This document shows, piece after piece, positions 1 to 64,000 of a stretch of 64,000 nt of DNA (position 1 is the first letter of the stretch; each line of letters starts with the position of its first letter). The position numbers and the translations under genes were made by a program. This stretch comes from a bacterium HR37 (GTDB lineage Bacteria > Desulfobacterota_D > UBA1144 > Nemesobacterales > CSP1-2), in the NCBI GenBank assembly GCA_002898375.1, contig BEIN01000001.1, forward strand, positions 248,001 through 312,000, written 5' to 3'. Below the pieces are notes generated by a model. That model did no database searches. It was not told the origin of the DNA and saw nothing but the letters and a program-made list of their open reading frames with translations.

Positions 1-1
1 A

Positions 2-424
2 GAGCACTTCTCTAAGATGAGGGATGGTGCTATAGTGTGTAACTCAGGTCATTTTAACGTTGAGATTGATCTGGATGCACTTAGACGTATTGCAAAGAGT
101 AAAAGAGAGATAAGGCCATATGTTACCGAATACAAACTTAGAGATGGAAGAAGGATAAATGTGCTTGCAGATGGGAGGCTTGTAAACCTTGCATCTGCTG
201 AAGGACATCCATCAAGTGTAATGGATATGAGCTTTGCAAATCAGGCCCTTTGTGTTGAGTATCTTATAAAGAACAGAGGTAGATTTGAAAATCAGGTCTA
301 CAGGGTTCCTGAGAAGATAGATAGGGCAGTGGCTGAGATGAAGCTTAAATCCCTTGGGATAAAAATTGATAAGCTTACACCTGAGCAAAAAAGATATCTT
401 AGCTCCTGGGAGATTGGTACTTAG
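2..424 (+). CDS. ahcY: S-adenosylhomocysteine hydrolase, C-terminal part (partial)
   Basis: This is the 3' end of adenosylhomocysteinase, which splits S-adenosylhomocysteine into adenosine and homocysteine using bound NAD. The frame is open at the left edge and begins EHFSKM. The motif DGAIVCNSGHFNVEID matches the family's cofactor-domain end, and LADGRLVNLASAEGHPS is the highly conserved late signature. The protein stops at SSWEIGT and lacks the Lys/Tyr-ending extension of the long eukaryotic and proteobacterial forms. I therefore read it as the shorter form known from archaea and Thermotoga. It is the first visible gene of a plus-strand run. Its stop is followed at once by a second TAG and then the xerD start. 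Its product homocysteine is the substrate of the methionine synthases at 21943-27663. Confidence 0.93.
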   Translation, partial: EHFSKMRDGAIVCNSGHFNVEIDLDALRRIAKSKREIRPYVTEYKLRDGRRINVLADGRLVNLASAEGHPSSVMDMSFANQALCVEYLIKNRGRFENQVYRVPEKIDRAVAEMKLKSLGIKIDKLTPEQKRYLSSWEIGT

Positions 425-427
425 TAG

Positions 428-1321
428 ATGGGTATAGATACCCTTATTGATTCCTTTCTCTCTTATCTGGAAGTGGTAAAGGGACTTTCAAAGAACACGG
501 TAGAGTCTTACCAAAGGGATATCTCCAGGTTTGCAGGGTATCTTGAAGATAAGCAGATACACGATCTTAACTCCATTGATTACAGAACCGTTTTGGATTT
601 TCTATCATATCTAAGAACCAGAGGGCTTGGGGCACGTTCTTTAGCAAGAACCCTGGTATCTGTAAGACAGTTTTTTAAGTTTCTTCTGCTGGAAAAGATT
701 GTTTCTAAAGACCCTGTGTTTTTGATTCGCTCACCCAAAGTTCAAAAAAAGATCCCTGAGGTGCTCTCCATTGAGGAGGTTGATGTACTCCTTTCTGTAC
801 CTGATGAATCCACTGCTGAGGGTATAAGGGATAGGGCTATGCTTGAAGTTCTTTATGCAACTGGTATTAGGGTTTCTGAACTTGTTCTTTTAGAGCTAAA
901 CAGTATAAATCTTGAGCTAGGATATGTGGTTGTCTATGGTAAGGGGGGTAAAGAAAGGCTTGTTCCAATTGGTGAGAAGGCAAAGGAGAAGTTAAGACAA
1001 TACCTTGGTGCCTCAAGACCTCATCTCCTAAAGAATAAGACCTCATCTTATCTTTTTGTATCAAGACGTGGGAAGAGGCTAACACGCCAGGGCTTCTGGA
1101 AGATTCTAAAGGGATATGTGGTTAAGGCGGGTATCTCAAAGAATATAAGTCCCCATACATTACGTCACTCCTTTGCTACCCACCTGCTTCAGTGTGGTGC
1201 GGATCTCAGAACCATACAGCTTATGCTTGGGCATTCTGATATCTCAACAACACAGATATATACCCACATTGAAAGGGAAAGGCTAAAGGAAATTCATAAG
1301 AAGTTTCATCCAAGGTCATAG
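428..1321 (+). CDS. xerD: tyrosine recombinase XerC/XerD
   Basis: A site-specific tyrosine recombinase of 297 residues, the usual XerC/XerD length. These enzymes resolve chromosome dimers at dif. The N-terminal SAM-like core-binding domain covers about residues 5-90 (NTVESYQRD). The catalytic domain holds the expected residues: Arg in ATGIRVSEL (about 147), Lys in YGKGGKER (about 172), His-x-x-Arg in HTLRHSFATH (about 243-246), His in LGHSDISTT (about 269) and the nucleophile Tyr in QIYTHI (about 278). It lies 3 bases after ahcY and 10 bases before the M50 peptidase, so it is probably co-transcribed. XerC versus XerD cannot be settled from one copy. Housekeeping neighbours on both sides argue against a phage integrase. 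Confidence 0.9.
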   Translation: MGIDTLIDSFLSYLEVVKGLSKNTVESYQRDISRFAGYLEDKQIHDLNSIDYRTVLDFLSYLRTRGLGARSLARTLVSVRQFFKFLLLEKIVSKDPVFLIRSPKVQKKIPEVLSIEEVDVLLSVPDESTAEGIRDRAMLEVLYATGIRVSELVLLELNSINLELGYVVVYGKGGKERLVPIGEKAKEKLRQYLGASRPHLLKNKTSSYLFVSRRGKRLTRQGFWKILKGYVVKAGISKNISPHTLRHSFATHLLQCGADLRTIQLMLGHSDISTTQIYTHIERERLKEIHKKFHPRS

Positions 1322-1331
1322 GGAAGCGACT

Positions 1332-2006
1332 ATGGATTTTAATCTAAAACTGTTACTTATTCAGGTGCCGGTTATACTCTTTTCCCTTACGATACACGAG
1401 TTCTCTCATGCATGGGTTGCATATCTGTTGGGAGATGACACTGCTAAAAGACAGCGAAGGTTAACACTTAACCCACTTGTGCACCTGGATTTTGTTGGAA
1501 CTGTACTTATGTTTCTTGCTGGTTTTGGATGGGCAAAGCCTGTTCCGGTAAACTATCTTAATTTTAAAAACCCAAAGAGGGGATTGCTTCTTGTGGCCCT
1601 TGCAGGGCCTCTGTCGAATCTGCTAACTGCTCTTGTTGCTGGACTTATCTTAAGGATTCTTGTTCCCCTGGTAGTTGGTAGCTCAGTGATCCCTGGTGTG
1701 GTATCTGTATCTCTGGTAATGGTTATTCTTATGCTTCAATATGGAATTGCCCTTGCTGTGTTTAATATGATTCCACTGCCTCCTCTTGATGGGTCTAGAG
1801 TGCTCTATGGCTTGCTGCCTTCAAAACAGGCTGATTCCTATAGTCGTTTAGAACCTTATGGTGTTATGATCCTATTTGCCCTGTTTGTTTTTGGAGGCAA
1901 GCTCTTTTCCCATATTCTCTGGTATCCTGTCTCACTTCTTACGGTTTTGTTTTCAGGATATGATTACTTTCAGCTATCAAGTATAATTTACCATATTGCT
2001 TCTTGA
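1332..2006 (+). CDS. site-2-protease-family membrane metalloprotease (M50)
   Basis: A polytopic membrane protein of 224 residues from the M50 (site-2 protease, Rip/FtsH-independent) family. The zinc motif HExxH reads HEFSHAW at about residues 22-28, inside the first hydrophobic segment. The third ligand motif is NMIPLPPLDGSRVL at about residues 145-158, the conserved NxxPxPPLDG of this family. About five to six hydrophobic segments are visible and no PDZ domain is present, so this is the minimal bacterial form. The family cleaves substrates within the membrane; the substrate here is unknown. It sits between xerD and scpA, and a small M50 gene beside scpAB is a common bacterial arrangement. 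Confidence 0.88.
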   Translation: MDFNLKLLLIQVPVILFSLTIHEFSHAWVAYLLGDDTAKRQRRLTLNPLVHLDFVGTVLMFLAGFGWAKPVPVNYLNFKNPKRGLLLVALAGPLSNLLTALVAGLILRILVPLVVGSSVIPGVVSVSLVMVILMLQYGIALAVFNMIPLPPLDGSRVLYGLLPSKQADSYSRLEPYGVMILFALFVFGGKLFSHILWYPVSLLTVLFSGYDYFQLSSIIYHIAS

Positions 2007-2021
2007 GGCAGTTTTTAAAAG

Positions 2022-2789
2022 GTGTTGGATATAAAGGGTGGTTTTTCATCGGGTGAGCCTTGTCTGGTAAAGCTTGAGGTTTTTGAGGGACCTCTTGATC
2101 TTCTTTTGCACCTTATAAAGAAGAATGAGGTAAGTATTTATGACATACCTGTTTCTGTTATAACAGAACAGTATATTGAGTACCTTGAGTTGATGAAGGA
2201 GCTTAATCTTGAGATTGCAGGTGAGTACCTGGTAATGGCCGCAGAGCTTGGGCTGATAAAATCAAAAATGCTTCTTCCGAGGCAAGAGATAGAAGAACAA
2301 GTGGATGAATGTGGTGATCCCAGAGAAGAACTGGTTAGAAGACTTATAGAGTACAAAAGATATAAGGACGCTGCTTGTGAGCTCTTTGCCCGTGATATTC
2401 TTGGAAGAGATGTTTTCTCTAGAGATGGTCTTGATGAGGAGAATGAAAAGGATAAAAGCTCAAGACCCCTTAGAGTTGATCTTTGGTCTCTTGTAGAGGC
2501 ATTTAAAGACCTCTGTGAACGCAGAGGAGTTTATACTCTTAGGGAGAGTGAGTATATCTGGTTTGAAGAAGAGCTGGTAAGTGTTGAGGAAAAGATAGAC
2601 GAGATTATTGGGGTGCTCAGGGGAAGAAAAAGGCTTTTCTTTGAAGAGCTTTTTGAAGGTGTTGTTTCAAAGGTGCAGCTGATACTTACCTTTCTTGCCT
2701 TGTTGGAGGTTGTAAGAACAGGTTTTGTTGTTGTTTTCCAGAGCTTGCCATATGGTCCGATAGAGCTACGTTATTTGGGGGAGGGGTAG
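2022..2789 (+). CDS. scpA: segregation and condensation protein A
   Basis: ScpA is the kleisin subunit that bridges SMC heads and works with ScpB in chromosome compaction and segregation. The protein is 255 residues, near the family norm. The N-terminal SMC-binding part reads FEGPLDLLLHLIKKNEVSIYDIP with EYLVMAAELGLIKSKMLLP after it, both hallmark segments. The middle is charged and linker-like. The C-terminal winged-helix part holds FEELFEG..., then LTFLALLEVVR. The start is GTG at 2022, with GAGGCAG about 11 bases upstream. The stop lies two bases before scpB, so the two are translationally close. No smc gene is in view. Confidence 0.93.
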   Translation: MLDIKGGFSSGEPCLVKLEVFEGPLDLLLHLIKKNEVSIYDIPVSVITEQYIEYLELMKELNLEIAGEYLVMAAELGLIKSKMLLPRQEIEEQVDECGDPREELVRRLIEYKRYKDAACELFARDILGRDVFSRDGLDEENEKDKSSRPLRVDLWSLVEAFKDLCERRGVYTLRESEYIWFEEELVSVEEKIDEIIGVLRGRKRLFFEELFEGVVSKVQLILTFLALLEVVRTGFVVVFQSLPYGPIELRYLGEG

Positions 2790-2791
2790 AA

Positions 2792-3343
2792 GTGGAACGT
2801 GGTTTTCTAAAAAAGGCTATTGAAAGTATCTTATTTGTTTCTCAAAAACCTGTTAGCCTTAGGGATCTTCATAAGGTGTTTTCTGATGTGGATTTAGAAG
2901 AGATTGCTAGTTGCCTGGAGGAGCTTGTTAGAGAGTGGCGGGATCTTGGTCGAGGCTTTTCAATCTATGAAGTTGGGGGTGGATATCAGTTTCGCACCTG
3001 TCCTTCATACAGTGATTTTATAGCGCGGTTTAAGGAAATAAAGCCTTTTAAGCTGAGCCGTGCTGCTCTTGAGGTTCTTGCTATAGTTGCCTACAGGCAA
3101 CCGATTACCAGATTGGAGATTGACTATATAAGGGGGGTTGACTCCTCAGGTGTTATCGGGGTGTTACTTGATAAAAGGCTTATTGAGATAAAGGGAAGGA
3201 AGGAGGTAGTTGGTAGGCCGTTTCTGTATGGAACTACTCAGGAATTTTTAGAGGTCTTTGGGTTGAGAAGCCTAGAGGATCTCCCTACTCTGAAGGAGAT
3301 TGAGGAAATTGATAAGGAGTTAAAATTGATTTCTGGAGACTAA
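2792..3343 (+). CDS. scpB: segregation and condensation protein B
   Basis: ScpB dimers bind the ScpA kleisin and control SMC ATPase activity. The protein is 183 residues with two winged-helix domains. Diagnostic segments are AIESILFVSQKPVSLRDL at the N-terminus and LEVLAIVAYRQPITRLEIDYIRGVDSSGV in the centre. The late segment GRPFLYGTT is also typical. The start is GTG at 2792, and GGGGGAGG just upstream serves as ribosome binding site inside the end of scpA. The last 24 bases overlap the 3' end of ybeY on the opposite strand, so there is no room for a terminator between the two genes. Confidence 0.93.
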   Translation: MERGFLKKAIESILFVSQKPVSLRDLHKVFSDVDLEEIASCLEELVREWRDLGRGFSIYEVGGGYQFRTCPSYSDFIARFKEIKPFKLSRAALEVLAIVAYRQPITRLEIDYIRGVDSSGVIGVLLDKRLIEIKGRKEVVGRPFLYGTTQEFLEVFGLRSLEDLPTLKEIEEIDKELKLISGD

Positions 3344-3790
3344 GCTACTTAGGATTTCATCTTCTTTTGCTTTCATCCTCTTTGCATCTCTTTTCTTTTT
3401 GTGATCGTAGCCAAGAAGGTGTAGGATGCCATGTGTTATGAGCCTGTCAATCTCTCTGTTTATATCTACGCCGTATCGCATTGCGTTTCTTTTAGCGGCA
3501 TCTATTGATATTACTATATCTCCTAATAAGATTATATTTTTGTTTTGAGGAGCTAATGCAATAGCGGAATCCAATTTCCCCTGGGGGAAAGAAAGAACAT
3601 CGGTTGTTCTGTTAATCCCCCTATAGGTTGAGTTTAGCTCTCTCATGAAGTGATCGTCAGTAAAGGTTATGCAAACTTCTGTGTTCCTGGGTAGCTTAAG
3701 CCTTTTTAAGATATAATTAATTTTCTTTTTTAAGTTCTTGATTTGAGCCTTACTAAAGAAGTTAACCGTATCAACTACATCTATCTGCAT
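3320..3790 (-). CDS. ybeY: endoribonuclease YbeY (rRNA maturation factor)
   Basis: YbeY is a zinc-dependent RNase needed for 16S rRNA 3'-end maturation and ribosome quality control. The protein is 156 residues. The UPF0054 zinc motif HGxxHxxGYDH is complete (HGILHLLGYDH, about residues 114-124). Upstream, TTDVLSFP is the other family signature. It ends SSLVSRNQF. It is convergent with scpB and their coding ends overlap by 24 bases. The start at 3790 faces the QueG-like gene across a 96-base divergent promoter region. Its usual neighbours phoH and era are absent here. Confidence 0.93.
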   Translation of the reverse strand: MQIDVVDTVNFFSKAQIKNLKKKINYILKRLKLPRNTEVCITFTDDHFMRELNSTYRGINRTTDVLSFPQGKLDSAIALAPQNKNIILLGDIVISIDAAKRNAMRYGVDINREIDRLITHGILHLLGYDHKKKRDAKRMKAKEDEILSSLVSRNQF

Positions 3791-3805
3791 TTTATATCTT
3801 TTATT

Positions 3806-3859
3806 TATAATGGTGTATTTGATTCCAATTGCAATAGCGGAATTTTATATTCCATTATA
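3806..3859. promoter_or_regulatory. divergent promoter region with long dyad
   Basis: TATAATGG at 3806-3813 and its exact reverse complement CCATTATA at 3852-3859 frame the space between ybeY and the QueG-like gene. Each arm supplies a TATAAT -10 box on its own strand. A nested pair ATTCC/GGAAT (3822-3826 and 3839-3843) adds inner symmetry. The -35 boxes are not convincing. Promoter use is an inference. Confidence 0.4.
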
Positions 3860-3886
3860 CACAAACATCAGATAAAATTCTACAGG

Positions 3887-4633
3887 ATGATCGATATATC
3901 TTCCACCTACGAAAAGCTTAAAACCCTACTAAAGGAGGAGGGTTTTAACCTGATTTGCCGTATCAATGTAGAGGAGTATGATAAGGAAACCCCATCAACA
4001 AGACGTATAAGCAACATACTTCCGGAAGCAAAATCAGCCATCATAGTTGCCTTTGCAGGAAAAGGGTTCTGGGAAAAGCTAAAAAGATTCTTAGAGGAAA
4101 ACCCCAGGTTTGCCAGATCAACAGAGAACTGGATAGATGAGTACACGGTTTTAAAAATTACCGAGGTAACAGCTATTTTAAAGCCAAGGGTAAGCAAATG
4201 CAAAGTGGTTTTCCCCTTTTCCCAGCCGGGATTAAACCTTGATTTTATGAAGCTAGGAGAGCTAGGAGGAATAGGAACCAAGAGCCTCCTTGGCATCTTA
4301 ATACATCCTACCTATGGTTCTTGGATTTCCATAAGGGGGGCTATATTAACAGATGCTGAATTTAACTCATATGATGGCCCACTTGCCAACTTTACCCCCT
4401 GTAAAGAGTGCCAAAAACCCTGTATCAATGCCTGTCCTGCTAAAGCCATTTCCCTAAATGGATGGAACTACAAGGCATGCTTACATTTTAGGCTAAGTAC
4501 CGATATCTGTTCTTCAAACTGCATATCCAGAAGGGCCTGTCCCTATGGCATGGAGCACCAGTACTCGGAAGAACAACTTGCCCATCACCAAAGAGCAGTC
4601 TTAAAGGATGTAAAAAAATACTGGTGTGATTAG
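3887..4633 (+). CDS. short epoxyqueuosine reductase-like iron-sulfur protein
   Basis: A 248-residue protein related to QueG, the cobalamin and 4Fe-4S enzyme that reduces epoxyqueuosine in tRNA. GGIGTKSLLGILIHPTYGSW at about residues 125-144 corresponds to the QueG segment before the ferredoxin-like domain. The first cluster motif is CKECQKPCINACP (about residues 179-191). A second Cys group follows: CLHF, then CSSNCISRRACP. QueG proper is about 340-380 residues and carries HEAT repeats, which are missing here. I chose ATG 3887; the open frame runs back to 3743 but would cover the divergent promoter and part of ybeY. The substrate is uncertain and a role outside queuosine synthesis is possible. 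Confidence 0.6.
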   Translation: MIDISSTYEKLKTLLKEEGFNLICRINVEEYDKETPSTRRISNILPEAKSAIIVAFAGKGFWEKLKRFLEENPRFARSTENWIDEYTVLKITEVTAILKPRVSKCKVVFPFSQPGLNLDFMKLGELGGIGTKSLLGILIHPTYGSWISIRGAILTDAEFNSYDGPLANFTPCKECQKPCINACPAKAISLNGWNYKACLHFRLSTDICSSNCISRRACPYGMEHQYSEEQLAHHQRAVLKDVKKYWCD

Positions 4634-4676
4634 GTATACTTTAATTAACACTAACCCTTAAATAAATTTAAAACAC

Positions 4677-6041
4677 ATGGAACATACCAAAGCCATATCG
4701 TATCCCAGTTCAAGGAGAAAGCCTGTTGTCGCAATTGTTGGAAGGCCAAACGTGGGAAAATCTACTCTTTTTAACAGAATAGTGGGATGGCAGAAGTCAA
4801 TTGTTGAAGACATACCAGGGGTAACAAGGGATAGGATTTATGCAGATGTAGAATGGCATGGTATACGATTTTCCCTTATAGATACAGGTGGATATGAGCC
4901 AACCTCCGAGGACATTCACTTCTCCCTTATAAAATCGCAGGTTGAGAAAGCAATTGAAGAAGCTGACCTTATCCTCCTTATTCTTGACGGGAAAACAGGC
5001 ATTATGCCTCAGGATTACGATATCATAAAAATACTTAGAAAAACAGCAAAACCAGTCCTGTATGTGGTAAACAAGATAGATCATGAAAATCATGAAAGCC
5101 GCGCACTGGATTTTCACGCACTTGGTATAGCTGATCTAATAACAGTATCTGCAACACAGGGAAGAAGGATAAACGAATTGCTAGATGCTATTGTGGAAAA
5201 CCTTCCCGAACCCAAGCCAGACCACATAAAAGAAGAGCAAACTGATGAGATAAGGGTGGCCATAATAGGAAAACCAAACGTTGGTAAATCCACCCTAATT
5301 AACACTATCCTTGGTCAGGAAAGGCTAATTACAAGCCCAATACCCGGAACAACAAGGGATGCAGTAGATATAGCTGTAGAGGTAAATCACAAAAGATATG
5401 TCTTTATAGATACCGCAGGTATAAGGAGAAAATCAAGGATCAAACTTCCTCTGGAAAGATACAGTGTATCAAGAGCTATTAGATCCATTGAGAAAGCAGA
5501 CATTGTACTGCTTATGAACGACAGCCAGGAAGGACCAACCCATCAGGATGCCCGTCTGGCAGAGCTTATAAGAAAACGAGGAAAGGGTTGTATTGTTATT
5601 TTAAACAAATGGGATCTTGCTCCAAAGCACATAGGAGATATACCCAGCACAGACATCGAAGAAATGGTAAGAGACAGATTAAAAGCCATAGATTTTGCCC
5701 CTGTGCTACGCATCTCTGCACTAAAAGGGCAAGGAGTAGATAGGATCTTTGATACAATAGATAGGGTATATGCAAACTTCACAAAAAGAATTCCAACAAA
5801 ATCGCTAAACAGGTTTCTTAAACGGATTCTAGAGACAAATCCTCCTCCGGTTTACAGAGGTAAGGAGATAAAGTTTTACTATATATCCCAACCGATGACA
5901 AAACCGCCAACCTTTGTGGTGTTTACAAACTCTATAAAAGGTATACCTGAAAGCTACAAGAGGTTTCTGGAGAACAGACTGCGGGAAGAATACAAACTAG
6001 AAGGAACACCTATAAGGTTCATATTTAGAGCCAGGAAATAA
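4677..6041 (+). CDS. der: ribosome biogenesis GTPase Der (EngA)
   Basis: Der is an essential GTPase with two G domains that acts in 50S subunit assembly. The first P-loop, GRPNVGKST, is at residues 22-30, followed by DTGG and NKID. The second P-loop, GKPNVGKST, is near residue 200, followed by DTAGIRRK and NKWDL. The C-terminal KH-like domain occupies roughly residues 370-454 and ends in the basic tail FRARK. The length of 454 matches the family. No clear Shine-Dalgarno site precedes the ATG at 4677. The 43-base gap after the QueG-like gene is AT-rich. The 3' end faces the glycosyltransferase 9 bases away with no hairpin between. Confidence 0.95.
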   Translation: MEHTKAISYPSSRRKPVVAIVGRPNVGKSTLFNRIVGWQKSIVEDIPGVTRDRIYADVEWHGIRFSLIDTGGYEPTSEDIHFSLIKSQVEKAIEEADLILLILDGKTGIMPQDYDIIKILRKTAKPVLYVVNKIDHENHESRALDFHALGIADLITVSATQGRRINELLDAIVENLPEPKPDHIKEEQTDEIRVAIIGKPNVGKSTLINTILGQERLITSPIPGTTRDAVDIAVEVNHKRYVFIDTAGIRRKSRIKLPLERYSVSRAIRSIEKADIVLLMNDSQEGPTHQDARLAELIRKRGKGCIVILNKWDLAPKHIGDIPSTDIEEMVRDRLKAIDFAPVLRISALKGQGVDRIFDTIDRVYANFTKRIPTKSLNRFLKRILETNPPPVYRGKEIKFYYISQPMTKPPTFVVFTNSIKGIPESYKRFLENRLREEYKLEGTPIRFIFRARK

Positions 6042-6050
6042 AACCTAGCT

Positions 6051-7295
6051 CTACTCCTCATCAACCCCCAGTATGATCTTCTCAATTTCCCTTGTTAGCT
6101 CCCTTGCGGAAAACATACCCTTAACCCTTTCTCTTCCAGCCTTTCCCATAGAAGATCTCAGGAACCTATCCTGGATAAGCTTTAGCATTGCAAAAGCCAT
6201 CTGGTCCACACTACCCGGGTCACTTAGAATTCCTGTCACCCCATCCTCTACTGCCTCAACAATTCCACCTACCCTAAACCCAACCACAGGAAGGGAAAAA
6301 GCCATAGCCTCTATTACTGATCTCGGGAAGGGATCCGGATAGTTAGAGGTTATAACAAAGATGTCAAAGTCCTTAAGGTAAGGCCTTACATCCCTTCTAT
6401 AACCCGTAAAGATAAATACATCCTCTAAATTGAGTTTCTTAACCAATTCCCTAAGATACCCAAGGTGATTGTTACCAAAGAAATAGGGGGTATCACCAAC
6501 AACAACGAATCTAATCCTAGATTTATCTTTACCCAGATGATTGCATACCACACCTGCTGCCCTTACAAGATACTCATAACCCTTTCTGGGAACCACCCTT
6601 CCCACACTACCCAGAATAATAGTCCCCTCAGGTACCTTATACTCTTTCCTTAAGACCCCCTCTACCTTATCAGGGTTAAAATCCTCAGCATCTATGCCGT
6701 TATAAATAACAACCAATTTATCCCTGCTGTAGTAAAACTGTTTTGCCGTAGCATGTGAAACACAAATCACCTTTTTTACCACCGGTAGAGAAGAAAGCAG
6801 GTTTATGGTAAATCTAAGAATCCTTGTCTGCTGGATATTTCTTACATGCCATATAACAGGGCAGTAGTTTACAAAACCAATTATAGCTCCTACAATCTTT
6901 GCCAGGGTTCCATTAGAGTATATGAGGTCTATTCTTTTCCCCCTGATCAGAAAGGGAGACATAATTACAAACAAGACAAGATCAAACACATTTAGCAAAA
7001 CCGAGGTAATCTTTAAGATCCTGTAAAACACACTGGGGAATTTACCTTCATGTGCTACATTGAGAGTATTAAATCTCGGCCTTAGTATATTGTCCGGAAA
7101 TTTTCTTTCAACGATTATTCTATCACCAAGCCCTTCGTTGCTGATCATATCGGTAAAAACATCTTTACGTGGGACCAAAACGTAGGGATCAATTCTGGAT
7201 TTATCCAGGTACTTGAGGATATAAAATAAGCTTCTACCAGGCCCCCCATCCCTTACAGAATGGTTTATAAAAAGGACTCTTGCTTTTGATCTCAT
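6051..7295 (-). CDS. glycosyltransferase family 4 protein
   Basis: A retaining GT-B-fold glycosyltransferase of about 414 residues. The N-terminal acceptor domain begins VLFINHSVRDGGPGRSL, a glycine-rich start usual for GT4. The C-terminal donor domain contains ILGSVGRVVPRKGYEYLVRA and then the E-x7-E region PRSVIEAMAFSLPVVG...GGIVEAVEDG. Donor sugar and acceptor cannot be read from sequence. A hydrophobic stretch at about residues 85-115 may be a membrane-associating segment. The start is ATG 7295; a TTG six bases earlier is less likely. No other envelope-sugar gene is adjacent, so pathway context is lacking. Protein O- or lipid-linked glycan synthesis is possible. Confidence 0.82.
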   Translation of the reverse strand: MRSKARVLFINHSVRDGGPGRSLFYILKYLDKSRIDPYVLVPRKDVFTDMISNEGLGDRIIVERKFPDNILRPRFNTLNVAHEGKFPSVFYRILKITSVLLNVFDLVLFVIMSPFLIRGKRIDLIYSNGTLAKIVGAIIGFVNYCPVIWHVRNIQQTRILRFTINLLSSLPVVKKVICVSHATAKQFYYSRDKLVVIYNGIDAEDFNPDKVEGVLRKEYKVPEGTIILGSVGRVVPRKGYEYLVRAAGVVCNHLGKDKSRIRFVVVGDTPYFFGNNHLGYLRELVKKLNLEDVFIFTGYRRDVRPYLKDFDIFVITSNYPDPFPRSVIEAMAFSLPVVGFRVGGIVEAVEDGVTGILSDPGSVDQMAFAMLKLIQDRFLRSSMGKAGRERVKGMFSARELTREIEKIILGVDEE

Positions 7296-7314
7296 TATCA
7301 AGGTCTTCTTACCA

Positions 7315-7330
7315 TAGGCTTTTAAGCCTA
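7315..7330. repeat. 16-base palindrome in glycosyltransferase leader
   Basis: TAGGCTTTTAAGCCTA is an inverted repeat (6-base arms, 4-base centre) lying 20 bases upstream of the glycosyltransferase start. It could be an operator or a leader hairpin. It is not followed by a T-run in either direction. Confidence 0.35.
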
Positions 7331-7425
7331 GTAATTTACCATAATGTAGAGGAAACAGCTAATGAAAAAAAAGAGTAAGCGTGTATAATTACTCTCATCA
7401 AGCAATCCCTCCGGAGGAACACCAC

Positions 7426-8064
7426 ATGAGAAATAACCTCATCTTTACATTAATCGTTTTACTTGCCTTTTTTGTATCAGGAGGTTGTGAGGTAGATTTT
7501 GGGAGCACAAACAACAACGGCAACAGTGGGGAAAATAATGAATCAATACTTAGAGGAACAATAACAAGCATTGTGCCTGATAGAGACCTAAGCGGAATAA
7601 CAGTCCAGATTGAGGATATGGAGACGGGAAACATTTTTTCCGACACAACAGATAGTTCGGGCTTTTTCCAAATTGAGGGAAGCTTTCACGGAACACTGCT
7701 AAGGTTAGAGTTTCTTGACGAAAGCTCCTCACAAATAGCAATTACAAGTGTAACCGTATTTCCAGGAGCAGAAGTTGACCTTGGAAGCATATCTATCAGC
7801 AACGGAATAGTAAATATCGAAGGAGACATAGTCGTTGTCTTTGAAGGAGATGTCATAGAGAATAACTGCTCTGGAGGAACGGGGACTATAGAGGTTGAAA
7901 CTGACAGCACCGAGGTAATAGTTCAGGTCCTTTCTTCAACTGATATAACCAGAGACAGTGATGAACTTGCATGTGAAGACATTCTTATAGGTAACGAAGT
8001 TGAAATAAGAGGTACTCTTCTTCCCGGGGATACCGTTCAGGCAGACAGCATAGAGATAAAATAA
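7426..8064 (+). CDS. putative lipoprotein with C-terminal DUF5666-like segment
   Basis: A predicted exported lipoprotein of 212 residues. The N-terminal hydrophobic stretch LIFTLIVLLAFFV is followed by SGGC, a weak lipobox with a Cys at about residue 22. A Ser/Asn/Gly-rich linker follows. The middle part (about residues 40-120) is beta-rich and resembles carboxypeptidase regulatory-like modules. The last 90 residues, ending in LLPGDTVQADSIEIK, resemble the DUF5666 beta repeat. I set the start at ATG 7426 because GGAGGA sits 7 bases upstream at 7413-7418; the open frame runs back to 7381. Its function is unknown. A TATAAT at 7384-7389 could be its -10 box, but no good -35 is visible. Confidence 0.7.
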   Translation: MRNNLIFTLIVLLAFFVSGGCEVDFGSTNNNGNSGENNESILRGTITSIVPDRDLSGITVQIEDMETGNIFSDTTDSSGFFQIEGSFHGTLLRLEFLDESSSQIAITSVTVFPGAEVDLGSISISNGIVNIEGDIVVVFEGDVIENNCSGGTGTIEVETDSTEVIVQVLSSTDITRDSDELACEDILIGNEVEIRGTLLPGDTVQADSIEIK

Positions 8065-8066
8065 TA

Positions 8067-8696
8067 TTATCCTGTGCTTTTCTCTTTACCTCTTTTGCCC
8101 TTACTGATAGATTTAACCCTTTCTTCAAGTTCCCTTATGCGCTCCCTTAAAGACTCTATCTCAGTTAAGGTCGAGGGGAGAGGTTCACCAATCTTAGGGG
8201 TGTCTTTTTCCCCTTGAAGTTTCTCTTCCGATTTATTGTTTTTGAAAACCTCTTGAAAAGGACTCTTTGGTAGAGGTAACTTAAACCCTGGAGGAAACCA
8301 GCTAACCTCTTGCCACCAGCTAAGATTCTTTTTCATACTTTCCTGAAAGGATAAATAAGCCTGGAACATCATTAAGAAGTAGTTTTCAAAAAAATCCCTT
8401 GCAACCTTGTTTCCGTATTTTATAAGCATATGCAGAAAAGAAGCAGGTAGTATATCTTCTTTGTTTTTTTCGCTCTCCAGTATAGCCTGTATCAGTATAA
8501 CTTTGGTAATATCTTCATTGGTTTGAGAATCTATAACCCGGATCTCGTTTCCCTCTTTTATCAAGTTGGATATCTCCTCAAGTGTAACATACCTCTTATG
8601 AAGAGTATCATAGAGCCGCCTATTGCTATACTTCTTTATAACAATCTGCTCACCCAAATACCTTCCCCCCTGTATGGTCTTTACAGATGATACCAT
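8067..8696 (-). CDS. PhaR-like polyhydroxyalkanoate synthesis regulator
   Basis: The N-terminal 60 residues match the PHB/PHA accumulation regulator DNA-binding domain: VIKKYSNRRLYDTLHKRYVTLEEI with DSQTNEDITKVIL following. In known systems PhaR represses phasin genes and senses polymer granules. The centre (KVARDFFENYFLMM...) fits the second PHA-regulator domain, and the C-terminus is a charged coiled coil ending GKEKST. The start is uncertain. ATG 8696 is chosen, TTG 8657 has a closer G-rich site, and the frame is open to 8735. No phaC, phaP or other polymer gene lies in the window, so a PHA role is an inference from the family. It is convergent with the lipoprotein, stop to stop within 3 bases. 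Confidence 0.8.
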   Translation of the reverse strand: MVSSVKTIQGGRYLGEQIVIKKYSNRRLYDTLHKRYVTLEEISNLIKEGNEIRVIDSQTNEDITKVILIQAILESEKNKEDILPASFLHMLIKYGNKVARDFFENYFLMMFQAYLSFQESMKKNLSWWQEVSWFPPGFKLPLPKSPFQEVFKNNKSEEKLQGEKDTPKIGEPLPSTLTEIESLRERIRELEERVKSISKGKRGKEKSTG

Positions 8697-8744
8697 TATT
8701 ATTCTGGAGAAAAACCTCCTAGTCAAGAAAAACAAAAACCGTAC

Positions 8745-8774
8745 TTGACAAAAGCCCTTAAAATTAGCAATATT
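8745..8774 (+). promoter_or_regulatory. candidate sigma70 promoter of ilvE
   Basis: TTGACA at 8745-8750 is a perfect -35 hexamer. AATATT at 8769-8774, 18 bases on, is a 4-of-6 -10 match. A start near 8782 would leave a 30-base leader with CCGGAG before the ilvE ATG. Confidence 0.45.
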
Positions 8775-8813
8775 CTATGAGCATAAAACAACCAGCTATA
8801 CCGGAGATCCAGA

Positions 8814-9737
8814 ATGGCCGATAAACCTTATAAGATATGGTTTGATGGAGATTTTGTCCCCTGGAATGAAGCAAAAGTCCACGTCCTTACACACACCCTT
8901 CACTACGGATTGGGAGTTTTTGAGGGAATAAGAGCCTACGAGTGCTATGACGGTCGTCCTGCGGTCTTTAGGCTCACAGATCACATAAACAGACTCTTCT
9001 CCTCAGCCCAGATAGCACACATAAAAATACCCTTTACAAAAGAGGAGATAAAAAAAGCCATATTCAACCTCCTTATCATAAACAATCTAAAAGAGGCTTA
9101 CATAAGGCCTATTGTTTTTATAGGTGAAGGCGTAATGGGAATACACCCGAGGGACAATCCAATCAGGGTAGCTATAGCAGCGTACCCCTGGGGAGCTTAT
9201 CTTGGAGAAGAAGGTGTAACGAAAGGAATAAGGGCAAAAATATCTTCTTTTAACAGAATGCACGTAAACACCTTTATGACAAAGGCAAAGATATGTGGTA
9301 ACTATGTAAACTCAGTTATGGCAAAGCTTGAGGTAACCTCACTTGGTTTTGATGAAGCCATCCTGCTTGATACAGAGGGATACATATCGGAAGGGAGCGG
9401 AGAAAATATCTTTATTGTAAAGGATGGAGTATTAAAAACCCCCCCACTTACCTCTATCCTGGAAGGGATAACACGAAACACCACTATAGAGCTAGCTACA
9501 GATGAGGGAATTCCCGTTATACATGAACGATTCACAAGAGATGAACTCTATATCGCAAACGAAGCCTTCCTTACAGGAACAGCTGCAGAGATTACCCCCA
9601 TCAGGGAGGTAGATGGAAGACCGATTGGAGATGGAAAACCCGGAGAGATAACCAGAAAACTCCAGGAGAGGTTTTTTGAAGTTGTAAGGGGAAAGGATAA
9701 AAAATTTGTTAAATGGCTTGAATTCATTCCCTGGTAG
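8814..9737 (+). CDS. ilvE: branched-chain amino acid aminotransferase
   Basis: A PLP fold-type IV transaminase of 307 residues that makes or degrades Val, Leu and Ile with glutamate as amino donor. Signatures include [14 protein letters not shown] (about residues 29-42) and the PLP lysine region [12 protein letters not shown] (about residues 155-166), where the usual Gly of AGGNY is Cys. EGSGENIF and ILEGITRNT (phosphate-binding end) are also present. The C-terminal stretch [18 protein letters not shown] is typical. The start is ATG 8814 with CCGGAG upstream. No other ilv/leu gene is adjacent. The product is assigned with high confidence at family level. Confidence 0.93.
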
Positions 9738-9751
9738 ATATCCTGGATTAT

Positions 9752-10204
9752 ATGAGTTTGTATAAAGGACACCTAGCAGGTGGTTTTGTAGCTTTTTTCC
9801 TGTATATCCTGATTCTAATTTTATTCTTCTCATTTAGCCCAAAAGCCGATGTTCTTATATGGTTTGGGGTCTGTATGTTGGGAGCCCTCTGGCCTGACGT
9901 AGATACAAACAGTATGGCTCAGAGGCTCTTTTATGGTACATTCCTGGTAATAGATTCCTTTCTCATCCTGACAGGGAAATATAAAGAGGCTTCACTCCTT
10001 GGATTCTTTGCCCTTCTCCCTATAGTTGGAAAACACCGTGGCTGGACTCATACCCTTCTAGCTGCATTCATTATACCCTCCCCTCTACTTATACTACCGC
10101 TTATAAAGCCTGAGCTTAACACAGGAGGACTAGAACTCTACGTGCCTGCTTTGATAGGATACTTAAGCCACCTGGTTCTTGATAGAGAGCTTAGGTTGTA
10201 TTAG
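9752..10204 (+). CDS. YdjM-family membrane metal-dependent hydrolase
   Basis: A 150-residue inner-membrane protein of the YdjM / LexA-binding (PF04307-like) family. It shows three family motifs: LWPDVDT (about residue 48), KHRGWTHTLLA (about residue 92) and GYLSHLVLDRE (about residue 137). The His and Asp residues are presumed metal ligands. About four hydrophobic segments lie between them. The biochemical substrate of the family is not established. The start is ATG 9752, 14 bases after ilvE. Its stop TAG overlaps the sppA stop on the other strand in the four bases TTAG at 10201-10204. Confidence 0.78.
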   Translation: MSLYKGHLAGGFVAFFLYILILILFFSFSPKADVLIWFGVCMLGALWPDVDTNSMAQRLFYGTFLVIDSFLILTGKYKEASLLGFFALLPIVGKHRGWTHTLLAAFIIPSPLLILPLIKPELNTGGLELYVPALIGYLSHLVLDRELRLY

Positions 10205-11865
10205 CTGATACTTATGCAAACCGGCATTAATGCAAGAAACCTTTCACGCTCAAGCGTATCTAAAATCTCTAAAAAGAGAGGGCTAATTTCTACTTTACCA
10301 CCCAAGTCCCTGCTAAAAGGCATAATCTGTATTCCACGGGGCTTTGCAACAAGCCTTATAAAAGGGGTTACACCCTCAGGAATGCCTGCTTCCCTCTTGG
10401 CAATGTCGATAGCCTTCCTTATCCCACCTATCTCATCAACAAGCCCAAGCTCCTTTGCCTGTCTTCCAGTCCATACTCTACCCTGTGCTAAGGACTCTAC
10501 TTCTTCAAGGAGTATACCTCTGGCACTGGCAACCTTTTGTATAAAGCTTTTGTAAAAGGCATTTAAAATGTCTGCTAACCTCTGCTCTTCCTCTTTTGAG
10601 AACTCCTTATAAAGGGAAAACATCATAGCCCTCTTTCCCCGTAGAATCCACTCCTTTGTTATACCTACCCTGTTAAGAAAGCCCTTTACGTTAAACTTCC
10701 CACCTATTATGCCTATTGATCCTGTAAGGGTAAAGCCCTCTGCAACTATACGTTTTGCCCCAAGAGCAATAAGATAGCCTCCAGAAGCAGCCACATCAGA
10801 CATGGATACGATAACAGGTTTTTTCTCGGAAACATACCTCAACTGAGAGCAAATCAAGTCTGAAGCTATACCTGAGCCTCCCGGAGTTGATACCCTGTAA
10901 ATAAGAGCTTTTATGCTCTTATCATCGGCTATCTTTTGGAGTATCTTTACAACGGTTCTTGAACCAAGGGTTTTTGTTCCCCCACCTCCCTTACTCTCAC
11001 CAAGGGTTATAATCCCTGAATCAACCAAAAGTGCAACGGTATTTGCTTCTCCCTTAATCCTTTCTTTAACGGAACGAAAAAACTCCTTTACACCTTCCAT
11101 CCTAAGGAAAGCTGTAGCCGAAATCTTCTCTACACTTACCCCAACCATATCCTCAATTTTCCTTTCAAGCTCCCCCTCATATAAAACCCCATCTACCAGA
11201 CCAAGATTAAGAGCTTCTTCTGAGGTAAAGGGACCAGAATCAATCAATTCCTTAAGTCTTTTCTCATCTATTCCCCTATCTTCTGCAACATATCTAACAA
11301 AGTATGTAAATATATCCTCAAGTACTGACTCAAGCATTTGCCTGTGGAAATCGGACATGGAGTTACGTGTAAACATCTCTACAGCACTCTTGTAATCACC
11401 AACAACCCTGGTTTGAGGCTTAATTCCTAGCTTATCAAGCATATCCTTAAAGAAAGTAACTTCAGCTTTAAGCCCGATAAGGTTTAACACAGACCACCGA
11501 GGAAGAAACACCTTTTCCCCAGCAGAAGCTATCAGATACTCAATATTGCCGGCTTCTTCAACATAGATAAATACTCTTTTTCCCACTTCCCTTAACTCTC
11601 TTATTCCCCTTCTTATGGCTTCTGCCCTCGCAAGTCCAACCTTAAGCCCTCTTATCTTTATCAAAACACCTAGTATCTTTGGGTTGATAGAGGCGTACCA
11701 GAACAATCTTTCTAAGTCCCATATGGTCAGCTTCCTTTTACGTGGGAAGAATGGGAAAAAGGGGATAAAGACCCTTTCCTCTTCCTCGGGAATCTCCCCA
11801 CCAAGCTCAAGCTCAATGAAATTGTATTGCCTAGCAGATGTCAGGGATTTAAAAAGGCCAATCAT
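10201..11865 (-). CDS. sppA: signal peptide peptidase SppA (67K type)
   Basis: A serine/lysine protease of the S49 family that degrades cleaved signal peptides at the cytoplasmic membrane. It is the long, tandem-domain type (554 residues from the chosen start). The lysine general base is in GDYKSAVEMF (about residue 165). The serine nucleophile is in VAASGGYLIALGA (about residue 360). The C-terminal segment has QGRVWTGRQAKELGLVDEIGG, another S49 signature. No clear N-terminal transmembrane helix is visible, which is unusual for the 67K type. The ATG at 11865 follows AAAGG and overlaps nothing; a TTG at 11886 would overlap the pepA end. It is downstream of pepA, so the two proteolytic genes are probably one operon. 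Confidence 0.88.
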   Translation of the reverse strand: MIGLFKSLTSARQYNFIELELGGEIPEEEERVFIPFFPFFPRKRKLTIWDLERLFWYASINPKILGVLIKIRGLKVGLARAEAIRRGIRELREVGKRVFIYVEEAGNIEYLIASAGEKVFLPRWSVLNLIGLKAEVTFFKDMLDKLGIKPQTRVVGDYKSAVEMFTRNSMSDFHRQMLESVLEDIFTYFVRYVAEDRGIDEKRLKELIDSGPFTSEEALNLGLVDGVLYEGELERKIEDMVGVSVEKISATAFLRMEGVKEFFRSVKERIKGEANTVALLVDSGIITLGESKGGGGTKTLGSRTVVKILQKIADDKSIKALIYRVSTPGGSGIASDLICSQLRYVSEKKPVIVSMSDVAASGGYLIALGAKRIVAEGFTLTGSIGIIGGKFNVKGFLNRVGITKEWILRGKRAMMFSLYKEFSKEEEQRLADILNAFYKSFIQKVASARGILLEEVESLAQGRVWTGRQAKELGLVDEIGGIRKAIDIAKREAGIPEGVTPFIRLVAKPRGIQIMPFSRDLGGKVEISPLFLEILDTLERERFLALMPVCISIS

Positions 11866-11875
11866 TACAGTTACT

Positions 11876-13348
11876 TTACCTTTCAAGAAGGTATCTAATC
11901 AAGGTTCTTACACCAAATCCAGTTCCACCCTTTGGATTCCACTCACTTCCCTTATCAAAGAATGCGGGACCTGCAATATCCAGGTGTACCCAGGGTGTAT
12001 TTTCCACAAACTTCTCAAGAAACATCGCGGCAGTTATAGCCCCACCCCACCGGCTCCCCACGTTTTTTACATCCGCAACATCACTTTCAATTTCCTTTCG
12101 AAGCTCATCATCCATGGGGAGTTGCCATACCTTTTCACCAGCACGCTGTGCAGCCTTTATAACCCTTTGTATGAGCTTTTCATCGTTTCCCATAATACCT
12201 GCTGTATAGTTTCCAAGAGCTACAATACAGGCACCTGTTAAAGTTGCAACGTCTATTATCTCACCAACACCCAGTTTTACAGCATAGGAAATAGCATCTG
12301 AAAGAACTATTCTTCCCTCAGCATCCGTATCCACCACCTCTATTGTCTTCCCACTAAACGTGCGTATTATATCATCTGGCTTATAAGCCCTCGCTCCCGG
12401 CATGTTTTCAGTTGCAGATATAAGACCATGAACAACACAGGGCGGATTTAACCTGGGTATAGCCTTCATAACCCCCAATATACAGGCTGCCCCTGACATA
12501 TCCATCTTCATTGTACGCATACTTTCCCTTGGCTTAATACAAAGCCCACCGCTGTCAAAGGTAATTCCCTTACCCACAATGGCAACACTTTTTCTGGTTT
12601 TTTTTCTCGGTTTGTAAATCAGGTGTATAAACCTTGGAGGCTCCTCACTACCACGAGAAACAGCAAGAAGACCCCCCATTCCCCTTCTTTCTATCTCTTC
12701 CTTATCAAAGATCTCACACTCAAGGTTTTCCTGCCTTGCAATGTCTTTGGCAATCTCCGCAAGTTTAGTCGGAGTAAGAACAGCAGGGGGCTCGTTTACA
12801 AGGTCTCTTGCAAAGTTAGTAGCCTCAGAAACTATTTCTGCAAACTCTATCTCTTTCCTAAAAACCTCATCACTTAGCCCAGCCCAAAGGAATCCTACCT
12901 CCTTTACACCGGTCTCTCTCTTATTGTTGGTTGTTTTGTACTTATCAAACTCATAGCCTCCCAGAATAAATCCTTCAGCAAAAGCAGAAACATATCCATC
13001 TTGTTTGTCAGTTTCAAAACCTACAACTACATTGCCTAAAGATTGTTTGGTTTTCCTTGCAACCACTATCCCTGCCTTCCTAAACGTATCAGGAGAGATT
13101 TTTGATCTTTTACCAAGCCCTATAACCAATACCCTCTGAGCTCCTATTTGATCCAGAGTATTTACAGAGACACTTTTCCCGAGTTCCCCTCCAAACCTCT
13201 CTTCCTGAGCCAAACGCGTAATAACCCCACCCAAGGCTTCATCAACCTTACCTGCAATTCCCTTAATACCCTCTCCCTCAAACACCCCAAGTACAAGGGT
13301 AGAGCAGCTTAACTTAAGGACATCACCGCTTAAAAGCCTGAAGTTCAA
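11876..13348 (-). CDS. pepA: leucyl aminopeptidase (M17)
   Basis: A cytosolic two-metal aminopeptidase, M17 family. From the chosen start it has 490 residues, the usual length. Metal and catalytic motifs are in order: VGKGITFDSGG, KMDMSGAA, then DTDAEGRIVLSDA, with Asp where most members have Asn in NTDAEGR. DVATLTGACIVALG follows. The N-terminal macrodomain-like half is divergent, as is normal. I chose TTG 13348 because GGGGGGAG lies 7 bases upstream; the open frame extends to 13414. It is divergent from the cupredoxin gene and upstream of sppA. M17 enzymes free N-terminal residues from peptides, so a role with SppA and the Opp importer in peptide turnover is plausible. Confidence 0.92.
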   Translation of the reverse strand: MNFRLLSGDVLKLSCSTLVLGVFEGEGIKGIAGKVDEALGGVITRLAQEERFGGELGKSVSVNTLDQIGAQRVLVIGLGKRSKISPDTFRKAGIVVARKTKQSLGNVVVGFETDKQDGYVSAFAEGFILGGYEFDKYKTTNNKRETGVKEVGFLWAGLSDEVFRKEIEFAEIVSEATNFARDLVNEPPAVLTPTKLAEIAKDIARQENLECEIFDKEEIERRGMGGLLAVSRGSEEPPRFIHLIYKPRKKTRKSVAIVGKGITFDSGGLCIKPRESMRTMKMDMSGAACILGVMKAIPRLNPPCVVHGLISATENMPGARAYKPDDIIRTFSGKTIEVVDTDAEGRIVLSDAISYAVKLGVGEIIDVATLTGACIVALGNYTAGIMGNDEKLIQRVIKAAQRAGEKVWQLPMDDELRKEIESDVADVKNVGSRWGGAITAAMFLEKFVENTPWVHLDIAGPAFFDKGSEWNPKGGTGFGVRTLIRYLLER

Positions 13349-13477
13349 CTTATACTCCCCCCTGGTACAAGATAAGTGGTTTGTATATAGAAAAAACAGT
13401 TTACCATAAAACACTGGTAAAGCGTAAAGAAATCCCTTAAAATATTACTTGGTAAGGGTAGTAGGGGGCAAAAAAGA

Positions 13478-13885
13478 TTGAAAAAGATATTACTTTTATT
13501 TTCGTTTTTTTTAGTAACGGCTCCTTTATTAAGCCTTGGATTAAAATCCAAGCCTTATAAGGCCTTAGTGGATACTGATGGAGTACAAAGGATAGAGATA
13601 AAGGTAGATAGCTACTACTTTGAGCCTGACCACATAGTGGTTACCGTAAACGCACCTGTTGAGATCACATTGAGAAGCGTAACCTCATTAATCCCCCATA
13701 ACTTTACCATACACTATCCAGATGCCGGACTTGATGTAAATATAGACATACCCCATGGGAGAGATGTAAAGGTAAGATTTGTTCCTCAAAAAACCGGCAA
13801 ATTTGAGTTTTACTGTAACAAGAAACTGCTTTTTATCAACCACAGGGAAAAAGGCATGGTAGGTGTTCTAGAGGTTGTAAATTAA
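13478..13885 (+). CDS. secreted cupredoxin-like copper protein
   Basis: A 135-residue exported protein with an N-terminal signal segment (KKILLLFSFFLVTAPLLSL). The mature part is a cupredoxin-like beta sandwich. The type 1 copper ligand set is readable: His74 in PHNF, Cys113 in FYCN, His122 in INHR and Met127 in KGMVG. The C-to-H spacing (9 residues) is longer than in plastocyanin-like loops. The start is TTG 13478 with AGGGGG 9 bases upstream. The gene ends 7 bases before the type III polyketide synthase, so it is probably in one operon with it. Electron transfer or oxidation linked to that pathway is an inference; it may equally be a general periplasmic copper carrier. Confidence 0.75.
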   Translation: MKKILLLFSFFLVTAPLLSLGLKSKPYKALVDTDGVQRIEIKVDSYYFEPDHIVVTVNAPVEITLRSVTSLIPHNFTIHYPDAGLDVNIDIPHGRDVKVRFVPQKTGKFEFYCNKKLLFINHREKGMVGVLEVVN

Positions 13886-13892
13886 GGTTAAA

Positions 13893-14957
13893 TTGGCAAT
13901 GGCAGGAATAGTCGCTGTAGGCACAGCTAATCCTCCCTATAGACTCCACCAAGATGAAATAAAGGAGTCTATAAACCAGATGCTTTCACGCTCAAGAGAT
14001 GATTTAAAAAAGCTGATAAGTGCTTTTGATAACTCTACAGTAGAAACACGTCATTTCGTACAACCAAAAGAATGGTTTAATCAGTCACATAGTTTTAGGG
14101 AAAGAAATGAGGTCTACATCAAACATGCATCCACCCTATCAGTTGAAGCCATATGCAGGTGTTTTAAAAAGGCAAGATATACAAAACCTGACCACATAGT
14201 GTTTGTATCCACAACAGGTATAGCCACACCGAGTATAGACGCCATCATAATCAACAAACTTCGCCTGGACAGCCACATAAAAAGAACACCAATCTGGGGA
14301 CTAGGTTGTGTGGGAGGAGCCGTTGGTCTAAGCCGTGCCTTCGAATACACAACCGCATTTCCAAATAGTCTGGTTTTGCTTGTTACGTTGGAGATATGCA
14401 GTCTGGCCTTTCACAAAGATGATCTCTCTAAAAGCCACATAATAGCCACCGCCCTTTTTTCTGATGGGGCAGCTGCTGCATTAATAGCAGGGGAGAAAAA
14501 CGGACTTTTTAGTCTGGGTAACATAAGGATAGTAGACTCTTTCTCGACAACTTACTATGATACGCTGGATATAATGGGATGGGATATAGAAGAGAGTGGT
14601 TTTAAAGTGATCTTTAGCAAAGATATCCCAGCCATAGTACGTAAGCACATAAGGAACAATGTAGAGGAATTCATATCCAGATATAACTTAGGTATTGATA
14701 AGATAAAACACTTTATAGTGCACCCTGGAGGACCAAAGGTTTTAAAAGCTTATGAAGATGCACTTGGAATATCAGAGGAAGCACTTGGCTACTCCCATAG
14801 AGTTTTACGTATGTACGGTAACATGTCTTCTTCAACTGTCCTTTACGTATTAAATGAGTTTATTGAGAACAAGAACTATAAGCCAGGAGAATATGGATTG
14901 ATATCAGCTCTCGGACCAGGATTTACATCAGAGCTTCTTTTATTTCAAACCCTATGA
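13893..14957 (+). CDS. type III polyketide synthase (chalcone/stilbene synthase family)
   Basis: A homodimeric, ACP-independent ketosynthase that extends an acyl-CoA starter with malonyl-CoA. It has 354 residues from TTG 13893; ATG 13899 is the alternative start. The catalytic triad is visible: Cys139 in GLGCVGGAVGLSRA, His277 in VHPGGPK, Asn310 in GNMSSSTVLY. VSTTGIATPSIDA is the family segment near residue 106. Bacterial relatives such as BpsA and ArsB/ArsC-type enzymes make alkylpyrones or alkylresorcinols from long acyl chains. The next gene, overlapping by ATGA, is an isoprenylcysteine-type methyltransferase, the same pairing as Bacillus bpsA-bpsB. A membrane phenolic or pyrone lipid is therefore the likely product, by inference. 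Confidence 0.9.
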   Translation: MAMAGIVAVGTANPPYRLHQDEIKESINQMLSRSRDDLKKLISAFDNSTVETRHFVQPKEWFNQSHSFRERNEVYIKHASTLSVEAICRCFKKARYTKPDHIVFVSTTGIATPSIDAIIINKLRLDSHIKRTPIWGLGCVGGAVGLSRAFEYTTAFPNSLVLLVTLEICSLAFHKDDLSKSHIIATALFSDGAAAALIAGEKNGLFSLGNIRIVDSFSTTYYDTLDIMGWDIEESGFKVIFSKDIPAIVRKHIRNNVEEFISRYNLGIDKIKHFIVHPGGPKVLKAYEDALGISEEALGYSHRVLRMYGNMSSSTVLYVLNEFIENKNYKPGEYGLISALGPGFTSELLLFQTL

Positions 14958-15463
14958 ATCCATTTGCAATTTTTTTCACCTTCTTACTACTACAACGTGG
15001 TGGAGAACTCCTTCTAGCAAGGCTTAACGAAAAGAAACTAAGAGCCAAAGGGGCTATAGAACTGGATCAGAAAGGCTACAGGATAATAGTAGCAATGCAT
15101 ATCCTCTTTTTTATTTCCTTACTTCTTGAAAAAAACCTTCTAAATAGAGAGTTAAATAAACTGTGGCTTCCTTTTTTTCTGTTGTTTTTGGTAACCCAAT
15201 TTCTTAGATACTGGGCAATCCTTACCCTAGGGGAGTACTGGAATACAAAGGTACTTGTTCTTCCATCTCATAAGTTGATAAAGAAAGGACCTTACAGATA
15301 CATAAAACACCCAAACTACACTGCGGTTATAATGGAGATAGCCACAATCCCTTTAATATTTTCGTGTTACCTGACAGCATCTGTATTTAGCCCAATTAAC
15401 CTGTTTTTAGTTCATAGAAGGATAAAGATAGAAGAAGAGGCTCTTTACAAGCGTTCTAAATAG
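14954..15463 (+). CDS. isoprenylcysteine carboxyl methyltransferase family protein (BpsB-like)
   Basis: A 169-residue membrane methyltransferase of the ICMT/phospholipid methyltransferase group. Four to five hydrophobic segments are visible. The SAM-binding region reads LGEYWNTKV, then LIKKGPYRYIKHPNYTAVIMEI, and the C-terminal end is RIKIEEEAL. It starts at 14954 within the stop of the polyketide synthase (ATGA overlap). In Bacillus the equivalent BpsB methylates alkylpyrones made by BpsA, which supports O-methylation of the polyketide here. Bacteria lack the prenylated-protein substrate of eukaryotic ICMT. The end is slightly short after EEEAL but within the range of the family. Confidence 0.85.
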   Translation: MNPFAIFFTFLLLQRGGELLLARLNEKKLRAKGAIELDQKGYRIIVAMHILFFISLLLEKNLLNRELNKLWLPFFLLFLVTQFLRYWAILTLGEYWNTKVLVLPSHKLIKKGPYRYIKHPNYTAVIMEIATIPLIFSCYLTASVFSPINLFLVHRRIKIEEEALYKRSK

Positions 15464-15481
15464 CAATAGCGGCATTCAGAT

Positions 15482-18400
15482 TCAATCCTGTGGTTCTCCA
15501 AGACGGAGGATCAGATCCCCTGCATCAACGTTTGTCCCTTCTGTAACCAGAATCTTTTCCACAACACCGTCCCTAAGTGCTTTAATGTTTGTCTGCATCT
15601 TCATTGCTTCGATAACAAAAAGAGGCTGTTCACGACTAACCCTATCTCCCTCTTTTACAAAGAAACGAACTATCTTACCGCTAAGAGGAGCCCCAACTTC
15701 CGCAGGATTTGACGGATCAGCTTTCGGTCTTAACTCAACAACAGCACCAGAAAAGGATTCATCCTTTATTCTTACCGGACGTGGCTGCCCGTTAAGCTCA
15801 AAAAGAAGTGGTCTTCTACCATCTGACTCTATTTCACTAATGGCAAAAAGCTTTATAAGAAGCGTCTTTCCCTCCTCAATCTCAATAGAGGTCTCCTCAC
15901 CAGTCTGCATACCATAGAAGAACACAGGGGTTGGAACAACAGAGGTATCACCGTATACCGTTCTATGCCTATCAAACTCCTCAAAAACCCCCGGATAAAG
16001 AAGAGCCGATATTAAATCCTGTTTGCTTATGGGATGACCCAATTGCTTTTCCAGACGTTTCTGGGTAGCTTCAAAATCCGCTGGTGGTATAAGCTCACCG
16101 GGACGCACAGTAATAGGCTCCTCATCTTTTAGAATCAATCTCTGAACATGTGGTGGAAATCCTCCAGGAGGTTGCCCTAGATTCCCTCTCATCATATCAA
16201 CTACAGATTCGGGAAAACTCAGTTGATCTGCCCTTTCCATTGCCTCCTCTACCGTAAGGTTATTCTGTACAAGGAAAAGAGCCATATCACCCACCACCTT
16301 GGATGATGGTGTTACCTTTATAATATCCCCAAACAACCTATTTACCTCAGCAAACATCTGCTTTACCTCTTCCCATCTGTCTCCCAAGCCAAGTGCCTGT
16401 GCCTGAGCCCTTAGATTGGTATACTGACCACCTGGAATCTCATAAAGATAAACATCAGCATTTGATGCCTTCATATCACCTTCAAACGGTGCATAATACT
16501 CCCTTACAGCCTCCCAGTAGGCGGCAAGCTTATGAAGGCCCTTTACATCTATTCCTGTATCCCGCTCCGTTCTCTCCAAAGCAGCCACAATCGCATTTAA
16601 GCTAGGTTGGGAGGTCAACCCAGACATGCTGCTTATAGCCAGATCAACAATATCAGCCCCCGCTTCAGCAGCCTTTAAAACCGTGGCTTCACCATTTCCA
16701 CTAGTTGCATGGGTATGAAAATGAAGAGGAAGACCCGTTTCTTCTTTTATAGCACGGACAAGTTTTTCAGCCGCATAAGGCTTGCAGAGCCCTGCCATGT
16801 CCTTTATGGCAATAAAGTGAACCCCCATGCTTGCAAGTTCCTTTGCCAACCCAACATAGTACTTAAGCGAGTACTTATCACGTTTTGGATCCGTTATATC
16901 CCCCGTATAGCATATTGCAGGTTCAACTACCTTTCCCGTATCAAGAGCGGTTTCTATAGCTACCTTCATATTGGGAATCCAGTTAAAACAATCAAAAATC
17001 CTAAATATATCTATTCCACACGCAGCCGCCTCCTTTATGAACTCCCGTACAACATTATCCGGATAGTTTGCGTAACCAACGGCATTTGCTCCCCTAAGAA
17101 GCATCTGAAACATAGAGTGGGGCATAGCACTCCTAAGACGCATAAGCCGTTCCCACGGGCACTCCTTTAGAAAACGTAAACACACATCAAATGTTGCCCC
17201 TCCCCACATCTCAAACGAAAATATGTCCTTACCAAGATAGGCAGTTGCCCTTGCTATCTTGAGCATATCGTATGTTCTCATCCGGGTTGTAAGTAGAGAC
17301 TGATGGGCATCTCGAAAAGTTGTATCAGTAACCAACAGTTTCTTTTGCTTTAAAACCCAGTTTGCCAACCCAGCAGGTCCCTCTTTTTCAAAAACCAGAC
17401 GGTGTTCTGGAACAGGCAAATCCTTAGAATCTATCTCGGGAACACGTGGAACGCTTGGAGGACGATCCTTCCAGGAAGATGGTCTTGGAATAGCCTTGTT
17501 TATGGTCACATCCCCTATAAAATTGAGCAGACGTGTAGCCCTATCGCGCGGTTCTTGAATTTCAAAAACCTCTGGATGCTCTTCCAGAAAAGTAGTGGTA
17601 CAGGCCCCTTTTCTAAAAACAGGATGGCGAATAACATTAAGAAGAAAAGGAATATTTGTCTTTACACCACGTATGCGAAACTCCTGAAGGGCCCTGTCCA
17701 TCTTGCTTATACACTGTTCAAAAGTAAGTCCCCATGATGTAACCTTTACCAACATAGAATCGTAGTAAGGGGTAATTACGGCACCTACATAAGCACTGGC
17801 TGCATCGAGTCTTATTCCAAAACCACCTGGAGAACGATAGGCTATGAGGCGGCCTATATCGGGCCTAAAGTTGTTTGCTGGGTCCTCAGTTGTAATACGA
17901 CACTGCAGAGCATACCCATGACACTTAATACGCCTCGGGATTCCAATCTCTGGATCAAACAGAGAATACCCCTCAGCAATACGAATTTGAGCCTGAACTA
18001 TGTCAATACCTGTAATGAGTTCCGTAACAGTATGCTCTACCTGTATTCGTGTATTCATCTCTATAAAATAGAAGTTTCCCTCCTTATCAACCAAAAACTC
18101 CACAGTACCGGCATTTGTGTAATTAACAGCACGTGCTATACGCAGAGCGGCCTCAAATATCTTCTCCTTTAGCTCACGGTCAATAGTGATAGCCGGGGCA
18201 AACTCCGCAACCTTCTGGTGCCTTCTCTGAACCGAACAATCACGCTCAAAGAGATGAACTATATTTCCGTATTTATCCCCCAGAATCTGAACCTCTATGT
18301 GTTTTGGACTCTCTATGTATTTTTCAAGTATAATAGCATCACTTCCAAAAGCAGCTCTGGCCTCAGAACGAGCCTGGGCAAGGTTTTCAAGAAGAGACCT

Positions 18401-18961
18401 GTAATCACGGGCGATACGGATACCCCTTCCGCCTCCTCCGTGTGCTGCTTTTAGAAGTACCGGGTAACCGTACTTTTCTGCAAACTCTACAGCCTCTTCA
18501 TCACTTTTTACAAATCCTTCTGTTCCGGGAACCACAGGAACACCAAGACTTGAGGCAAGCCGTCTTGCCTCTGCCTTATCACCCATAAGCGAAATCACAT
18601 CAGGCTCAGGCCCTATAAATGTTATTCCGGCCTCAATACAGGCCCTTGCAAAATCGGCGTTTTCTGAGAGAAACCCGTAACCAGGGTGGATAGCATCAAC
18701 GTTTTTCTCAAGGGCAAGATGTATTATTCCCTCAATATCCAGATAGGCTTCAACCGGTCCCTTATTCTTACCTATAAGATAGGCCTCATCTGCCTTGTTA
18801 CGGTGTAGGGACAGAGCATCCTCTTCCGAGTAGATAGCAATAGTTGTAATACCCAGCTCTGTACATGCACGGAACACACGTATTGCAATCTCCCCACGGT
18901 TTGCTGCCATCACTCTACGAAAGGGTCGAATTGTTCTATTCTTGGCTGCCTTTGGACTCAT
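15482..18961 (-). CDS. pyc: pyruvate carboxylase (single-chain)
   Basis: A biotin enzyme making oxaloacetate from pyruvate, bicarbonate and ATP, which refills the TCA cycle. All three functions are in one chain of 1159 residues. Biotin carboxylase covers about 15-460 (MAANRGEIAIR, GGGGRGIRIA, EMNTRIQVEH). The carboxyltransferase covers about 540-1000 (TTFRDAHQSL, IKDMAGLCKP). The biotinyl domain is at the C-terminus, with the biotin Lys in EAMKM at about residue 1121. I set the start at ATG 18961, with AAGGAAG 9 bases upstream, rather than the GTG three codons earlier. It is divergent from hemB and has its own strong promoter. Supply of oxaloacetate to acnA/icd/mdh/sdh at 42627-52161 is the obvious link. 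Confidence 0.95.
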   Translation of the reverse strand: MSPKAAKNRTIRPFRRVMAANRGEIAIRVFRACTELGITTIAIYSEEDALSLHRNKADEAYLIGKNKGPVEAYLDIEGIIHLALEKNVDAIHPGYGFLSENADFARACIEAGITFIGPEPDVISLMGDKAEARRLASSLGVPVVPGTEGFVKSDEEAVEFAEKYGYPVLLKAAHGGGGRGIRIARDYRSLLENLAQARSEARAAFGSDAIILEKYIESPKHIEVQILGDKYGNIVHLFERDCSVQRRHQKVAEFAPAITIDRELKEKIFEAALRIARAVNYTNAGTVEFLVDKEGNFYFIEMNTRIQVEHTVTELITGIDIVQAQIRIAEGYSLFDPEIGIPRRIKCHGYALQCRITTEDPANNFRPDIGRLIAYRSPGGFGIRLDAASAYVGAVITPYYDSMLVKVTSWGLTFEQCISKMDRALQEFRIRGVKTNIPFLLNVIRHPVFRKGACTTTFLEEHPEVFEIQEPRDRATRLLNFIGDVTINKAIPRPSSWKDRPPSVPRVPEIDSKDLPVPEHRLVFEKEGPAGLANWVLKQKKLLVTDTTFRDAHQSLLTTRMRTYDMLKIARATAYLGKDIFSFEMWGGATFDVCLRFLKECPWERLMRLRSAMPHSMFQMLLRGANAVGYANYPDNVVREFIKEAAACGIDIFRIFDCFNWIPNMKVAIETALDTGKVVEPAICYTGDITDPKRDKYSLKYYVGLAKELASMGVHFIAIKDMAGLCKPYAAEKLVRAIKEETGLPLHFHTHATSGNGEATVLKAAEAGADIVDLAISSMSGLTSQPSLNAIVAALERTERDTGIDVKGLHKLAAYWEAVREYYAPFEGDMKASNADVYLYEIPGGQYTNLRAQAQALGLGDRWEEVKQMFAEVNRLFGDIIKVTPSSKVVGDMALFLVQNNLTVEEAMERADQLSFPESVVDMMRGNLGQPPGGFPPHVQRLILKDEEPITVRPGELIPPADFEATQKRLEKQLGHPISKQDLISALLYPGVFEEFDRHRTVYGDTSVVPTPVFFYGMQTGEETSIEIEEGKTLLIKLFAISEIESDGRRPLLFELNGQPRPVRIKDESFSGAVVELRPKADPSNPAEVGAPLSGKIVRFFVKEGDRVSREQPLFVIEAMKMQTNIKALRDGVVEKILVTEGTNVDAGDLILRLGEPQD

Positions 18962-19009
18962 AAAACTCACTTCCTTGTATATGTGTTGTTTGAAAAATAA
19001 TCCGAAACC

Positions 19010-19067
19010 ACCTATTTACAATACAATTTCCAAAGCAATTTCAATAGGTTTTTAATTTTATCCTATT
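19010..19067. repeat. repeated AATAGG/CCTATT inverted units in pyc leader
   Basis: ACCTATT at 19010-19016 and AATAGGT at 19043-19049 form an inverted pair around the expected pyc transcription start. A further CCTATT at 19062-19067 lies in the spacer of the pyc promoter. Two copies of CAATTTC lie between the first two arms. This may be an operator set; it is not a terminator. Confidence 0.35.
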
Positions 19068-19083
19068 TGCACCCCACTCTCAA
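19055..19083 (-). promoter_or_regulatory. sigma70-like promoter of pyc
   Basis: On the minus strand TTGAGA (19078-19083) and TAAAAT (19055-19060) are separated by exactly 17 bases. Transcription would start near 19048 and give a leader of about 85 bases. Confidence 0.6.
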
Positions 19084-19105
19084 GTTAGGTACACAGGACG
19101 CAGTA

Positions 19106-19135
19106 TTGACTTTGTTAACCCCCACTGATTAAACT
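19106..19135 (+). promoter_or_regulatory. candidate promoter of hemB
   Basis: TTGACT at 19106-19111 and TAAACT at 19130-19135 (18-base spacer) precede hemB. A start near 19142 would leave only about 4 bases before the ATG at 19146. No Shine-Dalgarno site is visible, so hemB may be nearly leaderless. Confidence 0.4.
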
Positions 19136-19145
19136 TTATACGAAA

Positions 19146-20129
19146 ATGCTTTTCCCTGCATACAGACCCAGAAGACTTAGGAAGAACGAAGGCATTCGTA
19201 CCCTTACCAGAGAAACAAGGCTTTCGGTAGAAGAGCTTGTATATCCCCTGTTTGTAGTTCCCGGGGAAAAAGTAAAAGAAGAGATACCTTCAATGCCCGG
19301 TATATTTAGATACTCTGTAGATGAGGCGGTTAACGAGGTAAAGGAAATTAAAGACCTCGGCATACAGGCTATCCTTATTTTTGGCATCCCGGAAAGAAAA
19401 GATGAGTACGGTTCAGAGGCTTATGACGAAAACGGTATAGTGCAAAGAGCCCTAAGAAGGATAAGAGAGAAGGTTGAGGACGTGGTACTGATTACAGATG
19501 TATGTATGTGTGAGTACACAAGCCATGGACACTGCGGAATTATAGAAAAAGGAAATGTCCACAATGATAAAACACTTAAATACCTTGGAAAGATTGCCCT
19601 TTCCCATGCAAAGGCAGGAGCAGATATAGTAGCCCCATCCGATATGATGGATGGACGCGTTGGGTTTATAAGAGAGATGCTTGATAAAAACGGATTTGAG
19701 AACATAGCAATAATGTCTTATTCGGCCAAGTATGCTTCTGCTTTTTACGGTCCTTTTAGAGAAGCTGCTTACTCAACCCCTCAGTTTGGAGACAGACGAG
19801 GTTACCAGATGGATCCATCCAACATAAGAGAAGCTCTACGGGAGATAGCAATGGATATAGAGGAAGGAGCAGATATAGTAATGGTAAAACCTGCTCTTTC
19901 TTACCTTGACGTCATAAGGGCAGTAAGGGAAGAGTTTGACCATCCAGTAGCTGCATACAATGTAAGTGGAGAATACTCAATGGTAAAGGCTGCAGGTAAA
20001 CTTGGATGGATTGATGAATCCCAGGTAGCTATGGAGATTCTTACGAGTATAAAACGTGCAGGAGCCGATATTATAATCACCTACTTTGCAAAGGAGATAG
20101 CAAAGACCTTAAACTCATATCAAAGATGA
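19146..20129 (+). CDS. hemB: delta-aminolevulinic acid dehydratase (porphobilinogen synthase)
   Basis: HemB condenses two 5-aminolevulinates to porphobilinogen in tetrapyrrole synthesis. The protein is 327 residues. The metal site is the cysteine (zinc) type: [14 protein letters not shown], with three Cys. The two Schiff-base lysines are in [15 protein letters not shown] and [25 protein letters not shown] is another conserved block. The stop overlaps the next small gene by ATGA. No other heme or cobalamin biosynthesis gene is in the window. Heme use fits with a Sdh anchor that may bind heme, and corrin use fits with MetH; both links are general. Confidence 0.95.
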
Positions 20130-20332
20130 AAACCACTCTTTATAAAGTCGTTGAGATCACAACTGTTACAGATGAAGAGCTCGAAGCGGTAATAAACGAA
20201 TGGGTTCAAAAAGGCTGGAATCTAGATACCATACACTTTGCAATGAGAGAGTCATCAAAAAGGCCTGCAATGGCATTTGTGATCTTTACCAAAAGTGAGT
20301 ACTCAAACGAAAACCAAGGGAGAACCCCCTAG
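20126..20332 (+). CDS. DUF4177-like small protein
   Basis: A 68-residue protein, translationally coupled to hemB by an ATGA overlap. The pattern YKVVEI..., a charged helix with [22 protein letters not shown], then FVIFTK is that of DUF4177-type small proteins, where a helix packs on a three-stranded sheet. No catalytic residues are evident. Its function is unknown; the coupling to hemB may be only operon economy. The stop codon overlaps the stop of the opposite EamA gene in the four bases CTAG at 20329-20332. Confidence 0.65.
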
Positions 20333-20775
20333 TTGCTCGAAGTCGTCCCGATGTTATTCCAGTTTATAAGGATCAGTCCAGCCACTATTAACACAATTCC
20401 AATTAAACGCTGAAATGAAATTGGCTCATTTAGAAACAAAAAAGCGTACAGGGCGGTAAAAAGCGGATAGGTAGCAATTATAGGCACTATGTGAGAGGTA
20501 AGACCTTGTTTAAGAGCAACAAAATACACAAACAGGCCAACGATCCCTCCCAGAAAACCTGCTAACAGTATCCACAGCAAGGTCTTCCCATCAACAAGGG
20601 CAAACTCCCTATACTTACCAGTTACAACCGATGCGGCAACCACACAAACGGTTATAAATACAAAACGCAATGTTATAACAGTAAAGGGTGATGCTCTAAG
20701 CAAACTAAGCTTTTCAAAAATTGGAGTCAACCCCCAAATGGATGCAACCAGAAGAGCTAAAAATACCGACTTCAT
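20329..20775 (-). CDS. EamA/DMT-family half transporter
   Basis: A 148-residue protein holding a single EamA unit of about five transmembrane helices. It opens LALLVASIWGLTPIFEKLSL and ends FLNEPISFQRLIGIVLIVAGLILI, both typical of the drug/metabolite transporter superfamily. Full DMT carriers have two such units, so this one presumably works as a dimer, like EmrE-size or half-EamA proteins. The substrate is unknown. Its ATG overlaps the TGA of the HAD gene, so the two are coupled. The 3' end overlaps the DUF4177 stop. Confidence 0.8.
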   Translation of the reverse strand: MKSVFLALLVASIWGLTPIFEKLSLLRASPFTVITLRFVFITVCVVAASVVTGKYREFALVDGKTLLWILLAGFLGGIVGLFVYFVALKQGLTSHIVPIIATYPLFTALYAFLFLNEPISFQRLIGIVLIVAGLILINWNNIGTTSSN

Positions 20776-21503
20776 AATTTGCCTCCTTGCTTTCTACCGC
20801 TAGCCAGAATATCAACCACCTCTTCAAGAGTGTCTATCCTTTGTACATTGGGGTCGTCTCTATATCTACCCTCTTTATCCAGCAAAAGTGTCCGTATCCC
20901 TGCTGAACGTGCTCCGTAAAAATCATGATAAAGGCTATCACCTATGTGAAGAGACTCACATGGCCTTACATTGTTTCTCTTTAGAGCTATATTAAAGATT
21001 CCCACCATGGGTTTTGCAAATCCCACCTCACTAGATATTACAATGGAATCAAAAAAATCGATAATACCGAGCTTGGAACAAACATCATAGATTCTAGAGT
21101 CAAAGTTAGATATTATACCAAGCTTAAAACCAGATGACTTAAGAGCTTTAAGAACCCTTATTGTCTCCGGAAACAACTCCCAGGCATCGTTTCTGAAAGT
21201 CTCAAAAAGCTCTTCAAAATAAGAATCAAAATTGTTGATCTTTATTTCCGAGAAAACTCTCTTTACAACATTGTACCACCACTTCTTCTCCAGAATCTTT
21301 ATATCTTCAGGTTTTGCATCTGGAAATGCCATAGGAGGAGCTGATTTAAACGCGTTTTTAAAAGCTGACTCAATCTCATGATGTGTACCCCTAACCCCAT
21401 ATTTCTGGGCAACCTTCCAATAAACCTGCCCTACCCCTCCTCTTACACGAAACAGCGTATCCGCAGCATCAAAAAAAACGCACTTAATTCCACCAAACTT
21501 CAT
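20772..21503 (-). CDS. HAD-superfamily hydrolase, HDHD3/DREG-2-like
   Basis: A HAD-fold protein of 243 residues. Motif I is FFDAADTLF: the nucleophile Asp12 is present but the residue two positions later is Ala14 instead of the acid/base Asp. The same relaxed motif is seen in HDHD3-like members. Motif II is IISNFDSR, motif III lies around FAKPMVGIF, and motif IV is HIGDSLYHDFYGARSAGI. The cap is helical and C1-like. I start at ATG 21503 (MKFGG) because AAAGGGG lies 9 bases upstream; ATG 21509 is too close and the frame runs open to 21560. The substrate is unknown. The gene is coupled to the EamA transporter downstream. Confidence 0.8.
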   Translation of the reverse strand: MKFGGIKCVFFDAADTLFRVRGGVGQVYWKVAQKYGVRGTHHEIESAFKNAFKSAPPMAFPDAKPEDIKILEKKWWYNVVKRVFSEIKINNFDSYFEELFETFRNDAWELFPETIRVLKALKSSGFKLGIISNFDSRIYDVCSKLGIIDFFDSIVISSEVGFAKPMVGIFNIALKRNNVRPCESLHIGDSLYHDFYGARSAGIRTLLLDKEGRYRDDPNVQRIDTLEEVVDILASGRKQGGKL

Positions 21504-21563
21504 TTCCATAGCCCCTTTGAGTAAAATACCTTTAGTATACACTTTATAGAGAGCAAGCAAACA

Positions 21564-21953
21564 ATGAAAGACCTCAAAGAAGAATTAAAAATAGTTGTTC
21601 TCGCAAATGATCTGTTCTTCTCTTCAAAAATAAAAGAAGCTGTAAAATCATTAAACCTAAGCCACAACCTAGAATTTGTAAAAGATGAGGCTGGTTTATA
21701 TGATCTCTTGCACACCGCAAACAACTTTCTTATAGTGTTTGATCTTAACCTAAGAACACACAATGTAGTTGATACCATAAAAAGATTAAATGAGCTAAAG
21801 AAAGAAAAAAGGATTCACATAATAGGATACATACCACATGTGCAAACACACCTGTACAAAAATGCTCTGGAGGCAGGCTGTGATGCTGTTTTTCCAAGAT
21901 CACAGTTCTCAAAGAAAATCAAAGACATAATAAAAAGCTACATTAACCTCTAA
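21564..21953 (+). CDS. orphan receiver-like (CheY-fold) protein, degenerate
   Basis: A 129-residue single-domain protein with the alternating pattern of a response-regulator receiver. IVVLAND corresponds to beta1 with one acidic residue (Asp16). LIVFDLNLR carries an Asp60 at the phospho-acceptor place. IHIIGYIPH matches beta4 and AGCDAVFPRSQF matches the beta5 region. The usual Ser/Thr after beta4 and the conserved Lys of beta5 are not recognisable. Phosphorylation is therefore doubtful. No kinase or output domain is nearby. Its 3' end overlaps the metE C-half gene on the other strand by 11 bases. The role is unknown. Confidence 0.6.
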   Translation: MKDLKEELKIVVLANDLFFSSKIKEAVKSLNLSHNLEFVKDEAGLYDLLHTANNFLIVFDLNLRTHNVVDTIKRLNELKKEKRIHIIGYIPHVQTHLYKNALEAGCDAVFPRSQFSKKIKDIIKSYINL

Positions 21954-22935
21954 ACTCCCTTACAGCCTGCAACATTACCTTTAACTTGGCTATTGTTTCA
22001 TCTATCGTTCTTGTTTTAAGACCACAATCAGGGTCAATCCACACGTTTTCTTTTGGTAAAACCTCAAGTGCACTTCTAATCCTCTCCTTAACCGTTTCCA
22101 GATCCTCTATTTTATGTGAATGAACATCTATCACCCCGAAGCTTATATCAGCAGAGAAGGGATATTTCCTAAAGAGATTTAGAAGATCAAGATTGCTGTT
22201 TGACATTTCGAGATCAAAATTATCAACCGGAATTCTAAGCATCGATGGATATATACTCTCGAAATCACCATAGCAGATATGGGTAATAAAGTAAGCAGGA
22301 AGACCATCGGTTACGATGTGCATCGACTCCACTACCATATCCAGCTCCTCTGGACGTACAGATGTAGCAGGTTCATCGATCTGTATTATCTTAGCCCCTG
22401 CCTCTATTAAGGCCTCCACCTCTTTCCTTATTTCCCTGGCAAGAGCAAAACAGGCAGACTTCCTATCAGGATAGTACTCATTAAAAGACCAATCCATAAT
22501 CGTATAAGGTCCCGTAAGCATACCCTTAACAGGTTTTGAGGTAAGGCTTTGAGCAAACCTCCACCACTCAACCGTAATAGGCCCGGGCCATTCTACCTCA
22601 GACACTATTATTGGTTTGCGGTAATACCTGTTTCCATAAGACCTAACCAATCCTCCAATTTCAAATCCGGACAGGTGCTCTGCAAAGAAGGCAACCATGT
22701 CTCCCCTGTATTGTTCTCCATCGACTACCACATCTATTCCCAGCTCTTCCTGTACACCAATCCAAAACTCGGTGGCCTTCTTTTCCAGGTCTCTAAGCTT
22801 CTCAAGGCTAACTTCACCCTTTAGAAAACCAGCTCTTGCCTGTAGCAGATAATCAGGCTTGGGAAAGCTACCAACGGTAGTTGTAGGAAAAAGAGGAAGA
22901 TCAATTCCAAGTTGTTTTAATTTATCTCGTCCCAT
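21943..22935 (-). CDS. methionine synthase, MetE C-terminal (catalytic) half
   Basis: A 330-residue zinc methyltransferase equivalent to the catalytic C-terminal half of cobalamin-independent MetE. All four zinc ligands are visible: His and Cys in ITHICYGDF, Glu in FDLEMSNSN, Cys in DPDCGLKTRT. The N-terminus has TTTVGSFPKPDYL, and IQIDEPATS is the homocysteine-binding strand. Stand-alone catalytic halves (core MetE) occur in archaea and some bacteria, where the methyl donor may be something other than methylfolate. Its start overlaps the MetE N-half gene by 14 bases, so the two are translationally coupled and probably form one enzyme. A complete MetH lies just upstream in the same run. Confidence 0.88.
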   Translation of the reverse strand: MGRDKLKQLGIDLPLFPTTTVGSFPKPDYLLQARAGFLKGEVSLEKLRDLEKKATEFWIGVQEELGIDVVVDGEQYRGDMVAFFAEHLSGFEIGGLVRSYGNRYYRKPIIVSEVEWPGPITVEWWRFAQSLTSKPVKGMLTGPYTIMDWSFNEYYPDRKSACFALAREIRKEVEALIEAGAKIIQIDEPATSVRPEELDMVVESMHIVTDGLPAYFITHICYGDFESIYPSMLRIPVDNFDLEMSNSNLDLLNLFRKYPFSADISFGVIDVHSHKIEDLETVKERIRSALEVLPKENVWIDPDCGLKTRTIDETIAKLKVMLQAVREFRG

Positions 22936-23923
22936 CTCCCTCTCCTTGAAAGAGCATCTTTTTTATCTCTGTCATGTTTTTAAGCTTTTCAAAAGCCTTA
23001 TCTCTTGGAAGGAACTCCAGACCACATGAGGGATTTAGGTATGATATATCTGCTTTGATTTTAGGAAGAAGCCTTTCAATCGTTTTTGCAACTTCTTCTT
23101 TGTTTTCAAGTTTTGTGTTTCTACCATCAATAAGCCCAAGGCCAAGTGCCTTTTGAGAACCTCTATCAAGAATAACCTGTATAAGGTCTCTTCCGTAGGT
23201 AAGATCCAAACCGATAATATCAACTGGGAGCTCTTGAAGCATATCGTAAAGTGGGGATGCATCTCCAAAGTAAGAATACAATGCAAGCTTTGATGTTCTC
23301 TTTGCCTCATTCATAATCAGCAACGCCTCTTTTAGAATATCAAAATCCCCGGGATTCTTTAGGATTGCAGGTTCATCTACCTGGATCACCTCAGCCCTGG
23401 CTTTAGAAAGCTCCTTTATCTCTTCGGATATACCGATAGCAAAATCCTCTACCAGTTTAGATAACTCTCTATAGTGATCCGAATTCACTATAGAAAGCCT
23501 TGCCAGTGTATAGGGACCTGTAATTACAGGCTTTACAGGTTTTGGTGAAACTGCTTTGGCAAAGAGAAACTCATCAACCACAATAGATTCCTTTCTTCTG
23601 ATTTTTCCCGATATTACGGGTTGCCTAAAGTAAAAATTGGTATCAAAAAACCTAAGCAAACCGTTAATCTCTACCCCTTCAAACTTACCCGCAATGTGTG
23701 AGATGGGATCATACCACCTTACTTGGCCATCGGTAACCATATCGAGTCCAGCAGCAACCTGTTCATATATCACCTGCATTGTTACCTCATTTTCCGCAGC
23801 ACGAAGATCACTGTCAGTCTTCTCTCCTCTCTCCCAGGCAGCGATCGTTTTCCGTAAAATCTGCTCTTCAGGTTTATCACCTATTCGTGGGTAGCTACCT
23901 GTGTTTGCCAGTATAAGATTCAT
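22922..23923 (-). CDS. methionine synthase, MetE N-terminal-half homologue
   Basis: A 333-residue protein matching the N-terminal barrel of cobalamin-independent methionine synthase. NTGSYPRIGDKPEEQILR resembles the MetE start, and LGLIDGRNTK with LNPSCGLEFLP corresponds to the N-half segments NGRN and SCSL. Where the catalytic half has ITHICYGDF, this protein has LYSYFGDA, so the zinc His/Cys pair is absent. This is as expected for a non-catalytic half that helps bind the folate donor. It overlaps the catalytic half by 14 bases and follows metH by 23 bases. I infer a two-subunit MetE; a separate corrinoid-partner role is an alternative. Confidence 0.82.
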   Translation of the reverse strand: MNLILANTGSYPRIGDKPEEQILRKTIAAWERGEKTDSDLRAAENEVTMQVIYEQVAAGLDMVTDGQVRWYDPISHIAGKFEGVEINGLLRFFDTNFYFRQPVISGKIRRKESIVVDEFLFAKAVSPKPVKPVITGPYTLARLSIVNSDHYRELSKLVEDFAIGISEEIKELSKARAEVIQVDEPAILKNPGDFDILKEALLIMNEAKRTSKLALYSYFGDASPLYDMLQELPVDIIGLDLTYGRDLIQVILDRGSQKALGLGLIDGRNTKLENKEEVAKTIERLLPKIKADISYLNPSCGLEFLPRDKAFEKLKNMTEIKKMLFQGEGDGTR

Positions 23924-23946
23924 GATTGCTCCTCCAACGGTATTTT

Positions 23947-26900
23947 TTACAGATCCGTATGATAGCCAAGGTTAGGCCTAATCCATTTTTCAACTTCCTC
24001 AACAGACATCCCCTTTCGCCTAGCATAGTCTTTAACCTGATCCAGCCCTATCTTTCCCAAATGAAAGTACCTAGACTGAGGATGAGCAAAATACCACCCA
24101 GCAACAGAACTTGAAGGACTCATGGCAAAACTCTCTGTAAGATATACCCCTATATTAGCTTCAACTTCAAGCAGTTTCCAGAGTAGTCTCTTTTCAGTAT
24201 GATCAGGACAGGCAGGATACCCAGGAGCTGGACGAATTCCCCTGTATTTTTCCTTTAGAATCTCCTCATAGGAAAGGCTCTCATTTCTTCCGAATCCCCA
24301 CAAATCCCTTGCTTTTTTGTGCATCATCTCTGCAAGTGCCTCAGCAAAACGATCACCTATTGCCTTAATCATAATTGCAGCGTAATCATCGTGTTTGGAT
24401 TTATAAAAGGAAGCAAGTTCTTCAACCTCGCTGCCAGCCGTTACAACAAATCCTCCCAGATAGTCTCTGTACCCTGACTCTTTAGGTGCAACAAAATCGG
24501 CAAGACAAAGGTAAACCTCTTCGCCTTCCTTTCTTCTCTGTTGACGAAGAAAATGAAAAACTCCCAGAACCTCATCTCCTAGCTCGTCTCTATAGACCTC
24601 TATATCATCTCCAACACTGTTTGCAGGCCAGAAACCAACAATTGCACGTGCTCCAAACCGTTTATTTTTAACAATGTCTTCAACAAACCTCTTGGCATCC
24701 TCATAGAGTTGACGGGCCTGGTTTCCCCACTTTGCATGGTTTAGGATCTTGGGATATGTTCCTTTAAGTTCCCATACCCAGAAGAAAGGGGACCAGTCTA
24801 TATAGGGGACTAACTCTTCAAGCTCGATTTCATTAAAAACAGTTAGACCAAGTTTAGCCGGAACATCTATTTTTAACTTTGACCACTCGGTTTTAAACCC
24901 CTTAGCACGTGCTTCTTCTATTGGGACAAAACTCCTTTTTTGTTCGTACATGGAGTGAAGCCTTCTTAAGTTCTCCTGAGCTGATTTAATCTCAGAGACA
25001 ACACCATCGGACTCCCCACCCCCTATCAGGCTATTACAAACACCCACAACCCGCGAAGCGTCTTCTACATGCTCAACAACACCGCTGTATCTGGGAGCAA
25101 TTTTAACAGCAGTATGAGTTCTACTGGTTGTAGCCCCTCCTATGAGCAGAGGTATCTTAAACCCCTGTCTTTCCATCTCAGAAGCTACATAAACCATCTC
25201 GTCTAAAGAAGGGGTGATAAGTCCGCTTAAACCTATAAAATCCGCATTTACCTCTTTTGCAACACCTAGTATCTTCTCAGCGGGAACCATAACACCAAGA
25301 TCAATCACTTCATAGCCGTTACAGGAAAGGACAACAGATACTATGTTTTTGCCTATGTCGTGAACATCACCCTTAACCGTAGCAATAACAAACTTTCCCC
25401 GCTTTCCGTTGCCAGAGCCGTGTTTTTGTGACTCCATAAAAGGTTCCAAGCAGGCTACAGCCTTTTTCATAACACGGGCACTTTTTACAACCTGTGGAAG
25501 AAACATCTTACCAGCACCGAAAAGGTCTCCAACTTCCTTCATACCATCCATAAGAGGGCCCTCAATAATATCGAGGGGATTCTTATAGAACTTTAGGGCC
25601 TCTAGGATGTCTTCTTCAACATACTCAACTATCCCGTTTACAATAGAGTACCTGAGGCGTTCATCCACGCCGGTACTGCGCCAGAGCTTCTCACTTCTGC
25701 TGGTTTGTTTTCTTTCCTGCCCCCTAACACCCTCTGCATATTCTATAAGTCTCTCAGTTGCGTCAGGTCTTCTATTGAAGATAACATCCTCAATAAGTTG
25801 AAGTAGCTCACTTTCAATCTCCTCGTATACGGCCAGCATTCCAGTGTTTACAATACCCATATCAAGTCCTGCATTGATAGCATGATACAGAAAGACAGAA
25901 TGCATTGCCTCACGCACAACATTGTTTCCCCTAAATGAAAATGATATATTGCTTATACCTCCTATTGTACGTGCACCCGGACAGGTACCCTTTATCTCCT
26001 TTAAAGCCTCAATAAAGTCCACAGCATAGTTATTGTGCTCCTCTATACCTGTAGCTATAGCAAGAACATTTGGATCGAAAATGATATCCGCTGGATCCAT
26101 CCCCAGCTTCTCGGTAAGTAACTTATATGCCCTCTGGCATATTCGAACCTTATCTTCTTTCCTCACAGCCTGCCCCTTTTCATCAAAAGCCATTACAACA
26201 ACAGCAGCCCCATAGCGCATTATAAGCTTTGCCTGTTCAAGGAACCTCTCCTCCCCTTCCTTTAAGCTTATAGAGTTAACTATACACTTACCCTGAATGG
26301 AACGTAGTCCTGCCTCAATAACAGACCACTTAGAGCTATCTATCATAACTGGGACCCTTGCAATATCCGGTTCAGAAGATATCAGCTTTAAAAAGCGAAC
26401 CATACAGGCCTCACTGTCGAGCAATGCCTCATCAAAGTTAACATCTATTATATTGGCACCATTTTCTATCTGTTGCCTTGCTATTTCCAAAGCCCCCTCA
26501 AAATCACCTGACTTGATAAGGCTTGCAAACTTTGGTGAGCCAGTTACATTTGTTCTCTCACCCACCATGATGAACGGAGCAAATCCGCTTTCTATCTTTA
26601 AGGGTTCAAGACCGCTTAATCGCGTTGCAGAAGGTATTTTCGGAATTTTACGTGGAGAAATACCCTTTAACCTTTCACTGATAAGGCGTATATGGTCAGG
26701 GGTTGTTCCACAGCACCCACCAACTATGTTTAACAATCCATCCTTTGCCAGTTTCTCCAGTAACCCCGCTGTAGTTTCAGGGTCCTCATCGTACCCGGTC
26801 TCACTTAAAGGATTTGGCAATCCCGCATTGGGATAGCAGCTTATATAGCAATCAGCAATCCGGGAAAGCTCTTCTATGTAGGGACGCATCTCTCCCGCAC

Positions 26901-27663
26901 CCAGAGCACAGTTAATCCCCACACTAAGGGGTTTGGCGTGCATAACAGAGTACCAGAAAGCCTCAATGGTTTGACCAGAAAGGGTTCGACCCGATGCATC
27001 TGTAATTGTAACAGAGAGCATAATCGGAAGGCGAACTGGATACTCATCAAAGAAACGTTCCATTGCAAATATGGCAGCTTTAAGATTCAGTGTGTCGAAA
27101 ACAGTTTCTGCAAGAAGAATATCAACACCCCCCTCAACAAGCCCCCTTACCTGTTCATAGTAGGCATCTACCAGTTCCTGAAATGTTATTGCCCGAAAAG
27201 AGGGGTTGTTAACATCCGGTGATATAGAGAGTGTTTTATTTGTGGGTCCTATTGAGCCCGCAACAAAACACTTTCTATGAGGATACTTGCACATAAACTC
27301 ATCTGCAGTTTGTCTTGCAATTTGAGCTCCCGCTTTACTTAGCTCATAAGCCAGATCCTCTAGTCCGTAATCAGATTGAGAGATACGGGTGCTATTAAAG
27401 GTATTGGTTTCAATTATATCGGCTCCTGCTTCAAGATACCTACGATGTATATCAGCAACCAACTCAGGTCTGGTTAGGTTAAGAAGATCATTGTTTCCCT
27501 TGAGTTCGGTGAAGTGATCTTTAAACCGCTCTCCCCTAAAATCCTCTTCCCCAAGTCCATACGACTGGATCATGGTACCCATGGCACCATCCAGTACGAC
27601 AATACGCTCACTAAGTAACTGCTTAAGCACCTTGTGTTTTTCGCTAAATGTCTTTTCAATCAT
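23947..27663 (-). CDS. metH: cobalamin-dependent methionine synthase
   Basis: MetH transfers methyl from methyltetrahydrofolate to homocysteine through methylcobalamin. The full four-module protein is present, 1238 residues. The homocysteine domain covers 1-330, with zinc Cys in INCALGAG and [11 protein letters not shown]. The pterin domain covers about 350-640 ([25 protein letters not shown]). The cobalamin cap and Rossmann domain cover about 660-900 and include the axial His motif [12 protein letters not shown]. The reactivation domain covers about 900-1238 ([25 protein letters not shown]). It sits between a glyoxalase II-like gene and the split MetE pair on the same strand. The 46-base upstream gap is too short for a cobalamin riboswitch. 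Confidence 0.96.
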
Positions 27664-27709
27664 ACAGAAGAGTATACCAAAAGGTTTAGTGCATAAGAAC
27701 TAAGATACC

Positions 27710-28519
27710 TTATACCCACTCATCTCTAAGTTTCCTAAGCTCTTTAAAAACCTCATATGGGTCGTCAGATAGCCCAGGAATCCTTCTCTTAAGTTTTTTG
27801 ACCACCTCAGGCACATCAAAACGAAAAAAAGGATTGTAAAGTTTTTCCTCCCCTATAGTGGTAGGAAAAGGGTCTTTCCCCTGAGAACACATGTAAAGAA
27901 CTTCTTCCAGTTTCTTTTTGGCTGCTTCATTATCGGGTTCTATGCTAAGAGCAAACCTGAGGTTCTTTTGAGAGTACTCATGCCCACAGAAAATCCTAAA
28001 GTCATCTGGTAGAGGCCTTAACTTAAAGGCAATGCTTTTATAAAGCATACTTATATCTCCTCTGTATCTGGTATTACCGCAACCAGCTAGAAACAGTGTA
28101 TCCCCAACAAAAACATTGTTTCCAAGAACAATAGATATGTGTTCCGGACAATGTCCGGGAGTGTGTATGATTCTAATTCTCTGTTCCCCAAGCTGCACTA
28201 CACTTCCCTCATTAACCGTTTTCAGCCTACTACCCCCAAGAAACTCTTTTGCCTCAGGATGTGCTAGAACAACAGCCTCTGTTTTCCTTAATACCTCATC
28301 GTTTCCGCCTATATGATCAGGATGAGCATGTGTGTTTATTATATATCTGATTTTAATTTTTTTTGCTCTGGTAAAATCAAGCAACAGGCTCCCATTAAGA
28401 GGGTCTACAAAAGCTCCATGAAGCGTGGTATTACACCAGATAATGTAGTTGTAGTTAGAATCACTTCCTTCAATACGTATCCTTCCAATTGAATACGTAC
28501 CGTAATCAATTATATCCAT
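27710..28519 (-). CDS. glyoxalase II-like metallo-beta-lactamase-fold hydrolase
   Basis: A binuclear metal hydrolase of 269 residues closely following the glyoxalase II (hydroxyacylglutathione hydrolase) pattern. The THAHPDHIGG motif is near residue 61. HTPGHCPEHISI, GDTLFLAGCGNTRYRGD and FCGHEYSQKNLRFA follow in order. The C-terminal helical part ends in ELRKLRDEW, similar to GloB. The family hydrolyses S-D-lactoylglutathione; a different thiol ester is possible if the organism lacks glutathione. No glyoxalase I is in view. It lies 46 bases upstream of metH and 13 bases downstream of the small unknown gene, all on the minus strand. Confidence 0.83.
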   Translation of the reverse strand: MDIIDYGTYSIGRIRIEGSDSNYNYIIWCNTTLHGAFVDPLNGSLLLDFTRAKKIKIRYIINTHAHPDHIGGNDEVLRKTEAVVLAHPEAKEFLGGSRLKTVNEGSVVQLGEQRIRIIHTPGHCPEHISIVLGNNVFVGDTLFLAGCGNTRYRGDISMLYKSIAFKLRPLPDDFRIFCGHEYSQKNLRFALSIEPDNEAAKKKLEEVLYMCSQGKDPFPTTIGEEKLYNPFFRFDVPEVVKKLKRRIPGLSDDPYEVFKELRKLRDEWV

Positions 28520-28532
28520 CCATACTCCCTAA

Positions 28533-28808
28533 CTAGGCCTTTAGCTTTCTTTGTCTACAGGATTCAAATAGATTGCATGGAATCAATACCCTTTGCAATA
28601 ACTCCTCAAGCTCCATAAAACTTCCTGCAAGCATTAACCTTATACTCAACCTTCTTCCATGCACAAGCACAAAAAGATCCTCTATAGATGAAAACCTCAC
28701 ATAACCATCCTCCACTTTATCAATAACCCCCCTTATCACCATGCGGGAATTCATAATCACAGCATCTACAGGAACTCCAACAAACTTAATAAGCTCTTCC
28801 TGCCTCAT
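28533..28808 (-). CDS. small conserved-looking protein of unknown function
   Basis: A 91-residue protein I do not recognise. The first 60 residues alternate as short beta strands (VPVDAVIMNSRMVIRGVIDKV, YVRFSSIEDLFVLVHGRRLSI), which suggests a small barrel of Sm-like, PilZ-like or RNA-binding type. The rest (MELEELLQRVLIPCNLF) is helical, and the tail is basic. A good ribosome site AAGGAG precedes the ATG. It is the first gene of the minus-strand run leading to glyoxalase II, metH and split MetE, and it is divergent from a lipoprotein gene. That it is real is supported by its ribosome site and tight spacing. Confidence 0.6.
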   Translation of the reverse strand: MRQEELIKFVGVPVDAVIMNSRMVIRGVIDKVEDGYVRFSSIEDLFVLVHGRRLSIRLMLAGSFMELEELLQRVLIPCNLFESCRQRKLKA

Positions 28809-28842
28809 AACAATAACTCCTTATAGAACGAGAAAAGATATA

Positions 28843-28851
28843 TGATATAAT
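28843..28851 (+). promoter_or_regulatory. extended -10 promoter element
   Basis: TGATATAAT is an extended -10 (TGn plus TATAAT) located 35 bases before the lipoprotein ATG at 28886. No -35 is clear, which is acceptable for extended -10 promoters. Confidence 0.45.
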
Positions 28852-28885
28852 ATTATGCCATAAAACTTTTCCTAGGCTTGTAATT

Positions 28886-29302
28886 ATGCATTCCAAAATA
28901 CCAGTTTGCAAAATACTTATTATAACATTGCTATACATGATAGGATGTACATCTACAGGTAAGAAAGAACAACCTCTTTCAACAGAGATTCCGGGAATAA
29001 AAACACAGATCTCAAAAATCCTTATATCTCCCCTAGCTTTTGATGGTGCTATAGTTGTTGTAGAAGGAATAGCAAAAGATGTATCATACACAAGAGGTAT
29101 TACAAAGTTTAAAGTATCAGATACACTTGGAAACTTTATAAACGTTTCTTTTACTAAACCCCTTGATATTGAGGAAGATGACTACATAGCAGTTGGAGGC
29201 ATATATAGAAGGACAAAAAACGAAATCGAGGCAAGAGAGGTAAGAAAATCTGCAATAAAAGTGGATACCCTCAAACTGGAGCAGGACTCCTTGACAAGGT
29301 AA
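28886..29302 (+). CDS. putative lipoprotein with OB-fold-like domain
   Basis: A 138-residue exported protein. The N-terminal hydrophobic segment KILIITLLYMIGC ends in a lipobox-like MIGC with Cys21. The mature part has the strand pattern of a small OB fold: VVVEGIAKDVS, TKFKVSDTLGNFINVSF, DDYIAVGGIYRR, EIEAREV. Such OB-fold lipoproteins are seen in thermophilic and anaerobic bacteria with no firm function. The ATG lacks a strong ribosome site. It is 44 bases upstream of threonine synthase and could share its transcript. Confidence 0.65.
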   Translation: MHSKIPVCKILIITLLYMIGCTSTGKKEQPLSTEIPGIKTQISKILISPLAFDGAIVVVEGIAKDVSYTRGITKFKVSDTLGNFINVSFTKPLDIEEDDYIAVGGIYRRTKNEIEAREVRKSAIKVDTLKLEQDSLTR

Positions 29303-29346
29303 AAAAGAAAAGGTAATTCTTTACGAATACTTCGAAGAGGAATCCT

Positions 29347-30594
29347 ATGGGTTATGTAAAAGGTCTTATATGTAAGGAATGTTCCAAAGAGTACCCAAAA
29401 GCTCCCATCCATGTGTGTGAGTTTTGCTTTGGTCCCCTTGAGGTAACATATGACTACGAAGGTTTAAAAAACATTGTGTCCAGGGAATTAATAGAGAAGA
29501 GAGAACCAAACATATGGCGATATGCAGAGCTCTTACCGGTAGACAATCCACCAACGATTGGAAGACATGTAGGTTTCACACCTCTTGTACGAGCCAACAA
29601 TCTAGCAAGAGCACTAGGGGTTAGAGAGGTTTATGTAAAAAACGATGCGGTATGCTATCCATCACTTTCATTTAAGGATAGAGTTGTCTCAGTAGCACTT
29701 TCAAAAGCTAAAGAGTTTGGATTTAAAACAGTTGCATGTGCATCAACAGGGAACCTTGCAAACGCTGTTGCTGCCCTTTCCTCATCTGGGAAACTTGAAA
29801 GCTTTATATTTATCCCACAGGACCTAGAGCAATCAAAGATACTGGGGACATCTATTTATGGAGCAAATCTTATAGGAATCAAGGGAAGTTATGACGATGT
29901 AAACCGCCTTTGTAGTGAAATTGCAGAGAAATTTGGTTGGGCATTTGTAAATATCAACATGCGTCCGTATTATGCTGAAGGATCAAAAACCTTTGGTTTT
30001 GAGATAATTGAACAACTAGGATGGCGGGTTCCAAAGCATATCGTAGTTCCAATGGCAAGTGGTTCTTTACTAACAAAGATATGGAAAGCCATAAAGGAAT
30101 TTGAAATCCTAGAGCTAGTGGATAGAACCGAAACGAAGATCTATGGTGCCCAGGCGCAGGGATGTTCTCCAATAGCAACTGCAGTAAAGAATGGCTGGGA
30201 TTTCTTTAAACCCGTCAAACCTCAAACAATAGCAAAATCCCTTGCTATAGGAAATCCTGCTGATGGTTACTATGCAATAAATGTAATCAGGGAAAGTGGT
30301 GGATGGAGTGAAGAAGCAACTGACGAAGAGATAGTTGAGGGAATTAAGCTGCTTGCAGAAACTGAAGGGATATTCACCGAAACTGCAGGGGGGGTAACGG
30401 TAGCAGTTACCAGGAAACTCATAAACCAAGGTATAATTCCGAGGGATGAATCCATTGTTATATCGATAACCGGAAACGGTCTTAAAACTCAGGAAGCAAT
30501 TCTTAACAGTATCTCAAAACCACATATAATAGAAGCAAGGCTTGAGGATTTTGAAGAACTTTATTACGAAAAGTTAAAAAAAGGAGGTAGCTAA
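29347..30594 (+). CDS. thrC: threonine synthase
   Basis: A PLP fold-type II enzyme that converts O-phosphohomoserine to threonine. It has 415 residues. The N-terminal zinc-ribbon-like segment has two Cys pairs (CKEC and CEFC, residues 9-31). The PLP lysine motif is SLSFKDRVV (about residue 119) and the phosphate-binding stretch is CASTGNLANAVAA. A late TETAGGVTVAV block is typical of the thermophile/archaeal-type enzyme. AGAGG lies just before the ATG. It is one base upstream of a MoaD/ThiS-like sulfur-carrier gene. That pairing raises the possibility of a sulfhydrylase role using a protein thiocarboxylate, but the sequence pattern itself is that of threonine synthase. Confidence 0.88.
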   Translation: MGYVKGLICKECSKEYPKAPIHVCEFCFGPLEVTYDYEGLKNIVSRELIEKREPNIWRYAELLPVDNPPTIGRHVGFTPLVRANNLARALGVREVYVKNDAVCYPSLSFKDRVVSVALSKAKEFGFKTVACASTGNLANAVAALSSSGKLESFIFIPQDLEQSKILGTSIYGANLIGIKGSYDDVNRLCSEIAEKFGWAFVNINMRPYYAEGSKTFGFEIIEQLGWRVPKHIVVPMASGSLLTKIWKAIKEFEILELVDRTETKIYGAQAQGCSPIATAVKNGWDFFKPVKPQTIAKSLAIGNPADGYYAINVIRESGGWSEEATDEEIVEGIKLLAETEGIFTETAGGVTVAVTRKLINQGIIPRDESIVISITGNGLKTQEAILNSISKPHIIEARLEDFEELYYEKLKKGGS

Positions 30595-30595
30595 T

Positions 30596-30871
30596 ATGCC
30601 CTCTGTAAGAATACCAACTCCGCTAAGGAGAATAACAGGTGATAAGGACGAAGTCACAGTAAACGCAAAAAACATTAAGGATCTGATAGAAGAGCTTGAA
30701 AAACAGTTTCCAGGTATAAAAGAGAGGATCTGTGATGAAAACGGTAACATAAGAAGGTTCATAAATCTGTATGTGAACAACGAGGACATACGGTTTTTAA
30801 ATGGAGTTGAAACTCAACTAAAAGAAAACGACGTTGTATCAATAATTCCTGCTATTGCTGGTGGATATTAA
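30596..30871 (+). CDS. MoaD/ThiS-family sulfur-carrier-like protein ending in GGY
   Basis: A 91-residue ubiquitin-fold protein of the MoaD/ThiS/CysO group. The N-terminal strand (SVRIPTPLRRIT), central helix (IKDLIEELEKQFPGI) and the end VVSIIPAIAGG match CysO-like carriers. Active carriers end in Gly-Gly, where the C-terminus is adenylated and thiocarboxylated. Here an extra Tyr91 follows Gly89-Gly90. In known cases such as HcyS of Wolinella, an extra residue is removed by a JAMM-type protease. No such protease or ThiF-like E1 lies in the window. It has the strongest ribosome site seen here (AAAGGAGG) and directly follows thrC. Sulfur delivery for cysteine, homocysteine or molybdopterin are the candidates. 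Confidence 0.82.
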   Translation: MPSVRIPTPLRRITGDKDEVTVNAKNIKDLIEELEKQFPGIKERICDENGNIRRFINLYVNNEDIRFLNGVETQLKENDVVSIIPAIAGGY

Positions 30872-30966
30872 GTTATAAAAATACATGTTGTTATACACAG
30901 AATCTATTGTTAGAGGTTACTCTATAAAACGCCTAAAAAGGTATCCTCAAATAGGTTATGCTCCTC

Positions 30967-30984
30967 AGAAAGCTTTCTTTTTTT
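30967..30984 (+). terminator. weak candidate terminator after the MoaD-like gene
   Basis: AGAAAGCTTTCT is a perfect palindrome followed directly by a run of Ts. The hairpin is short (4 pairs at most with a real loop) and lies 96 bases after the stop, so it is a weak call. The rest of 30872-31080 holds no gene that I can support. Confidence 0.3.
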
Positions 30985-31080
30985 CACTAAACCTTGCAAG
31001 GCAACCATGTCTTTTATTCCTCTCTAGGTAAGTTCTATAAATCCCATATACAAAATACAATTAAAAGGAGGGAAAAAAAC

Positions 31081-31776
31081 ATGTTAAAATACTATAAGTT
31101 TATCTGTATTACACTCTTAGTTTTTACCACACTTATCATAACAGGTTGTGCCAAGAAACCTGCAGAGGAACTTACAGGTGCAGAAGCATCCCTTAGAGCT
31201 GCAGAGGAGGCTGGAGCAAGAGAGTTAGCACCAGAAGAATTTAGGGCTGCAGAGGAATTAATAGAGAGAGCAAAAGAACTTATGAATCAGGGAAGGCATA
31301 AGGAAGCAAGAGAACTCTTAAGACAAGCCAAGATTAAAGCGGATGAAGCAAGGTACAAAGCAGAGCTTGCAAAACGGGACAAGGAACTGGAGAGGCTAAG
31401 AGAGGAAGGAATCCCAGAGGTAGCAGGCACCGGCATTCAGGATATATTCTTTGATTTCGATAAATACAATATAAGACCTGATGCAATACCGGTACTTGAA
31501 AGAAATGCCGAGATTCTTAGAAATAACCCCGATATAAGTGTGGTTATAGAGGGATACTGTGATATAAGGGGAACAGAAGAATACAACCTCGCACTTGGTC
31601 AAAGAAGAGCTGATTCTACCAAAAACTATCTTGTTAGACTGGGCATCTCCCCTTCAAGGATACAGGCTATAAGCCGAGGAGAAACAACTAAATGGGCTGA
31701 AGGAACAACAGAGGAAGCCTATCAACTAAACAGAAGAGCTCATTTCATCCCAACTAGATCACTGCCTTCCATGTAG
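31081..31776 (+). CDS. pal: Pal-like OmpA-domain peptidoglycan-associated lipoprotein
   Basis: An outer-membrane lipoprotein anchoring the envelope to peptidoglycan. From ATG 31081 (AAAAGGAGGG upstream) it has 231 residues; the frame is open back to 30994. The signal ends in IITGC, a proper lipobox with Cys22. Residues about 35-110 form a charged, Ala/Glu-rich coiled coil of the DUF4398 kind. The OmpA-like domain, about 118-230, has IFFDFDKYNIRPDA, the peptidoglycan-binding GYCDIRGTEEYNLALGQRRA, and NRRAHF near the end. No tol genes are adjacent. The coiled-coil insert makes it longer than E. coli Pal, and such inserts are frequent in Deltaproteobacteria-like lineages. Confidence 0.88.
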   Translation: MLKYYKFICITLLVFTTLIITGCAKKPAEELTGAEASLRAAEEAGARELAPEEFRAAEELIERAKELMNQGRHKEARELLRQAKIKADEARYKAELAKRDKELERLREEGIPEVAGTGIQDIFFDFDKYNIRPDAIPVLERNAEILRNNPDISVVIEGYCDIRGTEEYNLALGQRRADSTKNYLVRLGISPSRIQAISRGETTKWAEGTTEEAYQLNRRAHFIPTRSLPSM

Positions 31777-31787
31777 CATAAAGCAAA

Positions 31788-31820
31788 AAGCCAGCATCTA
31801 ACTCGGTTAGGTGCTGGCTT
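31788..31820. terminator. strong bidirectional terminator between pal and dnaJ
   Basis: GCCAGCATCTAAC pairs with GTTAGGTGCTGGC across a TCG loop (one mismatch that becomes a wobble pair in RNA). On the minus strand the stem is followed by TTTTTG, so it ends the hrcA-grpE-dnaK-dnaJ transcript 8 bases after the dnaJ stop. On the plus strand the trailing T-run is short (TT). Confidence 0.75.
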
Positions 31821-31827
31821 CAAAGTC

Positions 31828-32919
31828 CTAACCAAAAAGCTCTTTAAACTTTTCCATGAATTTTCTTATCATAGGGTTTTCATCACCCTCACTTAGCCTT
31901 GCAAATTCCTCAAGTAGCTGTCTTTGTTTTGGACTTAACTTAACAGGAACCTCAACCTGCACTCTTACATACAGGTCACCTCTCCCACGACCATTAAGAC
32001 CTACAATGCCCTTTCCTTTTAGCTTAAATATCTGTCCAGGTTGGGTCCCGGGTGGAATTTTAAGTGTTGTTTTTCCCTCAAGCGTAGGAATCTCTATCTC
32101 TGTTCCAAGAGCTGCCTGAACAAAACTTATAGGAACCTCACAGTATATGTCTCTTCCCTCACGTCTAAAGAACGGATGCTCCTTTACAACTATCTCAACA
32201 TATAAATCACCTGCAGGACCACCAAATAACCCAGGTTCCCCCTCTCCACGAATTCTAAGCCTTGTTCCATCTCCAACCCCGGCAGGAACTCTTACCCTAA
32301 CCCTTTGTTCCGACACCGTTAGCCCCTCTCCTCGACAATTTGGACAGACCTTTCTTATAATCCTTCCGGTTCCCCTACAATTTGAACACGTTCTGCTTAT
32401 AGCAAAAAACCCCTCTGAATACTTTATTGTTCCTCTCCCACCACAGATCACACATACAGCTTCTCCACCAGGGGCCGCTCCTCTCCCTCTACACTCAGAA
32501 CACAAAACCCGTTTTGGGACAACGATCTCTTTCTCTATACCAAAAGCGGCTTCTTCAAAGGTCAGTTCAAGCGTATATTTTAAGTCTCTTCCCCTTCCCT
32601 GTCGTTGCCTACCTCCAACGTTAAAGACCTCTTCGAAGAGGTTCTCAAACAGATCACCAAAACTACTGCCAAAACCAAAATCAGAAAAAAGGCCTTCACT
32701 TGAAATATGGCCAAAGCTATCGTACTGGGCCCTCTTTTCAGGATCACTTAAAACCTGATAAGCCTCATTTATCTCTTTAAATTTTTCTTCTGCTTCGGGA
32801 TTGCCTGGATTTCGGTCAGGGTGGTACTGAAAAGCAAGCCTTTTATAAGCCTTCTTTATCTCTTCCTGGCTAACATCCCTACTAACACCAAGTATTTCAT
32901 AGTAATCCTTCTTGGCCAT
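31828..32919 (-). CDS. dnaJ: chaperone DnaJ
   Basis: A type I J-domain co-chaperone that stimulates DnaK ATP hydrolysis and delivers substrates. It has 363 residues. The J domain at 1-70 contains HPD in YHPDRNPG. A short Gly/Phe-rich stretch ([10 protein letters not shown]) follows. The zinc domain has four CxxCxGxG repeats: [32 protein letters not shown]. The C-terminal substrate domains end in KFKELFG. It is the last gene of the hrcA-grpE-dnaK-dnaJ operon, 12 bases after dnaK, and is followed by a strong terminator. Confidence 0.95.
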
Positions 32920-32931
32920 AGCAAAACACCC

Positions 32932-34764
32932 TTAATCCCTATTAACCTCTTTTGTATTGGTTGTTCGCTGAGCGTATATAAGCTCTGCGAATCTATAGGA
33001 AACTTCTTTAAGCTGTTTCAAAGCAATTTTTAGTTCCTCGTATTCTTCACCATCAAGAACTTCTTTTACCCTATCTATCTTTAGCCTTAGGAGCTCTCTT
33101 AGCTCAGCACCCACCTTATCACCATAAGCATCTAAAGATCTACTAACAGAATACACAAGGCCTTCGGCCTCATTCCTAAGGAGAGCAATCTCCTTTTTCT
33201 TCCTGTCTAACTCAATGTTTTTCTGAGAGTCCTCTATTATCCTTTTAATCTCCTCCTCACTAAGACCACCTGAAGGGAACACCTGAATCGCCTGTTCTTT
33301 ACCTGTACCCAAATCCTTTGCAGAGACATGTAGAATGCCGTCGGCATCCACTTCAAAAGAAACCTCAATCTGAGGTACCCCCCTTGGAGCTGGTGGTATC
33401 CCTACGAGATTAAACCTCGCAAGAGAAACATTATCTTCAGCCATCTCCCTTTCACCCTGAAGGACATGTATGCTTACAAAGTCCTGATTATCAACAGCGG
33501 TGGTAAAAATCCTGCTTCTTTTTGTCGGAATAGTGGTATTTCGCTCAATTATCTTGGTAAATAGTCCTCCCCGTGTTTCAACTCCAAGAGATAAAGGAAC
33601 AACATCCAAAAGAAGCACCTCATCTATCTTTCCCTCTAAGACACCCCCCTGGATTGCAGCACCAATTGCTACAACCTCATCAGGATTTATTCTTCGTTGA
33701 GGTTCTTTCTCAAATAGCTTTCTAACCCTTTCCTGCACCTTGGGCATTCTTGTCATACCACCTACAAGAACAACCTCGTCTATCTCTGATGGACTGAGCC
33801 TTGCATTCTCAAGGGCCTGAAGACATGGCCCCTCGAGTCTATCAATTAAGTCAGCAACAAGGTTTTCAAACTCTGCCCTTGTGATTTTAAAGTTGAGGTG
33901 CTTGGGACCATGGCTGTCCACCGCAATAAAAGGAAGGTTGATAGTGGTCTCAAAAAGAGATGATAAATCGTGTTTTGCTTTCTCACAGGCTTCTTTAATT
34001 CTTTGAAGGGCCATTCTGTCATTCTTCAAGTTTATTCCATAACGTTTTTTAAAATCCTCAACAATGAACTCAACCAACCTGTTATCAAAGTCATCACCAC
34101 CTAGGAATGTGTCCCCACTTGTGGCTTTGACTTCAAACACACCATTTGATATCTCAAGTATCGTTATATCAAAAGTCCCCCCACCCAAATCGAAAATCGC
34201 AACCTTTTGGCTACCCTTCTTATCAAGACCATAAGCAAGAGCCGCTGCTGTGGGCTCATTTATTATACGCCTTACATTCAACCCGGCTATTTTACCGGCT
34301 TCCTTAGTTGCCTGACGCTGTCTATCATTAAACTGAGCAGGTACTGTTATTACAGCTTCGGTTACCTCATGGCCCAAATAATCTTCTGCGATCTGCTTCA
34401 TTTTCATAAGTATAATTGCAGATATCTCCTGAGGGCTGTATCCCTTTCCGTTTATCTCAATCCAAGCATCACCTGAAGGACTTGGTATTATCTTATAAGG
34501 AGCCAATTCCCTTGTCTTTTGAACCTCAGGAGAATCAAAGCGCCTTCCTATAAGCCTTTTTACAGCAAATACGGTATTTTGAGGGTTTACCATTGCCTGT
34601 CTTTTTGCAATACCACCCGCAAACCTACTTCCATCATCGGTAAAGGCTACAACAGAAGGGGTGATTCTGCTTCCCTCCTCATTGGGAATAACAACAGGAC
34701 TTCCCCCCTCAATAACAGCCACACATGAATTTGTTGTTCCTAGATCAATACCTACTATAGCCAT
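32932..34764 (-). CDS. dnaK: chaperone DnaK, operon copy with atypical C-terminus
   Basis: An Hsp70 chaperone of 610 residues. The nucleotide-binding domain has [25 protein letters not shown] and LVGGMTRMP. The substrate domain includes [13 protein letters not shown] and a conserved [11 protein letters not shown]. The C-terminal lid is shorter than usual and ends [11 protein letters not shown]. It lacks the Gly-rich linker and the DVIDAEF tail of canonical DnaK. It is nevertheless the copy located between grpE and dnaJ in the hrcA operon. The second DnaK at 40548 carries the canonical tail. The catalytic domain looks intact, so the difference should affect substrate handling or partner choice rather than ATP use. 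Confidence 0.95.
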
Positions 34765-34782
34765 AACCTATCTCTCTAATTT

Positions 34783-35460
34783 TTACTCCTCTTCCTCTAC
34801 TAATTCAAGTATATCCCCTTCTAGTGTATCGTCTCCTTTTGAATTCCCCTCAACAGAGGATTCCGCTTTAGGCTGCGCTTCTTTCTTTTCCTTTGACACA
34901 ACCACAAGGGCCGGTCGTAAAAGCCTATCCTTAAGCATATATCCTTTTAGCATTTCAGAAACAATAACTCCTGGTGCAATGTCATCAGATTCCACATACT
35001 CTATAGCCTGATGATACCTTGGATCAAAAGGCTGCCCCTGTTTAGCTTCTATTGTTTTTACCCCAAACTTCTCAAGGCAGCTTAGAAACTGTTTATGTAC
35101 AAGTTTTACTCCTTCTACAATAGGTTCAGCTTCTTTTATGGACTCGGAGTGTTCAATTGCTCTTTCAAGATTATCAAGTACATTTAGAAGAGCCTTTATA
35201 AGCTCTTCATTTCCATAAGCTATAATATCAGCTTTTTCCTTTGTTACCCTCTTTTTGTAGTTATCAAAATCCGCAGCCATTCGCAAGTGTCTATCATAGA
35301 GTTCATTATATTCCCTCTTTTTTTCCTCAAGCTCCTCCTCAAGGGACTTAACTTTAGCGTAAAGATTCTCCTCGGATAGATCCCCCACCGATTCCTCCTT
35401 CATTTGGGATTCACCTACACCTTCCGATATCTCCTTGTTCTCTCTATCGTTATTACTCAT
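34783..35460 (-). CDS. grpE: nucleotide exchange factor GrpE
   Basis: GrpE releases ADP from DnaK. The protein has 225 residues. An acidic low-complexity N-terminus and a long coiled-coil helix (KVKSLEEELEEKKREYNELYDR) lead to the four-helix and beta domains. Diagnostic segments are RMAADFDNYKKR, NVLDNLERAI and PFDPRYHQAI, then ISEMLKGYMLKDRLLRPALV-type spacing. The C-terminal 40 residues are again acidic (EGDILELVEEEE), longer than in many GrpEs. It starts one base after hrcA and ends 18 bases before dnaK. Confidence 0.95.
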   Translation of the reverse strand: MSNNDRENKEISEGVGESQMKEESVGDLSEENLYAKVKSLEEELEEKKREYNELYDRHLRMAADFDNYKKRVTKEKADIIAYGNEELIKALLNVLDNLERAIEHSESIKEAEPIVEGVKLVHKQFLSCLEKFGVKTIEAKQGQPFDPRYHQAIEYVESDDIAPGVIVSEMLKGYMLKDRLLRPALVVVSKEKKEAQPKAESSVEGNSKGDDTLEGDILELVEEEE

Positions 35461-35461
35461 T

Positions 35462-36478
35462 TTATCCTCCCTCGCTGACTATTTTACTCACGATTCTGGC
35501 TGTATAATCGACCAAAGGGATTATTTGAGAATAGTTCATACGCATTGGTCCCAGTACACCCAGTGTTCCCAATCTTTTATCGTTTCCATATGAAGCTGCA
35601 ACCAAGCTGTAACCCTTCATTATGCCACTTTCAGAACCTATAAATACCTTTGTACCATCTTCCTTCATCACCTTATCAATCACATCAATAAGGAAACTCT
35701 TTTCCTCAAAAATCCTTATAAGTTCCTTAAACTCCTTAGGATTACTTAGAGAGATATGCTCAAAGAAAGCTGTTTGTCCCTTTATGTATACCTCAGAGAT
35801 AAATCCCTGTTCAAACTTACCACTGAGCTTAATAACACCTTCTATAAACTCCTTATATATTTTCCTCTCCCTTCTGAGCCTATCCAGCACCCCCTTCATC
35901 TCCCCAAGGGTAAGGCCGACAGCAAGCCTGTTTAGGTACTCACTCATCCTCTCTAGTGCATCTTTTGGAACCCTTCTTTCCGTTCTTATAAGTGTCTTCT
36001 CAGTTAATCCCCCTTCAAACACTATAATAACCAGCACCTTTTTCTCTCCTAACCTGACCAGCTTTGCAGACTCTATCTTCATAAACCTGGTGTTTGGAAG
36101 AGTCACCAGACTGGCGCAACGGGAAATATCCGAAAGCACCTTGCCCGTTTCATACATAACCTCCTCAATTGTTCCATCTACCTCTTTGTAGATTCTCTCT
36201 ATAGCTGCCTTTTGTTCATCAGGAAGTTTATTCGGATACGGTAGAGAATTTACATAAAACCTAATTCCTTTTTCCGTAGGTACCCTGCCAGCTGAAACAT
36301 GAGGTTGCATAAGATACCCTTTATCCATTAGCTCTGCCATAATATTCCTTACAGTTGCAGAGCTACACTTAAGATTGTAGCTTTTAACAAGCTGGGCTGA
36401 ACCCACAGGTTCAGCCGTCTTTATATAACAATCTATGATTAAATTAAGAATCTTCTGTGCTCTTTCTGAAAGATCCAT
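35462..36478 (-). CDS. hrcA: heat-inducible transcription repressor HrcA
   Basis: HrcA represses class I heat-shock genes by binding the CIRCE operator, with help from GroEL. The protein has 338 residues. The N-terminal winged helix carries LNLIIDCYIKTAEPVGSAQL and CSSATVRNIMAELMDKGYL, both hallmark. The following GAF-like domain and the dimerisation insert contain FVNSL-type and VIVFEGGL segments. GTLGVLGPMRMNYSQIIPLVDY near the end is family-typical. It is the first gene of the grpE-dnaK-dnaJ operon, with a strong promoter upstream. No canonical CIRCE was found at its promoter or at the second dnaK. Confidence 0.95.
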   Translation of the reverse strand: MDLSERAQKILNLIIDCYIKTAEPVGSAQLVKSYNLKCSSATVRNIMAELMDKGYLMQPHVSAGRVPTEKGIRFYVNSLPYPNKLPDEQKAAIERIYKEVDGTIEEVMYETGKVLSDISRCASLVTLPNTRFMKIESAKLVRLGEKKVLVIIVFEGGLTEKTLIRTERRVPKDALERMSEYLNRLAVGLTLGEMKGVLDRLRRERKIYKEFIEGVIKLSGKFEQGFISEVYIKGQTAFFEHISLSNPKEFKELIRIFEEKSFLIDVIDKVMKEDGTKVFIGSESGIMKGYSLVAASYGNDKRLGTLGVLGPMRMNYSQIIPLVDYTARIVSKIVSEGG

Positions 36479-36517
36479 TGTTCTCTGACTTAAATTAAGA
36501 TCGCACTATCTTTGAAA

Positions 36518-36546
36518 AATATAATGATTACAAGACTAATTGTCAA
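36518..36546 (-). promoter_or_regulatory. sigma70 promoter of hrcA operon
   Basis: On the minus strand a perfect TTGACA (36541-36546) and TATATT (36518-36523) are separated by exactly 17 bases. A start near 36511 leaves about 33 bases of leader containing the near-palindrome CTTAATTTAAG. It is the best promoter match in the window. Confidence 0.75.
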
Positions 36547-36561
36547 CGAAAGCCTGGAGTA

Positions 36562-37503
36562 CTAGTTGGAAAGATTAACCATGCTATAAGCAATCCCCTC
36601 CAAAAGGCCGCCGTCACTTACAATGACAGTATCTTTAGAAAACCAATCCATGGTTTTAAGAACTATTATAGCTCCGGGTATAATTACATCCTCTCTTCCC
36701 CTCTCAAGGCCTTTAATGCTAAGCCTCTCACTAGAAGGAAGCTTTATTAACCTGCTAAGGATAGAGAAAACCCTTTCCCTTTTTAGCAAGAAACCATTTA
36801 CCATATCCGGATCGTAGTTTTCCAGACCCAATTCAATAGCAGCAAGCGTGGTAGGTGTTCCAGCCGTCCCAACAAGGGTTATTAAATCACTTTCCAGACT
36901 TTCCTTAAGGGCCTGGGGTAGCTCCCTAGATAAAACGCTTTTAACCTCCTCACACAGGGCTTTTATATCCGTATCTAAAGGTATATCCGTTTTTAAAAAC
37001 CTCTCAGCAAGATGAACTACACCCAATGCCGTACTTTTTGCCCATAAAACCTCTTTTCTCTTTGCGTCTACGCAGGCATACTCAGTACTTCCACCCCCTA
37101 CATCAAAGATCACGCAAAACCTAGAATCTACATTAACAGAGCTTAAAACCCCAATTACAGTAAGTAGAGCCTCTTCCTCCCCACTAATAACTTCAACCTC
37201 TATTCCGGTTTCCTGTTTTACTTTTTCCACAAACTCCTGACCATTTAGAGCCTCTCTAACCACACTTGTAGCCACAGCCCTTACTATGTCTACCTTATAT
37301 TCTCTTAAAACACTGGAAAACCTCTTAAGTGTAGAGATGGCTCTCTCCATAGCGTCTTTCGTAATGACCCTACCCGATTCAAAACCACCTCCCAGTCTTG
37401 TAATTACACGCTCGATATGGAGCTTTTTCAGTTTTGAGTCTCTAAACTCACCGATAAGGAGTCTAAACGTATTTGTACCTATATCTATTGAAGCTACACG
37501 CAT
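36562..37503 (-). CDS. Ppx/GppA-family phosphatase
   Basis: An ASKHA-fold phosphatase of 313 residues, acting on polyphosphate and/or pppGpp. The N-terminal phosphate motif is SIDIGTNTFRLLIG. FDVGGGSTEYACVD and LVGTAGTPTTLAAIEL are the other two conserved blocks. Only the two catalytic core domains are present; the C-terminal HD-like extension of E. coli Ppx is missing, as in short GppA/Ppx1 forms. Choice between Ppx and GppA is not possible by eye. It is separated from hrcA by 83 bases and from the gamma carbonic anhydrase gene by 44 bases on the same strand. Confidence 0.85.
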   Translation of the reverse strand: MRVASIDIGTNTFRLLIGEFRDSKLKKLHIERVITRLGGGFESGRVITKDAMERAISTLKRFSSVLREYKVDIVRAVATSVVREALNGQEFVEKVKQETGIEVEVISGEEEALLTVIGVLSSVNVDSRFCVIFDVGGGSTEYACVDAKRKEVLWAKSTALGVVHLAERFLKTDIPLDTDIKALCEEVKSVLSRELPQALKESLESDLITLVGTAGTPTTLAAIELGLENYDPDMVNGFLLKRERVFSILSRLIKLPSSERLSIKGLERGREDVIIPGAIIVLKTMDWFSKDTVIVSDGGLLEGIAYSMVNLSN

Positions 37504-37547
37504 GAAGGGAACCCAACCCTAGGTCTGTTAAAGCCATTACCTACAGG

Positions 37548-38051
37548 TTAAATGTATTTCTTTAGATACTCCACATAGTTCTTTGCAGATTGCTCTATTA
37601 ACTGTATCTCATCAGGTCTTAAATCCCTCTTTACCTTAGCGGGTACACCCATAACAACGGTTCCTGAAGGTACACGAAACCCAGGTGGTATAAGTGTACC
37701 TGCTCCAACTATTGAGTTCTCCTCTACTACCGCTCCATCAAGGACTATAGCCCCAATTCCTATCAGAACCCTATTCCTTACTGTGCATCCATGGAGCACT
37801 ACCCTATGCCCCACTGTTACCTCATCCCCTATTATAAGGGGATAAGTATCCTTCCTCACATGCAGAACACAGCAATCCTGTATATTTGTTCTAGACCCTA
37901 TCAGGATATAATTTACATCTCCCCTCACCACACTCTGAAACCATATGCTAGATTCCCTACCTACGGTAACATCTCCTATTACTTCAGCACTATCAGCAAC
38001 AAAAGCAGTTGCGTCAATCCTCGGTGAAATACCACAATAGGCCCTTATCAT
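37548..38051 (-). CDS. gamma-class carbonic anhydrase / YrdA-like left-handed beta-helix protein
   Basis: A 167-residue hexapeptide-repeat protein of the gamma carbonic anhydrase family. The repeats (IGSRTNIQDCCVLH..., IGDEVTVGHRVVLHGC..., IGIGAIVLDGAVVEENSIVGAG) build a left-handed beta helix with a C-terminal alpha helix. Three metal-binding His are visible: in CVLHV, VGHR and VLHGC. Residues beyond these needed for proven carbonic anhydrase activity cannot be checked by eye, and many YrdA-type proteins are inactive in assay. It starts 5 bases before the EF-G-like gene's end region is left behind, that is, it directly follows the EF-G-like gene and precedes the Ppx/GppA gene in transcription order. 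Confidence 0.85.
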   Translation of the reverse strand: MIRAYCGISPRIDATAFVADSAEVIGDVTVGRESSIWFQSVVRGDVNYILIGSRTNIQDCCVLHVRKDTYPLIIGDEVTVGHRVVLHGCTVRNRVLIGIGAIVLDGAVVEENSIVGAGTLIPPGFRVPSGTVVMGVPAKVKRDLRPDEIQLIEQSAKNYVEYLKKYI

Positions 38052-38056
38052 CCTTA

Positions 38057-40132
38057 TTATTCCTCTTCTTTTTTACGAGCCTCCTCTATTATCTTAGCTG
38101 CAAGATGACTGGGAACTTCTTCGTAATGAGAAAGCTCCATTGTAAACATACCACGTCCACTTGTTATAGAGCGGAGTTCAGGAGCATAGGTAAGGATTTC
38201 AGCCATTGGAACCAAAGCCCTTATCAGATGACCACCAGCTTGAGGTTCAACACCCGAAACCTTCCCTCTTCTTGCATTTATATCACCAATAACATCTCCA
38301 AGACAGTCCTCAGGAGTAAAAACCTCCAGTCTCATTATTGGTTCAAGAAGTACAGGTTGGGCCATTTCCATAGCTTTTTTAAACCCTATTGAACCAGCAA
38401 TCTTAAAAGCTATATCTGAGGAATCTACAGGATGGTGCTTTCCATCAAAAAGGGTTACTTTAACATCCACCACAGGATAGCCAGCAAGCACACCCTTTTG
38501 CATAGCTTCTCTAACCCCTTTTTCAACAGATGGAATAAAATTCTTCGGTATAACACCTCCTACAATCCTATCGACAAACTCATATCCAGCCCCTCTTGGA
38601 AGTGGCTCAACCTGAAGCCAGGCATCCCCATATTGACCTCTACCACCCGTTTGCTTAATGTATTTCCCCTCTGCCTTTGCTGTTCCCTTAATAGTCTCCC
38701 TATATGGGACTTTGGGAGTTTTCATATCAACACTTACACCATAGGTGTTCTTTAATCTGTCCACAATAACCTCTATATGAACCTGACCTGTTCCTGAAAG
38801 CAAAAACTCCTTTGTTTCCTCATCACGCCTAAACTGTATTGTAGGGTCCTCCTCTTTTATCCTGCTTAGGGAAGGCATCAATTTATCTTCATCTGCTCTG
38901 GTTTTAGGCTGGACAGCGTATGATATAACAGCCTGAGGTATGGGAACAGGAGGAATTATAATGGGATCAGATTCATCCGAAAGCGTATCTCCCGTTTCAG
39001 TGTCTTTAAGCTTATTAACTGCAACAATATCACCAAACTGAGCTGTAGATACAGGTGTTTGCTTTTTCCCCATGATTCTAAACAGCTGTCCTATCTTCTC
39101 TCTTGATTTTTTAACCGAATTGTAAACTGTAGAATCGGCTTTCAGTTGACCTGAAAAAATCCTAAGAACACTTATCTTGCCGGCATAGGGATCAGATATA
39201 GTCTTAAAGACAAATGCTGATAAAGGCTCTGTAAGCCTAGACTCTCTTTCAACCTCCTCACCCGCCAAGTTATAGCCTCTTATTACAGGTCTCTCAATAG
39301 GGGAAGGTAGGTACCTCAGTATGGCTTCCATAAGAAGATCAATTCCTATTAGTTTGGTTGCAGAACCCACAAATACAGGAACAATCTTTGAACTAACAAT
39401 TCCCTCCTTTAATATGGTGTATATTAGTGAGTTCTCAAAGCTTTCCCCTTCCAGATACCTTTCTAAAAGCTCATCATTCATCTCAGCTATTGACTCTATT
39501 AGTTTTTCTCTCCAAGCACTTACCTTATCTTTAATATCCGAGGGAATATCTTCTACCAGACACTCTCCGTTGTCTTTATACAGATATGCTTTCATCTCTA
39601 CAATATCCACAACCCCTTTGAAATCCTGTTCCTCACCTATTGGAATTGTAAGAGGTACCGGTTTAACCCCCAGATCCTTTTCTATATCCGCAATGGAATT
39701 CTCGAAATTTGCCCTTTCCCTATCGAGTTTGTTCATAAACAGAATCCTCGGAATACCAAGATCTGAAGCTATTTGCCAAAACTTCTGGGTTTGAGCCTTA
39801 ACACCTGTAATAGCACTTACTATAATAATAGTCCCCTCAACAACCCTAAGCGCATTTTCCGTCTCGAATAGGAAATTGGCAAAGCCCGGAGTATCTATAA
39901 GATTGATCAAGCACCCGTTCCACTCACAAAAAGCCACATGGAGGTTGATAGACATCTTTCTGTTTTGCTCCTCCACATCGTAATCCAATAAGGACGAACC
40001 ACCATCTGTTCTACCCGTCTTCTGTATAACACCGCTCAAACTCAGCATGCTTTCTACAAGTGATGTCTTCCCCGCACCATGATGGGCAACAACTGCAACG
40101 TTTCTTACTCTATCTCTATCATATTCACTCAT
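38057..40132 (-). CDS. elongation factor G-like translational GTPase (divergent paralogue)
   Basis: A five-domain EF-G-type GTPase of 691 residues. The P-loop reads AHHGAGKTSLVE rather than the AHIDAGKTT of canonical EF-G. Switch II is DTPGFANF where EF-G has DTPGHVDF, so the catalytic His is replaced by Phe. Switch I reads QNRKMSI instead of QERGITI. NKLDRERANF and SATKLIGIDLLM are present. Domain IV keeps GGRGQYGDAWLQVEP. These features match the EF-G-like/FusA2 group, whose members often do not promote normal translocation. It is coupled to the gamma carbonic anhydrase and follows rpmE. A true fusA presumably lies elsewhere. Function is uncertain. Confidence 0.85.
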   Translation of the reverse strand: MSEYDRDRVRNVAVVAHHGAGKTSLVESMLSLSGVIQKTGRTDGGSSLLDYDVEEQNRKMSINLHVAFCEWNGCLINLIDTPGFANFLFETENALRVVEGTIIIVSAITGVKAQTQKFWQIASDLGIPRILFMNKLDRERANFENSIADIEKDLGVKPVPLTIPIGEEQDFKGVVDIVEMKAYLYKDNGECLVEDIPSDIKDKVSAWREKLIESIAEMNDELLERYLEGESFENSLIYTILKEGIVSSKIVPVFVGSATKLIGIDLLMEAILRYLPSPIERPVIRGYNLAGEEVERESRLTEPLSAFVFKTISDPYAGKISVLRIFSGQLKADSTVYNSVKKSREKIGQLFRIMGKKQTPVSTAQFGDIVAVNKLKDTETGDTLSDESDPIIIPPVPIPQAVISYAVQPKTRADEDKLMPSLSRIKEEDPTIQFRRDEETKEFLLSGTGQVHIEVIVDRLKNTYGVSVDMKTPKVPYRETIKGTAKAEGKYIKQTGGRGQYGDAWLQVEPLPRGAGYEFVDRIVGGVIPKNFIPSVEKGVREAMQKGVLAGYPVVDVKVTLFDGKHHPVDSSDIAFKIAGSIGFKKAMEMAQPVLLEPIMRLEVFTPEDCLGDVIGDINARRGKVSGVEPQAGGHLIRALVPMAEILTYAPELRSITSGRGMFTMELSHYEEVPSHLAAKIIEEARKKEEE

Positions 40133-40248
40133 ACCAACACCCCTCCTGAGCTTTTTTATTATTATAGAGCTTGGATGGTTTGGTTGTAAAGCTTATTTTA
40201 TAAACAGGAGGGGAAATCATATGTTATAAGGAAGGTTAAGAAAGAGAA

Positions 40249-40458
40249 TCAAGCCTCTTTTTCTTTATATCTTCTTCTAAACCTTTCAACTCTTCCCTTT
40301 GATTCAGTGATCCTCTCTTTCCCTGTATAGAATGGATGGCAGTTAGCACAAATCTCAACCGTAAAGTTTTCCGTTCTTGTTGACCTTGTTTTATATACAG
40401 CACCGCATGCACAGGTAATTATTACCTCTTTGTATTCAGGATGAATCCCTGGTTTCAT
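40249..40458 (-). CDS. rpmE: 50S ribosomal protein L31, zinc form
   Basis: A 69-residue ribosomal protein L31. It begins MKPGIHPEYKEVIITCACG and has CANCHPFYTGKERI, so the zinc-binding Cys set (C+ form) is present. The basic C-terminal tail RVERFRRRYKEKEA is typical. GGGAGG precedes the ATG. It lies in a 90-116 base clearing on each side, between the stand-alone dnaK and the EF-G-like gene. The usual neighbours rho and prfA are absent. Confidence 0.94.
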   Translation of the reverse strand: MKPGIHPEYKEVIITCACGAVYKTRSTRTENFTVEICANCHPFYTGKERITESKGRVERFRRRYKEKEA

Positions 40459-40547
40459 ATAAGCCTCCCATGTTGTTTTACGTGTTTTAATGTAACATTT
40501 AACAAGCTCTGCTTTTTAGCAAACATACACCAAAGAGCCTCTAAAAA

Positions 40548-42446
40548 CTATTTCTCTGTAAACTCAGCATCAATTACATCTTCTCCATCCCTCTTACCTC
40601 CACCAGTTGCCTCTCCACTCTGAGCAGATCCCTCTGCTCCAGCAGCCTTCTTATACATCATCTCAGCTATCTTATGTGACGCTCTATTTATTCGCTCAAT
40701 GGCCTGTTGAATCTCAGCTATGTTTTCACTCTTAAGAGCCTTCTTACCCTCCTCCAGAGCTTCTTCAAGTTCCTTCTTCTCACTCTCTGAAAGCCTGCCC
40801 TCGAATTCTTTAAAACTCTTTTCGGTTCTGTAAATAAGATCATCGAGTCTATTTCTATTCTCTGCTAGCTCTCTTCTTCTTCTATCCTCTTCTGCCCTTT
40901 CTTCAGCTTCTTTTATCATTCTCTCAATCTGCTCTTTTGTTAGACCACTGGAGGCTTCAACCCTTATCTTCTGTTCCTTCTGAGTTGCAAGGTCCTTAGC
41001 AGTTACATGCAATATACCATCGGCATCGATGTCAAACGTAACTTCAATCTGAGGAACACCTCTTGGGGCTGGAGGGATACCATCGAGTATGAATCTGGCA
41101 AGGGTTCTATTGTCACGTGCCATTGGGCGCTCTCCCTGAAGCACGTGTATTTCAACAGATGTCTGATTGTCTTCAGCCGTGGTAAATATCTGACTCTTCT
41201 TGGTAGGAATGGTGGTGTTTCTAGGGATAATTACGGTCATGACCCCACCCAGTGTTTCTATACCAAGAGAAAGGGGAGTAACATCTAGAAGAAGAACATC
41301 TCTTACCTCACCTGCAAGAACGGCCCCCTGTATTGCAGCACCAATTGCTACAACCTCATCAGGATTTATCCCCTTATGAGGCTCCTTACCAAAGAAATCG
41401 GTTACAACCTTCTGAACGAGAGGAACCCTTGTAGAACCTCCAACAAGAATGACCTCCGTTATATCACTTGGCTTTAAACCAGCATCCTTAAGAGCCTGGC
41501 GGCAGGGCTCAAGCGTGCTCATTACCAGGTCTTCTATCAACTGCTCCAGTTTGGAACGAGTTAGTTTCATAATTAAATGTCTTGGTCCAGCAGCATCAGC
41601 TGTGATAAAAGGAAGGTTAATCTCGGTCTCAAGGGTAGTAGAAAGCTCACATTTAGCCTTCTCTGCCGCTTCACGAAGCCTCTGGAGAGCCATTTTATCC
41701 TTACTAAGGTCTATACCAGTTTCCTTCTTGAACTCACTGATTAAGTAGTCCATAATTCTCCTATCAAAATCATCTCCTCCCAAATGGGTGTTTCCGTTTG
41801 TTGATTTAACCTCAATTACATTATCGCCCACCTCAAGTATCGATATATCAAAAGTACCACCCCCCAGGTCATACACCGCAATAATACCTTCTTTTTTCTT
41901 ATCAAACCCATAGGCAAGAGCAGCTGCTGTAGGCTCATTTATTATTCTTCTTACGTTTAATCCAGCTATCTTACCAGCATCCTTTGTGGCCTGTCTTTGA
42001 CTATCGTTAAAATAAGCAGGTACGGTTATTACAGCCTCTGTAACTTCTTCCCCTAAATAGGTTTCGGCAGCCTTTTTAAGCTTCATCAATATATATGCAG
42101 AGATCTGAGGAGGAGAATACTGTTTTCCCATTACCTCAACCCAGGCATCCCCGTTTGGTGCCTTAACCACCTTATAAGGAAGCCGTTTTGCCTCTTCCAA
42201 GGCCTCCTCATACCTTCTTCCCATAAGCCGTTTAATGGAATAAATGGTGTTTTCGGGATTCACAATAGCCTGTCTCTTAGCAGGTCCACCAACAAGAATC
42301 TCTCCATCTTTTGTAAAGGCAACCACAGAAGGAGTAAGCCTGGAACCTTCCTCATTTATTAGTACCTTCGGTTCACCACCCTCAACTACTGCAACAACAG
42401 AGTTTGTAGTTCCAAGGTCTATACCTATTATCTTTTTGCTAGCCAT
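40548..42446 (-). CDS. dnaK: chaperone DnaK, stand-alone copy with canonical tail
   Basis: A second Hsp70 of 632 residues. The ATPase motifs [25 protein letters not shown] and LVGGSTRVP are intact, as is [16 protein letters not shown]. The C-terminal part has the full lid, a Gly/Ser-rich linker ([14 protein letters not shown]) and the tail [10 protein letters not shown], close to canonical DnaK. It is the more typical of the two DnaKs but stands apart from grpE and dnaJ. It is preceded by a 180-base leader with its own candidate promoter and a strong dyad, which suggests separate heat or growth control. AGGAGGAGAAGG sits just upstream of the ATG. Confidence 0.95.
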
Positions 42447-42520
42447 TAATCCTTCTCCTCCTAGTTATTTTAATTTAGTTAGCAAACCAATATCCAATCA
42501 AACTTTTCAACAAATCACCA

Positions 42521-42548
42521 GGTTAGTGGTTAGCAAAAACCATTAACC
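42521..42548. promoter_or_regulatory. 11-base dyad in the leader of the stand-alone dnaK
   Basis: GGTTAGTGGTT (42521-42531) and AACCATTAACC (42538-42548) form an inverted repeat with one mismatch and a 6-base centre. It lies 10-40 bases downstream of a TTGACA at 42584-42589 (minus strand), so it would cover the transcription start. A second GTTAGCAAA nearby (42478-42486) repeats part of the centre. It does not match CIRCE. Confidence 0.5.
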
Positions 42549-42626
42549 TCTGACTTTCATAAAGGTAATCATCAACAAATGAATGTCAAGTTTAAGGTCA
42601 GCAAGAAATAGAAGGCAGATATCCTT

Positions 42627-43814
42627 TTAATTCTCCGTCTCTACACTACTTGAGGAACTTGCAGCAGCAACCGCTTTTGCCGCTGCATCACGCATATCGC
42701 TTCCTGTGATTATATTTAAACCAGACTCAGATAGCATTTTTCTTCCCAACTCTACGTTTGTTCCCTCAAGCCTTACAATAAGTGGAACCCTTACACCAAC
42801 TTCCTTTGCTGCAGCGATAATACCACTTGCTATAACATCGCACTTCATGATACCACCAAAGATATTCACGAATATAGCCCTTACGTTTCTATCACTCAGT
42901 ATCATCTTAAAGGCTTGAGTTACCTGTTCAACACTTGCCCCACCTCCGACATCCAAAAAGTTTGCCGGTTCCCCTCCGTGATATTTGATTATATCCATGG
43001 TGGCCATTGCAAGACCAGCCCCATTTACTAAACAACCTATATTGCCATTTAGTTTTACATAGCTAATACCCCATTTTTTTGCCTCAAGTTCCATAGGGTC
43101 TTCTTCATCAGGATCCCTTAGTTTCTCGATCTCTGGATGTCGATATAGGGCATTATCATCAAAATTCAGCTTCGCATCAAGAGCAATGACCTCTCCATCA
43201 CCCGTAAGAACCAGAGGATTTATCTCAGCAAGAGAACAGTCGTTTTCCACAAATACCTTATAAAGGCCAAGAATGAAATTTATCCCTTTATTTAGGGTTC
43301 GCCCCTCAAGTCCTAAAGAAAAGGCTATTCTTCTTGCCTGAAAAGGAAGTAGCCCCAAAGATATATCAACGTATTCCCTTATAATCTTTTCCGGAGAGGT
43401 TCTTGCAACATCCTCAATTTCAACCCCACCTTCAGAGCTTGCCATTACAACAATCTTCTCTTGAGACCTATCGATAACTATACCAAGATAGAATTCCTTT
43501 TGGATTTCTGTAGCCTCTTCTATAAGTATCTTTTTAACAATCTTTCCTTCTGGCCCAGTCTGATGGGTAACAAGCCGCATCCCTAACATTTCAGAGGCAA
43601 CCTGCCTTACCTCTTCTGGTGTATTTGCAAACCTAATCCCTCCGCCCTTACCCCTTCCCCCAGCATGAATCTGGGCTTTTATAACAAACCTTTTGCAATT
43701 AAGATCCCTAGCTATCTGCTCAGCCTCATCCGGGGTAAAAACCACTTTTCCAACCGGAACCCTTACCCCGTATCTCGAAAGTAACTCCTTCGCTTGATAT
43801 TCATGAATATTCAC
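42627..43814 (-). CDS. sucC: succinyl-CoA ligase (ADP/GDP-forming) beta subunit
   Basis: SucC is the ATP-grasp beta subunit of succinyl-CoA synthetase, 395 residues. It opens [17 protein letters not shown]. Other signatures are [26 protein letters not shown] and [36 protein letters not shown] and [16 protein letters not shown] follow. The C-terminus has a Ser-rich tail ([10 protein letters not shown]) not needed by the fold. It follows sdhB by 27 bases. The partner sucD, normally next, is absent: the next gene is the stand-alone dnaK. The alpha subunit must be elsewhere on the chromosome, or be functionally replaced. Confidence 0.95.
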
Positions 43815-43841
43815 TTAGGGCTTCCTCCAATCAAACTTTTG

Positions 43842-44582
43842 CTACTTCCTTCCGCTTATCTTGCGAAAGATCCACATCACCGGATCAAAGTACCTATCAA
43901 CAACCCTTTCCTTTAAAGGAATTATACCGTTATCCGTTATATGTATACCCTCTGGACATACCTCGGTACAACACTTGGTTATGTTGCAAAATCCAACACC
44001 TGCCTCCTTTCGCAGAAACTCAGTGCGATCCAGAATATCTTTGGGATGCATCTCAAGCTCAGCAATCTTTATCATAAGACGAGGCCCGAAGAAAGCGTCT
44101 TTTCTACCGTGATCCCTCAGTATATGACACACATTCTGGCAGAGAAAACACTCAATACACTTTCTAAACTCCTGTAATCTGTCGATATCCTCTTGAAACA
44201 TTATCCAATCGGTATTTTTATCAGGGGTAAAGGGAGGGATCCTCTTTTTGGCCTCATAGTTCCACGAAACATCGGTAACCAGATCCTTAATCAGAGGGAA
44301 AGCCCTCATAGGATAGACCCTTATCGGTTCATCTTTTGGCAAACTGTCTATACGCGTCTTACAGGTCAACCGTGGCTTACCGTTAACCTCTGCACTACAT
44401 GAACCACACTTTGCAGCCTTACAATTCCAACGCACAGCCAGATCCCCATCGTAGTTAGCCTGTATATAGTGCAGAGCATCCAAAACAACCATCCCCTCCA
44501 CATAAGGAACCCTATACTCTTTTAGCTCCCCCTGTTCACGTGTTGTACCTCGAAACACCTGCAAGACTACCTCAGACATCAC
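43842..44582 (-). CDS. sdhB: succinate dehydrogenase iron-sulfur subunit
   Basis: The electron-transfer subunit of succinate dehydrogenase or fumarate reductase, 246 residues. The plant-type 2Fe-2S site is CKAAKCGSCSAEVNGKPRLTC. The 4Fe-4S/3Fe-4S sites are in CIECFLCQNVC and CNITKCCTEVCP. DLVTDVSWNYE is a typical middle segment. The start overlaps the sdhA stop by 4 bases. It belongs to the sdhC-sdhA-sdhB-sucC run. The direction of the reaction cannot be told from this subunit. Confidence 0.94.
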   Translation of the reverse strand: MMSEVVLQVFRGTTREQGELKEYRVPYVEGMVVLDALHYIQANYDGDLAVRWNCKAAKCGSCSAEVNGKPRLTCKTRIDSLPKDEPIRVYPMRAFPLIKDLVTDVSWNYEAKKRIPPFTPDKNTDWIMFQEDIDRLQEFRKCIECFLCQNVCHILRDHGRKDAFFGPRLMIKIAELEMHPKDILDRTEFLRKEAGVGFCNITKCCTEVCPEGIHITDNGIIPLKERVVDRYFDPVMWIFRKISGRK

Positions 44583-46300
44583 TTAACCTCCGTAAAAAGC
44601 TGTTTTAGCTCATCAGGCATCTCTGGCACCGGCCTCCTGCCAACCTTCATCTCTTCCCCCTCTCGCCAGATTACCGTGTTGTACTTTCCCCACTCGGGAT
44701 CGGATTCAGGGTAGTCAACCCGACTGTGTGCTCCCCTGCTTTCCTTCCTAAATAATGCACTCTTTGCTATTGCCTCCGAGACAATTAACATGGATTTGAG
44801 ATCAGCACAAAGGTGCCACCCAGGGTTAAACAACCTAGAACCTTCTATCTTTAGCCTAGATGCGGTTCTCTTTATCTTCTCAAGCTCCTCAAGCCCCTTC
44901 TTCAAACCATCCTCAACACGAAAAACACCAAAGTAGTCCTGCATGGTTTCCTGCAGGGTTTGATGAACTATATAGGGATTTGCTCCATCTGCGTTCTCAA
45001 AAGGCTGAAGCAACTCCCTTGCAGCCTTTTCTATATCCTCTTCGTTTATCTTAAGTGTGTTATCACCGATCTCCTTAGCGTACTCAGCCGCACCCCATCC
45101 AGCCCTTCTTCCAAACACAAGAAGATCAGAAAGAGAGTTACCACCAAGACGATTTGCCCCATGCATACCACCAGCTACCTCTCCCGCAGCAAACAACCCG
45201 GGAACCGTACTTGCACCGTTTTCAGGATCAACCCTCACCCCTCCCATTATGTAGTGGGTAGTTGGCCCAACCTCCATAGGCATCTTTGTTATATCAACAT
45301 CTGCAAGCTCAAGAAACTGATGGTACATACTTGGTAGCTTCTTTTTTATAAAATCTGCGCCTTTATGAGATATATCAAGAAAAGCGCCTCCATGAGGGGA
45401 GCCTCTACCCTCTTTTACCTCTGTATAGATAGCTCTTGCCACAACATCACGAGTTGAAAGCTCCATTCTTTTGGGATCGTACCTTTCCATAAAGCGCTCC
45501 CCTTTGGCATTTCGCAGTATTCCCCCTTCCCCACGTACAGCCTCCGTTACAAGTATCCCTCTAACGCCTGGAGGCCATACCATTCCGGTAGGATGAAACT
45601 GAACAAATTCCATATCGATAAGCTCTGCTCCAGCCTCATAAGCAAGAGCATGCCCATCGCCCGTGTATTCCCACGAGTTAGAAGTAATCTTATACACCTT
45701 TCCAATGCCGCCTGTAGCAAGCACTATAGCCTTTGCCTTAAAGACAACAAACCTCCCGCTTTCCCTCCAGTAACCAAAAGCCCCAGAGATTCGCTCGCCA
45801 TCCTTAAACAGCTTCGTTATCGTACACTCCATATACACATCTATACCGGAGTGAATTCCTCTTTCCTGAAGGGTTCTGATCATCTCAAGCCCAGTACGAT
45901 CTCCAACATGACAGAGCCTCCTCCAAGAGTGACCACCAAAGGCACGCTGGAGTATCCTTCCATCCTTTGTACGATCAAACAATGCTCCCCACTCTTCCAA
46001 CTCCTTTACCCTGTCTGGAGCCTCCTGAGCATGAATAAGTGCCATTCGCCAATTATTTAGCATCTTCCCCCCAAGCATCGTATCCCTAAAGTGTGTCTTC
46101 CAGTTATCCTGTGGATCCACATTTGCAAGAGCAGCAGCGATACCCCCCTCAGCCATAACAGTATGGGCTTTACCCAAAAGGGATTTGCAAACAAGACCAA
46201 CCGATGCACCTCTTGCAGAGGCTTCGATAGCCGCTCGAAGCCCTGCCCCTCCAGCCCCAATAACCAAAACATCGTGTACATGTGTTTCATATTTCTCCAT
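44579..46300 (-). CDS. sdhA: succinate dehydrogenase/fumarate reductase flavoprotein subunit
   Basis: The FAD-containing subunit oxidising succinate to fumarate, 573 residues. The dinucleotide motif is GAGGAGLRAAIEA. The covalent-FAD His motif reads KAHTVMAEGGIAAAL. LATGGIGKVYKIT and HPTGMVWPPGVRGILVTEAVRGEGG form the substrate region, and TTHYIMGGVRVDP with AGEVAGGMHGANRLGGNS completes the signature. The C-terminal helical part (ESRGAHSRVDYPE) is normal. It starts 1 base after sdhC and overlaps sdhB by 4 bases. The overall pattern resembles the actinobacterial Sdh1-type enzyme. Confidence 0.94.
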   Translation of the reverse strand: MEKYETHVHDVLVIGAGGAGLRAAIEASARGASVGLVCKSLLGKAHTVMAEGGIAAALANVDPQDNWKTHFRDTMLGGKMLNNWRMALIHAQEAPDRVKELEEWGALFDRTKDGRILQRAFGGHSWRRLCHVGDRTGLEMIRTLQERGIHSGIDVYMECTITKLFKDGERISGAFGYWRESGRFVVFKAKAIVLATGGIGKVYKITSNSWEYTGDGHALAYEAGAELIDMEFVQFHPTGMVWPPGVRGILVTEAVRGEGGILRNAKGERFMERYDPKRMELSTRDVVARAIYTEVKEGRGSPHGGAFLDISHKGADFIKKKLPSMYHQFLELADVDITKMPMEVGPTTHYIMGGVRVDPENGASTVPGLFAAGEVAGGMHGANRLGGNSLSDLLVFGRRAGWGAAEYAKEIGDNTLKINEEDIEKAARELLQPFENADGANPYIVHQTLQETMQDYFGVFRVEDGLKKGLEELEKIKRTASRLKIEGSRLFNPGWHLCADLKSMLIVSEAIAKSALFRKESRGAHSRVDYPESDPEWGKYNTVIWREGEEMKVGRRPVPEMPDELKQLFTEVK

Positions 46301-46301
46301 C

Positions 46302-47036
46302 TTAAATCAACCTCACATCAATAATAGTCCCAGTTGCTACAAGCCGAACATAGAGATCGGCAAGAGCAACTCCAAAAAGGCTTATCCATGCCCAAAACAT
46401 GTGATGCTCATTTAAGGCACTTACCCACCTCCACAATCTATATCTTGTAGGACAGCTTGAAAAAATATCAAGTTTACCACCAACCAGATGACGACAGGAA
46501 TGGCAGGATACAGAATACATGGTAAGCAAAGCCGCGTTAACCAAAAGAACAATAGAACCAACACCCACACCAAACCCATCTTCAAAGAAGAAGGCCTTAA
46601 ATGCATCATACCACAGAAAAGCCAGCACCACAGTTGCCGCATAAAAGAAGTAACGGTGCACATTCTGAAGGATATAAGGGAACCTCGTTTCCCCTGTGTA
46701 TTTTCCCTGTCTTGACTTCAATCCCCTTACAGCACATGCAGGAGGAGACCAGAAAAAGGAGCGGTAATAGGCCTTTCTATAGTAGTAGCAGGTAACCCTG
46801 AAACCAAGGGGAGCCCATAGTATAAGTATGGCAGGTGAAAACTTCCACCAGTCAACAAGAATAAGAGGAGAATAGAAAGGGGATAGATAGGGACCAACCT
46901 CATAGTATCTTCCCTCGAGTGCACGCCAGGTAGCGTATATACCGAATGCGGTAAGAACTATAACGGTTAAAAGTGGAGCCACCCACCAGGCATCCCGCCT
47001 AAGCGTTAGAGGGCCTTCTGTGGTTGTATTTGCCAT
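46302..47036 (-). CDS. succinate dehydrogenase membrane anchor, large Sdh1-like type
   Basis: A 244-residue membrane protein upstream of sdhAB in the operon. About five hydrophobic segments are visible. His residues suited to heme binding lie in NVHRYFFYA and NEHHMFWAWISLF, and CHSCRHLVGG adds a small Cys/His group. The pattern NEHHMFWAWISLF...LADLYVRLV and the single large anchor are those I recall for the actinobacterial Sdh1-type subunit, rather than the small SdhC/SdhD pair. GTGGAGG upstream is a good ribosome site. It precedes sdhA by one base. Quinone type and heme content remain unproven. Confidence 0.8.
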   Translation of the reverse strand: MANTTTEGPLTLRRDAWWVAPLLTVIVLTAFGIYATWRALEGRYYEVGPYLSPFYSPLILVDWWKFSPAILILWAPLGFRVTCYYYRKAYYRSFFWSPPACAVRGLKSRQGKYTGETRFPYILQNVHRYFFYAATVVLAFLWYDAFKAFFFEDGFGVGVGSIVLLVNAALLTMYSVSCHSCRHLVGGKLDIFSSCPTRYRLWRWVSALNEHHMFWAWISLFGVALADLYVRLVATGTIIDVRLI

Positions 47037-47109
47037 ATCACAATTCCTCCACAGGTAGAAAATTAGGGGTACATTTTCAGTTAAAAACAGACAAGTTTAG
47101 GAGTTAAAT

Positions 47110-47135
47110 ATTATACCAATACTTAATATAGTCAA
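47110..47135 (-). promoter_or_regulatory. candidate promoter of the sdhCAB-sucC operon
   Basis: On the minus strand TGGTATAAT (extended -10) occupies 47110-47118, and TTGACT lies at 47130-47135 with a short 14-base spacer. The extended -10 may compensate for poor -35 spacing. The leader to sdhC would be about 65 bases. Confidence 0.45.
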
Positions 47136-47155
47136 GTATCTACAGCAAAAAAAGA

Positions 47156-49395
<2,240 letters not shown>

Positions 49396-49476
49396 GACAC
49401 AATCTCCCCTTTTATGGATTTTAATAAAATAAAATAATAAAAAAACAAAAGGTTTGCAACAAAAAATATACAGCCC

Positions 49477-52161
49477 CTAACTATCCCTGATCATCTGTCT
49501 AAGCACAGTTTGCAGTATTCCTCCGTTTTTATAGTATTCAACCTCTATTGGGCTGTCTAGACGGCATATAACTCTAAACTCATATTCGCTCTTATCACTT
49601 CTTCTAACCCTAACGGGAATCTCTTTGGCTGGATAAATCCCCTCAGCAATTCCCGAGATATAATACTCCTCAAATCCGGTAAGTCCATGTGTTTTCCAGC
49701 TCTCACCAGGCTTAAACTGAAGAGGAAGAACACCCATACCAACTAGATTGCTTCTGTGGATTCTCTCAAAGCTCTCAGCAATAACCGCTTTAACCCCAAG
49801 AAGCATTGTTCCCTTTGCGGCCCAGTCTCTTGAACTACCACTTCCGTACTCTTTTCCAGCAATTACAATAAGAGGGGTTCCTTCCCTCTTATACCTCATT
49901 GCAGCCTCATATACGCTCATCTTTTCCCCAGTAGGGATATATACTGTCCATCCACCCTCCGTACCGGGAACCAGAAGATTTTTAAGTCTTATGTTAGCAA
50001 AAGTGCCTCTGATCATAACCTCGTGATTACCACGACGTGAACCGTAACTGTTAAAATCCTTGGGTTCAACACCCCTTTCAATTAGATACCTACCAGCAGG
50101 ACTATCCTTGGGAATACTTCCAGCGGGTGAAATATGGTCTGTTGTTACAGAATCTCCCAGAAGAACAAGAACCCTTGCCTTCTTTATATCCTCCAATGGA
50201 GGCAGATCCAAGGAGAAATTCTCAAAGAAAGGAGGTTCCTGAATGTAGGTTGATTTGGGATCCCAGTTATATAGGTCCCCTTCTGGAACCTGTAGAGACT
50301 TCCATTTTTCATCTCCCTCAAAAACATGGGCATATCTTGCCTTAAACAACTCTGGATTAAGTGCCTTCTCAATGGTCTTTCTAATCTCCTCATGAGAAGG
50401 CCATATATCTCTTAGGTATACAGGTTTCCCATCCACCCCTATTCCAAGTGGCTCATTTAACATGTCTATATTTACCGTTCCCGCAAGCGCATACGCAACA
50501 ACGAGTGGAGGGGAGGCAAGGTATGCAAGCTTAACAAGAGGATGAATACGTCCCTCAAAATTTCTGTTACCGCTAAGCACCGCCGCAACATAGAGGTCAT
50601 TTTTCGTTATTGCTTCAGATACAGGCTCAGGAAGAGGACCACTGTTTCCTATGCATGTGGTGCACCCGAATCCAACCAGGTAAAACCCGAGTTTTTCAAG
50701 ATAAGGCATAAGACCCGAACCCTCCAGGTAATCCATAACAACACGCGAACCAGGAGCCAAGCTCGTTTTAACAGCAGGATTCACCTCCAGACCATACTCA
50801 ACAGCCTTTTTTGCAAGCAACCCTGCTCCTATCATTACAGATGGATTTGAGGTATTTGTGCAACTGGTTATAGCAGAAATCACTACAGAACCATTTGCTA
50901 GACTGGTTCTATGTCCGTCAATTAGTACCTCTACCCTCTTTTCCTCACTTATTCCCTTTTTAGATAAAAACGACTGATAGGCTTTCTTCATATCCTTTAG
51001 GGGTACCCGATCCTGTGGACGGGTAGGACCTGCAAGTGATGGCTCAACTGTGGTTAAATCTAACTCCAACACATCACTATACACAGGATCCTCGGTATCA
51101 TCAGTTCTAAAAAGCCCCTGGGCCTTTGTGTAAGCCTCTACCAACTCAACCAGCTTTCTATCACGCCCAGTTCCAAGAAGGTAATTCAGTGTTTCCCTAT
51201 CAACAGGGAAGAAACCAACAGTTGCTCCGTATTCAGGTGCCATATTAGCCACAGTTGCCCTATCTGCAAGGCTTAAGCGACTGAGTCCCGGACCAAAGAA
51301 CTCTACAAACTTACCCACAACCCCTTTTTGTCTAAGCATCTCCGTCACTGTAAGAACGAGATCAGTAGCCGTTGCACCCTCTCTTAATTCACCATAGAGC
51401 TTGAACCCGATAACTTCCGGTATCAGCATATAAAGTGGCTGCCCAAGCATACATGCTTCAGCCTCTATCCCACCTACTCCCCACCCAAGCACGCTTAAAC
51501 CATTTATCATAGTGGTATGAGAATCAGTTCCCACCAAAGTGTCAGGAAATGCCACAACCTTTCCGTTAATTTCCTTGGATCTTACAACACTTGCAAGGTA
51601 CTCTAGATTTACCTGATGAACTATACCGGTTCCAGGGGGAACCACACGAAAGTTGTTAAAAGATTTCTGTGCCCACCTAAGAAAAGCGTATCTTTCGTAG
51701 TTACGCCCAAATTCAAGCTCTACATTCTTCTTTAGGGCCTCAGGAGATCTAAAGAAATCAACCTGAACCGAATGATCTATTACCAAATCCACAGGTACAA
51801 CCGGATTTATACGTTTTGGGTCTTTTCCCATTCTATGAACCACAGAACGCATTGCGGCTAGATCCGCAACACAGGGCACACCGGTAAAATCCTGGAGTAT
51901 AACCCTGGCAGGCATATATGGAATCTCTTTTGGCTCGGTTTTCTTAGGCTCCCACCTTGCAAGTGAGTAAACATCTTCTTCAGTTACAAGCTTTCCATCA
52001 AAGTTTCTCAATATGTTCTCAAGAAGGATTTTTATTGAAAAAGGAAGTCTAGAAATATTACCCCCGATAGCCCTTTCAAGACGTTCAAGGGAATACAGAT
52101 CATATACCCCATGGCTGGTTTTAACAGATAAGAGTGCATCAAAAGGGTTGTTATTGGCCAT
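49477..52161 (-). CDS. acnA: aconitate hydratase A
   Basis: Aconitase converting citrate to isocitrate, 894 residues, AcnA/IRP1 type. The 4Fe-4S cysteines are in [14 protein letters not shown] and [39 protein letters not shown] is the hallmark early segment. The swivel domain carries [21 protein letters not shown] and [17 protein letters not shown]. It is the first gene of the acnA-icd-mdh set. A TATAAT lies about 44 bases upstream of the start. No citrate synthase gene is adjacent. Confidence 0.96.
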
Positions 52162-52204
52162 AGCTTCTCTCCATTAGGTTTATTTTCTTAAGGTTAACTT
52201 AATT

Positions 52205-52210
52205 ATTATA
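52205..52210 (-). promoter_or_regulatory. candidate -10 box of acnA
   Basis: TATAAT on the minus strand sits about 44 bases before the acnA ATG. No recognisable -35 lies 17 bases further upstream, so this is a partial promoter call. Confidence 0.35.
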
Positions 52211-52243
52211 TACTATGAATCGGAAGAAAAAAGTCTTATAAAA

Positions 52244-52256
52244 AAGGCCGCTTTAG
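52244..52256 (-). terminator. weak candidate terminator at the rpiB end
   Basis: On the minus strand AAAGCGGCCTTT can form a 4-base stem and runs straight into TTTTTT. It overlaps the rpiB stop codon. The stem is short, so confidence is low; it is the only terminator-like element between the fab operon and acnA. Confidence 0.3.
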
Positions 52257-52726
52257 AGATTCCTTTTACTGCTGTATATTTTCTTCTCTATCTCTTCTAT
52301 CTTCTTTAATCTCCTTATGTGCCTTCCACCCTCAAATGGTGTTTCAAGCCACACCCTAACTATTTCCTTTGCCAGCTCTTTTGCTGTGGTTCTACCAGCC
52401 AAAGCAAGTACATTTGTATCATTATGCTTTCTGCTCATTATAGCCGTATACACATCATTTACCTGAACCGCTCTGACCCCCGGAAACTTATTGGCTACAA
52501 TTGCCATTCCAACCCCTGATCCGCAGAAAAGAATTCCCCCTTCATATTCACCACTGGACACCTTCTCGGCAACAATACTTGCATAATCTGGATAATCCAC
52601 TGAGGTTGAGCCTTCAACCCCGAAATCGTCAAAAAGATAACCAAGCTCTAAAAGGAACTTTTTTATTTCCTCCTTTAGCTCAACCCCTGCGTGATCTGAA
52701 GCTAAAGCCAACTTCTTTTTAACCAT
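52253..52726 (-). CDS. rpiB: ribose-5-phosphate isomerase B
   Basis: An isomerase of the RpiB/LacAB family that interconverts ribose 5-phosphate and ribulose 5-phosphate, 157 residues. ALASDHAGVELKEEI is the N-terminal signature. The catalytic Cys and phosphate loop are in LFCGSGVGMAIVANKFPGVRA. SRKHNDTNVLALAGR is the other conserved block. ATG 52726 overlaps the fabF stop by 8 bases, so it is translationally coupled to the fab operon. Downstream of fabF many genomes carry rnc; here rpiB takes that place. Confidence 0.94.
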   Translation of the reverse strand: MVKKKLALASDHAGVELKEEIKKFLLELGYLFDDFGVEGSTSVDYPDYASIVAEKVSSGEYEGGILFCGSGVGMAIVANKFPGVRAVQVNDVYTAIMSRKHNDTNVLALAGRTTAKELAKEIVRVWLETPFEGGRHIRRLKKIEEIEKKIYSSKRNL

Positions 52727-53954
52727 CAAATCTCTTAAAAGCTAAGGTAACATTAGTCCCACCAAAACCAAAGGAATTGCTAAGGGCAACCTTGATTGGA
52801 GCCTCTCGTGCCTGGTTTGGAACATAATCTAGATCACATTCAGGTTCAGGATTCTCAAGGTTTATGGTGGGAGGAATAATACCATGATACAGGGCAAGAG
52901 CGGTAAAAGCAGCCTCTATACCGCCTGCTGCTCCCAAAAGATGCCCCGTCATAGACTTGGTTGAACTCACAGCAAGCCTATAAGCATGCTCTCCAAAAAC
53001 CTCTTTTATAGCCCGCGTTTCATTTATATCGTTCTGCGGGGTAGAGGTTCCATGTGCATTTATGTAATCAACATCCTCTGGATTAAGGTTACCGTTTCTT
53101 AAGGCACTTCTCATGCACCTTACAGGTCCATCAAGAGACGGAGCAGTTATGTGATAAGCATCTCCACTCATACCACACCCCACAATCTCAGCATAGATTC
53201 TTGCCCCACGTTTTTTTGCAAACTCCAGCTCTTCAAGGATCAAAATCCCAGCCCCTTCTCCTATGACAAACCCATCTCTATCCCTATCGAATGGACGTGA
53301 AGCACGATGGGGCTCGTCATTCCTGGTTGAAATAGCCTTCATGGAATTAAAACCAGCAATGGTTACCGGAATAATGGGGGCCTCTGTTCCCCCAGCAATC
53401 ATTACATCAGCATCCCCTCTTTCAATTGCCATAGCAGCATAACCAATTGCATGCGCACTTGCTGCACACGCCGTTGTTGTACAACTGTTAGGCCCCTTTG
53501 CATTAAAGTATATAGAAACATACCCTGCAGCCATATTGGCAATTATGTTAGGTATAAAAAACGGGGAAACACGACCTGGCCCTCTTCCCTCCATTACCAG
53601 AACGGTCTTATAATATGTATCCATACCACCTATTCCAGACCCGATAATAGTACCAACAGAGGGTGAAATATCTTCTGTAATTTCAAGCCCTGCATCCTCT
53701 AAAGCAATCTTGGTGGCTGCAACCGCATACTGTATAAAGAGATCGCTTCTTTTTATCTCTCTTAAGTCCATAAAAGCGGATGGATCAAAATCAAGAACCT
53801 CTCCAGCTATCTGAGTTTTTAGCTGAGATGGGTCAAACTTCTGGATACGCCTTATACCAGAACGTCCTTCACAGATTCCTTCCCAAGTTGGTTTATTCCC
53901 CGTTCCAAGAGGTGTTATAAGTCCTACTCCTGTAACTACAACCCTTCTTCTCAT
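52719..53954 (-). CDS. fabF: 3-oxoacyl-ACP synthase II
   Basis: The chain-extending ketosynthase of fatty acid synthesis, 411 residues. The triad is visible: Cys in TTACAASAHAIGYA, His in NAHGTSTPQNDINE and His in SMTGHLLGAAGG. FGFGGTNVTLAF closes the protein. The start codon overlaps the stop of acpP by one base at 53954. It uses acyl-ACP and malonyl-ACP made by the adjacent fabD and acpP products. Confidence 0.95.
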   Translation of the reverse strand: MRRRVVVTGVGLITPLGTGNKPTWEGICEGRSGIRRIQKFDPSQLKTQIAGEVLDFDPSAFMDLREIKRSDLFIQYAVAATKIALEDAGLEITEDISPSVGTIIGSGIGGMDTYYKTVLVMEGRGPGRVSPFFIPNIIANMAAGYVSIYFNAKGPNSCTTTACAASAHAIGYAAMAIERGDADVMIAGGTEAPIIPVTIAGFNSMKAISTRNDEPHRASRPFDRDRDGFVIGEGAGILILEELEFAKKRGARIYAEIVGCGMSGDAYHITAPSLDGPVRCMRSALRNGNLNPEDVDYINAHGTSTPQNDINETRAIKEVFGEHAYRLAVSSTKSMTGHLLGAAGGIEAAFTALALYHGIIPPTINLENPEPECDLDYVPNQAREAPIKVALSNSFGFGGTNVTLAFKRFDG

Positions 53955-54205
53955 TACTTCTTACGCTCCAATATGTAGTTTATTGCATCCTGTACGGTTA
54001 CTATTCTCTCCGCATCTTCATCTGAGATCTCAAGACCAAATTCATCCTCCATCGACATTATAAGCTCTACAAGGTCAAGGGAATCAGCACCCAGATCCTC
54101 TATGAATGAGGCTTCAGGTGTGATTTCTTCTTCTGATTTACCAAGCTGATTTGCTATCATCTTTTTTACCTTTCCAACTATTTCCTGTTCAATTTGAGTA
54201 GCCAT
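53954..54205 (-). CDS. acpP: acyl carrier protein
   Basis: An acidic four-helix carrier of 83 residues. The phosphopantetheine Ser is in [14 protein letters not shown], the universal motif. [20 protein letters not shown] follows, also typical. It carries growing acyl chains between the fab enzymes. It lies 25 bases after fabG and runs into fabF. AGGAGG precedes the start. Confidence 0.97.
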
Positions 54206-54230
54206 ATTATTCCTCCTATTTTTTCAAGTT

Positions 54231-54977
54231 TTAAGTATAGAGTCCCCCATTAACCCTTATAATTTCCCCTGTTATGTAGGAAGCGTCATCAGAAACGAGA
54301 AAAGCAACAACCTTGGCAACATCCTCAGGGGTTCCAAACCTGCCAAGAGGAATCTCCTCAATGTACCTATCTTTTAAATCCTTGGGAAGATTATACGTCA
54401 TATCGGTTTCTATAAAACCCGGACTCACTGCATTAACAGTTATACCCCTAGAGCCCACTTCTTTTGCAACCGCCTTCGTAAAACCTATAATACCAGCTTT
54501 AGCAGCTGAGTAATTGGCCTGTCCAGAATTGCCCATCTCACCCACAACCGATGTAACATTCACAATCCTTCCATACCTCTGCTTAATCATTGATTTTAAA
54601 GCGGCCCTGGTACAGTTAAAGACACCCTTTAAATCAATCCTAATAACCTCATCCCAGTCTTCCTCCTTCATACGCATAACCAAACCATCTCTTGTAATTC
54701 CTGCATTGTTTACAAGTATGTGTAAACCTCCAAAATCTTGCTCTACCTTGGCAATTATCTCCTGAACAAGAGAAAAATCGGACACATCAAACTGACAGAG
54801 ATAAGCCCTTCCACCGAGAGCTCTTATCTCTTCTAAAACCCCCTCTGCTGCACTCTGATTCCGTGCATAGTTAACAACCACAAAAGCCCCCCGTCTTGCA
54901 AGCTCAATTGCAACAGCCCTTCCAATTCCCCTTGAAGCCCCTGTTACAAGCGCAACCCTGTCTTTAAACTCCATCAT
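54231..54977 (-). CDS. fabG: 3-oxoacyl-ACP reductase
   Basis: An NADPH-dependent short-chain dehydrogenase of 248 residues for the first reduction step of fatty acid elongation. The cofactor motif is VTGASRGIGRAVAIEL. NNAGITRDGLVMRM is the FabG-specific segment. The catalytic Ser, Tyr and Lys are in VTSVVGEMGNSGQANYSAAKAG, and SPGFIETDMT follows. The start overlaps the end of fabD by 14 bases with AGAGGA inside the fabD end. Confidence 0.95.
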   Translation of the reverse strand: MMEFKDRVALVTGASRGIGRAVAIELARRGAFVVVNYARNQSAAEGVLEEIRALGGRAYLCQFDVSDFSLVQEIIAKVEQDFGGLHILVNNAGITRDGLVMRMKEEDWDEVIRIDLKGVFNCTRAALKSMIKQRYGRIVNVTSVVGEMGNSGQANYSAAKAGIIGFTKAVAKEVGSRGITVNAVSPGFIETDMTYNLPKDLKDRYIEEIPLGRFGTPEDVAKVVAFLVSDDASYITGEIIRVNGGLYT

Positions 54978-55905
54978 ATGATAATCCTCTTAATAAATCA
55001 AGCTGGTTTGGTTTCTCAAAATTGTAAACCTCAACATCCGAAACTATCCTTTTTATAAGCCCAGAAAGCACGTTTTTAGGACCTATCTCAAAAAAGCTTC
55101 TAACCCCTCTCTCATATAATACCCTAACGGACTCACACCACCTAACAGGATTCATAACTTGATTCACAAGAAGATGTTTTAAATTAGAAACGTTAAAGTT
55201 AACCTGTGCATCAAAATTTGTCACAATGGGTACTTTAAAATCATGAAAAGTCACCTCATCTAACACCTCAGACAACCTCTTAGCGGCAGGAGCCATGAGT
55301 TTGCAGTGAAAAGGTGCACTTACATCAAGAATTACAACCCTCCTTGCCCCCTTTTCCTTTGCTATATCCGCTGCCCTCTCTACAGCTTCCCTGTGCCCCG
55401 CAATTACTGTTTGACCTGGAGCATTAAAGTTAGCTGGACTTACAATAAGCTTTTCACTTGAGACATATCTGCATATTTCCTCAACTTCTGCTTCCTGAAG
55501 TCCAAGCACAGCAGCCATTGCCCCAACACCAAAAGGAACAGCCTCTTGAGTAAATTGCCCGCGCTTCCTTACAACCCATACAGCATCTTTAAACTCCAAG
55601 GCCCCATTTGCCACAAGCGCTGTGTATTCCCCAAGGCTATGACCTGCAACAAAATCGGGCTGGATTCCAGTTTCCTCCTGCAGCACTTTTAGTGCAGCAA
55701 CACTTACCGTAAGAATAGCAGGTTGTGCATTGACCGTTAAATCAAGTTGACCCGCGTTATCCTCAAAACACAGTTTTACAAGGTCACAACCCACCATATC
55801 ACTAGCCTCTTCAAACACCTGACGGGCAGTTTTAAACTCTCTATATAACTCCTGCCCCATTCCAACGTACTGAGAACCCTGTCCTGGAAACACAAACGCT
55901 ATCAT
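54964..55905 (-). CDS. fabD: malonyl CoA-ACP transacylase
   Basis: FabD loads malonyl from CoA onto ACP, 313 residues. FVFPGQGSQYVGMG is the N-terminal signature and the nucleophile Ser is in AGHSLGEYTALV. The second catalytic His is in VSAPFHCKLMAPA. EIGPKNVLSGLIKRI is the typical end. It lies 14 bases after rpmF. The genes plsX and fabH, commonly found between rpmF and fabD, are missing. Confidence 0.95.
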   Translation of the reverse strand: MIAFVFPGQGSQYVGMGQELYREFKTARQVFEEASDMVGCDLVKLCFEDNAGQLDLTVNAQPAILTVSVAALKVLQEETGIQPDFVAGHSLGEYTALVANGALEFKDAVWVVRKRGQFTQEAVPFGVGAMAAVLGLQEAEVEEICRYVSSEKLIVSPANFNAPGQTVIAGHREAVERAADIAKEKGARRVVILDVSAPFHCKLMAPAAKRLSEVLDEVTFHDFKVPIVTNFDAQVNFNVSNLKHLLVNQVMNPVRWCESVRVLYERGVRSFFEIGPKNVLSGLIKRIVSDVEVYNFEKPNQLDLLRGLSYDGV

Positions 55906-55919
55906 GGAATACCGCCTCT

Positions 55920-56108
55920 TTACTCTAGAGTTTCACTCTCTTTTTTAAGGGTTCTGCCCTTATAGTATCCACAGCTCGGACATACCCTGTGTGGAGGTTT
56001 AAGCTCGTTACAGTTTGGGCACATAGAAAGGGCAGGACGAGAGAGCTTGTAGTGCGTTCTCCTCTTTCTTGATTTTGATCTTGAAGTCCTTCGTTTTGGA
56101 AGTGCCAT
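55920..56108 (-). CDS. rpmF: 50S ribosomal protein L32
   Basis: A 62-residue zinc-type L32. ALPKRRTSRSKSRKRRTHYKL is the usual basic start. Two CxxC pairs (CPNC, CPSC) form the zinc site in MCPNCNELKPPHRVCPSCGYYKG. It stands between the yceD-type gene and fabD, the standard position. Confidence 0.96.
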   Translation of the reverse strand: MALPKRRTSRSKSRKRRTHYKLSRPALSMCPNCNELKPPHRVCPSCGYYKGRTLKKESETLE

Positions 56109-56123
56109 ATCCTCTCTCCCATA

Positions 56124-56645
56124 TTAGATTTTTATATTCCTTAGAACCGCAAACCTTGGATCAACCCACTCCTCCTTACAAGAGCACCTCTCCACATTGA
56201 GGTTTGCTCCACAGTAAGGACACAACCCAAGACAATCCTCTCGACAAAGTATCTTTATAGGTAATGCCATTGCTACAACTTCTCTTAGATAATCCCCTAT
56301 ATCCACCTCTTCACCACTGTAGGTTTCGTAATCTGTATCGTCCTCTTCATCCTCTTCTTTAAAAACCGGAGCTGGAGAAAGGACCAGTTTAACCTCCGGA
56401 CTAAGTGTTAAATCTACCGGTGTCAAACACCTTGCACACGGAGACGTTATGGAGAACCTGAGATTTCCCATAACGGTAATCTCTTTTAAAACCCGAGTTA
56501 CCCTCAGGTCAAAATCTATGTTTGAAGAAATATGGGTTTCCTCACCCTCTGATACAATCTCAGGTATATTGGTTAACCACTCGGGTTTTCTATAAGTAAC
56601 TATGTGTAACCCCTCTTTTCCTATATCAGAGCATCTTATCTTCAT
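56124..56645 (-). CDS. YceD/DUF177-family protein
   Basis: A 173-residue protein of the YceD (DUF177) family encoded upstream of rpmF in most bacteria. The conserved CARCLTP motif is present near residue 69. A Cys-rich C-terminal part reads CREDCLGLCPYCGANLNVERCSC, a zinc-binding-like form of the family end. YceD is linked to 23S rRNA and ribosome assembly in E. coli and plants. An acidic EEDEEDDTDYE stretch separates the two parts. It begins the rpmF-fab operon and has a candidate promoter 40-65 bases upstream. Confidence 0.88.
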   Translation of the reverse strand: MKIRCSDIGKEGLHIVTYRKPEWLTNIPEIVSEGEETHISSNIDFDLRVTRVLKEITVMGNLRFSITSPCARCLTPVDLTLSPEVKLVLSPAPVFKEEDEEDDTDYETYSGEEVDIGDYLREVVAMALPIKILCREDCLGLCPYCGANLNVERCSCKEEWVDPRFAVLRNIKI

Positions 56646-56683
56646 ATCTTTACCACCCCATTAACCCAAAATTATGGCATTAA

Positions 56684-56711
56684 ATAATAATATAACATTT
56701 CTCTTTTGCAA
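56684..56711 (-). promoter_or_regulatory. candidate promoter of yceD-rpmF-fab operon
   Basis: On the minus strand TTGCAA (56706-56711) and TATTAT (56684-56689) are 16 bases apart. The leader to the yceD-type ATG would be about 30 bases. The surrounding gap is the only one of size between oppF and fabF. Confidence 0.45.
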
Positions 56712-56724
56712 GTTCTTTACAACC

Positions 56725-57696
56725 TCACACAAGGTGACATGAAACCGCATGATGTGAACTAACATACCTTAAAGCAGGTTCTTCCCTCCTACACCTCTCA
56801 ACAGCTATGGGGCACCTTGTGTGGAATCTGCATCCCGAAGGAGGACTAACAGGGCTTGGAATATCACCCGGAAGAACGATTCTTTTTTTCCTTACTGAGG
56901 GATCTGGAACCGGAACGGAGGAAAGAAGTGCCTTTGTATACGGATGAAGAGGATTTTTAAAAAGCTCTTCAACCTCTGCAAGCTCAACTATTTTACCAAG
57001 GTACATCACTGCAACCCTATTGCTAATGTGCCTTATAACTCTTAAATCGTGCGATATAAAAAGATAGGTAAGATTAAACTCTTCCTGAAGAGCAAGTAAA
57101 AGGTTTATTATTTGAGCCTGGACAGAAACATCAAGAGCAGACACAGGCTCATCACAAACTACAAACCTGGGCCTTACTGCAAGTGCACGTGCTATTGCAA
57201 TCCTCTGACGCTGACCTCCACTGAACTCGTGAGGATAGCGGAAAAGGGCATCCTCTCTTATACCCACGGTGCTAAGAAGCCTCTTAACCTCCTCTCTTAT
57301 ATCCTTTTTGGGGACGATTCCGTGTATTACCAAACCCTCACCCACTATGTCCTCAACTCTCATCCGTGGATTAAGAGAGCTGTAAGGATCCTGAAAGATA
57401 ATCTGCATCTCCCTGCGAAGACGCCTCATCTCTCTAGAGTTTAGATTGGTAATGTTGTGCCCATCAAAAACTATCTCCCCACCTGTAGGCTTTATAAGCC
57501 TTATTATGGTCTTTCCAAGCGTTGTTTTTCCGCATCCACTTTCTCCAACCAGACCCAGGGTTTCTCCCTTAAGTATATTAAGGCTAACCCCATCTATAGC
57601 CTTTACAAAGTTTGTAACCCTTGCAAAAAAACCGGTTCTTACAGGGAAGTATTTCTTTAAATTGGTTACCCTGACAAGCTCCACCTGGCTCATCAA
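56725..57696 (-). CDS. oppF: peptide ABC transporter ATPase, OppF type
   Basis: An ATP-binding subunit of a peptide importer, 323 residues. Walker A is [13 protein letters not shown], the signature is [15 protein letters not shown], and Walker B is [12 protein letters not shown]. The C-terminal Opp/Dpp extension has [14 protein letters not shown], a Cys cluster typical of these subunits. The start overlaps the oppD end by 4 bases. It is the last gene of the Opp operon and is followed by 79 bases before the fab operon. Confidence 0.93.
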
Positions 57697-58688
57697 TTTC
57701 CCTGTCCCACCTCCTCCGCTCTAAAACACAGAGAAAAGTGCCCGTTATCAAACTCAACAACCGGGGGTTCTAAAACCTTGCACTTGTCTATAACCATAGA
57801 ACACCTATCCTGAAACCTACAGCCTTTTGGAAAATTTAAAGGACTCGGAACCATCCCTGGTATAGCCCTTAACTTTTTTCTTGTATCATGTAAACCTGGT
57901 ATGGATTCCATAAGCCCAACAGTATAAGGATGACGTGGGTTGTTAAAAAGCTCAACCGTTAAGGCGTGTTCCACCATCTTTCCAGCATACATAACATAAA
58001 CCTCATCCGCAATCTCAGCCACGATACCGAGATCATGGGTGATCAGAAGAATTGACATACCCATCGTCTCCTTAAGTTCGTTAAGCAGTTCCAATATACC
58101 TGCCTGTATGGTTACATCTAGTGCGGTTGTGGGTTCATCCGCAATGAGAAGCTCCGGATTACAAGAGAGAGCCATTGCAATCATAACCCTCTGGCACATT
58201 CCCCCACTTAACTCATGAGGATAGCTATTTAGCCTTTTTTCTGGCTCCGGAATCTTTACAAGCCTTAGAAGCTCTATAACCCGCTCTCTCTCCTCCTTTC
58301 TGGAAACCCTGTTATGGGTTCTAATAGCCTCTCCTATCTGCTCACCTACCGTAAAAACGGGATTAAGGGAACTTATAGGTTCCTGAAAGATCATGGATAT
58401 TCTGTTTCCACGAATCGCTCTCATCTGCCTGTCCGATAGCTTAAGTAAATCCATACCGTTAAAGACTATCTCTCCTCCTTCTATCTTTCCAGGAGGTTCA
58501 GGAATAAGCCTCATTACAGAAAGCGCAGTTACGGTTTTTCCACAACCACTTTCACCCACTATCCCCACTGTTGATCTTTCAGGCACAGATATTGAAACAC
58601 CACTTACAACCTCAACCCACCCCTGGTTGCTAAAGAAAGAAACCCTAAGGTCCTTTATCTCAAGAATATTTCTCATATTAAAGCACAC
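57693..58688 (-). CDS. oppD: peptide ABC transporter ATPase, OppD type
   Basis: The partner ATPase, 331 residues. Walker [14 protein letters not shown], signature [15 protein letters not shown] and Walker [13 protein letters not shown] are present. The Opp-specific tail has [14 protein letters not shown]. The pairing of SGGMCQRV in OppD and SGGQRQRI in OppF is the normal asymmetry. It lies 10 bases after oppC. Confidence 0.93.
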
Positions 58689-58698
58689 CCACCTAGGT

Positions 58699-59712
58699 TT
58701 ACCTCGATTTTAACTTTGGATCCATAGCATTTCTAAAGCCCTCACCAACAAGATTAAAAGCAGTTACAGTCATAAAAATTGCCATACCTGGAAACAGAAC
58801 AAGCCACCAAGCAAAATCCACATATCTTTGAGATTGGGATAACAACTCACCCCAGCTAGGGTTGGGTGGGGGTACTCCAAACCCAAGGAAGCTCAAGGCA
58901 GATTCCACAAGAATAGCACCTGCAACACCAAAAGTTGCAGCAACAAGTACAGGAGCAAGAGCATTTGGCAGTATGTGTTTTATCATAACCCTTAGATCAC
59001 CTCCACCAAGTGCAATAGCAGCTTCAACAAAACTGTACTCTCTTAGCTTTAAAAACTCACCCCTTACCAACCTTGCAATTCCAGTCCAACCAGTTGCTCC
59101 AATAACAATCATTATGTTGTATATACTTGGATCTCTAAAGGCTAGAATTGTAAGGATCAAAAAGAAAACCGGAAAGGTAATCATTACCTCAAAAATCCTT
59201 GAAATGATAAAGTCAACGATCCCTCCATAATAACCTGCTATCCCACCCATGAAGATTCCTATAAGCAAGGCTATACCAACAGAGACAAAACCTATAGAGA
59301 GAGAGACCTTTGTTCCATGTATCATGCGACTTAACACATCTCTTCCCCTGTCATCTGTTCCAAAGAGATGTTCCCTGGAAGGTGGAGAAAGAACTGAAAG
59401 AAGATCATACTCGGTAGGACTGTATCTTATGGGAGGGAACACGGCAAAATCTCCCTCTTTAAGGTTCTCTGCCAATTCCTTAAAGTCAACGGCATAAAAC
59501 TCCCTGTATTCAAAGATCGCAGGAAAGTAAATCTTGCCATTCCATCTAAGCACAATAGGATTGCTACCAGCAAGAAGATCATCAAATATAGCCACTCCAA
59601 CGAGCACAAGGATAAAGCAAAGTGCCACTACAGCCAGCTTATCTTTTTTAAACTCCCTCCACACTCCAGACCAATAACCATGGTAGTCACCTTTATAAGT
59701 TCCTAAGGACAT
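58699..59712 (-). CDS. oppC: peptide ABC transporter permease, OppC/YejE type
   Basis: An integral permease of 337 residues with a cytoplasmic EAA loop (EAAIALGGGDLRVMIKHILPNAL). A first membrane helix (about residues 24-45) is followed by a periplasmic insertion of about 85 residues: IYFPAIFEY, AVFPPIRYSPTEYDLL, then HLFGTDDRGRDVLSRM. The long insertion with PPIRYSP resembles YejE, the microcin C importer permease, more than plain OppC. Five further helices follow. It abuts oppB with no gap. Confidence 0.9.
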   Translation of the reverse strand: MSLGTYKGDYHGYWSGVWREFKKDKLAVVALCFILVLVGVAIFDDLLAGSNPIVLRWNGKIYFPAIFEYREFYAVDFKELAENLKEGDFAVFPPIRYSPTEYDLLSVLSPPSREHLFGTDDRGRDVLSRMIHGTKVSLSIGFVSVGIALLIGIFMGGIAGYYGGIVDFIISRIFEVMITFPVFFLILTILAFRDPSIYNIMIVIGATGWTGIARLVRGEFLKLREYSFVEAAIALGGGDLRVMIKHILPNALAPVLVAATFGVAGAILVESALSFLGFGVPPPNPSWGELLSQSQRYVDFAWWLVLFPGMAIFMTVTAFNLVGEGFRNAMDPKLKSR

Positions 59713-60726
59713 TTATCCCTTTCTCTCCTCAAACGAGATCCTTGGGTCAACCAAGACGTAAGCAAGATCAGAAAGCAGAATCCCCACCAATGTAAGGAAA
59801 GCAGATATTGTAGCAATTGCCATTATAACGGGATAGTCCCTAGAGAGCACCGCTTCAAAACCGAGTTGCCCTATTCCCGGTATGGAGAATATGTTTTCTA
59901 TTATAACACTACCCCCTATCATAGCAGGAAGAACAGAAGCAACAAGTGTAATTATAGGGATAAGAGAATTCCTTAGTGCATGTTTAAATATAACCTTAGA
60001 CTCAGGAAGTCCCTTTGCCCTAGCTGTTCGTATAAAGTCTTCTCTCAGTACCTCAAGTAAGCTTCCTTTCTGATAGCGAGAAAGATAGGCTAAATCCCCG
60101 TAGGTTAAGCAAATCACAGGAAGCGTGATGTGCCATAGGAAGTCAACCACCCTCTTAAGGAAAGGAAAGCCCTCAGCACCTGGGGATAGAATCCCGTATA
60201 TGGGAAAGACATCCCAAAACTCTCCTCCTCCCAAAAAATATATAAGTACAACAGCAAGCCAGAAACTCGGAATAGAGTAGAGAGCGAAAAGAACAAATGT
60301 GATTGCTCTTTCGACTAGGCTTCCGTGTCTCACAGCAGAGTATACCCCTAAAGGAATTGATATTAGGTATACGAGAAATATAGAAATCAGGTTAAGAGAT
60401 AAGGTAACTGGCAATCTTTCCGCTATCTTCTCCATAACCGGACGATGGTCCTTATAGGAACGACCAAAATCAAGGGTAAAAACACGTTTTAACCATATCC
60501 AGTAACGCACATATATGGGTTTGTCCAACCCGTATAGTTTCTTGGTTTGCTCAATAATCTCCTGGGTAATAGCCTCTGCCTTTATCCCCTCACCAAATTG
60601 AACCTTTCTAGAGATCGGATTACCAGGAGCAAGCTGAATTACGAAAAACGTGATAAGGGTAATTCCAAGAAGCGTAGGTATAAGCAAAATCAACCGTTTA
60701 AGTATGTAGTTTCTCATATTTACCAC
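59713..60726 (-). CDS. oppB: peptide ABC transporter permease, OppB type
   Basis: The other permease, 337 residues with six membrane helices. The start is MRNYILKRLILLIPTLLGITLITFF, a very typical OppB/DppB opening. The EAA loop reads RTARAKGLPESKVIFKHALRNSLIP. It directly precedes oppC and follows oppA by 22 bases. The operon order A-B-C-D-F is standard for peptide importers. Confidence 0.93.
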   Translation of the reverse strand: MVNMRNYILKRLILLIPTLLGITLITFFVIQLAPGNPISRKVQFGEGIKAEAITQEIIEQTKKLYGLDKPIYVRYWIWLKRVFTLDFGRSYKDHRPVMEKIAERLPVTLSLNLISIFLVYLISIPLGVYSAVRHGSLVERAITFVLFALYSIPSFWLAVVLIYFLGGGEFWDVFPIYGILSPGAEGFPFLKRVVDFLWHITLPVICLTYGDLAYLSRYQKGSLLEVLREDFIRTARAKGLPESKVIFKHALRNSLIPIITLVASVLPAMIGGSVIIENIFSIPGIGQLGFEAVLSRDYPVIMAIATISAFLTLVGILLSDLAYVLVDPRISFEERKG

Positions 60727-60748
60727 TCAAACAGAGATTAGAGTTTAT

Positions 60749-62425
60749 TCAATAGATTAGAGCCAATTTCTCCCTATACTTTTGAAAAGGTAACGGAACA
60801 TACCACTCAAGTGGATCAATACCCAGGGGATAAACCTTTACCCCTCTAAACCGCTTATGAAGAGCAACAGTTGATTTACGACAGAAAAGAAATGTGTATG
60901 GTTGTTCCTCATGGATTATCCTTGCAAGTTTTCTAAATAATCTAACCCTCTTTGCTTTATCAAACTCTTTTCGTGCCTGTTCCATTATTCTGTCAGCCTC
61001 ATCGTTTTTAAACCCAACAAAGTTCGATCCCCTCTCAGCCTGAGAAGAATGCCACACCTGATAGGGATCAGACTCAACCCCCATGGACCAAGCAAGCGTT
61101 ACAGCATCAAATCTTCTTTCCTCAAGATGCTTAACAAAAACTGCCCATTCAAGCCTTCTTATCCTCATTCTTATCCCAACCTTCTTAAGTTCTTCCTCCA
61201 GTATAGTGGCTATTTGCTCAGCAGTTATGGAACCACTTGGTATCAGAAATTCAAATTCGAATTTTACCCCATCCTTATCCCTGATTCCATCGCCATCATG
61301 ATCAACCCAGCCCGCCTCATCCAGAAGCTTTTTTGCCTCCACGGGATCATAGGGATATGGCTTTATCGAGTGATCATATTCAGGACTGTATATGTAGAAA
61401 GGATTGGTAACGATTTCCCCCAGGTTATAGAGGATCTTCTCCAGTATCAGTTCTCTGTTTACAAGATGTGTCATTGCCCTTCTTACCCTTTTATCCGAGA
61501 AAAAAGGTCTTCTTGTATTCCAGCCTATATAGCTGTAGTTTGGGGTAAAGTAGCTTAACTTCCTAAAGTTCTTCTTAAAGCGTTGTGAAGAGGTCTGCCT
61601 TGCCCACTGTATAGGGGTAAGGCCTGTAAGGTCTATTTCCTCCCGTTTAAGCACCTGAAGAGCCACGGTAGGATCACTTATGATCTTAAACACTATCCTT
61701 TTTATGTAAGGCTTTTTACCCCAATAATCTTCGTTTCTATCAAGAATTATCTCCTCCCCGGTGTTCCATCTAACAAACCTGTAGGGGCCAGTTCCAATAG
61801 GGGCTCTTCCCGCGGGATTGGTATTAAAATCGCCTTTCTCAAACACGTGTTTTGGTACTATAGGGATTCCTCCACAAAACTCAAGAGCCAGAAAATAAGG
61901 CTTGGAATAAGAGCACCTAACAGTGTAATCATCGATAGCCTCTATGCTCCTAATGTCTTTGTAATATGCCCTAAGGTGGGGAGCATCCACCTCGGGATCC
62001 ATTATCTTCTCATAAGAGAAGACAACATCATGAGCCGTAAAAGGGTATCCATCATGCCATTTAACCCCTCTTCTTAGATGAAAAGTAAAGGTAAGTTTAT
62101 CTTCAGATACTTCCCATGACTCCGCAAGAAGGGGAACAATCTCAAGGGTTTTGTTATCCCTTTTTACAAGGGTTTCGTATATCTTCCCACTGTTTACTAT
62201 AGACTCGTAGGCATCGGTTGCTGTAATCGGATTTAGTGTACCGGGCTCTGCTCCTAAATTATATATAAGCCAGTCTCCCTCAGCCGGCTCCAGATTAACA
62301 CCATCTAAATAAGCCTCCTCCCCAGAAACACCTTCGCTCTCATTTGACCCACCACAGGAGACAATAACAGATAAGAAAAGAACAAAAGACAGATTTAAAG
62401 CCCAGATACCGTATACCCTTAACAT
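60749..62425 (-). CDS. oppA: peptide-binding lipoprotein, OppA/DppA family
   Basis: The solute-binding receptor of the importer (SBP family 5), about 558 residues. A hydrophobic signal (WALNLSFVLFLSVIVSC) ends in a lipobox-like VSC. NLGAEPGTLNPITATDAYE, FHLRRGVKWHDGYPFTAHDVVFSYE and IGTGPYRFVRW are the family signatures. YPYDPVEAKKLLDEAGW is followed by DHDGDGIRDKDG, a calcium-loop-like insertion. ATG 62425 is preferred; TTG 62452 would overlap the SPFH gene. The cargo is not predictable, though YejE-like permease features suggest modified peptides. Confidence 0.9.
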   Translation of the reverse strand: MLRVYGIWALNLSFVLFLSVIVSCGGSNESEGVSGEEAYLDGVNLEPAEGDWLIYNLGAEPGTLNPITATDAYESIVNSGKIYETLVKRDNKTLEIVPLLAESWEVSEDKLTFTFHLRRGVKWHDGYPFTAHDVVFSYEKIMDPEVDAPHLRAYYKDIRSIEAIDDYTVRCSYSKPYFLALEFCGGIPIVPKHVFEKGDFNTNPAGRAPIGTGPYRFVRWNTGEEIILDRNEDYWGKKPYIKRIVFKIISDPTVALQVLKREEIDLTGLTPIQWARQTSSQRFKKNFRKLSYFTPNYSYIGWNTRRPFFSDKRVRRAMTHLVNRELILEKILYNLGEIVTNPFYIYSPEYDHSIKPYPYDPVEAKKLLDEAGWVDHDGDGIRDKDGVKFEFEFLIPSGSITAEQIATILEEELKKVGIRMRIRRLEWAVFVKHLEERRFDAVTLAWSMGVESDPYQVWHSSQAERGSNFVGFKNDEADRIMEQARKEFDKAKRVRLFRKLARIIHEEQPYTFLFCRKSTVALHKRFRGVKVYPLGIDPLEWYVPLPFQKYREKLALIY

Positions 62426-62432
62426 CACCGAA

Positions 62433-63182
62433 TCACTTTGAACCTTTTTCAAAAAAAGGTCTAAGAAGGTCTAGGGGAATCGGAAAAACTATCGTTGAGT
62501 TTCTCTCAGATGCCACCTCAGTAAGGGTCTGCAAAAACCTAAGCTGAAGGGACATTGGATTCTGTGACAGAATAGCAGATGCCTCTGCAAGTCTGGTTGC
62601 AGCTTGATATTCCCCCTCAGCGCTTATAACCTTTGCACGTCTTTCCCTTTCGGCCTCTGCCTGGCGAGCCATTGCACGTTGCATCTCCTGAGGCAGGTCA
62701 ACGTACTTGATCTCAACAAGGGAAACCTTTATGCCCCACGGATCCGTATGCTTATCCAAAACCTCCTGGATGTGAACATTTAACTTCTCCCTTTCAGAGA
62801 GAAGCTCATCAAGCTCCACCTGTCCGAGTATACTTCTAAGGGTAGTCTGAGCGAGCTGGGAGGTTGCGTAAAGGTAGTTTTCTACCTGAATCACAGCCTT
62901 TATTGGATCAACAACCCTAAAATAAACAACAGCATTGACCTTAACGGAGACATTATCCTTGGTGATAACATCCTGAGGGGGAACATCCATCGTTATTACC
63001 CTAAGGCCAATCCTTACCATCTTATCTACCCCAGGGATGATCCACGTAATACCTGGACCTCGCGGATCAATTACCCTTCCCAACCTAAATACCACACCCC
63101 GTTCGTACTCGTTTAATACCTTTATTCCCGAGAGTATAAAAAGTATCACAAAGGCTATAAATATAAGAACAGGACCTGACAT
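62433..63182 (-). CDS. SPFH/stomatin-like membrane protein (slipin)
   Basis: A 249-residue membrane scaffold protein. One N-terminal helix ([16 protein letters not shown]) is followed by the SPFH domain: [14 protein letters not shown], then [33 protein letters not shown]. Coiled-coil [28 protein letters not shown] follows. This is the slipin p-stomatin type that pairs with an NfeD membrane protease. Its gene follows the NfeD gene by 20 bases, the standard operon. The oppA ATG lies 7 bases after its stop, so opp may be read through from it. Confidence 0.93.
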
Positions 63183-63202
63183 AATTCCTTCCTCCTTTTA
63201 GT

Positions 63203-64000
63203 CTAAGCTTTTTTCACCTTCAACCTGAAGTTATCACCAACCTTGACAACCCTTACCTTTTCACCTTTGCTGATTTTACTTTCACTTTCAGCATCCCAGT
63301 ACTCCCCCTGAACAAAAATCTTTCCGGTTGTATCTATATCGGTTATCGCTATCCCCTCTTTGTCAATTAGCCCCTCAAACCCCACAGTTGCACGCAGACG
63401 CTGTGCCTTTACAAGCTGATACGCAACAAAAAGGAAAAAAAGCCCCACAGCAAGGGTTGCAGCAACCACAACATCAAATCCAACTCTTACATCGGATTCT
63501 GGAGTGTCAAAGAGAAGAAGAGCTCCGAGTATAAAGCTTATAACCCCACCGACACCAAGCACCCCAAAGCTTGTTATGTAGATCTCAGCTATAAAGAGCA
63601 GAAGAGAAAGCACAAGCAGGGCCAGTCCAGCGTAATTAAAGGGAAGGATCTGAAGGGAGACAAGGCCAAGAAGCAGGCATATTGCACCTGCAACCCCCGG
63701 AAAAATCAAACCGGGATTATAAAACTCTATAAGAAGCCCAAGAGAACCCAGTGAGATCAACAAGAATGCAATATCCGGAGTACTTAGAGTATCTATTAGC
63801 TTTTGCTTAAAATTCATCTCCATTCTCTCTACAACTGCCCCTTTCGTACGAAGTACCTTTTTTCCTTCCGGAAGCTCAACCTCACGTCCATCGATCTGGG
63901 CAAGAAGGTCCGTCAGGTTAGGAGCAATAACATCTATTACACGTTTTTTTAAAGCCTCCGTAGCGGTAATTGAAGCACTGTTTCTTACAGCCTCTATTGC
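63203..64000 (-). CDS. NfeD-type membrane serine protease, C-terminal part (partial)
   Basis: The frame runs open to the right edge, so this is the 3' part of a long NfeD (ClpP-class, STOPP) protein. The edge part (IEAVRNSASITATEALKKRVID, then LTDLLAQIDGREV) matches the end of the periplasmic protease domain. The membrane part of about 130 residues follows with four helices and Gly-rich turns (LGVGGVISFILGALLLFD). The C-terminal OB-like NfeD domain reads VGFEGLIDKEGIAITDIDTTGKIFVQGEYWDAESE. NfeD cleaves the C-terminus of partner slipin proteins in archaea. The internal ATG at 63823 is not the true start. It is followed by the slipin gene. Confidence 0.9.
   Translation of the reverse strand, partial: AIEAVRNSASITATEALKKRVIDVIAPNLTDLLAQIDGREVELPEGKKVLRTKGAVVERMEMNFKQKLIDTLSTPDIAFLLISLGSLGLLIEFYNPGLIFPGVAGAICLLLGLVSLQILPFNYAGLALLVLSLLLFIAEIYITSFGVLGVGGVISFILGALLLFDTPESDVRVGFDVVVAATLAVGLFFLFVAYQLVKAQRLRATVGFEGLIDKEGIAITDIDTTGKIFVQGEYWDAESESKISKGEKVRVVKVGDNFRLKVKKA

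Follow-up and report, generated by a model that had tools for sequence, protein, structure and literature searches.

A bpsAB-like type III polyketide synthase cassette in Dadabacteria, with a cupredoxin gene that likely moved in front of it once, in a single subclade

The three-gene unit described here is likely to be a bpsA-bpsB-like lipid cassette, made of a type III polyketide synthase (PKS) and an ICMT-family methyltransferase, next to which an unrelated gene for a secreted cupredoxin has moved once, between pepA and the PKS gene. An earlier interpretation of the same DNA (the sequence-only reading) had proposed a conserved cupredoxin-PKS-methyltransferase system. This is not borne out by comparison, as the arrangement is found at five of the 26 PKS loci in the phylum, all in one clade, and a cupredoxin gene is found at none of the 46 PKS loci examined outside Dadabacteria. 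One relocation, confined to a single lineage, can thus be enough to produce a striking three-gene operon. The bpsAB-like type III PKS cassettes themselves are an old, vertically kept trait of larger-genome Dadabacteria, and a literature search found no earlier report of such cassettes in this phylum.

The window, i.e., the whole 64,000-nucleotide stretch of DNA that was analysed, contains the three genes between a divergent pepA and a convergent gene for pyruvate carboxylase (Table 1). The ORF check and Pfam profile matches confirmed the genes, their families and their order; chance ORFs are ruled out, because all three families score above cut-off and are conserved. Scans with Rfam and for promoters and terminators gave nothing useful at the locus. 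The source genome, 2.4 Mb in size and 97.6% complete, encodes one type III PKS. The host is a member of the candidate phylum Dadabacteria (Candidatus Dadabacteria); the closest named relatives of the PKS are labelled as such, and others come from metagenome-assembled genomes of Deltaproteobacteria or Thermodesulfobacteriota.

Table 1. Genes of the three-gene unit and its two neighbours (positions within the window)
Gene product	Position	Strand	Remarks
Secreted cupredoxin	13478..13885	+	135 aa; TTG start; PF13473 match 3.3e-9, above cut-off
Type III polyketide synthase (PKS)	13899..14957	+	Alternative start TTG 13893; Pfam; closest solved relative Pks11
ICMT-family membrane methyltransferase, BpsB-like	14954..15463	+	PF04140, 1.2e-29
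Leucyl aminopeptidase PepA, divergent neighbour	11876..13414	-	Conserved start probably near 13348
Pyruvate carboxylase, convergent neighbour	15482..18970	-	Closes the three-gene unit; ORF and family match

The PKS-ICMT pair is an ordinary two-gene cassette of a kind known from Bacillus, and probably makes methylated fatty polyketide lipids. The PKS matches both domains of its family (Chal_sti_synt_N, 3.5e-22; Chal_sti_synt_C, 3.5e-21), and its catalytic Cys, His and Asn, contained in the GLGC, HPGG and GNMSSS motifs, are invariant in 30 aligned PKS sequences; so is the HPNY motif of the methyltransferase in 28 aligned sequences. Mycobacterium tuberculosis Pks11, the best solved relative by sequence (1.4e-64), shares the catalytic motifs. 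PKS orthologues are present in 26 of 58 Dadabacteria genomes, and the methyltransferase gene follows directly at all 24 loci where the contig is long enough. Outside the phylum, the pair is found at 14 of the 16 genome_contigs loci, which are mostly from Bacilli and some from Alphaproteobacteria (one of the two exceptions is a truncated locus); among Myxococcota, the PKS finds a match in 130 of 195 genomes, and ICMT lies beside the PKS in 29 of the best 30 loci. In Dadabacteria families f1, f2, f3 and f4 the pair adjoins a syntenic block of ilvE, sppA and pepA, and the cassette is therefore old and vertically inherited in these families.

The likeness to Bacillus bpsA-bpsB that was noted from the sequence holds well, the same arrangement being kept across Dadabacteria, Bacilli and Myxococcota. 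In B. subtilis the two genes are likewise adjacent, type III PKS first and methyltransferase second, and the products are alkylpyrones (PMC5686519); in Myxococcota, widely conserved type III PKS clusters have been assigned to alkylpyrones (PMC12766979). This arrangement and these assignments are the reason for filing the pair as a bpsAB-like cassette. Compared with the B. subtilis genes, those studied here belong to a dadabacterial host and have, in one subclade, a cupredoxin gene in front of them. Bacilli relatives that have the pair, Thermoactinomycetaceae among them, show 45-50% PKS identity, B. subtilis BpsA itself lying outside the alignment; the myxococcal enzymes are more distant (about 40%) and are not accompanied by a cupredoxin orthologue: at E 1e-15, a search through 189 Myxococcota genomes gave none. 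By analogy with these systems, the most likely predicted products are O-methylated long-chain alkylpyrones or resorcinols, although DpgA-like and Pks11-like enzymes score well too, and products are not readable from sequence. The PKS cysteine would take up a long-chain acyl starter, to be elongated with malonyl-CoA into a triketide pyrone or a tetraketide pyrone or resorcinol; the membrane-bound ICMT-type enzyme would O-methylate a hydroxyl, and the product would remain in the membrane.

The cupredoxin is most likely an independent periplasmic blue-copper protein. Its N-terminus, KK followed by a hydrophobic stretch, resembles a signal peptide, and the match to the Cupredoxin_1 family together with the His, Cys, His and Met ligands places it among type 1 (blue copper) cupredoxins. 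The full ligand set claimed in the sequence-only reading is indeed present: the predicted ligands His74 (in PHNF), Cys113, His122 and Met127 are invariant in an alignment of all 18 orthologues, two of which have a one-residue insert. The spacing in the protein studied here, C-x8-H-x4-M, is also what copper nitrite reductase has at its type 1 site. Proteins such as CupA, and the type 1 domains of copper nitrite reductase, share with it the PF13473 fold family, as judged by profile, and the type 1 ligand pattern; unlike these, it is a short free-standing secreted protein. An AlphaFold model made from a two-sequence input is mostly beta, of a confidence too low (pLDDT 65.7) for a useful fold search, and has no significant match in PDB. 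After export, the protein would bind one copper and, with no part in the fate of the lipid, would carry electrons or hold copper in the periplasm. A narrower form of this explanation, which we hold tentatively, makes it a respiratory electron carrier or a copper chaperone for other metalloenzymes. Its best profile relatives (nitrous oxide reductase, quinol oxidase SoxA, nitrite reductase, and CupA-type proteins) agree with such a role, but these similarities are weak, and among the scanned neighbours of cupredoxin genes none could be recognised as encoding a copper oxidase or copper transport.

Among the genomes sampled, the cupredoxin family is found only in Dadabacteria, where 18 of 58 genomes have one copy each. 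The gene stands in front of the PKS in five of the 18 (G000, G001, G002, G005, G006), which represent five species and four genera of one family and have it in the same orientation; the other 13 genes are away from the PKS, in at least four unrelated neighbourhoods, and 21 of the 26 dadabacterial PKS loci have no adjacent cupredoxin. In the sister pair G003/G004, a DCC1-like thiol-disulfide protein and a FeeM/GNAT protein are encoded behind the cupredoxin gene; DUF3943 proteins are nearby in most genomes of family f3 that have the cupredoxin; in genus g13 it is found among other genes, and in G020 and G007 its neighbours are unshared. TPR proteins, too, are among the neighbours of the relocated genes. 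With neighbours so different, gene order is labile around the cupredoxin, and it is stable around the PKS. The sequence-only reading had named, as evidence against its proposal, a cupredoxin found without the PKS in most relatives. As to location, this is largely the case; as to gene content, all 18 genomes do carry the PKS.

Two loci of the sister pair deserve a separate description. At L119:2088-4216 and L118:8771-10864, in the genomes G003 and G004, the genes that come after the cupredoxin encode the DCC1-like thiol-disulfide protein and, beside it, a FeeM-type acyltransferase joined to an aminotransferase-like region. The FeeM-type acyltransferase is also found in f3 genomes, there apart from the cupredoxin.

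The cupredoxin is absent from all 32 PKS-less genomes of the 58-genome phylum sample. Its confinement to PKS-bearing genomes speaks against the explanation that we favour, and is compatible with some physiological link. PKS-less genomes, however, are mostly small and come from few lineages, so that the co-occurrence is not independent evidence; marine Dadabacteria are known for genome streamlining (PMC8115339). Eight genomes, some of them incomplete, have the PKS and no clear cupredoxin orthologue, and the cassette therefore seems not to need the cupredoxin.

These distributions bear on the possibility of a functional three-gene system, in which an oxidisable phenolic lipid or quinone would exchange electrons with the periplasmic cupredoxin. 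The common orientation in five species of four genera, the tight spacing in this genome (13 nt and -4 nt), and the restriction to PKS-bearing genomes all fit such a system, and yet we consider it quite improbable. Thirteen of 18 cupredoxin genes are elsewhere, eight genomes have the PKS without a clear orthologue, and the two enzymes, which to judge by their families act at the cytosolic side of the membrane, would be separated from an exported cupredoxin. Local synteny is strong anyway, so that retained adjacency says little. The sequence-only reading had the cupredoxin carry electrons for oxidation or export of a lipid or quinone; this finds no support in the locus, where no hydroxylase, monooxygenase, oxidase, transporter or exporter that might make or move a quinone was found; its conserved surroundings have no hydroxylase or oxidase gene for a quinone pathway either. 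A literature search found no relevant paper that links a type III polyketide synthase with a cupredoxin. Altogether there is little sign that the cupredoxin works with the PKS-ICMT pair, and a redox partnership is possible but unlikely. It is very doubtful, too, that in one subclade the blue copper protein was recruited to the BpsAB-like membrane polyketide as a copper-linked lipid redox carrier, acting in trans in the other 13 genomes; such action in trans would explain why the cupredoxin is found only in PKS-bearing genomes. Should the lipid nevertheless be a substrate or partner of the cupredoxin, a copper-linked electron carrier of the membrane of a new kind would have been found.

The history of the adjacency is best seen in the neighbouring genes. 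In the tree of pepA, sppA and ilvE, the five genomes with the adjacent cupredoxin form one clade (support 100/99), separate from G003/G004; the tree of PKS and ICMT alone does not resolve the five. Since they form one clade, a single relocation suffices to explain the adjacency: the cupredoxin gene would have come between pepA and the PKS gene in the common ancestor of this Dadabacteria subclade, and all five members have kept it there. An adjacency limited to one genome, the other outcome that the sequence-only reading had set against its own proposal, is ruled out by the five genomes that share it. A phylum-wide adjacency is likewise ruled out, as families f2, f3, f4, f6 and f7 lack it, and so does the sister clade G003/G004. 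The placement of the cupredoxin as first gene of the cassette thus recurs in five species, but its compact spacing does not.

Of the two possible PKS starts, ATG 13899 (MAGIVAVG...) is more likely than TTG 13893, because the former is in register with relatives, and the distance from the cupredoxin gene is therefore probably 13 nt rather than the 7 bases first reported. The overlap of PKS and methyltransferase genes by ATGA is exact (4 nt, 14954-14957). In the four relatives with the adjacent cupredoxin, the gap before the PKS measures 144, 133, 162 and 166 nt, and the tight 13-nt gap is peculiar to this genome among the five. A gap so short makes it probable that cupredoxin, PKS and methyltransferase genes here share one transcript, and the cupredoxin is probably co-transcribed with the pair by chance of relocation.

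The place directly before the PKS is variously occupied elsewhere: by an ArsR-type regulator in f3, by a CBS protein in G012 and G020, and by a PilZ protein in G007; in G003, G004 and G009 it is empty. That this slot may hold regulators, and that a single transcript is probable here, would suit an explanation by shared regulation only, with the three genes co-expressed under one condition (such as copper or envelope stress) and no molecule in common. We think this unlikely, given that the gap is 133-166 nt wide in all adjacent genomes but this one, that the cassettes of G003/G004 have no cupredoxin in that slot, and that a scan found no promoter-like site above chance around the genes.

The f3 ArsR-type regulator (92-93 aa; e.g., L034:5514-5813 and L064:6627-6980) is encoded directly before the PKS in 15 of 15 f3 PKS loci, and may control the lipid cassette; a second related ArsR gene is found a few genes downstream in the f3 loci that were read. 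In G020 and G012, the CBS-domain gene precedes the pair, a small conserved gene (about 100 aa; L063:7772-8101 and L062:8188-8493) follows it, and pepA is not the upstream neighbour; with the pair away from pepA, either the cassette was relocated or the block was disrupted in these two genomes. In the small genome G042, of a genus otherwise devoid of the PKS, a 4.4-kb contig (L029) carries two type III PKS genes in tandem, at about 35% identity, possibly as a result of contamination or of a separate acquisition.
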